This document shows, in pieces, positions 1 through 38,393 of a stretch of 38,393 bases of DNA (its first letter is position 1; every line of letters starts with the position of its first letter). The notes beneath the pieces are model-generated. The model saw only the letters and a program-made list of their open reading frames with translations. It did no database searches and had not been told where the DNA came from. The stretch is taken from NCBI GenBank assembly GCA_018066225.1, contig JAGHRU010000157.1:1-38393 (forward strand). Reading direction: 5' to 3'. The position numbers were made by a program, and so were the translations under genes. Origin of the DNA: Candidatus Equimonas enterica. GTDB taxonomy: Bacteria > Bacteroidota > Bacteroidia > Bacteroidales > Bacteroidaceae.

Positions 1-2
1 AG

Positions 3-1349
3 GGTGCTCCCGAAGGTGCTACCGTCACTATCGGCGACAAGACCTACGACAAAGATGCCACCTACACCGCAATGGGTACGCTGACCTCCATCGAGGTGAC
101 CAACGAAGACTACAACACCACAGCCACCATCGAAGGAGGCAATGTCATCAAGGTGGTATTCAGCCGCAACGCTTACACCGTGACGCTCAAGGGCGCACCC
201 GAAGGTGCTACCATCACTATCGGTGGCCAGACTTGTGGCAATGGCGACAACTACTACACGAAGAACACCATCACCAAGGACGACATCGAGGCCACTTATG
301 AGGGCTACGAGGTTGAGGTGGCAGTGAGCGAGTTGGTAAACAACCAAGCGACTATCACCGTGACTTACCTCAAGGAGAGCACGATGAGCAAGACCTTCTC
401 CGTCGCTTCGACCTCTGCCGCAGGCGATAAGTACTGGACGACCTTCTGCTACGACCGTGACTTCATGCTCCCCGAAGGCTACACCGCTTGCATAGTTACC
501 AACGCAGCCGAGAGCGGCGTACTCACCATCGAAGAACTCAAGGGCGAAAAGACCGAAGGCGGTAGCGACTATTATAGTGGCGATACGTCCTCTTTCTACA
601 CCATTGACCCGCAGGATAGTCAAATGGGCGAGCACACCTTCACTTATAAGGGTGGTAGCACCACGGTTAAGGTAAATGATTGTAGCGGTATGTACTTCTA
701 TACAGGTCATACCATTACCTGTGCTACTACCACGGGTGCAAACATCACCAAGATTGTTGTAACTGCACTGGATAGTTCTTATATGAATGAAGAACTCTTC
801 GAGTACACGCCGAACGCTCCTACTTATGAGTTTACGTTCAATGGCTACTATTTCTACTCCATCGAAATCTTCTACGAAGGTAGCGCAGGTCAGCCCGTCA
901 TCCCCGCTAACACTGGTATCCTCGTCTGCACTGACGGGCCCACTGCTGCTCCTGCAGAAATCACGCCCGTCAAGGACGCTACTCCTGTAGATATGACCGG
1001 TAACCTCCTCTGGGGCTGCCTCGAAGACCAGACCAAGGACGCTGGTAGCGACTACATCTACAAGCTGAGCCTCAACGCCGCCAACGACGAAGGCAGCATC
1101 GGCTTCTACTGGGGCTACGAAGGTGGTCACAAGGTAGATGCTCACGCTGGTAAGGCTTACCTCGTGCTCTCGGCACAAAGCGCCAAGGCAAACGGTTTCC
1201 GCCTCGACGGCACGACCACGGGCATCGAGAGCCTCATCCAAGGCACGGAGAGTGCTCCTGTCTTCAACCTCAACGGTCAGCGCATGAACACCACCAACCT
1301 CCCCGCTGGTGTCTATGTCAAGAACGGCCGCAAGTTTATCGTAAAGTAA
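3..1349 (+). CDS. 3' part of a repeat-containing secreted/surface protein with a C-terminal sorting-like tail (5' end outside window)
   Basis: Frame is open to the window edge. GAPEGATxTIG units start at nt 3 and nt 192 (63-aa period). C-terminus FNLNGQRMNTTNLPAGVYVKNGRKFIVK resembles Bacteroidales C-terminal sorting/anchor tails. Confidence 0.8.
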   Translation, partial: GAPEGATVTIGDKTYDKDATYTAMGTLTSIEVTNEDYNTTATIEGGNVIKVVFSRNAYTVTLKGAPEGATITIGGQTCGNGDNYYTKNTITKDDIEATYEGYEVEVAVSELVNNQATITVTYLKESTMSKTFSVASTSAAGDKYWTTFCYDRDFMLPEGYTACIVTNAAESGVLTIEELKGEKTEGGSDYYSGDTSSFYTIDPQDSQMGEHTFTYKGGSTTVKVNDCSGMYFYTGHTITCATTTGANITKIVVTALDSSYMNEELFEYTPNAPTYEFTFNGYYFYSIEIFYEGSAGQPVIPANTGILVCTDGPTAAPAEITPVKDATPVDMTGNLLWGCLEDQTKDAGSDYIYKLSLNAANDEGSIGFYWGYEGGHKVDAHAGKAYLVLSAQSAKANGFRLDGTTTGIESLIQGTESAPVFNLNGQRMNTTNLPAGVYVKNGRKFIVK

Positions 1350-1376
1350 ATGTCGAACACTCTAATCGAAACAACA

Positions 1377-1541
1377 ATGAAGACATATATTGCACCCGAA
1401 TGTGAGCAGACGGCACTTATCAGCCGTGACTCTGTACTCCTCAACCTCAGCGACGCTGTCGGTGGCGACGAGCAAGCCCGCCGCAAAGAACTTATGGACT
1501 GGGCCGACAACGACTGGGAATCCGTAGAGGACGAAGAATAA
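1377..1541 (+). CDS. 54-aa small acidic peptide (MKTYIAPECEQTALISRDSVLLNLSDAVGGDEQARRKELMDWADNDWESVEDEE)
   Basis: ATG at 1377 is in frame with the listed ORF. Begins with MKxYIxPE and ends with an acidic W-containing tail, similar to short orphan peptides common in Prevotella/Bacteroides. Followed by a hairpin at 1549-1582. Confidence 0.6.
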   Translation: MKTYIAPECEQTALISRDSVLLNLSDAVGGDEQARRKELMDWADNDWESVEDEE

Positions 1542-1548
1542 TCCCCAC

Positions 1549-1582
1549 GGGTGGGCGGCGGCCGCGTGCTCTCCGCCCACCC
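1549..1582 (+). terminator. Stem-loop, 10-bp perfect stem GGGTGGGCGG/CCGCCCACCC
   Basis: Inverted repeat read directly, 7 nt after the small-peptide stop codon. Confidence 0.5.
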
Positions 1583-1595
1583 ACCACACGCATAC

Positions 1596-1632
1596 AGCGG
1601 GCTGCTACTCTCTCTTGAAGTGGCAGCCCGCT
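1596..1632. repeat. Stem-loop, 10-bp perfect stem AGCGGGCTGC/GCAGCCCGCT
   Basis: Inverted repeat read directly. Confidence 0.5.
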
Positions 1633-1696
1633 TTGTGTGTGGTGCACGCCGCGTGTCCTTACTTCGAGCAACGGTCGGACGGACTGCGCACAAACA

Positions 1697-1734
1697 AACT
1701 CGGCTCCCAATCCGTAAAGACTGGGAGCCGAGTT
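1697..1734. terminator. Stem-loop, 13-bp perfect stem AACTCGGCTCCCA/TGGGAGCCGAGTT
   Basis: Inverted repeat read directly, 12-nt loop, between converging transcription units. Confidence 0.6.
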
Positions 1735-1792
1735 GGCCTTGTTTCATTGACACTCTGTGCCTTTTCTGCCACCTCGCCGCAAGGCACAAAAA

Positions 1793-1833
1793 ACGGCCTG
1801 CCCCTTCGGTACGTTCCGAATTGGGCAGGCCGT
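1793..1833. terminator. Stem-loop, 11-bp perfect stem ACGGCCTGCCC/GGGCAGGCCGT followed by AAAAA
   Basis: Inverted repeat read directly. A-rich flanks on both sides are compatible with a bidirectional terminator. Confidence 0.55.
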
Positions 1834-1896
1834 AAAAACTATCTGCGCAGACCGTTTGCACGATTTGCGCAGAAGAGAAAAATCATCTGCGCACCC
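1834..1896. repeat. Intergenic repeat site A: AAAAACTATCTGCGCAGACCG with further TGCGCAG / CTGCGCA copies
   Basis: Contains the 10-bp palindrome TCTGCGCAGA (1842-1851). Shares AAAAACTATCTG with sites at 14.18 and 18.09 kb. Confidence 0.55.
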
Positions 1897-1902
1897 GGGA
1901 AA

Positions 1903-3339
1903 TTACTTTATCCCGCTCACCCACTTGAAGCAGCGCGACCAGCGGATTTTGCCGTCGAAAAGACCGTAATCTGGGTCAAGGGAGAGCCAAACAAGCAGGG
2001 GCTTGCCCACGATGTGGTCCTCGGGCACAAAGCCCCAGAAGCGGGAGTCGGCGGAGTTGTCTCTGTTGTCACCCTGCATCCAGTAGTAATCGAGGGCGAA
2101 GGTGTAGCGCGTGGCGGGTTTGCCATCGATGAGGATACGTCCGTTCTTGACGCAGAGGTCGTGGCCTTCGTAGTTGCGGATACAACGCTCGTAAAGCGGC
2201 AGGTTGTCGAGCGTAAGGGCGATGCTCGCGCCGCGTTTGGGTATCCAGAGCGGGCCGTAGTCGGCGGTCGTCCAGCCTGTATATTTATTTTGCGGATAGA
2301 GCCAGTCGGCGGCTGGCGGTGCCTGCTGCAAGACCTCGCAGAGGTCGCGCTGCTGCTGCAAGGTACGCAGCGTCTGGCGCGTCAGCGGCATATAGTATGT
2401 GCCGTCGGCGTCGATGGGGTGAGAGAGGTCCTCACGGGTGATGCCGTTGGCTTTGAGGAAATCGACGGTGGGCGACTGCTTGAAGCGCACGAAGTAGTTC
2501 TGCTGCATCTGCTCGGGCTGCGGCATAGCATGGCCATCGAGATAGACGACGCCGTGCTTGATGTGCAGCGTCTGTCCCGGGAGGCCGACGCAGCGCTTGA
2601 CATAATTCTCGCGGCGGTCGGTAGGACGGCTAACGATGCGGCCAAACTGCGCCTCGTTTTGCAGGATATAGTTGCGGCCCGCCTCACGAATGGCGGCGTA
2701 GCGCGTCTGCGCAGCAGCGTAGTCGGCGGTGTCGGCAGGCTCGGCTTCGAGACCGAGTGCCTGCTGGCCTATGGTGTAGCAGAGGCGGTAGTAGTCCTGG
2801 TCTTGCGCGCCGAGCGCAACGGTGTCGCCAGCGGGGTAGTTGAACACCACGATGTCGCCCAAGGCTACCTGTCCTGTGCCCTTGATGCGGCGATAATCCC
2901 AGTGGGGCTGTTCGAGATAACTCTTGCCGCCACCGAGCCACGCAGGCAGCGTGTGCTGCGTCATGGGCATGGTGAGCGGAGTCTGCGGGATGCGCGGGCC
3001 GTAACTCACCTTGGAGACGAGGAGGTAGTCGCCCGTGAGCATCGTCTTCTCGAGCGACGAGGAGGGGATCACGAAGTTCTGGAAGAAATACTGGTTGATG
3101 AAGTAGATGGCGACGAAGGCAAAGACGAGGGCATCGACCCAACTCATAACGAAGCGCACCATGCCATTCTCCGACTTACGCCACCAGGTCCACGGGATGA
3201 ACTTCGTGATGTAGGCATCGAAGATGAAGGGTACGACGACGAGTCCCCACCACGAGCCGACCCAGTAGAGGAAGAGCAGGTAGAGGACGATGAGCAGGAC
3301 ACAAAGACACCACGCACGGCGTGAGGCATGTAGTTTCAT
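1903..3339 (-). CDS. lepB: Signal peptidase I
   Basis: N-terminal TM segments, VIPSSSLEKTMLTGDYL catalytic Ser region, NYVKRCVGLPGQ and MQGDNRDNSADSRFWGFVPEDHIVGK motifs. Confidence 0.93.
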   Translation of the reverse strand: MKLHASRRAWCLCVLLIVLYLLFLYWVGSWWGLVVVPFIFDAYITKFIPWTWWRKSENGMVRFVMSWVDALVFAFVAIYFINQYFFQNFVIPSSSLEKTMLTGDYLLVSKVSYGPRIPQTPLTMPMTQHTLPAWLGGGKSYLEQPHWDYRRIKGTGQVALGDIVVFNYPAGDTVALGAQDQDYYRLCYTIGQQALGLEAEPADTADYAAAQTRYAAIREAGRNYILQNEAQFGRIVSRPTDRRENYVKRCVGLPGQTLHIKHGVVYLDGHAMPQPEQMQQNYFVRFKQSPTVDFLKANGITREDLSHPIDADGTYYMPLTRQTLRTLQQQRDLCEVLQQAPPAADWLYPQNKYTGWTTADYGPLWIPKRGASIALTLDNLPLYERCIRNYEGHDLCVKNGRILIDGKPATRYTFALDYYWMQGDNRDNSADSRFWGFVPEDHIVGKPLLVWLSLDPDYGLFDGKIRWSRCFKWVSGIK

Positions 3340-3352
3340 ATAATAGGTAGTT

Positions 3353-5053
3353 TTATTTGACTATTTGCTGAAAATCGCTGTCGGCAAAGAGCGTAACGAA
3401 CTCCAGGTCGTGGGCAGCGAGGGTTTTGAGCGAAGCGTCGCGGGCGACGGCAGCGCGGAGATATTCGAGGGCTTTGCTCTCTTTCGCCGTGCGTGCGGCC
3501 ACGATGGCGCGGAGGTAGTCGGTCGTAGCGTCGGGCGCGGAGAGACTGTCGAGCACACGCGAAGCACTGGCGTAGTCCTTGGCCAAGATGTGTGCCAGCG
3601 CCGCGCTGTTGCTGCTCACGCCTGCCATAGCGGTAGCAGCCTGCGGATAGCGGCCTTCGGCGATGAGCAGTTGGCCGAGCACCTCGTTGTAGGCGCGTGC
3701 CGTAGTGGCGGAGGCGAGGTAACCTTCGGCTTCTGCCACCTGTCCGTCGGCCAGGGCGAGGATGGCGCGGTTGGTGTTCACCTCGGTCGTGCCCTGCTGT
3801 ATCTGCTCAGCGCGGTCGAGCCACGCTTTGGCAGCGGCCTTGTCGCCACGGGCATAGGCCAGGCAGCCGAGGTTGTTGTAGGCGCGGTAGTCGGCGGGAT
3901 AGAGACGTGTGGCGGTGGTGTAGATGTCGGCACGCGCTGCGTCGTCGTCGGTCAGGGTGGCGGCATAGAGCAGTTCCTCTATGCTCAGACGCGAAGCATC
4001 GGCAGCATACTGCTGCTGTATCTCGCTGTCGCTACGGCCGATGATGTTGTAGTGGATGGTCATACGCGAGCGGCGCAGTTCGGGCAGTATCTCGTCGGCG
4101 AGGTCGGTGAAGCCTGCGCTGAGGTGGCGTATCTGCTGCTCACGCTCCTCGGGGTCCTTATACATGGAGAGCACGCGGAGGATGACCTCCTTGTCCTGTA
4201 TGTTGGACGCGCTGACAAGGCTCTGGAAGCCTTCCCAGTCTTCGGCGGTGTAGCGGCTGTCGAGGTCGGCCTCGAGGCCCACTTGGTGGAGTTGGTCTTT
4301 GACATACTTGCTGGCCGACTGCTCACGCGCCTCGGCCAATTGCGTGTTAAGGCCGATGTTGCCGTCGGGCGAAGCGTAGGCACTGACCTCTATGCCGTCG
4401 AGCTGGAAACTACGCTGGTCGGCCTTGATGTCGCGCAGCGTCCGGACGAAGTCGGTCACGCTGGTGGTGGTCAGTTCGCTGCTTCTCACCTTGGACTGCT
4501 GTATGAGGTACTTGATCTGTGCCTGCTGCTTCTCAGCGATGACGTGCTGATAGGCATCGGGTGCGATTTCGGTAGTAGCGGTGGCTATGGTGCGCGCCAA
4601 GAGAGTGGCGGTGGCAAGGACACCGTCGGCCACCTTCACCTCGGGCAGCGTGACGCGCTTCTTGCCCTGCATGGCGTCGAAGGTGAGGTAGAGTTGGCTC
4701 TCGCGCATAGCGGGGACATAGTCGAAGGTGGTCTTCATGGTGTAGTTGCCACCCACGCGGTAGGAGATGGTCTGGTCGTTGCCGAGCACCTTCTCGCCCT
4801 GAAACGTGGCACGCTGTCCTACGGCTTCGCCGCCGTCGTAGCGCAGCACGGGGATGACGCTGACGACAGCCTTCTTCTTCATGTATTTCTCGGGGAAGCG
4901 TCCGTCGATGGTCGCTGTCACCTTGCCGCCTACGGCTTCCAAGGGATTGGGCGTGACGGTGAAGTTGTCAGCAGAGAGGCTACCGAGTTTGCTGCAACCC
5001 GTGAGCGTCAGCGAGAGGCCGAGGGCGAGCGTAGATAGATGGAGGAGTTTCAT
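3353..5053 (-). CDS. Outer-membrane-type lipoprotein with TPR-like repeats
   Basis: MKLLHLSTLALGLSLTLTGCSK is a lipoprotein signal peptide/lipobox. TPR-like segment YRAYNNLGCLAYARGDKAAAKAWLDRAEQI. The annotated ORF opens at 5098, but the ATG at 5053 best fits the signal peptide. Confidence 0.75.
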   Translation of the reverse strand: MKLLHLSTLALGLSLTLTGCSKLGSLSADNFTVTPNPLEAVGGKVTATIDGRFPEKYMKKKAVVSVIPVLRYDGGEAVGQRATFQGEKVLGNDQTISYRVGGNYTMKTTFDYVPAMRESQLYLTFDAMQGKKRVTLPEVKVADGVLATATLLARTIATATTEIAPDAYQHVIAEKQQAQIKYLIQQSKVRSSELTTTSVTDFVRTLRDIKADQRSFQLDGIEVSAYASPDGNIGLNTQLAEAREQSASKYVKDQLHQVGLEADLDSRYTAEDWEGFQSLVSASNIQDKEVILRVLSMYKDPEEREQQIRHLSAGFTDLADEILPELRRSRMTIHYNIIGRSDSEIQQQYAADASRLSIEELLYAATLTDDDAARADIYTTATRLYPADYRAYNNLGCLAYARGDKAAAKAWLDRAEQIQQGTTEVNTNRAILALADGQVAEAEGYLASATTARAYNEVLGQLLIAEGRYPQAATAMAGVSSNSAALAHILAKDYASASRVLDSLSAPDATTDYLRAIVAARTAKESKALEYLRAAVARDASLKTLAAHDLEFVTLFADSDFQQIVK

Positions 5054-5075
5054 GGTGGTAGTATTTGTGTTGGTG

Positions 5076-5798
5076 TTATACGAGTTCGGGGAAGACATCG
5101 GCGATGGTCAGCAGGCCGCTGTGGTGGGCCACATACTCGGCGGCCATGACAGCGCCGAGGGCAAAGCCACGGCGCGAATGGGCGTCGTGGCTCAGGGTGA
5201 TGAGGTCGGCCTCGGAGTCGTAGGCCACGGTGTGGATGCCGGGCACTTCGCCGCGGCGTATGTCGTCGATGCGCAAGACGCCGTCGGCGGTCTCATGCAG
5301 CCCCCAGCGGTCGAGGCGGTCGAGGCGCGCTACGATGTCGGTGGCCAGGGTAATGGCAGTGCCCGATGGCGCATCGAGTTTGTGCACATGGTGCGTCTCC
5401 ACCATGCTGGGGCGATAGGCATCAAAGCGGTTCATCAGCGTGGCCAGATAGCGGTTTACGGCCGAGAAGATGGCCATGCCCACCGAGAAGTTGCTGGCCC
5501 AGAGCAGCGTCTTGCCACCTTCATGGCAGGCCTGCTGCACCTCCTGCTCGTGGGCTTCGCGCCAACCGGTGCTGCCGCTGACGACCTTCACGCCAGCGTC
5601 CCAAGCGCGCTGGATGTTGCTCCATGCGGCTTCGGGTGCGGTAAACTCTATGGCGACATCGGCCGAGCGGAAGGCTGCGCTGTCGAAGTCTTCGCGGTTG
5701 TCGATGTCGATGATGGCCACGACGCTGTGGCCGCGCCCGAGGGCGACTTGCTCGATAAGGTGTCCCATCTTACCGTAGCCAATGAGTGCAATCTTCAT
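5076..5798 (-). CDS. dapB: 4-hydroxy-tetrahydrodipicolinate reductase
   Basis: MKIALIGYGKMGHLIEQ Rossmann start; VVSGSTGW; ASNFSVGMAIF; ETHHVHKLDAPSGTAITLA motif. Confidence 0.95.
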   Translation of the reverse strand: MKIALIGYGKMGHLIEQVALGRGHSVVAIIDIDNREDFDSAAFRSADVAIEFTAPEAAWSNIQRAWDAGVKVVSGSTGWREAHEQEVQQACHEGGKTLLWASNFSVGMAIFSAVNRYLATLMNRFDAYRPSMVETHHVHKLDAPSGTAITLATDIVARLDRLDRWGLHETADGVLRIDDIRRGEVPGIHTVAYDSEADLITLSHDAHSRRGFALGAVMAAEYVAHHSGLLTIADVFPELV

Positions 5799-5809
5799 AA
5801 TTATGGGCG

Positions 5810-5817
5810 CAAAGTTA
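5810..5817 (-). promoter_or_regulatory. Candidate Bacteroidetes -7 box (TAACTTTG on minus strand) for dapB
   Basis: CAAAGTTA on + strand, 11 nt upstream of the dapB ATG. No well-spaced -33 was seen. Confidence 0.45.
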
Positions 5818-5860
5818 TGAAATTTGCACCAAATACGCGCTGTATCTCGTTATTTATTTC

Positions 5861-5868
5861 TACTTTTG
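5861..5868 (+). promoter_or_regulatory. Candidate -7 box TACTTTTG upstream of ychF
   Basis: TAnnTTTG-type motif 27 nt before ATG at 5896. Confidence 0.4.
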
Positions 5869-5895
5869 CAGTGCAATTATAATTTTTTCACGATT

Positions 5896-6999
5896 ATGAG
5901 TTTACAATGTGGCATCGTCGGCTTGCCCAATGTCGGCAAATCGACCCTGTTCAACTGTCTGAGCAATGCGAAGGCACAGAGTGCCAACTTCCCTTTCTGC
6001 ACCATAGAGCCCAATGTGGGCGTCATCACTGTCCCCGACGAGCGTCTCGGCGTTTTGGCCGAACTGGTCCACCCGGGGCGTATCGTGCCCACGACGGTCG
6101 AAATCGTCGATATTGCAGGCTTGGTCAAAGGGGCCAGCAAGGGCGAAGGACTGGGCAACCAGTTCCTTGGCAACATCCGCGAGACAGACGCCATCATCCA
6201 TGTCTTGCGCTGCTTCGACGACCCCAACGTGGTGCATGTCGATGGCAGCGTAGATCCGCTGCGCGACAAGGAAATCATCGACGCCGAGCTCCAGCTCAAA
6301 GACCTCGAAACGGTAGAAAACCGCATCCGCAAGGTGGAGAAGGTGGCGCAGGTGGGCGGCGACAAGCAAGCCAAAGTGGAGTATGAGGTGCTCACGGCCA
6401 TCCGCGAAGCCCTCTTGCAGGGCAAGTCGGCGCGTAGCGTCACCTTTGAGTCCAAGGAGGAGCAGGCCGCCGTGCGTGGTGCGTTTCTGCTCACGAGCAA
6501 GCCTGTGCTCTATGTCTGCAATGTCGATGAAGGCTCTGCCGTCACGGGCAATGCCTATGTGGAGCAGGTGCGCGAGGCGGTGAAAGACGAGGGTGCGGAG
6601 GTGCTCGTGCTGGCTGCCCAGACGGAGGCCGACATCGCCGAGCTCGACAGTTACGAAGACCGTCAGGCGTTTCTCGCCGAGATAGGCTTGGAGGAGAGCG
6701 GCTGCGGCAGGCTCATCAAGACGGCCTACCGCATGCTGCAACTCGAGACCTTCATCACGGCTGGCGAGATGGAGGTGAAGGCGTGGACCTACCGCCGTGG
6801 CTGGAAAGCCCCGCAGTGTGCAGGGGTCATCCACACCGACTTTGAGCGTGGCTTCATCCGCGCCGAGGTCATCAAGTATGACGACTATGTACGCCTCGGC
6901 AGCGAAGCCGCCGTCCGCGAGGCGGGCTTGCTCCATGTGGAAGGCAAGGACTATGTCGTGCAGGACGGCGACATCATGCATTTCCGTTTCAACGTATGA
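5896..6999 (+). CDS. ychF: Redox-regulated ATPase/GTP-binding protein YchF
   Basis: MSLQCGIVGLPNVGKSTLFNCLSNAKAQSANFPFCTIEPNVGVITVPDERL; DIAGLVKGASKGEGLGNQFLGNIRE; C-terminal TGS-like domain. Confidence 0.97.
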   Translation: MSLQCGIVGLPNVGKSTLFNCLSNAKAQSANFPFCTIEPNVGVITVPDERLGVLAELVHPGRIVPTTVEIVDIAGLVKGASKGEGLGNQFLGNIRETDAIIHVLRCFDDPNVVHVDGSVDPLRDKEIIDAELQLKDLETVENRIRKVEKVAQVGGDKQAKVEYEVLTAIREALLQGKSARSVTFESKEEQAAVRGAFLLTSKPVLYVCNVDEGSAVTGNAYVEQVREAVKDEGAEVLVLAAQTEADIAELDSYEDRQAFLAEIGLEESGCGRLIKTAYRMLQLETFITAGEMEVKAWTYRRGWKAPQCAGVIHTDFERGFIRAEVIKYDDYVRLGSEAAVREAGLLHVEGKDYVVQDGDIMHFRFNV

Positions 7000-8801
7000 T
7001 CATCTGGGATCCCTCTATCGTAGCCTTTTCGCTGGGCGGCATCGTGGTGCGCTGGTACTCGCTCCTGTGGTGCATCGGCCTCTTTGCGGCTTGGTTTGTC
7101 GTGCAGCGGCTCTACCGCCATCAGCGCATCGCTGACAAGAAGTTCGAGCCCCTGTTTCTCTACTGCTTCCTCGGTGTGCTCATCGGAGCACGCCTTGGGC
7201 ACTGTCTGCTCTACGAGCCCGCCTACTTCCTCGCCCATCCCTTGGAAATGATACTGCCCATGCGCCACGACGCTGCGGGTGGCTGGCACTTCACGGGCTA
7301 TGCCGGCCTCGCCTCCCACGGCGGCACACTGGGCCTGATGCTCGCCCTTTGGCTCTATGTGCGTCGCTACAAGGTGGGGCTGCTGCGTGTGCTCGACTGC
7401 GTGGCCATCGCCACCCCTGCCACCGCCTGCTGCATCCGGCTGGGCAACCTCATGAACTCCGAGATAGTGGGCAAGGCTTGCAGCGCAGACTGGCCTTTGG
7501 GCTTTGTCTTCCAGCGTCTCGGCGAGACCTTCCCGCGCCATCCCGGCCAGCTCTACGAGGCCATGGCCTACCTCGTCTTCTTCGTCGTAGGCCTGCTCAT
7601 CTACCGTCGCCAAAGCCACCGGGTGGGTACGGGCTTCTACTTCGGCCTTTGCCTCACGAGTATCTTCACCTTCCGCTTCTTCGTGGAGTTTTTCAAGGAG
7701 GTGCAGGAGCCTTGGGAGGTGGCGATGCAGTCGGCCATTGGGCTCAACCAAGGCCAGTTGCTCTCGCTGCCCTTTGTCGCCATCGGGCTTTACTGCCTGA
7801 TGGGTGGGCGTCTGCTGCGCCGCCTGATGGCCTTCGGCGTGCTGTTCCTGTGCACAGGCTGCGGCCCAGCCAAGGACAAGGTGCGCATCAGCGTCAATAT
7901 CGATGGTGTGGAGCGCACCAACCTGCTGCTCTACGCCACGGAGAGTGCTGGCCGCGCCGCCCTTGACACCTTGAAGATAGAGGGCAGTGAAGGCCGCATA
8001 GAGTGTAGCCTCGACCAGCCGACCCTGCTCACCCTGCTCTTCCCCAACTTCACGACCCTGGTGCTCGTGGCGCGTCCGGGCGACGACATCGCGGTGCAGT
8101 GCGCCTCCTCGCGCCTGGCAGAAGCCGCTGTGACGGGCAATAACGACAACGACCTGCTCACCACGCTGCGCCAGCGCATAGCCCCGATGCGTCAAGCCGA
8201 CCGTGAACGTGAGGTGGCCACTTTCGTCCGCAGCCATGCCGAGACGATGGCGGCTGTGGCGGCCTTCGTGCAGTATTTTGCGGCTGCTGTGCCGCTCAGA
8301 GCCGAGCCTACGCGCTCGCTGCTCACGGCCTTGCAGCGCGCACAGCCCGACGACGCTGTGCTGCGCGCTGTATCCGACCGCCTCACCCCTTTGCTCGCTT
8401 CTGCCGAGGGCGCACGCTTGCCGCATTTCTCGGGCACTACGCTCTCGGGAGACAGTTTCAACAGCAAGGGCATACGCGGACGACGATCTGCCCTTGTCGT
8501 TTGGGCTTCCTGGGCAGACCGTAGTTACGCCATGCTGCGCGCCGTAGGCGAATGTCTCGCGGCGCAGCCTTCGCTCAGCGTTGTCACGGTGAGTTTCGAC
8601 ACCGAAAAGGAAAAGGCGGAGCACCTCCTCAGCAATGCCATGCTGCGCGGCGTGCCCACGCTCTGCGACACCAAGGGCATCGACTCTCCGCTCTACCGCA
8701 CCCTCGGCGTCACTGCGCTGCCCGCCGTCATCATCGTCGATAAGGCAGGCACTGTGGAGCGCGTGGTCTATGACGCGGCCGAGTTGAGAAAGTATTTGTA
8801 G
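6996..8801 (+). CDS. lgt: Fusion: prolipoprotein diacylglyceryl transferase (aa 1-~268) + lipoprotein signal peptide/lipobox + DUF4369-like + thioredoxin-like domain
   Basis: Lgt motifs: GYAGLASHGGTLGL, RLGNLMNSEIVG, PRHPGQLYEA. Then MGGRLLRRLMAFGVLFLCTGC|GPAKDK (lipobox Cys codon 7860-7862), followed by a thioredoxin-like region ALVVWASWADRSYAML...VTALPAVIIVD. No in-frame stop anywhere. ATGA overlap with ychF. Confidence 0.9.
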   Translation: MIIWDPSIVAFSLGGIVVRWYSLLWCIGLFAAWFVVQRLYRHQRIADKKFEPLFLYCFLGVLIGARLGHCLLYEPAYFLAHPLEMILPMRHDAAGGWHFTGYAGLASHGGTLGLMLALWLYVRRYKVGLLRVLDCVAIATPATACCIRLGNLMNSEIVGKACSADWPLGFVFQRLGETFPRHPGQLYEAMAYLVFFVVGLLIYRRQSHRVGTGFYFGLCLTSIFTFRFFVEFFKEVQEPWEVAMQSAIGLNQGQLLSLPFVAIGLYCLMGGRLLRRLMAFGVLFLCTGCGPAKDKVRISVNIDGVERTNLLLYATESAGRAALDTLKIEGSEGRIECSLDQPTLLTLLFPNFTTLVLVARPGDDIAVQCASSRLAEAAVTGNNDNDLLTTLRQRIAPMRQADREREVATFVRSHAETMAAVAAFVQYFAAAVPLRAEPTRSLLTALQRAQPDDAVLRAVSDRLTPLLASAEGARLPHFSGTTLSGDSFNSKGIRGRRSALVVWASWADRSYAMLRAVGECLAAQPSLSVVTVSFDTEKEKAEHLLSNAMLRGVPTLCDTKGIDSPLYRTLGVTALPAVIIVDKAGTVERVVYDAAELRKYL

Positions 8802-8823
8802 CCTCCCCCATCCACAGACGCAC

Positions 8824-9753
8824 ATGAGCATAGGACACACATTGCAGAAGGTAGGCTTCGCCCTGTGGCAGTGGCCCAAGACGCTGCTGCCTGTCAAGAA
8901 GCCACGGCTCGTCATGACCTTGCTGGTCAAGAACGAGGCCGACATCCTCGCGGCCAATCTGGAGTTTCACCATGCTATGGGTGTAGATGGCTTCATCGTC
9001 ACCGACAACAATTCGTCCGACGCCACGATGGACATCCTGCGCCAATACGAGCGCCGAGGCTGGGTGTGGCACATCATCTCGGAGCCCGCTACGGGCTACT
9101 TGCAGAAGCGTTGGGTCGATCGCATGGTATGGATGGCCAAACGCCAGTACGGTGCCGACTGGGTCATCAATGCCGATGCCGATGAGTTCTGGTGGCCACC
9201 GACGGGCAATCTGAAGGCCGGACTCGACAGCACGAGGGCTGGTGTACTGCACTGTCGGACGGTCAGCGTGTTGCCCGTAGAAGGCCAGCCGCTGAGCGCG
9301 TGGGAGGAGACCGTCAGAGCCGTAAAGCCCGAGGACGAAGCGCGCTACGGCTTGTGCCCGTTCTCCCATTATGCCCGCCAGAGAGGGAAGGTGCTGCATC
9401 GCACGGACGGCTACCTGCAAATCGCGCAGGGCAACCACAAGGTGCTGATGCTGCCAAGGGTGAAGCGCGAGAGCGACATCATCATCTACCATTACAGCCT
9501 GCGCGGCAAAGCCCACTTCATCAGCAAAATGGTGACCGGCGGCAAGGCCTATGAGGCCAATCCCTCGAAGCATGGCGGACGCCACTGGCGCTACTTCTAC
9601 GCCCTCCACAAGCAGGGACGCTTGGAGCAAGCCTACGAAGAGAGCGTCATGGGCTGTGCCCACATGGCCGAGCTGCGCCGCGATGGCTATATCGTGCACG
9701 ACAATCCTTTACCCCAATGGTTCGCGTCGCATCTTCACACACACGCCGAATAG
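8824..9753 (+). CDS. Glycosyltransferase family 2-like protein
   Basis: VMTLLVKNEADILAANLEFHHAMGVDGFIVTDNNSSDATMDILRQYE and NADADEFWWP (DxD) are typical of the Glyco_tranf_2_4 type. Confidence 0.82.
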   Translation: MSIGHTLQKVGFALWQWPKTLLPVKKPRLVMTLLVKNEADILAANLEFHHAMGVDGFIVTDNNSSDATMDILRQYERRGWVWHIISEPATGYLQKRWVDRMVWMAKRQYGADWVINADADEFWWPPTGNLKAGLDSTRAGVLHCRTVSVLPVEGQPLSAWEETVRAVKPEDEARYGLCPFSHYARQRGKVLHRTDGYLQIAQGNHKVLMLPRVKRESDIIIYHYSLRGKAHFISKMVTGGKAYEANPSKHGGRHWRYFYALHKQGRLEQAYEESVMGCAHMAELRRDGYIVHDNPLPQWFASHLHTHAE

Positions 9754-9760
9754 TCCTACC

Positions 9761-10615
9761 ATGAGATTGATTAAGATGATTGGCGGATTGGGCAACCAGA
9801 TGTTTATCTATGCGCTCTATGTGGCCATGAAAAAGCGGTTTCCCGACACCTACATAGACCTTTCCGACATGGTGCACTACCATGTGCACAATGGCTACGA
9901 GCTGCACCGCATCTTCTCTTTGCCCGCCGACGAAGTATGCCTCCCGCAGTGGGTGAAGAAAGTCGCGGAGTTCCTTTGCTTCAAGACGATACTGGAGCGC
10001 AAGCAAAATCTCGAAACGCTGGAAGCCTACCGCAAGACCTATGCCTGGCCGTTGCTCTACTTCAAGGGCTTCTATCAGGACGAGCGGTATTTCGCTGACT
10101 GTGCGGCAGAAATCAGGGCGGCCTTCCGTTTCGACACGACGCTATCCAATGAGCCGACACAAGCCCTGCTGGCCCAGATCGACAGCGACCCCCGTGCCGT
10201 CAGCCTGCATGTGCGCCGAGGCGACTATCTGCTATCCAAGCACTATCGAGAGAGTGGGTGCGTGTGTCAGAAGGGCTACTACCAGCGCGCTGTGGCGCGT
10301 ATGCTCGCGCTCAGGCCCGATGCCCATTTCTATGTGTTCAGCGACGACATCGCATGGGTCAGGGCAAGTCTCTCTCTGCCAAGCGAGAGCGTCTTTGTGG
10401 ATTGCAACCACGGCAACGACGCGTGGCAGGACATGCTGCTCATGAGCCACTGCCGCCATCATGTCATCTGCAACAGCACCTTCTCGTGGTGGGGCGCATG
10501 GCTCAATGCCGACCCGCACAAGATAGTAGTGTGTCCCGAGCGTTGGCAAGCCAGCGAGGCGATGCCATCGCGCCTTATCCTCGCGCCGTGGCAGCGCGTG
10601 GCGGCCGACTGCTGA
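9761..10615 (+). CDS. Alpha-1,2-fucosyltransferase-like (GT11)
   Basis: MRLIKMIGGLGNQMFIYALYVAMKKRFP; SLHVRRGDYL; SHCRHHVICNSTFSWWGAWLN are GT11 signatures. Actual ATG at 9761, not 9551. Confidence 0.88.
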   Translation: MRLIKMIGGLGNQMFIYALYVAMKKRFPDTYIDLSDMVHYHVHNGYELHRIFSLPADEVCLPQWVKKVAEFLCFKTILERKQNLETLEAYRKTYAWPLLYFKGFYQDERYFADCAAEIRAAFRFDTTLSNEPTQALLAQIDSDPRAVSLHVRRGDYLLSKHYRESGCVCQKGYYQRAVARMLALRPDAHFYVFSDDIAWVRASLSLPSESVFVDCNHGNDAWQDMLLMSHCRHHVICNSTFSWWGAWLNADPHKIVVCPERWQASEAMPSRLILAPWQRVAADC

Positions 10616-10702
10616 GAAGCACCGCCCCTGCAAGATGTACGACTTTCGGGCAAAAGGGCCAAACTTTCCCATCGAAAGAGCCATTAAGTCAAAAGAAAGT
10701 CG

Positions 10703-10710
10703 TAACTTTG
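10703..10710 (+). promoter_or_regulatory. Candidate -7 box TAACTTTG upstream of the LRR gene
   Basis: TAnnTTTG motif 35 nt before ATG at 10745. Overlaps the right arm of an inverted repeat. Confidence 0.45.
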
Positions 10711-10744
10711 CAGCCCACACAAAATACAGAACATTAACACACTT

Positions 10745-11926
10745 ATGACACAGAACGAGAACATTATCGCCGAGGGCGCGTATGCCTATGACGACCAACT
10801 CACCGAACTGACCATTGACGAAGGCGTGACCACGATAGACGCTCGTGCCTTCAAGGGCTGCTCCGCCCTGTCCTCCATCACACTGCCCTCCACGCTGCGC
10901 AAGATAGGCGAGCAGGCCTTCCAGGACTGCACTGCGCTCACGGCCATTCATCTGCCCGAGAGCCTGGAAAGCATCGACCGCCGCGCCTTCAAGGGCTGCA
11001 CCCATCTCCACGACATCCGCCTGCCGGAGGGCGTACACGAAGTGCGCAGCAAGGCTTTCCAGCACTGCACGAGCCTCACTGCCATCCGCCTGCCCGAGCA
11101 CTTGCAGCACCTTGGCGAAGGCGTCTTCGCAGGCTGCACTGCGCTCGGCCAGGTACATCTGCCCGCCACCCTCCACAGTCTCGGCGCAGAGACCTTCGAA
11201 GACTGCATCTCGCTCCGCGCCCTCGCGCTGCCCGCCACCTTGCAACGCATTGGCACCAACGCCTTCCGCCGTTGCACCGCGCTTGGCAGCATCGACCTGC
11301 CCCACGGCTTGAAGAAGATAGAGCACGGCGCGTTTGCCCACTGCGAGAGCCTCGCTGCCATCGCCATCCCTGCCGATACGGAGCACATTGAGAAGGGCGC
11401 TTTCGCCCACTGCGCTGCGCTCAGCAGCATCAGCGTCGCGTCCAGCAATCCGCACTACTGTGCGCCCCACGACTGCCAAGCCATCGTGGAGCGTGCCACC
11501 CATACGCTCATCGTGGGCTGCGCCGCCACCATCGTCCCTGCCGACATCAGCAAGATAGAGCGTTATGCCTTCAAGGGCTGCACTGCACTCACCCGCCTCG
11601 ACCTGCCGCGCGGCTTACGCCATATCGGCGGCTATGCTTTCGCCGACTGCACCAGCCTCCGTGAGGTGACGCTGCCCAAGGGCTTGCGCCACATCGGCAG
11701 CCACACCTTCGAGCGCTGCTACGCCCTGGAGCACCTCCGCCTGCCGCGCAGTGTGCACCACCTCGGGCACAAGGCTCTGTCCGACTGCACAGGGCTTGCC
11801 ACCATCTCCGTATGGCGGGCGCGTCTGCTCACCGATGCCGCCCTGCCCGCCACCACCCGCATCACGGCACGCCGCCCCTTGGAGCACTTCTGGCGCGCCT
11901 TCGTGTCGCTCTTCCGTCACCGCTAA
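10745..11926 (+). CDS. BspA-like leucine-rich repeat (LRR_5) protein without signal peptide
   Basis: Many ~23-aa repeats of the form L.xIgxxAFxxCxxLxxIxLPxxL. N-terminus MTQNENIIAEGAYAYDDQ is hydrophilic. Confidence 0.88.
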   Translation: MTQNENIIAEGAYAYDDQLTELTIDEGVTTIDARAFKGCSALSSITLPSTLRKIGEQAFQDCTALTAIHLPESLESIDRRAFKGCTHLHDIRLPEGVHEVRSKAFQHCTSLTAIRLPEHLQHLGEGVFAGCTALGQVHLPATLHSLGAETFEDCISLRALALPATLQRIGTNAFRRCTALGSIDLPHGLKKIEHGAFAHCESLAAIAIPADTEHIEKGAFAHCAALSSISVASSNPHYCAPHDCQAIVERATHTLIVGCAATIVPADISKIERYAFKGCTALTRLDLPRGLRHIGGYAFADCTSLREVTLPKGLRHIGSHTFERCYALEHLRLPRSVHHLGHKALSDCTGLATISVWRARLLTDAALPATTRITARRPLEHFWRAFVSLFRHR

Positions 11927-12022
11927 AAAGAGGTGCAACGCTGGACATCTTTTTCTTACAGATGGATGAGCATCATGTCGGACTTTTTGCGTATCTTTGC
12001 CGCGAATAACACATCACACCCT

Positions 12023-14152
12023 ATGAAACTACCCAAACCCCTGCTTTCCGCTGTGGCGACGACGCTCGTCTTGGCGGGATGTGCAACTGCAACAATGACG
12101 GACAATCCACAACAGCAATCAGCCAACAAGTTGCTCACCGAGAGCCCAAACCGCCACGGCATCGAGTCGTTTGGCGAAATCACCACCGACGACTACCGCG
12201 AAGCCTTGCAGGAGGGCATGCGAGAGCAGAAGGCCGAGATACAGGCCATCGTAGAGAGCAAGGAAAGCCCGACCTTTGCCAACACCATCGAGCCGATGGA
12301 CAAGAGCGGCAAACTCCTCAGGCGTGCCATGATGCCCTTCGAGGCACTCGACAACAGCAATTCCACGGCGGCCTCGCAAGCCTTGGCCGAAGAGATGGCA
12401 CCACTGCTCTCTGCCCATAGCGACAAGATCTACATGAACGACGCGCTCTTTCGGCGTGTGAAGCAGGTGTATGACGACAAGCCCGCCGGGCTGACACACG
12501 AGCAGACACGCGCCTTGGAGGAAATCTACAAGTCCTTCGTGCGCAGTGGTGCCAACCTGAGTGCGGCCGACAAGGCGCGCCTCATGGCCCTCAATCAGGA
12601 GATCAGCACGCTGGAGATACAGTTTGAGCAGAACCTGCTGCATGAGACCAACAATACCTTCGTCGTGGTAGATAGGCTGGAGGATCTCGCGGGTCTGCCC
12701 CAAGCCAATATCGATCGCGCTGCCGACATGGCCAAGCAGCAGGGACAGGAGGGCAAGTGGGCGTTCAACATGCAGCGCGCTTCGTGCAATCCCGTCTTGC
12801 AGTATTGCAGCAACCGCGAACTGCGCCGCCGCATCTACGACGCCTACTACAACCGTGGTAACGCAGGCGGCGCGCACGACAACAAAGCCATCTGCGCCCG
12901 TCTGGTACGCCTCCGCCTGGAGCGCGCCAAGTTGATGGGCTTTGACAACTGCGCCGCCCAGATACTGGACAAGCGCATGGCCAAGCGCCCCGAGGCCGTG
13001 TATGCCCTGCTCGACCAGATATGGGAGCCGGCCGTGAAGAAGGCGCGCGAAGAACTATCCGACATTCGCGAGGAGATGCTCAAAGACGGTCTCGACTGCG
13101 AGCCCGAAGGCTGGGATTATGCCTACTACGCCGACCGCGCCCGCAAGGCACGCTTCGACTTTGACGAGAAAGAGGCCTCGCAATACTTTGAAATCCACAA
13201 CGTGCTCCGCGGCATCTTCTATGTGGCAAACAAACTCTACGGCGTGACCTTCAAGGAGGTGACGCCCGACGTGCCGGCCTACGAAGCCACGGCACAGGCC
13301 TGGGAGGTCTATGACAAGGACGGCAGCCTGCTGGCCGTATTCTACAGCGACTACTACCCGCGCGACGGTAAGCGTGCCGGCGCATGGTGCACCCACTTCC
13401 GCAGCCAGAGTTATGCCGACGGCAAGCGCGTAGAGCCCGTGGTGGTCAATGTGTGCAGTATGACGCCTCCCTCGGCCGACATGCCTGCCTTGCAGAGCAT
13501 CGACAATGTCCAGACGATGTTTCACGAGTTTGGCCACGCTCTGCACGGCTTCATGCGAGACGTCAATTACGAGGCCGTGGGCGATGTGGAGCGCGACTTC
13601 GTAGAACTGCCCTCGCAAATCAACGAGCATTGGGCCATGGAGCCCGAAGTGCTGGCCGTCTATGCCAAGCACTACAAGACGGGCGAGGTGATGCCCGAAG
13701 CACTCGTAAGCAAGATAGAGGAGAGCGGCAAGTATGGCCAGGGCTTTGCCACCGTGGAATACCTCGCCGCCTCCTACGTCGATATGGATCTCCACACCCT
13801 GACCTCGGTGCCTGATGACCTCGACGTGATGCAGTTTGAAGAGGAGAAAATGGCCGCCCGTGGCATTCCCCGTCAGATACTGCCGCGCTACCGTGTGACC
13901 AATTTCAGCCACACGATGGGTGGTGGCTACACGGCTGGCTACTACTCCTACATCTGGGCCGAAGTGCTCGATGCCGATGGCTTTGAAGCCTTCAAGGAGA
14001 CCGGCGACATCTTCAACCAGGAAGTGGCCGACCGCTTCCGCCGCTATGTCCTCACCCCGGGCGGCATCGATGACGGCATGACGATGTATAAGCGGTTCCG
14101 TGGTGCCGAGCCCAAGATAGACGCTCTGCTCAAAGGCCGCGGCTTGAAGTAA
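12023..14152 (+). CDS. M3 family metallopeptidase (Dcp/oligopeptidase A-like), predicted lipoprotein
   Basis: MKLPKPLLSAVATTLVLAGCATA lipobox; zinc motif MFHEFGHALHGF; C-terminal M3-type sequence GGGYTAGYYSYIWAEVLDADGFEAFKE. Confidence 0.93.
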   Translation: MKLPKPLLSAVATTLVLAGCATATMTDNPQQQSANKLLTESPNRHGIESFGEITTDDYREALQEGMREQKAEIQAIVESKESPTFANTIEPMDKSGKLLRRAMMPFEALDNSNSTAASQALAEEMAPLLSAHSDKIYMNDALFRRVKQVYDDKPAGLTHEQTRALEEIYKSFVRSGANLSAADKARLMALNQEISTLEIQFEQNLLHETNNTFVVVDRLEDLAGLPQANIDRAADMAKQQGQEGKWAFNMQRASCNPVLQYCSNRELRRRIYDAYYNRGNAGGAHDNKAICARLVRLRLERAKLMGFDNCAAQILDKRMAKRPEAVYALLDQIWEPAVKKAREELSDIREEMLKDGLDCEPEGWDYAYYADRARKARFDFDEKEASQYFEIHNVLRGIFYVANKLYGVTFKEVTPDVPAYEATAQAWEVYDKDGSLLAVFYSDYYPRDGKRAGAWCTHFRSQSYADGKRVEPVVVNVCSMTPPSADMPALQSIDNVQTMFHEFGHALHGFMRDVNYEAVGDVERDFVELPSQINEHWAMEPEVLAVYAKHYKTGEVMPEALVSKIEESGKYGQGFATVEYLAASYVDMDLHTLTSVPDDLDVMQFEEEKMAARGIPRQILPRYRVTNFSHTMGGGYTAGYYSYIWAEVLDADGFEAFKETGDIFNQEVADRFRRYVLTPGGIDDGMTMYKRFRGAEPKIDALLKGRGLK

Positions 14153-14166
14153 ATCACACAAAACCC

Positions 14167-14244
14167 GTCTGCCCTCACAGGAAAAACTATCTGCCCTTGT
14201 CGTTAAGACGATGAGGGCAGATAGTTTTTCCTGTGAGAGCAGAC
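14167..14244. repeat. Site B: 78-nt near-perfect hairpin of the intergenic repeat family (probable bidirectional terminator)
   Basis: Arms 14167-14197 and 14214-14244 pair over 31 positions with one mismatch. The loop continues pairing through two G-T wobbles and TCGT/ACGA to a TAAG tetraloop. Confidence 0.85.
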
Positions 14245-14294
14245 CGTGAGAAGGCCTTTGTTGTGTGCTTTTAGGTAGCCGAGAAATTCATTTT

Positions 14295-14327
14295 TTGGAA
14301 TTTTCGTAGAGATATCAGTTATTTTTG
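14295..14327 (+). promoter_or_regulatory. Candidate Bacteroidetes promoter for the flippase gene (TTGG-N21-TATTTTTG)
   Basis: -33-like TTGG at 14295-14298 and -7-like TATTTTTG at 14320-14327. Confidence 0.45.
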
Positions 14328-14395
14328 CTAAATTTGCAAAAATTTTGCGGAGTCTGTCCCACAACTTCGCACCTGCCAGCCCCACTGATTACGGT

Positions 14396-15724
14396 ATGAG
14401 ATTGACATATTTGACCACAGGTAACGCGCGCACCCGTAGAGCCAAGCAAAACATCCTGGCTATGCTGGGGCTAAAAGGCGCGAGCATCGCTTGCCATCTC
14501 GTGATGGTGCCGCTTGTGTTGCACTATGTCAATGCCGACATCTACGGGATATGGCTGACGCTGAGTTCCATGGTGGCATGGATTAGTTTTCTGGACATCG
14601 GCATCAACAATGGGCTGAAAAACAAACTGGCCGAGGCACTGGCCCACGACGACACGGCGTTGGCCAAGCAATACGTCAGTACGACCTATGCGCTGCTCTC
14701 CCTGATATTCATGCCCGCGCTGGTCATCCTGCTGATGGTCACCCCACTTGTGCATTGGCACGAAGTGCTCAATGTGCCGGCAGCCTCTGCCGACGGTCTG
14801 AGTATTGCGGTCGCCATCATCATCGCTTACTTCTGCATCAACTTCATCCTCTCTACGATCAACGTGGTGCTGATGGCGGTGCAACGGCCCGCCTATTCGT
14901 CGTGTCTGAACTTGTGTCAGCAGTTGCTCTCGTTGGCCATCATCGCCTTGTTTACCTTCATGACCAAGGGCAATCTGGTGCTGCTGTGCATAGGGCTGTG
15001 CGTGGCGCCCATAGTCGACGTGTCGCTGTTCAACATCTTCTTTTTCGGCCGCCGCTATCGGCAGATAGCCCCTTCGCTCGGCAGCGTCCGTTTCAGCCTT
15101 GCTCCTGCGTTGCTCCGGCTCGGTGTCAGGTTCTTCATCATCCAGATAGCGGGCATCGTGCAGTATCAGATGGTGAACTTCCTCATCATACGCCACTACG
15201 GCTCTGCGGAAGTCACGGCCTACAACATAGCCTTCAAATACTTCAACGTGCTCTACATGGTGTGGGGCATACTGGTCACGCCCATTTGGGCCGCCGTGAC
15301 AGATGCTGTGACCAGAGGTGAAATTAGTTGGATTGTCACGACTGTGAAGCACTATCAGCGGCTCTTCTGCCTCTTCGTCGTGGGCGACATCGTCTTGCTG
15401 CTGCTCTCGCCCGTGGCCTACGACTGGTGGGTGGGCTCCGCCGTTGAGGTGTCTTTCTCCATCTCCTTGTGGGTCATGATATTCCACATCACCATGATGT
15501 TTGGCATGGTCTATGTCAATGTGCTCAATGGCCTTGGCCTGCTCAATGTGCAGACCATTGCTTGTCTGTGTTCGCCTGTGCTGTTTCTCGCGCTGTGTAC
15601 CCTCCTGCGCCGCTACGGCATGGGCGTAGAGTCTATCATCATCGCGTCGGTAGCCGCCAACTTCAATGGCTTGATATTGGCACCGATACAATACCATCTT
15701 TATGTCAAGAGTGCAACCAGATAA
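14396..15724 (+). CDS. Polysaccharide/O-antigen flippase-like multi-TM protein (MATE/Wzx superfamily)
   Basis: Starts MRLTYLTTGNARTRRAKQNILAMLGLKGASIACHLVMVPLVLHYVNADIYGIWLTL, a typical Wzx-like N-terminus, with many TM segments. ATG at 14396. Confidence 0.82.
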   Translation: MRLTYLTTGNARTRRAKQNILAMLGLKGASIACHLVMVPLVLHYVNADIYGIWLTLSSMVAWISFLDIGINNGLKNKLAEALAHDDTALAKQYVSTTYALLSLIFMPALVILLMVTPLVHWHEVLNVPAASADGLSIAVAIIIAYFCINFILSTINVVLMAVQRPAYSSCLNLCQQLLSLAIIALFTFMTKGNLVLLCIGLCVAPIVDVSLFNIFFFGRRYRQIAPSLGSVRFSLAPALLRLGVRFFIIQIAGIVQYQMVNFLIIRHYGSAEVTAYNIAFKYFNVLYMVWGILVTPIWAAVTDAVTRGEISWIVTTVKHYQRLFCLFVVGDIVLLLLSPVAYDWWVGSAVEVSFSISLWVMIFHITMMFGMVYVNVLNGLGLLNVQTIACLCSPVLFLALCTLLRRYGMGVESIIIASVAANFNGLILAPIQYHLYVKSATR

Positions 15725-15725
15725 T

Positions 15726-16913
15726 ATGCGAAGGTATGTTTGTACCATCTATTGGCTGATAGGAGTGTTATTCTTCGTCGAACCATTCTTATCAGCCTTT
15801 ACGGCCAACAAATATATTATCCACGGACTGGAGATTGTGATATTGATGCAGCTTTTCGTTTGTTGCTGGCATGTTTTCTCGCACAAGGCTGATGTGCATT
15901 ACGGTAAGGTCGCCCAAGTGCTTTGGTGTGCGCTGGCAGCGGTGAGCATCGGCATCATCGTGCGTGGTGATTATGGCGGCGGTTTGTTGAAGTTCCTGCT
16001 GAAGTTTAAGTACGGCTATGGCTTGATGGTCTATCTGCTGCCTGCTGTCATCTTGCCTTTGCCCAATCTGAAATACTTTGATGCCATCCTCTCTGTCCTC
16101 TTCAAGCTGCAATTGCTGGTCATTCCGCTATGGATGATTGATTTCAGCCCTGACGGATTGGTGCGCGAGGTCTTCTACGGCGAGCGGATAGGCGTCTATC
16201 TGCCTGTTATCTCGGCTTTCCTGTTAGGTTTCCTGCGTTTGCTTTCGCCTTCTCGGCGCATCGTCACCTTCTGCATATACCTCATCTATCTGCTGCTGAT
16301 GGTACTCAATGCGCGCCGCAACATGGTATTGTCATTGGGCCTATACGGACTCGTTGCCATCATCGTCAATGTTCTGTTTTCGGGCAACAAGAAGGCTACG
16401 CTCATCATGCTGGTGGCGTTGCTGTTTTCTGCCGTAACCATAGTTGCCAACTTCGAGCGGCTTTCCACTAGCATCCTCTCTAATCTTATGGACAAAGGCA
16501 TGGAAGATACGCGTAGCGGCGTAGAGATGATTTTCCTCTACGACTTCTCCAATTCACCAGCCACGGACATCGCCTTTGGCCGCGGCATAGACGGCACATA
16601 CTATCAGGAGATGGTGGACAAAGACACAGAGGAAGTGACTTACGACCGCGAAGGTATCGAGACGGGCTATCTGCACATGGTGCTCAAAGGCGGTGTAGTC
16701 TATGCCGTACTTCTCATCGCCATGATGATGACCGCCATCGTCACCGGCTGTCGCATGCGCAGGCGGTATCTGGCCTATCTGTCCTTGGTGATGGTCATCT
16801 TCCTCGTCGATAGTTACACCTCCAATCCTATTTGTACGTTTTCCATCCGTACAGTCATCTTCTGGCTGAGCCTGTCTCTCTTGCTGCAACAAGTGCCCAA
16901 GCAAGCCAACTAA
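15726..16913 (+). CDS. Multi-TM O-antigen polymerase/ligase-like protein (Wzy-like)
   Basis: Around 10 hydrophobic segments; position between flippase and GT4; GRGIDGTYY...YLHMVLKGGVVYAVLL arrangement resembles Wzy/WaaL-type proteins. No sharp catalytic signature. Confidence 0.6.
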   Translation: MRRYVCTIYWLIGVLFFVEPFLSAFTANKYIIHGLEIVILMQLFVCCWHVFSHKADVHYGKVAQVLWCALAAVSIGIIVRGDYGGGLLKFLLKFKYGYGLMVYLLPAVILPLPNLKYFDAILSVLFKLQLLVIPLWMIDFSPDGLVREVFYGERIGVYLPVISAFLLGFLRLLSPSRRIVTFCIYLIYLLLMVLNARRNMVLSLGLYGLVAIIVNVLFSGNKKATLIMLVALLFSAVTIVANFERLSTSILSNLMDKGMEDTRSGVEMIFLYDFSNSPATDIAFGRGIDGTYYQEMVDKDTEEVTYDREGIETGYLHMVLKGGVVYAVLLIAMMMTAIVTGCRMRRRYLAYLSLVMVIFLVDSYTSNPICTFSIRTVIFWLSLSLLLQQVPKQAN

Positions 16914-16931
16914 TGCCCTCGTCGTTTGACC

Positions 16932-18089
16932 ATGACCGTATATTTCGATTACCAATGTTTCCAGCAAAAGGTTGGCGGTGTGTCAAGATGCTTCTGCGAA
17001 CTCATCAAGCACATGCCCGCCGACATAGCGTGCAAGATACTTGTCAAGGCATCCGAGAACTTGTACTTGCGGGACCCGCAGTTGTTGCCCGACCTGCCGA
17101 GCCCGCGACTGACATACGACAACTATGCGGGGGCGATAAGTTTCAAGGGACGTCGCCGCCTCTTCACCTGGCTCGACCGCAATGTCCCGTTTTTTCCTTC
17201 TTTCACGTCCATCAACAGGCGATATGCGAAGGCTGCGCTCGCTGCGGGCGACTTCGACATCTGCCATGTGACGATGCAGGAAGAGACCTGTCTGTTGGAC
17301 TACCTCGCAGGCAAGCCTTTCGTCTTCACCGTGCACGACATGATATGGGAATTGTTCCCCACGCCTTTACGGCAGAAGTGGAGCAGGCAGAAGCGACTGT
17401 TCTGCCAAAAGGCCGCCCATATCGTCGCAGTGTCGGGGCACACGAAGCATGATCTCATGAGACTGTGGCAGATACCGGAAGAGAATATAACGGTGATTTA
17501 TCACGGCGCACCAGATATGAGTGACCATACCTACACCGACATTGTCGGACAACCCTATTTCTTGTTTGTCGGTCGGCGAGAGGGTTACAAAAATTTCGAG
17601 CAGACGTTGTACGCCTTCGCCCATTTCCATCAGCACCATCCCGAGGTGAAGTTGCTGTGTACGGGAAGTCCCTTCACGCCAAGAGAGCAGCGCATGATTG
17701 ATGCGCTACATCTGACGGACAAGGTGCGGTGCCGCTATGTGTCGGATGAGGACTTATACAATTTATACCACTATGCCATTGCTTTCATCTTCCCGTCAAT
17801 CTACGAAGGCTTTGGCATACCGATACTCGAAGCCTTTGCCAATGGCTGTCCTGTGCTGCTCAATGACACGAGTTGCTTCCCCGAGATAGGTGGTGACGCC
17901 GCCGTGTACTTCCATGCCGACTTGCAAGGTGACTCTGATTTGAGTGAGAAGATGGCGTACATCTATTCCCTGCCTGCTGACCAAAGGAGGCGGATAGTCG
18001 ATAGAGGCAGGCAGCGGGCAGAGCAGTTCACTTGGCACGCCGCCGCGCAACGCTTGGCAGAAGTGTATCGTAAGGTCGTGGGCAGATAG
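16932..18089 (+). CDS. Glycosyltransferase family 4 (GT-B) protein
   Basis: GREGYKNFEQTLYAFAHFHQHHPEVKLLCTG and FPSIYEGFGIPILEAFANGCPVLLNDTSCFPEIGGDAAVYFHAD. Confidence 0.9.
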   Translation: MTVYFDYQCFQQKVGGVSRCFCELIKHMPADIACKILVKASENLYLRDPQLLPDLPSPRLTYDNYAGAISFKGRRRLFTWLDRNVPFFPSFTSINRRYAKAALAAGDFDICHVTMQEETCLLDYLAGKPFVFTVHDMIWELFPTPLRQKWSRQKRLFCQKAAHIVAVSGHTKHDLMRLWQIPEENITVIYHGAPDMSDHTYTDIVGQPYFLFVGRREGYKNFEQTLYAFAHFHQHHPEVKLLCTGSPFTPREQRMIDALHLTDKVRCRYVSDEDLYNLYHYAIAFIFPSIYEGFGIPILEAFANGCPVLLNDTSCFPEIGGDAAVYFHADLQGDSDLSEKMAYIYSLPADQRRRIVDRGRQRAEQFTWHAAAQRLAEVYRKVVGR

Positions 18090-18165
18090 GAAAAACTATC
18101 TGCCCTTGTTGTTAAAACGGTCTGCGCAGACCGGTTTTACTATCTGCGCAAATCGTGAAAAGGCG
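18080..18165. repeat. Site C: intergenic repeat family (GGGCAGATAG hairpin + CGGTCTGCGCAGACCG palindrome)
   Basis: GGGCAGATAG (18080-18089) pairs with CTATCTGCCC (18096-18105). 16-bp palindrome at 18118-18133. Shares the 21-mer GGAAAAACTATCTGCCCTTGT with site B. Confidence 0.85.
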
Positions 18166-18193
18166 CACGACTTGGGGCGAAAAGGGACGTAGG

Positions 18194-19603
18194 CTAATAC
18201 GCGCCTTCTTCGCCCTTGAACGCGCCCACGATGGTCTTGAAGATGATAAAAACGTCGAGCGAGAGACTCCAATGCTCGATGTACCAGATGTCGCGCTCTA
18301 CGCGGCCCTCCATCTGCCAGAGTTCGGAGGTCTCGCCGCGATAGCCCGTGACTTGCGCGTAGCCCGTGATGCCGGGCTTGACGAAGTGGCGCACCATGTA
18401 CGAGCCGATGATGTGGGCGTACTGCTCGGTGTGGCGCAGCATGTGAGGACGCGGGCCGACGACCGACATCTCGCCGCGCAACACGTTGATAAACTGCGGC
18501 AACTCGTCGATGCTCGTGCGGCGCATCAGTTCGCCCACACGCGTCTTGCGCGGGTCATCGCGGGTGGCCTGGCGCGTGTCGGACTCGGCATTGAGGCGCA
18601 TCGAACGGAACTTGTAGCACCAGAACGCTTTACCACCAAGGCCGCTGCGCTGCTGCTTGAAGAACACAGGACCCGGGCTCGTCAGCTTGATCCACAGGCC
18701 AAAGACGACGTAAAACCACGGGAAGACAAGCACCAGGACAGCGAGCGAGAAGCAGATGTCGAAGGCGCGTTTGAGCGCACGGTTGATGATGGACTCCAAA
18801 GGCTCATTGTGGACAGAGAAGACCGGTGTGCCGGCCATCATCTCAAACGCCATCGTGTGCTTCACATCGATGACGGAGGCCGGGATGCCGCAGAAGCGGA
18901 TGAGGTGCGCCTCGCAGTACGAGAGGATGGCGTGGCGCGCGCTGCTCTCTTGGTCGGAGAGCGTGCAATAGACATAATCCACACGCCGCTGGCCGCTGGC
19001 CATATAGGCGGGGAACTGCGCCGCTGTGCCCAGATAATCTACGCCGAGCGACGCAGCCAGTGGTGCTGGCGCATCGGCGAAGTAGCCCTGCACCTTGTAG
19101 CCCGTAGTAGGGTCGTCCACCATACGGCGAAAGAGGTCCTCGACGATGCTGATGTCGCCTACGAAGACGGCGAAGTTGGTGTTGCGGCCTTTGCTGCGGT
19201 AGCGTTTGAGTGCCCAGCGCGTGAGATAGCGGAAGAGCAACACGACGACGAAAGACCCGCCAAAGAGCGGCACCATAAAGCGCCATGTGAAGAGCGGCCA
19301 GCGAAACACCCACAGCACCGTGAGCGTCAGCAGAACAAACGAAAGGAAGGTCGTGAAGTGCTTTTTCAGGATGACATCACCTGTGGTGAAGCGTTGATGC
19401 ACCACGACACCCGTGTAGAGTTGGCATACGCCGTAACACAGCGCGATAAGCACCAGCAGACGCTTGAAGTGCGGCGGGAAATTGCCCGATTCGCGCCAAT
19501 AGAGGACGTAGATGCCTGCCATCATCAGCATAATGAGGGTAGCCTCTGAGATGAGTACGCCGAGGCGCACCAGTCTGTCGCTCGAATTCTGGGTATGTAT
19601 CAT
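18194..19603 (-). CDS. Undecaprenyl-phosphate sugar phosphotransferase (WcaJ/WbaP-like initiating transferase)
   Basis: N-terminal TM segments and CoA-binding-like domain, then INRALKRAFDICFSLAVLVLVFPWF...TSPGPVFFKQQRSGLGGKAFWCYKFRSM...TRVGELMRRTSIDELPQFINVLRGEMSVVGPRPHM. Confidence 0.95.
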   Translation of the reverse strand: MIHTQNSSDRLVRLGVLISEATLIMLMMAGIYVLYWRESGNFPPHFKRLLVLIALCYGVCQLYTGVVVHQRFTTGDVILKKHFTTFLSFVLLTLTVLWVFRWPLFTWRFMVPLFGGSFVVVLLFRYLTRWALKRYRSKGRNTNFAVFVGDISIVEDLFRRMVDDPTTGYKVQGYFADAPAPLAASLGVDYLGTAAQFPAYMASGQRRVDYVYCTLSDQESSARHAILSYCEAHLIRFCGIPASVIDVKHTMAFEMMAGTPVFSVHNEPLESIINRALKRAFDICFSLAVLVLVFPWFYVVFGLWIKLTSPGPVFFKQQRSGLGGKAFWCYKFRSMRLNAESDTRQATRDDPRKTRVGELMRRTSIDELPQFINVLRGEMSVVGPRPHMLRHTEQYAHIIGSYMVRHFVKPGITGYAQVTGYRGETSELWQMEGRVERDIWYIEHWSLSLDVFIIFKTIVGAFKGEEGAY

Positions 19604-19636
19604 AGCAATCTTTTATCTTTGTCATAGGATGGCCGC

Positions 19637-20764
19637 CTATCTCCTGTGGGCGATGCGCCATACGAAGTGCCAGAGTTTCCACAGCGGTGCCCAGAGGACT
19701 TCGCTGGGATAGTAGCGTACGAAGCGCAGGTTGCGGCGTACGCGGGTGAAGTATGCGCCTGCTGTGCCGTCGGCGTAGTGCTTGAAGCGCGTGTCGCTAT
19801 GGCCGAAGTTGCCCGAGAGCATCACCTCGGAGAGCAGCATCGCTCCCGACCGCTCCTCGGGCGCGACCAGCATCCGCGACTGCTCAAGCCCGAAGATGTC
19901 GCCGAGCACATACATCAGCGCGCCAGCGAAACGCCGCAGCCCGAGATGGCGGAAGGCGTCGGCGATGGCAGCCGCCTCCTCTGCCGTAGGCTGCCAGCGG
20001 TGGAGCAGGCAGTAGTAGTCGGTGAGTTGGCGCAGACCAACGCCCTCGGAGAAGAAGTGCCGATAGATATGCAGCAGCAGATAGACGGCGTTGAACGACG
20101 GCGTGGGTGCGCAAAATCCAGCGACTGTATGGCCAAACTGCTCAGCGGCCTGCGCCTCAAACCAGCGTTGCAACCAGCGGTTGCGCCCCGGCGCATACAT
20201 CCACGAGGGCGTGAAGTGCACCTCTATGTTGGTGTGGCGCAGCACATGGAAATCCACATGATGATAGACGGGCTCCACATGGGCATCGTAGCGCCGCACA
20301 TAGTCGAGGCAGCGGCGGCAGCGGCGGCGCAGCGAGGCTTCCCGCCCTATGGCGATGTCCTCGGGCCAGAGCCATACGTCGATGTCGCCCGACATACGCA
20401 ATGTGGGGTCGGGATAGAGCAGTGCCACGCCCTGCCCTTTGAGGACGCACGCCTTGTAGCCGGCAGAAAGGAACTTCTGACAGATGCGCTGGCAGGTCTG
20501 TGTGTGGCGCTCGCCAGTCGTCTTCGTGCTGTAAGTCTCCGAGAGCCAAGGCACGAATATCCCCCGGTTGTCGGGACGCAAGGCGTAGGGCAAGCGCGCT
20601 ACGGCGCTAAACACTACGGCAGAGACGGCCTGCTGCTGCGCTGTCTGCCACACCGCTTGCCACTGCTGCTCACTCAGCGGCAGCAGTGCCTCGCAAGGCT
20701 GCTCGCCTGTCACGCCACAGCGCAGCAGGTGCAGAAAGACGGAGTCGGTATTACGGTTGGCCAT
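19637..20764 (-). CDS. Nucleotidyltransferase family protein (NTP_transf_5-like)
   Basis: ACVLKGQGVALLYPDPTLRMSGDIDVWLWPEDI motif (LKG...R..GDIDL type). Confidence 0.8.
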   Translation of the reverse strand: MANRNTDSVFLHLLRCGVTGEQPCEALLPLSEQQWQAVWQTAQQQAVSAVVFSAVARLPYALRPDNRGIFVPWLSETYSTKTTGERHTQTCQRICQKFLSAGYKACVLKGQGVALLYPDPTLRMSGDIDVWLWPEDIAIGREASLRRRCRRCLDYVRRYDAHVEPVYHHVDFHVLRHTNIEVHFTPSWMYAPGRNRWLQRWFEAQAAEQFGHTVAGFCAPTPSFNAVYLLLHIYRHFFSEGVGLRQLTDYYCLLHRWQPTAEEAAAIADAFRHLGLRRFAGALMYVLGDIFGLEQSRMLVAPEERSGAMLLSEVMLSGNFGHSDTRFKHYADGTAGAYFTRVRRNLRFVRYYPSEVLWAPLWKLWHFVWRIAHRR

Positions 20765-20773
20765 AGTTGGTCG

Positions 20774-21520
20774 TTATTCTCGTGTGAATTTCTCGCCTAT
20801 GATGTGGCCGATGAACAGCGCGTTGCCCACGAGATAGCGGCGCCACATACGGCGTGGCTCACGCAGCAGTCGGTAGAGCCACTCCAAGCCGTGACGCTGC
20901 CACCACAGCGGTGCGCGCTTCATAGTGCCGGCGTAGAAGTCGAAGACGGCGCCGATGCAGCCACAGTGGCAGTGGATGGAGAGCGACGGCCAGTTGGCGT
21001 GCGCCCATTTCTCTTGCTTTGGCGCGGTCATGCCTATCCAGAGCAGGTCGGGATTGGCGGCGTTGATAGCCGCCACGATGGCCGCGTTCTCCTGCGGGGT
21101 GAAGGTCTTGGTGTATGGTGGCGAGAGTTTCACAACGTCGAGGTCGGGATAGTCACGCGCGGCGCGCTCCTTGATGCGTCCAAGCACCTGCTCCGATGAG
21201 CCGACGAACATCACCTTCTTGCGCGCTGAGGGCGTGGCCGATACCTCGAGGCGCTGCATCTCGCTGACAAACAAGTCCCAGCCTGCGCACCGCTCCGTGG
21301 GCTGCGACTTCGCGCCTATCCATCGGCATGCCTTGACGATGCTGATGCCGTCGGCGATGAGTGCGTCGCAGCGGCAGAGGACTTCGGCGAAGGCGGTGTC
21401 GGCGCGCGCCACATTGTAGCAATGGGCGTTGATGGTGCAGATGAGGCATTTGCCCGGAGGCAAGGCGGCGAGTGCGGCCTTGCTCTGCACGATGGCGAGA
21501 TGGCGTAGTCTGAACTTCAT
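20774..21520 (-). CDS. WecG/TagA/CpsF family glycosyltransferase
   Basis: NAHCYNVARAD..., LIADGISIVKACRWIG, NPDLLWIGMTAPKQEKWAHAN, GCIGAVFDFYAGTMKRAPLWWQRHGLEWLYRLLREPRRMWRRYLVGN. Confidence 0.93.
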   Translation of the reverse strand: MKFRLRHLAIVQSKAALAALPPGKCLICTINAHCYNVARADTAFAEVLCRCDALIADGISIVKACRWIGAKSQPTERCAGWDLFVSEMQRLEVSATPSARKKVMFVGSSEQVLGRIKERAARDYPDLDVVKLSPPYTKTFTPQENAAIVAAINAANPDLLWIGMTAPKQEKWAHANWPSLSIHCHCGCIGAVFDFYAGTMKRAPLWWQRHGLEWLYRLLREPRRMWRRYLVGNALFIGHIIGEKFTRE

Positions 21521-22593
21521 CGGGTGCTGCTAACTTGGTCGTAAATACTTGTGAGACGTGCCACGTATTGATCGGGGCTGAATTGCTGCGCGATGGTCGC
21601 CTGTGCCGCATCGCTGAGTCGGTGCCACAGGCTGCGGTCGGCGTGAAGCCGCGCTATGGCTGCTGCCACGCCGTCGCTCTCGTGCGCCGCCACGAGCAGC
21701 CCATTGCTGCCGTCGGCCACCACCGTGGGCACCGAGCCTACTGGCGTCACTACGGGTACGGCACCGACGCTCATGCTCTCCATGAGGCTCATCGGCAATC
21801 CTTCGAAGTAGGAGGGCAGCACGAAGACATCCAGGCTTTGCAGGAAGGCCGTCTTCTCCCTCCCGCTGACAACGCCAGCGTAGCAGAATTGCGCACCCAG
21901 GGCTTCGGCGAAGGCGGGCACGAACGCGCTGTCCCCTTCTTCGCGTCCTGCCATAAGGAGGCGGAAGGGTATGCCTTGCCCTTGCAGCAGGCGGCAGGCG
22001 GCGAGGAGCTCTGCCATCCCCTTGTCGGCCGTGATGCGTCCGAGGTAGCCTAATGTCAAGGCTTCGCCCGTCGGGGCATGCGGCAGACGGGGGGCCACAT
22101 CTTCGGCCACGGCATTGGGCAGAACATGGATGTGCTGCACGCCATATCGGGCCAGCACTTCCCGTTCCTGCTCCGAGAGCACGATGACGGGCGGCTGCCC
22201 GCGGAAGGCCCACTGCATCAGCCATCGTAGCGGCCAGGGTATGCTCTGGCGGCAGAGGTAATGGCCGCCGTGGATGTGGAGCACCAGGGGATGGCGCATA
22301 CAGCGCGCCACGGCTATAAAGACTGGATCGCGCAGGATGGAGGCGCGTGAGAGCGGGAAGTTGTAGTGCACCACGGCGTCGCGCTCTGTCCGCAGGAGCG
22401 TGCGCCATGCCGTGAGCCGCCTGAGCAGCGCAGGCAATCGCCGCCATCCGCCACGCTCACCATCGGCACGCCCGAGGGTGAAATGCCGAAAATCCACGCC
22501 CTTGCAATGGCGCAGGATAAACTGCGTCACGGCCGACACGCCGCTCACATTGCGTTGCGGGTCAAGCGAGGGTGATACGATGATGACTTTCAT
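21517..22593 (-). CDS. Glycosyltransferase family 4 protein
   Basis: GYLGRITADKGMAELLAACRLLQGQGIPFRLLMAG; VLPSYFEGLPMSLMESMSVGAVPVVTPVGSVPTVV. 4-bp overlap with the WecG gene. Confidence 0.92.
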   Translation of the reverse strand: MKVIIVSPSLDPQRNVSGVSAVTQFILRHCKGVDFRHFTLGRADGERGGWRRLPALLRRLTAWRTLLRTERDAVVHYNFPLSRASILRDPVFIAVARCMRHPLVLHIHGGHYLCRQSIPWPLRWLMQWAFRGQPPVIVLSEQEREVLARYGVQHIHVLPNAVAEDVAPRLPHAPTGEALTLGYLGRITADKGMAELLAACRLLQGQGIPFRLLMAGREEGDSAFVPAFAEALGAQFCYAGVVSGREKTAFLQSLDVFVLPSYFEGLPMSLMESMSVGAVPVVTPVGSVPTVVADGSNGLLVAAHESDGVAAAIARLHADRSLWHRLSDAAQATIAQQFSPDQYVARLTSIYDQVSSTR

Positions 22594-22611
22594 GAGCGGT
22601 GATGGGGTTTC

Positions 22612-22719
22612 TTATTTACCGAGCCGACGCTCGTGGGCTGCTATCTGCTCGGGGCTGAAGCGCTGGCGCAGCAGGCGTGCCGGCACGCCGCCGATGACGC
22701 TGTATGGCGGACAGGTCAG
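22612..22719 (-). pseudogene. C-terminal remnant of a hexapeptide-repeat acyltransferase
   Basis: Minus-strand frame reads LTCPPYSVIGGVPARLLRQRFSPEQIAAHERRLGK-stop, a typical acyltransferase C-terminus (GGVPARxIRxRFSxEQI). Preceded in frame by TGA; no N-terminal domain. Confidence 0.6.
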
Positions 22720-23876
22720 TCATAGAGGGCTTCTATTTGGGTTTGGAGTGCGCGGCCAGCGGCGGCGTAGTGGAAATGTGTGTGGCCCACTTCCCAGCCG
22801 CCTCGTCCTATGGCGTCGGCAGTGGCGCGGTCGTGGTAGAGCGTGCCCATCGCCGCGGCGAAGCCTTCCGGCGTATAGGGGCAGAGCCAGGCTGAGACGC
22901 GGTGGGTGAAGTAGTGGGGTATCTCGCCCGTGGCGTTGGTGATCATGGGGCGTCCCGTGGCGATGTATTCGGCTATCTTCTGCGAGAAGCGTGCCTTGTC
23001 TTGCAGATTGTCGGGGTCGAGCGGCACGATGAGTGCGACGGCTCTCTGGTAGATGTGTTGCAACTGGGCGTAGGGGATTTGGTGACGCAGCGTGATGTTG
23101 AGGCCACGTCCTGCGCGCTCTACGTAGGCTTTGCATTGGGCTATTTCACTGTCGTTGCCCACCACGATGAGCACGAGTTCGCTCTCCGTCGCTCCCGTCT
23201 GCGCCACAAACTGGCGGAAGGCATCGATGACGATGGTGCATCGCAGCAGATAGCCTGCGCCGCAGCAGTAGGCGAAGTGGTGGCCGACAGGCGCGGCATC
23301 GGTGGGCAGAGGCTGATAGTCGGCCAGCACGGGCAGCAGCATCGTGGGGCGGCGGAAACGCTCTGCCTTCTGGTCAAGGAAGTGGCTGATGGGCAGGATG
23401 AGATTGAGGCCGTAGCCGAAGGTCCGCAAACGCAGGTGTCGCTCCCACTGCTGCCCCTTGCTCCTAACGGGCATGGCGAGATACCACTCGTGGAAGAGGG
23501 CACTGCGGGTGTAGCCCAGCAGCCATGCCATAGCGACGATGGGCCAGAACAGTGGCACGATTTCGACCGTCATGATGAGATGATTGGGTGCGCCGCGCCT
23601 CTTGCAGGCTCGCAGCACGCGCCAGAGGCGCACGTGACCCGCGCAGAGCGTGCGCACCTTGCCTTTGCGGGGGAAGATGTGGTAGGGGATGCCTTGCGCC
23701 GACACGCCTGTCTGCACGTCCTGCTGCCCCTTCGTGCCTTGCAGGCCGTCGGTCATGGTGACCGTGCAGCCTGCTTCGCGCAGCCCCATAGCGATATACT
23801 CGCCCTTGGAGTTGTTGGCCGAGAAACGCAGAGGGTAGCCCTCCGACACCATGATGACTACATTGGGATGAGGCAT
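22716..23876 (-). CDS. Glycosyltransferase (GT4-like)
   Basis: MPHPNVVIMVSEGYPLRFSANNSKGEYIAMGLREAG; later ITLRHQIPYAQLQHIYQRAVALIVPLDPDNLQDKARFSQKIAEYIATGRPMITNATGEIPHYF. Confidence 0.8.
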   Translation of the reverse strand: MPHPNVVIMVSEGYPLRFSANNSKGEYIAMGLREAGCTVTMTDGLQGTKGQQDVQTGVSAQGIPYHIFPRKGKVRTLCAGHVRLWRVLRACKRRGAPNHLIMTVEIVPLFWPIVAMAWLLGYTRSALFHEWYLAMPVRSKGQQWERHLRLRTFGYGLNLILPISHFLDQKAERFRRPTMLLPVLADYQPLPTDAAPVGHHFAYCCGAGYLLRCTIVIDAFRQFVAQTGATESELVLIVVGNDSEIAQCKAYVERAGRGLNITLRHQIPYAQLQHIYQRAVALIVPLDPDNLQDKARFSQKIAEYIATGRPMITNATGEIPHYFTHRVSAWLCPYTPEGFAAAMGTLYHDRATADAIGRGGWEVGHTHFHYAAAGRALQTQIEALYD

Positions 23877-23886
23877 AGAGAAATGG

Positions 23887-24180
23887 TTATAATGTCTTGA
23901 TGACACGGCAGGGGCAGCCACCTGCCACGACGCCTGCGGGGATGTCGTGGGTGACGATGCTGCCAGCAGCGATGACGCTGCCACGGCCGATGTGCACGCC
24001 TTTGAGCACCGTCACATCGCTACCCAGCCACACCGCGTCGTCGATGACTACGGGCTTGCTGTCGCCTGTGCGTGGATCGTCGGTGTGGAAGTCGCCGTCC
24101 ATAATCTTTGTGCCCGCCTCTACGCGTACATTGTTGCCAATGATGATGGCACGAAAAGCCACGATGCTCACGCGGCGCAC
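23887..24180 (-). pseudogene. 5'-truncated hexapeptide-repeat acetyltransferase (WbbJ/maltose O-acetyltransferase-like)
   Basis: VSIVAFRAIIIGNNVRVEAGTKIMDGDFHTDDPRTGDSKPVVIDDAVWLGSDVTVLKGVHIGRGSVIAAGSIVTHDIPAGVVAGGCPCRVIKTL is a complete C-terminal half. Only a GTG directly after the upstream TGA is available as start; the usual N-terminal ~70-80 aa are missing. Confidence 0.65.
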
Positions 24181-25236
24181 TCATCGCGTGAAATAACTCA
24201 CGATGGGGTAATGGTCGCTCCACCCTGGCGTGGGGTCGATGTGGGCGTTGCAGGGCTTCAAGGCGGGGGAGGCGAAGATGTAGTCGATGCGCACGGGCAT
24301 CGCGTTCTCGTGATAGGAGCGGCCGAGGCCTGCGCCCGTGGCGCGATAGGCATCGACGAGGCCCGTGCTGACCAGTCGGTAGCGCGGGTAGGAGATCGGC
24401 GTGCTGTTGAGGTCGCCACACACGATGACCTTGTGGCGCGGCATGAGGCGCGCGACGTAGTCGGCGATGGTGTCGGCCTGCCGCCCACGCTCGGGCGACG
24501 AGAGCGATATCTTGCGCATCAGGTGCTTGATATGCGCCGCTTCGGCCCAATGGCCTTTGCCTTCGCCCTGATGCACGATGTCGCCAAACTCCGTGCGCTC
24601 GCTGTCGCTGAACTGGTTGGAAGCCAAGTGGCAGTTCACCACGACGAGCGTGTCGCGGCTCGGCAGGGCTATCCACGCTGCGAAGGCCGAGTTGCCCGTG
24701 TCGCGGCGCAAGATGTCCTCGGTCTTGACGATGGGGTAGCGCGACGCAGTGAAGAGGTGGTTGCAGCCCGAGGGACCCGTCGCCCAGTGCGGGGTGCGGG
24801 CTCGGAGTGCAGGGGCTACCTCCTCCTTGTAGAGCGGCGCACGCAGGCTCGCCTCTTGCAGGCAGATGATGTCGCAGCCCGAGAAGGCGAGGTAGTGGAG
24901 CATATCGCTGCGGCCGTCGCTGCCGCCGAAGGCTTGGCAGTTGTAACTCATCACCTTGAGCGCACCCTCGGGGGCTTTGAAGGCGAGATGGACGGGGAAG
25001 TAGGTGCAAATGCTGCCCCCACAGGCTATTAAGCCTATCAGCGGCAGCCACACGCGGCGCGGGCAGAAGAGCAGCATCAGCAGCCCGAGAGAGAGGGTGG
25101 CGACCAGCATGATGGGGAAAGCGAGGCCTGCCAGCGTGGCCCACTGACACCACGTCGGGGGCACATAGACACTGGCAGCAGAGAGCCACAGCAGCACGAT
25201 GCTGACCACGCACAGGGCGGTGAGGAAATGCTTCAT
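24181..25236 (-). CDS. Endonuclease/exonuclease/phosphatase family membrane protein
   Basis: N-terminal TM segments; VMSYNCQAFGG, DIICLQEAS, VVNCHLASNQFSDSER, VIVCGDLNSTPISYPRY, RIDYIFASPAL, SDHYPIVSYF. Confidence 0.93.
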   Translation of the reverse strand: MKHFLTALCVVSIVLLWLSAASVYVPPTWCQWATLAGLAFPIMLVATLSLGLLMLLFCPRRVWLPLIGLIACGGSICTYFPVHLAFKAPEGALKVMSYNCQAFGGSDGRSDMLHYLAFSGCDIICLQEASLRAPLYKEEVAPALRARTPHWATGPSGCNHLFTASRYPIVKTEDILRRDTGNSAFAAWIALPSRDTLVVVNCHLASNQFSDSERTEFGDIVHQGEGKGHWAEAAHIKHLMRKISLSSPERGRQADTIADYVARLMPRHKVIVCGDLNSTPISYPRYRLVSTGLVDAYRATGAGLGRSYHENAMPVRIDYIFASPALKPCNAHIDPTPGWSDHYPIVSYFTR

Positions 25237-25246
25237 AGGCCGTCCG

Positions 25247-26239
25247 TCAGCGTTTACTGTTGTTGAAGAGATACTCCTTCTCCTCCTGCGTCAGCCCAGC
25301 GTAGCCCGAGCGGCGTATCTTGTCGAGTATCTCGTCTATGCGGCGCTCGCGCTCCGACTTCTGGGCGTTGTAGCGGTGGTCGGGATTGGGGTCGCGCGGC
25401 GGCTCGGGCTTCTCCTCGGTCACGTCCTCGTAGGCGGCGTAGCCATCGCCACCCTCGTGGTAGCGGCGCGAGCGGAAGAGCCCTTCTGTCCACTGCCGTA
25501 TGCGCTGCATGAGCGTCACGCGCTGCCGTGGCCCTGTGTAGTGCTGCCAGCCACGGAAGGGATTGTTATGCTGCTGCCAGGCCTTCCGCCAGTGACGGAT
25601 GAGCAGCCAGCCGAAGAACATGCCGCCGAGATGGGCGAAGTGCGCCACGTTGCCATTGGAGGCAAAGGCCGAGAAGAGCTCGATGAGGCCATAGCCCCAC
25701 ACGAAGTACTTGGCTTTCATCGGTATAGGCGGTATGATGAGCATGATGCGGTGCTCGGGGAAGGTCATGCCGAAGGCTAATAGGATGCCGAAGCACGCGC
25801 CGCTGGCACCGATGGTGGTCCACATGGGCAGCGAGAGAAACTCGCCGAGCGTGGCCATGCCGTAGCCCACGAAGTTGATGGGCACACCCGTGGGCAGCGC
25901 GCCGAGCCCGAGGTAGAAGTACTCACCCGTCTGCCACAGCCACTGACACAGCGCTGCACCTACGCCGCAGACCAGATAGTAGGTCAGATAGCGGCGCGCC
26001 GTCATGGTCTGCTCGATGATGCTGCCAAACATCCAGAGCGAGAACATATTGAAGAACAAATGACTGAAACTCCCGTGGAGAAACATATAGGTCAGCGGCT
26101 GCCAGAGAGCGAAATCGTCGGCCAGGTAGAAGTGAAGGCCGAAGATTGCCGTGAGGTCTATGCCGCGGCCGTCGCAGACGAGTTGCAGCATATAGACGAT
26201 GACGTTGATGATGAGCAGGTTGCGGGTGATGGGACGCAT
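25247..26239 (-). CDS. Rhomboid family intramembrane serine protease
   Basis: LTYMFLHGSFSHLFFNMFSLWMFG, TIGASGACFGIL (catalytic GxSG), HFAHLGGMFFGWLLI; cytosolic C-terminal RRIDEILDKIRRSGYAGLTQEEKEYLF. Confidence 0.93.
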   Translation of the reverse strand: MRPITRNLLIINVIVYMLQLVCDGRGIDLTAIFGLHFYLADDFALWQPLTYMFLHGSFSHLFFNMFSLWMFGSIIEQTMTARRYLTYYLVCGVGAALCQWLWQTGEYFYLGLGALPTGVPINFVGYGMATLGEFLSLPMWTTIGASGACFGILLAFGMTFPEHRIMLIIPPIPMKAKYFVWGYGLIELFSAFASNGNVAHFAHLGGMFFGWLLIRHWRKAWQQHNNPFRGWQHYTGPRQRVTLMQRIRQWTEGLFRSRRYHEGGDGYAAYEDVTEEKPEPPRDPNPDHRYNAQKSERERRIDEILDKIRRSGYAGLTQEEKEYLFNNSKR

Positions 26240-26285
26240 AAGCAGTTGCGGAGTGAGGAGTGGGGTTAAGGGGAAAGTGGTCGGC

Positions 26286-28898
26286 TTACTTGCCGGTGAG
26301 GATATGCTTGATGTCGTGGAGCTTGTTGAGGGCTTCCACGGGGGTGAGATGGTCGATGTCGAGGTGGAGGATTTCGTCGCGGATTTGCGTGAGCACGGGG
26401 TCGTCGAGCTGGAAGAACGAGAGTTGCTGCGCAGGACGCTGCTCGCCTATCTGCTCGGTGTCGATATGCCCTATGCTGCCTTTGTCGGCCGAGGCTTCGA
26501 GCCGCGCAAGTACGCTCTCGGCACGCGCCACGATGGCTGGCGGCATGCCTGCCATGCGCGCCACATGGATGCCAAAGGAGTGCGCCGAGCCGCCCGGCAG
26601 GAGTTTGCGCAGGAAGACGATGTGGCGATCGACCTCGCGCACCGACACATGGTAGGCATGGATGCGGGGATAGAGCCGCGCCGTCTCGCTCAACTCGTGG
26701 TAGTGGGTGGCGAAGAGGGTGCGCGGGTGTGCCGCGGCGTTCTCGTGGAGTTGCTCCACGATGCTCCACGCTATGGAGATGCCGTCGTAGGTCGAAGTGC
26801 CGCGGCCGAGTTCGTCGAAGAGCACGAGCGAGCGCATGGTCAGCGCGTTCATGATGTTAGCGGCCTCCGTCATTTCCACCATGAAGGTACTCTCGCCGAG
26901 GCTGATGTTGTCGCTCGCTCCGACGCGGGTGAAGATCTTATCCACGATGCCGATGCGTGCCGACTCGGCAGGCACGAAGGAGCCCATCTGCGCCATGAGC
27001 GTGATGAGTGCCGTCTGGCGCAACAGCGCCGACTTACCCGCCATGTTGGGGCCCGTAACGATGATGATTTGCTGCCCGTCGGCATCGAGCAGCACGTCGT
27101 TGGCCACGTATTCTTCGCCCGAGGGCATCAGCGTCTCGATGACGGGGTGGCGGCCTTGGCGGATGTCGATGACGAGGCTGTCGTCGATGACGGGGCGCAC
27201 ATAGTGGTGCTCACGCGCTGTGAGGGCGAGGGCGTGGTAGCAGTCGAGCGTGGCGAGCGCCGTAGCATTGGCTTGCAACTGGGGGATGCAGGCTGCCGCT
27301 GCCGCCACGAGGTCGTGGTAGAGGCGTGCTTCGAGGATTTCTATCTTCTCGCCCGCGGTGAGTATCTTGTCCTCATACTGCTTGAGTTCCTCCGTGATGT
27401 AGCGCTCGGCGTTGGCCAAGGTCTGCTTGCGCACCCAAGCTTGCGGCACGAGGTCGCGGTGGGTATTGCGTACCTCTATATAATAGCCGAAGACATTGAT
27501 GTAGCCTATCTTGAGCGACGGTATGCCGGTCTCGCGGCTCTCGCGCTCCTGTATGGTGAGCAGGTAGTCCTTGCCCGAGGTCTGGATGTGGCGCAGGTCG
27601 TCAAGCTCTGCGCTCACGCCCTCGGCGATGACGCCGCCCCGTTGCAACTGCAAGGGCGGATCGGGCAACAGACTTCGGCAGATGCGTGTGCGTAGTTCTG
27701 TGCAGTTGTCGAGCCGCTCACCGATGCGCCGTATGCTCTCTGTCGTGGCATGGACGCAGGCATTCTTGATGACGACTATCTTCTCCAGCGCGATGCGCAG
27801 GGCCTGCATCTCGCGTGGGTTGATGCGTCCTGTCGCCACCTTGGAGACAATGCGCTCGAGGTCGCCGATGTGGCCAAGCTCCATGTCGGCGAGTTCGGCG
27901 AACTCTGGCTCACGAAAGAAGTATTCCACGCTGTCGTGACGCTCGCCTATCTCGGCCACGCTGCGCAGCGGGAAGAGCATCCAGCGGCTGAGCATGCGCG
28001 CCCCCATCGGCGTGACGGTGCGGTCCATCACGCGCAGCAGCGGTGTGCCGTCGGGGTCGGAGGTGGCGAGAAGTTCGAGGTTGCGTATGGTGAAGCGGTC
28101 GAGGCGCACATAGCGTTCCTGCTCGATGCGGCTGAGGCGTGTGATGTGGCCTATCTCGGTGTGCTGCGTCATCTCGAGATAGGTGAGGATGGCGCCTGCG
28201 GCTGTCGTGGCATCGGTGAGATGCTCCACGCCAAAGCCTTTGAGCGTCCGCACCCCGAAGTGCTTGAGCACCCGCTCACGCGCCGAGGTGGCGTTGAAGG
28301 CCCAGTCTTCCAGTTCGAAGACGAAGGTGCGGCAAGTGAAGGTGCTGGTCAGCCGCTGACGCTCTCCACGCACGCACAGCACCTCCTTGGGGGCGAAGGT
28401 GGCCAAGAGTTTGTCCAGATATTCGGGCGTGCCCTCTGCCACGAGGAACTCGCCCGTAGAGATGTCGAGCAGCGACAGGCCGAGGGCTTTGCTGCCGAAA
28501 TGGACGGCGGCGAGGAAGTTGTTTTCCCGCGTCTGGAGCACGCCGTCGGTCAATGCCACTCCCGGGGTGACGAGTTCGGTGATGCCGCGCTTGACGAGTT
28601 TCTTCGTCAGTTTAGGGTCTTCCAGTTGGTCGCAGATGGCCACGCGGTAGCCTGCGCGGATGAGTCGCGGCAGGTAGTTGTCCAGAGCGTGATGGGGGAA
28701 GCCTGCCATCTCGGTGTGCTCTGCCGTCGAGCCCTTCTGGTTGCGCCGCGTCAGGGTGATGCCCAGCACACGGGAGGCGGTGACGGCATCTTCGCAGTAG
28801 GTTTCGTAGAAATCGCCGCAGCGAAACAGCAGCACGGCATCAGGGTTCTTGGCCTTGAGGTCGTGGAATTGCTGCATCATAGGAGTGAGTTGAGCCAT
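26286..28898 (-). CDS. mutS: DNA mismatch repair protein MutS
   Basis: [82 protein letters not shown]. Confidence 0.98.
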
Positions 28899-28912
28899 AC
28901 GGATAACGGGGT

Positions 28913-29455
28913 TTAGGGTGTGGTCAGTGCGGCATGCCCTTTGGTGGCTTGCCAGAGTACGATGCCAGCGGTGACGCTGACGTTGAGCGAGTGTTTCGTG
29001 CCGTATTGCGGTATTTCGAGCGCAAAATCGGCCGTATCCACCACGGCTTGCTGCACGCCTTTGACTTCATTGCCAAGGACGAAGGCATAGCGTCGCTGCT
29101 GCTCGGGCTGCCACGAGGTGAGATCGGTGCTGCCGCTCACCTGCTCTATGGCCACGATGGTGTAGCCTTCGCTGCGCAGCGCGGCCACGGCTTCGAGCGT
29201 GTCGGCATAGTAGCGCCACGCCACGACGTCCTCAGCGCCGAGGGCCGTCTTGTGGATTTCGGCCGATGGCGGACAGGCCGTGATGCCACACAGCGCGATG
29301 CCTGCACAGCGAAAGGCGTCGGCCGTGCGAAACACGCTGCCTACATTGTGCAGCGAGCGCACATTGTCGAGCACCATCACTACGGGCACCTTGGGCAGGC
29401 TGCGGTAGGTGGCCGCATCGACGCGCTGCATCTCTTCTATGGTGAGTTTGTGCAT
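28913..29455 (-). CDS. TrmH/SpoU family RNA methyltransferase
   Basis: [70 protein letters not shown]. Confidence 0.95.
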
Positions 29456-29470
29456 CGTGGGCAGAGGGGG

Positions 29471-29896
29471 TTAGGCTTGTGCCGCCTTCATGGCGACGGC
29501 ATAGTAGCGCATTTGCTTTATCATGGCCAGCAGGCCGTTGCTGCGTGTGGGCGAGAGATGCTCCGTGAGGCCGATGTCGTGGATAAAGTGCAGGTCGGCA
29601 TCGAGTATCTCTTCGGGGGTGTGGCCGCTGACGACGCGGATAAGCAGGGCGATGATGCCCTTGACGATGAGCGCGTCGCTCTCGGCGCGGAAGGTGAGCG
29701 TGCCATCGTCTTCACGGTGGCAGGTGAGCCATACGCGGCTCTGGCAGCCGTCGATGAGGTTGTCTGCCGTCTTGTCGCTATCGGGCAGGGGTGTCTGCTC
29801 CTGTCCCAGGTCGATGAGCAGCTGGTAGCGGTCCATCCAGTCTTCTATCTCGGCAAACTCTTCGATGACGGCGCGCTGTTGTTGTTCTATGGTCAT
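29471..29896 (-). CDS. sufE: SufE family Fe-S cluster assembly protein
   Basis: DWMDRYQLLIDLG, DNLIDGCQSRVWL (catalytic Cys), LTEHLSPTRSNGLLAMIKQMR. Confidence 0.93.
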   Translation of the reverse strand: MTIEQQQRAVIEEFAEIEDWMDRYQLLIDLGQEQTPLPDSDKTADNLIDGCQSRVWLTCHREDDGTLTFRAESDALIVKGIIALLIRVVSGHTPEEILDADLHFIHDIGLTEHLSPTRSNGLLAMIKQMRYYAVAMKAAQA

Positions 29897-29918
29897 GGTG
29901 TGAATGTGCTTGGTGATA

Positions 29919-30884
29919 TTACTCTTGACTCAGGAGTTGCAGCAAGGTCTGTCCTACGGCTTGCAGCGTAGCGGGGTCGATGGCTTCCACGGTGTCGTGG
30001 GTGGTGTGCCATGTCGGGCCGAAGGCAGGCTCACTGTCGTAGCAGGGGATGACGTCCACCGTCGGTATGCGTGCTATCTCGTTCATCGGCACATGGTCGT
30101 CGGTAATCCATCCGCCGTCGGTGGTGGGGAAGTAGTCGGCTGCGCCAGCGGTGCGGGCAGCGTCCCAGAGGCGTGCCACGATGTCCGAGGCGTACTTCAT
30201 GGAGTAGCCCTCATACTTAAAGCGGGCGTCGCGTCCACCCACCATGTCGAGCAGCACGCCGTAGCGGGCATTGTAGTCGGCCTTGTGGGGCGTACCGCTC
30301 CAGTAGGTGGAGCCCATACACCAGTCGCTGCCGTCGCCCGGACCTTTGCCCTCTGGAGCGCCGTAGTCTTCGAGGTCGAAGCAGATGAAGTCGATGCCCA
30401 CTGCGGGGTTGAGCGTTGCCGCGAGGCGTGCTATCTCGAGCATCACGGCCACGCCCGAAGCCCCATCGTTGGCGGCCATAACAGGCAGGTCGTGCTTTGT
30501 GGCATCGGGGTCGGCGTCAGCCCACGGACGGCTGTCCCAGTGGGCGCAGATGATGACGCGGTCGGTCATTTCGGGGCGGTACGACGCTATGATGTTGCGG
30601 CAGGTGAAGGTCTTGCCGTCCCACGCTGCGAGCGGAGCGGTCTGCTCGGTGACGGTGAGGCCAAAGGCTTTGAATTGCTGCGCGATGTAGTCGCCGCAGC
30701 GCTGGTGGGCAGTGCTGCCCGGAAGGCGAGGCCCGAAGTCGCATTGCGCCTTGACATAGGCGAAGGCACTGTCGGCAGAGAAGGCCACGCGGCAAGTGTC
30801 GGTGGCAGGGGTGTCGGAGGTGGTCTTGTTGCTGCCGCAGGCCGTGAAGAGGGCAAGACAGGCGGCAAGGAGTAGATGTCTCAT
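29919..30884 (-). CDS. M28-family lipoprotein, glutaminyl-peptide cyclotransferase-like
   Basis: LACLALFTACGSNK lipobox; FGPRLPGSTAHQRC; IICAHWDSRPWADAD; MAANDGASGVAVMLEIAR; FDLEDYG; DDHVPMNEIARIPTVDVI; THDTVEAID. Resembles the Porphyromonas-type glutaminyl cyclase. Confidence 0.87.
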   Translation of the reverse strand: MRHLLLAACLALFTACGSNKTTSDTPATDTCRVAFSADSAFAYVKAQCDFGPRLPGSTAHQRCGDYIAQQFKAFGLTVTEQTAPLAAWDGKTFTCRNIIASYRPEMTDRVIICAHWDSRPWADADPDATKHDLPVMAANDGASGVAVMLEIARLAATLNPAVGIDFICFDLEDYGAPEGKGPGDGSDWCMGSTYWSGTPHKADYNARYGVLLDMVGGRDARFKYEGYSMKYASDIVARLWDAARTAGAADYFPTTDGGWITDDHVPMNEIARIPTVDVIPCYDSEPAFGPTWHTTHDTVEAIDPATLQAVGQTLLQLLSQE

Positions 30885-30904
30885 GCTGATGGGTGGTTGA
30901 TAAA

Positions 30905-31888
30905 TTATAGGGTAAGCGGCGTCTCTTCCCAGCGTAGAGGGTAGTGGGCGCGCAGGGTTTCAAAGGCTGCGGGGTCGCGGCGCAGGGCAGCGTCGTCCGA
31001 GAGCGGGTCGTAGCGATAGCCCGTAGGCATCGGCGGCGGCGCGATGTGGCTCACGTCGAGTGGCACGCCCAAGTGTCTGGCCACGGCAGCGAGCGCCATG
31101 CGTGTGGCGACGGCCTTGCCATTGGCGCTGTAACCTGCGATATGCGGTGTGGCGATGGCAGCGGCTTGCAGAAGGCTCGGCGCGATGTGCGGCTCGTCTT
31201 CCCATGTGTCGATGACGGCCGCGCTGACGATGCCCGCTGCTATGGCCGCTTCCACGGCAGGCGTATCCATACATGCGCCACGGGCGGCATTGACGAATAT
31301 CGGCCGACGGCTGCCCTCAGCGATGCAAGCGAAGAAGTCGTCGGAGGCCATGTGGTAGGTGGGGTGGTCGCCGCTGTGCGTCAGGGGGGTGTGCAGCGTG
31401 ATGACGTCGCTCAGGGTCAGCACTTCGCCGAGCGTGGCCGTGGCATCTGCCTTGTAGGGGTCGTAGGCCAGGATGCGCCAGCCCTCGGCGCGGAAACGCT
31501 GCGCCACGGCTGTGCCGACATGCCCCAGACCGATGATGCCGAGCGTAGCAGGCGCTGCCGTCGGCCGCGTGGCAGCGACGGCAGCGGCCACATACTGCGC
31601 CACGGACGAGGCGTTGCAGTCTGGGCAGTTGGTCCAGCCTATGCCGTGGGCTTCGAGCCATGCGGTGTCGAGGTGGTCGAAACCGATGGTGGCGGTAGCG
31701 ACGAAGCCGACGCGGCTGCCAGCGAGCAGTGCGCCATCGACCTTGGTGCGGGTACGTACGATGAGGGCATCGGCATGGCGCACATGCTCGCGCCGTATCT
31801 CGCGCCCCGGCAGATAGGTACACTCGCCGAGCCTTTCGGCCACGGAGCGGATGTAGGGTATGGCGTCGTCGATGATGAGGTGTGGCAT
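30905..31888 (-). CDS. pdxB: 4-phosphoerythronate dehydrogenase
   Basis: IIDDAIPYIRSVAERLG; RTRTKVDGALLAGSRVGFVATATIGFDHLD; NCPDCNASSVAQYV; GLGHVGTAVAQR; VIDTWEDEPHI. Confidence 0.92.
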   Translation of the reverse strand: MPHLIIDDAIPYIRSVAERLGECTYLPGREIRREHVRHADALIVRTRTKVDGALLAGSRVGFVATATIGFDHLDTAWLEAHGIGWTNCPDCNASSVAQYVAAAVAATRPTAAPATLGIIGLGHVGTAVAQRFRAEGWRILAYDPYKADATATLGEVLTLSDVITLHTPLTHSGDHPTYHMASDDFFACIAEGSRRPIFVNAARGACMDTPAVEAAIAAGIVSAAVIDTWEDEPHIAPSLLQAAAIATPHIAGYSANGKAVATRMALAAVARHLGVPLDVSHIAPPPMPTGYRYDPLSDDAALRRDPAAFETLRAHYPLRWEETPLTL

Positions 31889-31913
31889 CGTGTGGTGGCT
31901 TGTCTATGGTGGG

Positions 31914-32732
31914 CTATCGCGTGCCTCGTGCTGCCGTCAGGTAGGCCTTGGCAGTGCCGAAGCGCAGGTTGAGGTCGAGGCGTACAGGCAGATGCGCCTT
32001 GTCGTTGGTGATGTAGAACTTCACGATTTCCTTCTCCTTCTTGCCGCCTTCCCGCTCGAGATACGAGAAGACGAGGCAGCGGTAGGTCTTGCCTGTGCCC
32101 TCCACGGTGAAGTTTTTCTCTCCGATGTAGCAGAAGGTGCGCTGTTGGCATTTGTTGCCTTCTACGAGGTTGAAATTGACGCGGTGGCCTTTCTTCCACG
32201 AAGCGGTGTTGAAGGAGCGCGAGCGCAGCATCATCGAGAGCATGTCGTAGGCGCAGGACACGGTGGCGGAGGCACGTTGCAGCGCGCCACCATCGCGGCG
32301 GTAGGTCATGCTGACATGGCACTTACCGCCCGGATAGGTGTAGCGCACGTCCTCCTGCCGCAGCGTGCCGCCCTCGAAGGCGTGCTTGCTGTAAAAGAGC
32401 GGCGTGAGATCGCTCTGGCTCACATAGGAGGTGAGCGTGTCGCGCATGGTGAAGTAGCGGTCGTATTTGGCTGCTGTGCGCGTCACGAGACGGGTGCGGT
32501 AAGCGGGCTTGCCACCGTAGGTGCTGCTGGTGACATTCCATGTGGCAGAGCCTACCTTGAGCCACACAAACTTCCAGTTGAAGTAGAGGTCATAGGAGAG
32601 GGTCTCGCCGCTGCGAAAGGCGATGCCTGTCGTGCCGCACTGTGCCGAGGCAGAGAGCGAGGCGAGAAACATACAAAGGGCAATCAGGCTACCGCTGACC
32701 ACGCTGCTGCAGGCGTTGCAGATTGCGCTCAT
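31914..32732 (-). CDS. DUF3108-like secreted protein
   Basis: Signal peptide MSAICNACSSVVSGSLIALCMFLASLSASAQC (ATG at 32732; alternative ATG 32768); FRSGETLSYDLYFNWKFVWLKVGSATWNV typical of DUF3108. Confidence 0.82.
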   Translation of the reverse strand: MSAICNACSSVVSGSLIALCMFLASLSASAQCGTTGIAFRSGETLSYDLYFNWKFVWLKVGSATWNVTSSTYGGKPAYRTRLVTRTAAKYDRYFTMRDTLTSYVSQSDLTPLFYSKHAFEGGTLRQEDVRYTYPGGKCHVSMTYRRDGGALQRASATVSCAYDMLSMMLRSRSFNTASWKKGHRVNFNLVEGNKCQQRTFCYIGEKNFTVEGTGKTYRCLVFSYLEREGGKKEKEIVKFYITNDKAHLPVRLDLNLRFGTAKAYLTAARGTR

Positions 32733-34650
32733 GCGCCGTGGAGCGTTTCTTGTTGTTGCTGCTGTCATTGGGGGAGGTCATGAGTTGTTGAGGCTTCTGC
32801 TGCGTGAGCGGCAGTGCGTTGAGGCGCCATGTCTGGTCGTAGTCCCAGTCGGCTTTCAGGTCGAGGGCAGTGGGGTTATAATAGACGGCCTCTGCCTTGG
32901 TGCGTGTAGCCCAGATGCCAGCGTCCCACTCGCCGTTGTCGTTGGCGTCGTCGTAGGCACGGAGGTAGTAGGTAGCGGGATTGACGTAGTAAAACTCGGC
33001 GATGCCGCTCTGCGGACGCACCTCGTAGGCCACCTTGCCTGTGCCATCGAGCAGCGCGACGCGCAGCGTAGGTGGCGCATCGGGCAGCGTGACGAAGAGG
33101 GTGGCGAAGGCAGCGTCGGGAGCGACGGTGATGTCGCTCTGGAGCACCTCATTGGTGAGGCCGAGGATGCTGACCACTGCTGCCGAATCCACCTCGAGGC
33201 GATACTGCGTCGCAGGCTGCCACGCCGCACGCAGACGGCGGGCAAGGATGTTGTGCGGCACGCTATCGAGCACGAAAGGCACGGGGCAGTAGGTCGTGTC
33301 GATGCGCTGCAAGAGGCGGATGCGCTGCGTGTCGCAGGTGTCGATGGGCTGCGAGAAGGTGAGCAGCGTGCTGCCGCTAGCGGGCATGGGATTGGGTATG
33401 TTGTGCTTGATGGTGAGGCGTGGCGTGGGCGGCGTCTCGTCGGAGTAGTCGCCGCGCTTGTGGCGTTTCTCGCGCGCCTTTTCCCACTTGGCCAATTCTT
33501 CAGCCTGCATCTTCTCTCGCCGCTCGTAGGGCACTTTGGGGCGCAGCTCGAGGGTGTCGGTCTGCCACGTCACGCTCCCGAGCGTGTCGTCCCACATCTC
33601 GTAGGAATAGGCGATGGCGAGGGAGTCGCGACAGACCAGCGCAGCGTCGCGCAGATAGTAGGTGATGGTGTCGAGATGCGCACTGCGCTGCTCCACGAGG
33701 CTGCGTGCGGCGTCGAAGCCGATGCCGCTGACCACGGGCACACGCTGGCCGGGGGCGGTGAAGTAGGCGGTGAAGTGCTCGGGCTCTTCGCGCTGCGCCT
33801 TGAGCAGATAGCGGGGCTGGGCGGCTTCGCGGAAGGCGAGCAGCGTGATGTCGTCTGGCGTGAAGTGGGTGTAGGGTATGACGCGGATGTCGTCCCACCG
33901 CAGGCTATCGACCCACAGCGTGTCGTAGCGCACATCGGGATAGGCTCCCGTCGTGATTTCCTCTTCAGACCAGCCTATCGTCTCTCCCTTGTCCGAGAAG
34001 CGGTAGTCGCCGTCCATGTCCTGCAAGGCATAGATGCGGTAGGGGCGGTCGGCAGCCACGCCCTTGATGCTGAAATAGCCCTGGCGGTCGGTGCGGGCCA
34101 CGCGGTCGAAGGCGCGAGCGGTGAAGGCGCTGTCCGAGAGGTCGCTGTGCAGGCCGACGAGGATGCCTTGCAGCGGCTCCAGGAGGTCGGCCGAGAGCAC
34201 ATGGCCTGCCACCTGCATGGTGTCGGTCTGCTCACCGGTGGAGAAGATGTAGGTGAAATGTCCCAAGGGGTTGTCCTCGGTGGCATCGGTGATGGCGTCG
34301 CTGAAATCGACGGTATAGGTCAGTCCCGGGCGTATGGTGTCGAGCAGCGTGACGCTGACGCGCTTGCCGTCGGTCTTGACTTCGGGCTGCTCCGTCTGCG
34401 GTGGCGACACGATGATTTTGTCCTGTGCATCGGCCACATTCACGCGCTCGTCGAAGAGGAGCGTGATGCGTGTCTTGCCCCGCCGCAGATGGGCGGCAGC
34501 AAGGTCCTGTGGCGAGGTCATGCCGACGATGCGCGGCGGTGTCTCGTCGTAAGGGCCGCCGTCGGGGCCGCTGCCTGGATTGGCGCAGGAGGCGACGGCG
34601 AGCAGCAGGGCGATGAGGCCGAGGGTGAGGAAGGAGTAGCGATGGCGCAT
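32689..34650 (-). CDS. Ig-like (Big_5) domain lipoprotein
   Basis: LIALLLAVASCANPGSGPDGGPYDETPPRIVGMTSPQD...ITLLFDERVNVADAQDKIIVSPP is the typical N-terminus of Bacteroidetes Ig-like domain lipoproteins. Confidence 0.85.
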   Translation of the reverse strand: MRHRYSFLTLGLIALLLAVASCANPGSGPDGGPYDETPPRIVGMTSPQDLAAAHLRRGKTRITLLFDERVNVADAQDKIIVSPPQTEQPEVKTDGKRVSVTLLDTIRPGLTYTVDFSDAITDATEDNPLGHFTYIFSTGEQTDTMQVAGHVLSADLLEPLQGILVGLHSDLSDSAFTARAFDRVARTDRQGYFSIKGVAADRPYRIYALQDMDGDYRFSDKGETIGWSEEEITTGAYPDVRYDTLWVDSLRWDDIRVIPYTHFTPDDITLLAFREAAQPRYLLKAQREEPEHFTAYFTAPGQRVPVVSGIGFDAARSLVEQRSAHLDTITYYLRDAALVCRDSLAIAYSYEMWDDTLGSVTWQTDTLELRPKVPYERREKMQAEELAKWEKAREKRHKRGDYSDETPPTPRLTIKHNIPNPMPASGSTLLTFSQPIDTCDTQRIRLLQRIDTTYCPVPFVLDSVPHNILARRLRAAWQPATQYRLEVDSAAVVSILGLTNEVLQSDITVAPDAAFATLFVTLPDAPPTLRVALLDGTGKVAYEVRPQSGIAEFYYVNPATYYLRAYDDANDNGEWDAGIWATRTKAEAVYYNPTALDLKADWDYDQTWRLNALPLTQQKPQQLMTSPNDSSNNKKRSTAHERNLQRLQQRGQR

Positions 34651-34674
34651 AGATGAGGGGAGAGATTGAAGGGG

Positions 34675-36180
34675 CTAACGGTTCATGGCGAGCACCGCGT
34701 CGATGATGGTGCGGTCGTTAGAGAGACGCGGCACTTTGTGCTGCCCGCCGAGTTTGCCGCGCGAAGCGAGCCAGTCGTGGAAGAGGCCGTCGCGCGCCAC
34801 CACGAGTTCGAGGCGTTGCAGCGTGAGGTCTTTGTAGCGCTTGGCTTCGTAGTCGCTGTTGATGGTTTGCAGGTGCTTATCGAGCAGGTCGGCGAAGGCT
34901 TCGGCATCGGCAGGCGGCGTAGTGAACTCCACCACCCACTGGTGGCGACACTTGCCCGCGTCGTCCATGAAGACGGGGGCGGCGGTGTAGTCCCTGACGC
35001 TCGCGCCTGTCTCGGCGCAAGCGTAGCGCAGGCCTTGCTCGGCGTTATCGACCATGAGTTCCTCGCCGAAGGCGTTGATGAAGCACTTGGTGCGCCCCGT
35101 GATGACGAACTTGTAGGGGTCTTTCTGCGTGAAGCGCACCGTGTCGCCTATCTGGTAGCGCCACAGGCCGCAGGAGGTGGTGATGACCATGGCGTAGGTC
35201 CTGCCCACCTCTACGCCCCAGAGCGGCACGATGGTGGGATCGACATTGCCCACTTCCTCCAAGGGTATGAACTCGTAGAAGACGTCATAGTCTATCATCA
35301 GCAGCATGGCGGGGTCGGCGAGGTCGTCTTGCAGGCCAAAGATGCCTTCGGAGGCGCTGTAGGTCTCCATGTAGTGCATCTTCGTGCTGCGTATGAGGGC
35401 TTTGTACTGCTCGCGGTAGGGCGTAAAGGCCACGCCGCCGTGGAAGAAGACTTCGAGGTTGGGCCATACTTGGTCGAGGCTCTCGGCACCGCTGATTTCC
35501 ATGACGCGCGTCAGCACCGACATCATCCACGAGGGCACGCCAGAGAGGTTGCTGACGTTGGCACCCACGGCCATGCGGGCGATGCGCTCACGCTTCTCTT
35601 CGAAGTCGGCCAAGAGGGCGGTCTGCTTGTCGGGAATACGCACGAGGCGCACCAGCGGGCTGACATTCTCGATGAGTATGGCGCTGAGGTCGCCCACGAG
35701 CGAATGGCGCAGGTTGAAGTTGGGCTGGTGGCTACCGCCTAAGATGAGTGCTTTGCCCTCGAAGAGGCGGCTCTCGGGGTTGCTGCGCAGATAGAGGGCC
35801 ACAGCGTCAGCACCGCCAGCATAGTGTATGCGTCGGAGGCCTTGCCGACTCACGGGGATGAACTTCGATTTGTCGTTGGTCGTGCCGCTCGACTTGGCGT
35901 ACCACTTCACGTTGCCACGCCAGAGCACGTCGCGCTCGCCGTGTCGCATGCGCTCGATGTCTTGCTTGATGGTGTCGTAGTCGGCCAGCGGCACAGCGGC
36001 CGCAAAGGCTTCGTAGGAATGTAGACTGCCATAGGCATAACGCTTGCCCTGTACGGTACTCTTCGCGCTGTCGATGAGGCGGGCGAGCACATTGCGTTGT
36101 ATGCGCTCCGCATCGGTGGCATAGCGGCCGATGGCACGCAAGCGGTGGGCATAATAAGCGCGGACGATGGAGGTGAGAGC
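34675..36180 (-). CDS. GH3 auxin-responsive promoter family protein (acyl-adenylate-forming)
   Basis: WYAKSSGTTNDKSKFIPVS, YMETYSASEGIFGLQDD, FIPLEEV, LWRYQIGDTVRFT, GRTKCFINAFGEELMVDNAEQGL. GTG start at 36180 (VALTSIVRAYYAHRL) preferred over the track's TTG at 36246. Confidence 0.9.
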   Translation of the reverse strand, partial: ALTSIVRAYYAHRLRAIGRYATDAERIQRNVLARLIDSAKSTVQGKRYAYGSLHSYEAFAAAVPLADYDTIKQDIERMRHGERDVLWRGNVKWYAKSSGTTNDKSKFIPVSRQGLRRIHYAGGADAVALYLRSNPESRLFEGKALILGGSHQPNFNLRHSLVGDLSAILIENVSPLVRLVRIPDKQTALLADFEEKRERIARMAVGANVSNLSGVPSWMMSVLTRVMEISGAESLDQVWPNLEVFFHGGVAFTPYREQYKALIRSTKMHYMETYSASEGIFGLQDDLADPAMLLMIDYDVFYEFIPLEEVGNVDPTIVPLWGVEVGRTYAMVITTSCGLWRYQIGDTVRFTQKDPYKFVITGRTKCFINAFGEELMVDNAEQGLRYACAETGASVRDYTAAPVFMDDAGKCRHQWVVEFTTPPADAEAFADLLDKHLQTINSDYEAKRYKDLTLQRLELVVARDGLFHDWLASRGKLGGQHKVPRLSNDRTIIDAVLAMNR

Positions 36181-36231
36181 CACGGTGTAGAAGGGGGTTA
36201 AGTGTGAGTGTGTGAAGACGGATAACGATAT

Positions 36232-36333
36232 GGGCAGACACGCCAAACGCTCTGCCCTTGTCGTGCGCTTGGTCTGGGCAGATAGTGTCGCGCGTCTGGG
36301 CAGATAGTTTTAAGGGGCATAGTCTGCCCTTGT
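36232..36333. repeat. Site D: intergenic repeat family with alternating GGGCAGA / TCTGCCC units in the probable 5' leader of the GH3 gene
   Basis: GGGCAGA 36232, TCTGCCCTTGTCGT 36251, direct repeats GTCTGGGCAGATAG at 36272-36285 and 36294-36307, TCTGCCCTTG 36324. Confidence 0.75.
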
Positions 36334-36339
36334 GAGGTG

Positions 36340-36370
36340 CAAAGATAGGGCATTTTTGTGAGATAGCAAA
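36340..36370 (-). promoter_or_regulatory. Bacteroidetes-type promoter driving the minus-strand GH3 gene/operon (TTTG-N19-TATCTTTG)
   Basis: On the + strand: CAAAGATA (36340-36347), 19 nt, CAAA (36367-36370). Confidence 0.6.
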
Positions 36371-36390
36371 ATATTTCCTGTTTTTCACTT

Positions 36391-36419
36391 TTTGCTCTCC
36401 GAAAAATGCCTTAACTTTG
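36391..36419 (+). promoter_or_regulatory. Bacteroidetes-type promoter for cysS (TTTG-N17-TAACTTTG)
   Basis: TTTG 36391-36394 and TAACTTTG 36412-36419, 22 nt before ATG 36442. Confidence 0.6.
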
Positions 36420-36441
36420 CACACGAAAACCTAAAATTATT

Positions 36442-37944
36442 ATGAGCGAAACCAGTATCATACGACCTTTGCAGGTCTATAACTCCCTGACGCGCCGCAA
36501 GGAGCGTTTCCGCCCCCTGCACGAAGGGCGCGTCGGCATGTACGTCTGCGGCCCCACGGTCTATGGCGATGCCCACTTGGGGCACGCACGGCCTGCCATC
36601 ACCTTCGACCTCCTCTTCCGCTACTTGCAGCACATCGGCTACAAGGTGCGCTATGTGCGCAACATCACCGACGTCGGCCACCTTGAGCACGATGCCGATG
36701 AGGGCGAGGACAAGATAGCCAAGAAGGCACGCCTCGAGCAACTCGAGCCGATGGAGGTGGCGCAGTACTACACCAACCGCTTCAACGAGGCGATGCGCCA
36801 ACTCGGCGTGTTGCCGCCCTCAATAGAGCCACACGCTACGGGGCACATCATCGAGCAGCAGCAACTTGTGCAGCAGATCCTCGACGCTGGCTATGCCTAC
36901 GAGAGCAACGGCAGCATCTACTTCGATGTGGAGAAGTACAACGCCGACCACCGCTACGGCATACTCTCGGGACGCAACATCGAGGACGTGCGCGACGCCT
37001 CGCGCGAACTCGACGGCGTGGGCGAGAAGCGCCATCAGGTCGATTTCGCCCTCTGGAAGAAGGCACAGCCCGAGCACATCATGCGCTGGCCCTCACCCTG
37101 GAGCGACGGCTTCCCCGGCTGGCACTGCGAGTGTACGGCCATGGGGCGCAAATACTTAGGAGAGGAGTTTGACATCCACGGCGGCGGCCTCGCCCTCATC
37201 TTCCCCCACCATGAGTGTGAGATAGCACAGGCTGTGGCCGCTATGGGACATCCGATGGTGCGCTACTGGATGCACAACAACATGATTACCATCGAAGGTA
37301 AGAAGATGGGCAAGTCCTACAACAACTTCATCACCCTGCCCCAGTTCTTCTCCGGCGACCACGAGAAACTCGAGAAGGCCTACGCGCCGATGGTCATCCG
37401 CTTCTTCATCCTGCGAGCCCACTACCGCAGCACTGTCGATTTTGGCAACGAAGCCCTGCAAGCCTCGGAGAAGGGACTCGAACGCCTCTACGACGCCCTC
37501 GCAGCCCTCGACCGCATTACGCCCGAGACAGCAGGCGCGCTCACCGAGACGTATGCCGACGAACTGGCCGAGCGCTGCTATGAAGCCCTCGACGACGACC
37601 TCAACTCACCCGTCTGCATCAGCCACCTCTTTGAGGCGTGCCGCACCATCAACAGCCTTGCCGACCACAAGCAGACCATCACCCCCGAGGGTCTGGAGCG
37701 TCTGCGCTGGGTGATGCACACGTTCATCTACGACATACTCGGCATCCAGCCCTCTGCTGCCGCCGCAGGCACTGACGAGAGCCGCGAAAAGGCGTTCAGC
37801 GGCGCTATCGACCTGCTGCTCGACCTGCGTGCCAAGGCCAAGGCCGCCAAGGACTGGGCGACTTCCGACCGCATCCGCGACGAACTCGCAGCCCTCGGCT
37901 TCGAGGTCAAGGACACCAAGGACGGCGCCGTGTGGAAGATATAG
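36442..37944 (+). CDS. cysS: Cysteine--tRNA ligase
   Basis: [24 protein letters not shown] (HIGH region); [47 protein letters not shown] (KMSKS-like). Confidence 0.98.
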
Positions 37945-37982
37945 GGCGGCGCATCGCCTTGCATCATTGCAGCCACTAATAG

Positions 37983-38022
37983 CAGTTCTGCCCAAGTCCG
38001 AAAGGGGACTTGGGCAGAACTG
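37983..38022. terminator. Site E: 17-bp perfect hairpin CAGTTCTGCCCAAGTCC/GGACTTGGGCAGAACTG, 6-nt loop, TTTT tail
   Basis: Inverted repeat read directly, between convergent cysS and the minus-strand nuclease-like ORF. Confidence 0.85.
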
Positions 38023-38052
38023 TTTTCGTCTTTGGGCTGTCGCTGTGGCAGA

Positions 38053-38391
38053 CTATTGCTTCGTGATGCGTTCTATGCGGCAGGTGTGCTGCTTGCTGTC
38101 CCTGTCGTAGCTGATGCCCACGAGCAGAATGTCGGCGGAGAACGGCTTTAAGATTTCGGGATAGTCGCGCTCGCGGATTTGGTCGATGGCGGTCTCGGCG
38201 GCGGTGTCCCATTTGAGTTCTATCACCAAGGCGGGATAGGAGGAGAGGGGACGGGGTAGATAGACGATGTCGGCATAGCCCTTGCCCGTGGGCAACTCCT
38301 GTATGTCTTGATAGTCGTCGATGGCGGTGAGATAGGCCATGCGGACGACCGAGCGCAGTGCCTGCTCGTTGTTGTAGAAGTTGGGGGCGAC
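38053..38391 (-). CDS. C-terminal part of a PD-(D/E)XK nuclease-like domain protein (AAA-ATPase-like/DUF1703 type), 5' end outside window
   Basis: Frame is open to the window edge: VAPNFYNNEQALRSVVRMAYLTAIDDY...LPTGKGYADIVYLP...PALVIELKWDTAAETAIDQIRERDY (GxxD...ExK). Confidence 0.8.
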   Translation of the reverse strand, partial: VAPNFYNNEQALRSVVRMAYLTAIDDYQDIQELPTGKGYADIVYLPRPLSSYPALVIELKWDTAAETAIDQIRERDYPEILKPFSADILLVGISYDRDSKQHTCRIERITKQ

Positions 38392-38393
38392 CT

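Follow-up and report, generated by a model that had tools for sequence, protein, structure and literature searches.

Four palindromic sites in exact 22-bp phase form a dispersed intergenic element in Candidatus Equimonas enterica, consistent with a protein-binding array

Downstream of an M3-family peptidase gene in Candidatus Equimonas enterica lies a stretch of DNA that can pair with itself almost perfectly, raising the question of whether this hairpin is itself the conserved feature. The window analysed here is the whole 38,393-nt stretch of contig JAGHRU010000157.1 (assembly GCA_018066225.1). The hairpin-forming element starts 16 bp past the stop codon of the peptidase gene, and a promoter-like site of the TANNTTTG type, TAAATTTG (about 14329-14336), lies between it and the next ORF. 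The arms of the inverted repeat (14167-14203 and 14208-14244) are 37 nt long, 92% complementary and separated by the 4-nt loop TAAG, in agreement with a sequence-only reading that had described a 78-nt hairpin of about 37 bp with a tetraloop, one mismatch and two wobbles. RNA folding over 14150-14260, one of the checks proposed in that reading, gives a minimum free energy of -65.1 kcal/mol versus a mean of -23.0 (sd 3.4) for shuffled sequences (z = -12.39), a value reached by none of 200 shuffles. The A5 and T5 tracts lie within the stem, as had been noted, and the suspicion that this is not an intrinsic terminator is borne out: the stem is 37 bp long, no U-tract follows it, and related arrays are found in divergent regions too. 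The conserved feature is nevertheless not the hairpin itself but a ~90-bp intergenic element of four sites.

The stem of the hairpin is made up of four sites in 22-bp phase (Table 1), an arrangement that recurs genome-wide. The element consists of four 10-bp palindromes, TCTGSSCAGA, at exact 22-bp spacing and in any orientation. The core common to the copies is the 10-bp palindrome TCTGCGCAGA, of which usually one good half, TCTGC[CG]C, is retained. When the 111-bp stretch around the hairpin was searched against its own genome, 52 matches on many contigs were returned. Within the window, half-sites in the same orientation (+/+ and -/-) are 22 bp apart, those in -/+ orientation 19 bp and those in +/- orientation 25 bp, all of which become 22 bp on a common 10-bp frame. 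In a 323-kb sample, with stretches partly chosen for known copies, spacings between sites fall on multiples of 22 bp: there are 100 cases of 22 bp, 61 of 44 bp, 29 of 66 bp and a single one of 88 bp, and no other spacing is seen more than three times. Counted over the whole genome, the pattern TCTGCSC-N15-TCTGCSC occurs 226 times and the reversed control pattern once. In-phase runs, scored with a weight matrix trained independently on other loci, comprise four sites in 27 cases, three in nine, two in six and five in one, with none longer. Since 45 arrays were counted in 323 kb, ~260 elements are expected in the 1.85 Mb of the genome (an 86%-complete draft with genes called by a simple codon model), a figure that is rough because some of the sampled contigs were picked for carrying copies. 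The window motif is absent from all 392 of the order's other genomes that were searched, and a search for the exact motif in named public genomes and viral sequences gave only two unrelated matches at chance level.

An information profile over 40 aligned copies places the limits of conservation at -7 to +82 around the first site, with a sharp drop beyond. The layout is AAAAC NA - site - YNGTGAAAACTA - site - YCGTTNAAACGA - site - TAGTTTTCACGG - site - TCGTTTT. The element is thus dyad-symmetric overall, with ends AAAAC...GTTTT, and its units are symmetric as well.

Table 1. Elements, sites and adjoining genes in the window (. = no strand assigned)
Feature	Coordinates	Strand	Description
M3-family peptidase gene (Dcp-like)	11933..14152	+	upstream of hairpin-forming element
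Hairpin-forming tetrad	14161..14250	.	~90 bp, four sites in 22-bp phase, near-perfect 37-bp hairpin
Site 1 TCTGCCCTCA	14168..14177	+	half-palindrome TCTGCSC
Site 2 TCTGCCCTTG	14190..14199	+	motif match
Site 3 TGAGGGCAGA	14212..14221	-	motif match
Site 4 TGAGAGCAGA	14234..14243	-	one letter from strict motif
ORF without Pfam match	14345..15724	+	downstream of hairpin-forming element
Second tetrad	1820..1895	.	sites 1820 (degenerate), 1842, 1864, 1886; convergent genes either side
Third tetrad	18077..18152	.	sites 18077, 18099, 18121, 18143; convergent genes; covers last 12 bases of upstream gene
Fourth tetrad	36229..36304	.	sites 36229, 36251, 36273, 36295; divergent intergenic region, upstream of cysS
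Two-site (half) element	37987..38018	.	phase 22; between cysS 3' end and convergent gene

The sampled arrays are intergenic in all but one case. The exception consists of two in-phase TCTGCSC sites at 8487-8518, within a predicted coding gene (6996-8801), which may reflect chance or an insertion in the ORF. By flanking genes, 25 arrays are in tandem, 10 in convergent and 7 in divergent regions, and 2 lie at contig edges; the distance from array to gene 3' end has a median of 62 bp. Because array positions relative to genes are this mixed, a single regulatory role is not indicated. At the loci examined, no gene turned up as a neighbour common to the arrays. The idea that every array has a conserved promoter facing inward was also considered and set aside; such a promoter is present in Bacteroides and absent in the window genome, where TANNTTTG near arrays points inward in 10 cases versus outward in 22. 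Between adjacent arrays on contig C117 (L072) a mobile gene was likewise discounted, the genes there being ordinary or having no Pfam match. The same contig carries a segmental duplication of a promoter region and its adjoining tetrads (L072:1859-2200 and 5800-6120).

The peptidase gene shares 87% DNA identity with genome G009 (L074), other loci giving ~68-76% or no match, and this high identity possibly reflects horizontal transfer or unusual conservation. Most of the remaining window genes that were compared have their closest relatives at only ~67-76% DNA identity, too distant for a clean empty site to be recognised, and the window cysS is 68-71% identical to cysS of Parabacteroides, Phocaeicola, Prevotella and Bacteroides. 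Downstream of its dcp orthologue, G009 has an ordinary short hairpin, and the next gene also differs from that of the window. As a source of shared empty sites G009 was abandoned, the sampled stretches having no common loci except dcp.

Tetrads are present in common at an orthologous site in Bacteroides. The Bacteroides CACTNNAGTG family is represented here by 22 distinct elements, every one of which has four sites. One of its tetrads, found via the flanking gene, lies upstream of an HU-HIG gene (PF18291) in several species. In diverged pairs of these orthologous tetrads, site cores differ by 3-16%, spacers mostly by 39-47%, site centres in most pairs by 50-88%, and flanks by about 25-35%, and no indels were found within the 76 bp. 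Fisher tests of core versus the rest of the tetrad, which cover this one orthologous locus group, gave p from 2e-2 to 2e-5. Conserved site cores, free spacers and a fixed phase are as would be predicted for a protein-binding array. Immediately upstream of the tetrad a conserved promoter-like sequence, TTGTTTT...TATCTTTG, reads into it; at L207:39920-40126 and its orthologues the tetrad lies between this sequence and the HU-HIG gene. As members of a DNA-binding family, HU-HIG proteins would be candidate partners. As a universal partner of the arrays, the HU-HIG neighbour was dismissed, since the association holds for one orthologous group only.

The same architecture is built from other sequences in other taxa. 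When non-coding DNA was scanned for periodicity without a preset motif, 16 other species of the genus together yielded 16 arrays with a 21-bp period and 14 with a 22-bp period, with two or fewer at each other period. In five species from other genera of the family there were 2 arrays at 21 bp, 7 at 22 bp and none at other periods. Prevotella sp. oral taxon 299 (400 kb) has 16 arrays at 22 bp and at most one at any other period, and Bacteroides finegoldii, Phocaeicola massiliensis and Parabacteroides distasonis have one or two arrays each, all at 21 or 22 bp. In ten other families of Bacteroidales the scan found no peak at 21 or 22 bp. Among genus relatives, automatic counts for period 21/22 gave three units in 17 arrays, four in 14, five in two and six in one, versus a single four-unit array among 50 at other periods; the counter is conservative, and arrays read by eye mostly show four units. 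The units are mostly palindromic and their sequences unrelated: GTTACAAACTTTGTAAC (G047), TTCGTCCGCGGACGAAT (G035), AGTTTCCC-GGGAAACT (G116) and CACTNNAGTG in Bacteroides. This four-palindrome layout with unrelated sequences across the Bacteroides/Prevotella group points to a putative, undescribed class of protein-binding sites.

Judged from sequence and geometry, the element is on balance probably a DNA-level tetra-operator, to which a dimeric protein would bind cooperatively. The two marks of an operator array were found: dyad sites in helical phase, and site cores conserved in preference to their surroundings. Each ~22-bp unit would be a palindromic site for one dimer of a sequence-specific DNA-binding protein, and four such dimers would bind cooperatively along one helix face (21-22 bp being two turns), spanning ~88 bp. 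Array families, each with its own motif, would be scattered between genes in the Bacteroidaceae/Prevotella group and in Parabacteroides. The likely consequence of binding would be local chromosome organisation or bridging, and silencing may be another. Where an array sits just downstream of a promoter, e.g. at the Bacteroides HU-HIG gene, operator or roadblock control could result. A wider proposal, possible but put forward tentatively, is that genomes of the Bacteroidaceae and allies each hold several tetra-palindromic families, and that every such family has a dedicated reader, one paralogue of a fast-evolving group of DNA-binding proteins that would organise or regulate the chromosome. Different genera would then keep the architecture and exchange the sequence that is recognised. 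If the operator interpretation is right, the intergenic DNA of major gut and oral bacteria holds a large, regular and unnamed class of protein-binding arrays, and the combination of constant geometry (four sites, two turns apart) with a changing motif offers a handle for protein pulldown and for asking if the binder packs, bridges or silences the chromosome. Striking hairpins in such genomes may then be by-products of phased DNA sites and not RNA genes.

A role in RNA, with transcribed tetrads folding into long hairpins that would shield the 3' ends of mRNAs, act as terminators or serve as RNase III substrates, is improbable. The strong fold of the window copy speaks for it, as do the proximity of gene 3' ends and the promoter-like sequence reading into the Bacteroides tetrad. 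The window copy is, however, the strongest folder among the sampled elements (-66 kcal versus a median of -38.7), and real elements have no folding advantage over chimeras in which blocks were exchanged between loci (-37.6 versus -38.0). Covariation was found neither between sites 1 and 4 or sites 2 and 3 nor between spacers 1 and 3; in an alignment of 28 elements the long-hairpin structure does not outscore shuffles (357/500); RNAalifold returned no consensus structure for the aligned elements, and the hairpin region has no Rfam match. Seven of 42 arrays are in divergent regions, distant from any 3' end, and the U-tract is absent. A different fold, with two 14-bp hairpins side by side, does show weak covariation (7/500 shuffles), favouring an RNA role; the adjacent sites 1-2 and 3-4 behave as inverted copies with a weak covariation signal (7/500 and 1/500 shuffles), which counts against the operator reading, and local inverted copying would also give rise to such a signal. 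Since the units are palindromes, some site combinations pair over their whole length, and the long hairpin of the window is a by-product of palindromic units placed head-to-head. The small-RNA precursor or RNase III substrate suggested by the sequence-only reading therefore finds no support as a general function. A lone hairpin, terminator or small RNA was rejected, ~260 copies sharing phase and site cores but not pairing. Another long near-perfect hairpin formed by phased 21-bp units, like that of the window, was seen in G016 (L135:2640-2740).

More weight attaches to a selfish origin, although it too is rather unlikely: the tetrad would be a miniature, non-autonomous REP/MITE-like element, e.g. 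a fusion of two transposon ends, each with two 22-bp recognition sites, moved by an unknown enzyme and without host function. Some pairs of copies at unrelated loci have cores 84-93% identical and flanks at or near background (84% inside and 34-36% outside for the pair L008/L023), copies number in the hundreds with family-specific motifs, and the element has global dyad symmetry. Blocks within elements are linked beyond block-shuffled sets (P 0.002-0.004), and since this linkage shows tetrads to be partly related by descent, copying has some part, with a number of tetrads copied whole. The earlier suggestion of a MITE-like insertion thus holds insofar as copies are dispersed, non-coding, bounded and intergenic at unrelated loci, and fails as regards an autonomous partner with the same terminal inverted repeats; no transposase flanked by element ends was found at the loci examined. 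Mobilisation by a RAYT was rejected on the absence of Y1_Tnp (PF01797) from the window genome (86% complete); of 58 genomes in the genus, 30 also lack the family, array-bearing species included. Fused transposon ends predict half-elements and transposases flanked by two-site arrays, and neither occurs among the Bacteroides matches. At the orthologous site, moreover, spacers drift while site cores stay. Dispersal of the tetrads may well be REP/MITE-like even if the sites are functional. Slippage of a palindromic sequence into short, functionless tandem arrays, a neutral minisatellite, is very improbable. Some arrays in other species do have near-identical units (Prevotella oral taxon 299, L197:22726; G053, L141:7502), but slippage does not put a single motif at ~260 loci, cap arrays at four units or produce conservation specific to the sites, and in direct-similarity tests the units of one array do not clearly resemble each other more than they resemble units of different arrays.

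Viewed as an operator array, the element can be compared with known systems. Plasmid-origin iterons and the TnsB-site arrays of Tn7 ends likewise set protein-binding sites of ~22 bp, about four of them, in helical phase; these are direct repeats at one locus beside their own initiator or transposase gene, whereas the present arrays are palindromic, solitary and number in the hundreds. In the openly accessible literature on 22-bp repeats in Prevotella and Bacteroidales, no description of four-site 21/22-bp palindromic arrays was found. REP/BIME/REPIN sequences, palindromes tagged GTAG or CGTC, are similar as short palindromic intergenic units in hundreds of copies, lineage-specific families and arrays (PMC3733652). 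The present element differs in its fixed four units, its fixed 21/22-bp phase and the lack of a RAYT in the genome, and its ends carry no GTAG or CGTC tag. BrickBuilt, a MITE minisatellite in Porphyromonas gingivalis, consists of direct repeats of 23 nt, present in 1 to 22.8 copies, together with a leader and a tail that bear IS-like terminal inverted repeats (PMC4596501). It is likewise an intergenic, dispersed repeat of Bacteroidales with a ~22-23-nt unit, but the present element has 22-bp palindromes in runs of at most four to five, unconserved flanks and no leader or tail. In P. gingivalis W83, 22-nt tandem repeats are mentioned without location or structure (PMC4596501). PINSR of Prevotella intermedia/nigrescens is a 188-bp intergenic repeat of about 180 copies, lineage-specific and without a transposase (PMC4755523), all features in which it resembles the present element; what sets it apart is its description as one consensus of 188 bp that lacks terminal inverted repeats, with no four-palindrome phase reported (PMC4755523). 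PINSR could be related to the four-palindrome arrays.

Two further arrangements were seen beside arrays in other genomes. In G047, composite clusters at L117:12160-12460, L118:19300-19530 and L119:17900-18130 join a 4 x 21-bp array of GTTACAAACTTTGTAAC to 22-bp units with TCTGCGCAGA, the core of the window family. A second dispersed repeat, of 110-150 bp with ATCTCTCAT units, accompanies Bacteroides tetrads at L207:39704-39816 (Bacteroides finegoldii), L232, L239, L252, L257 and L261. In the near-identical genome G797, 82 bp of this repeat are missing between two 11-bp direct repeats.
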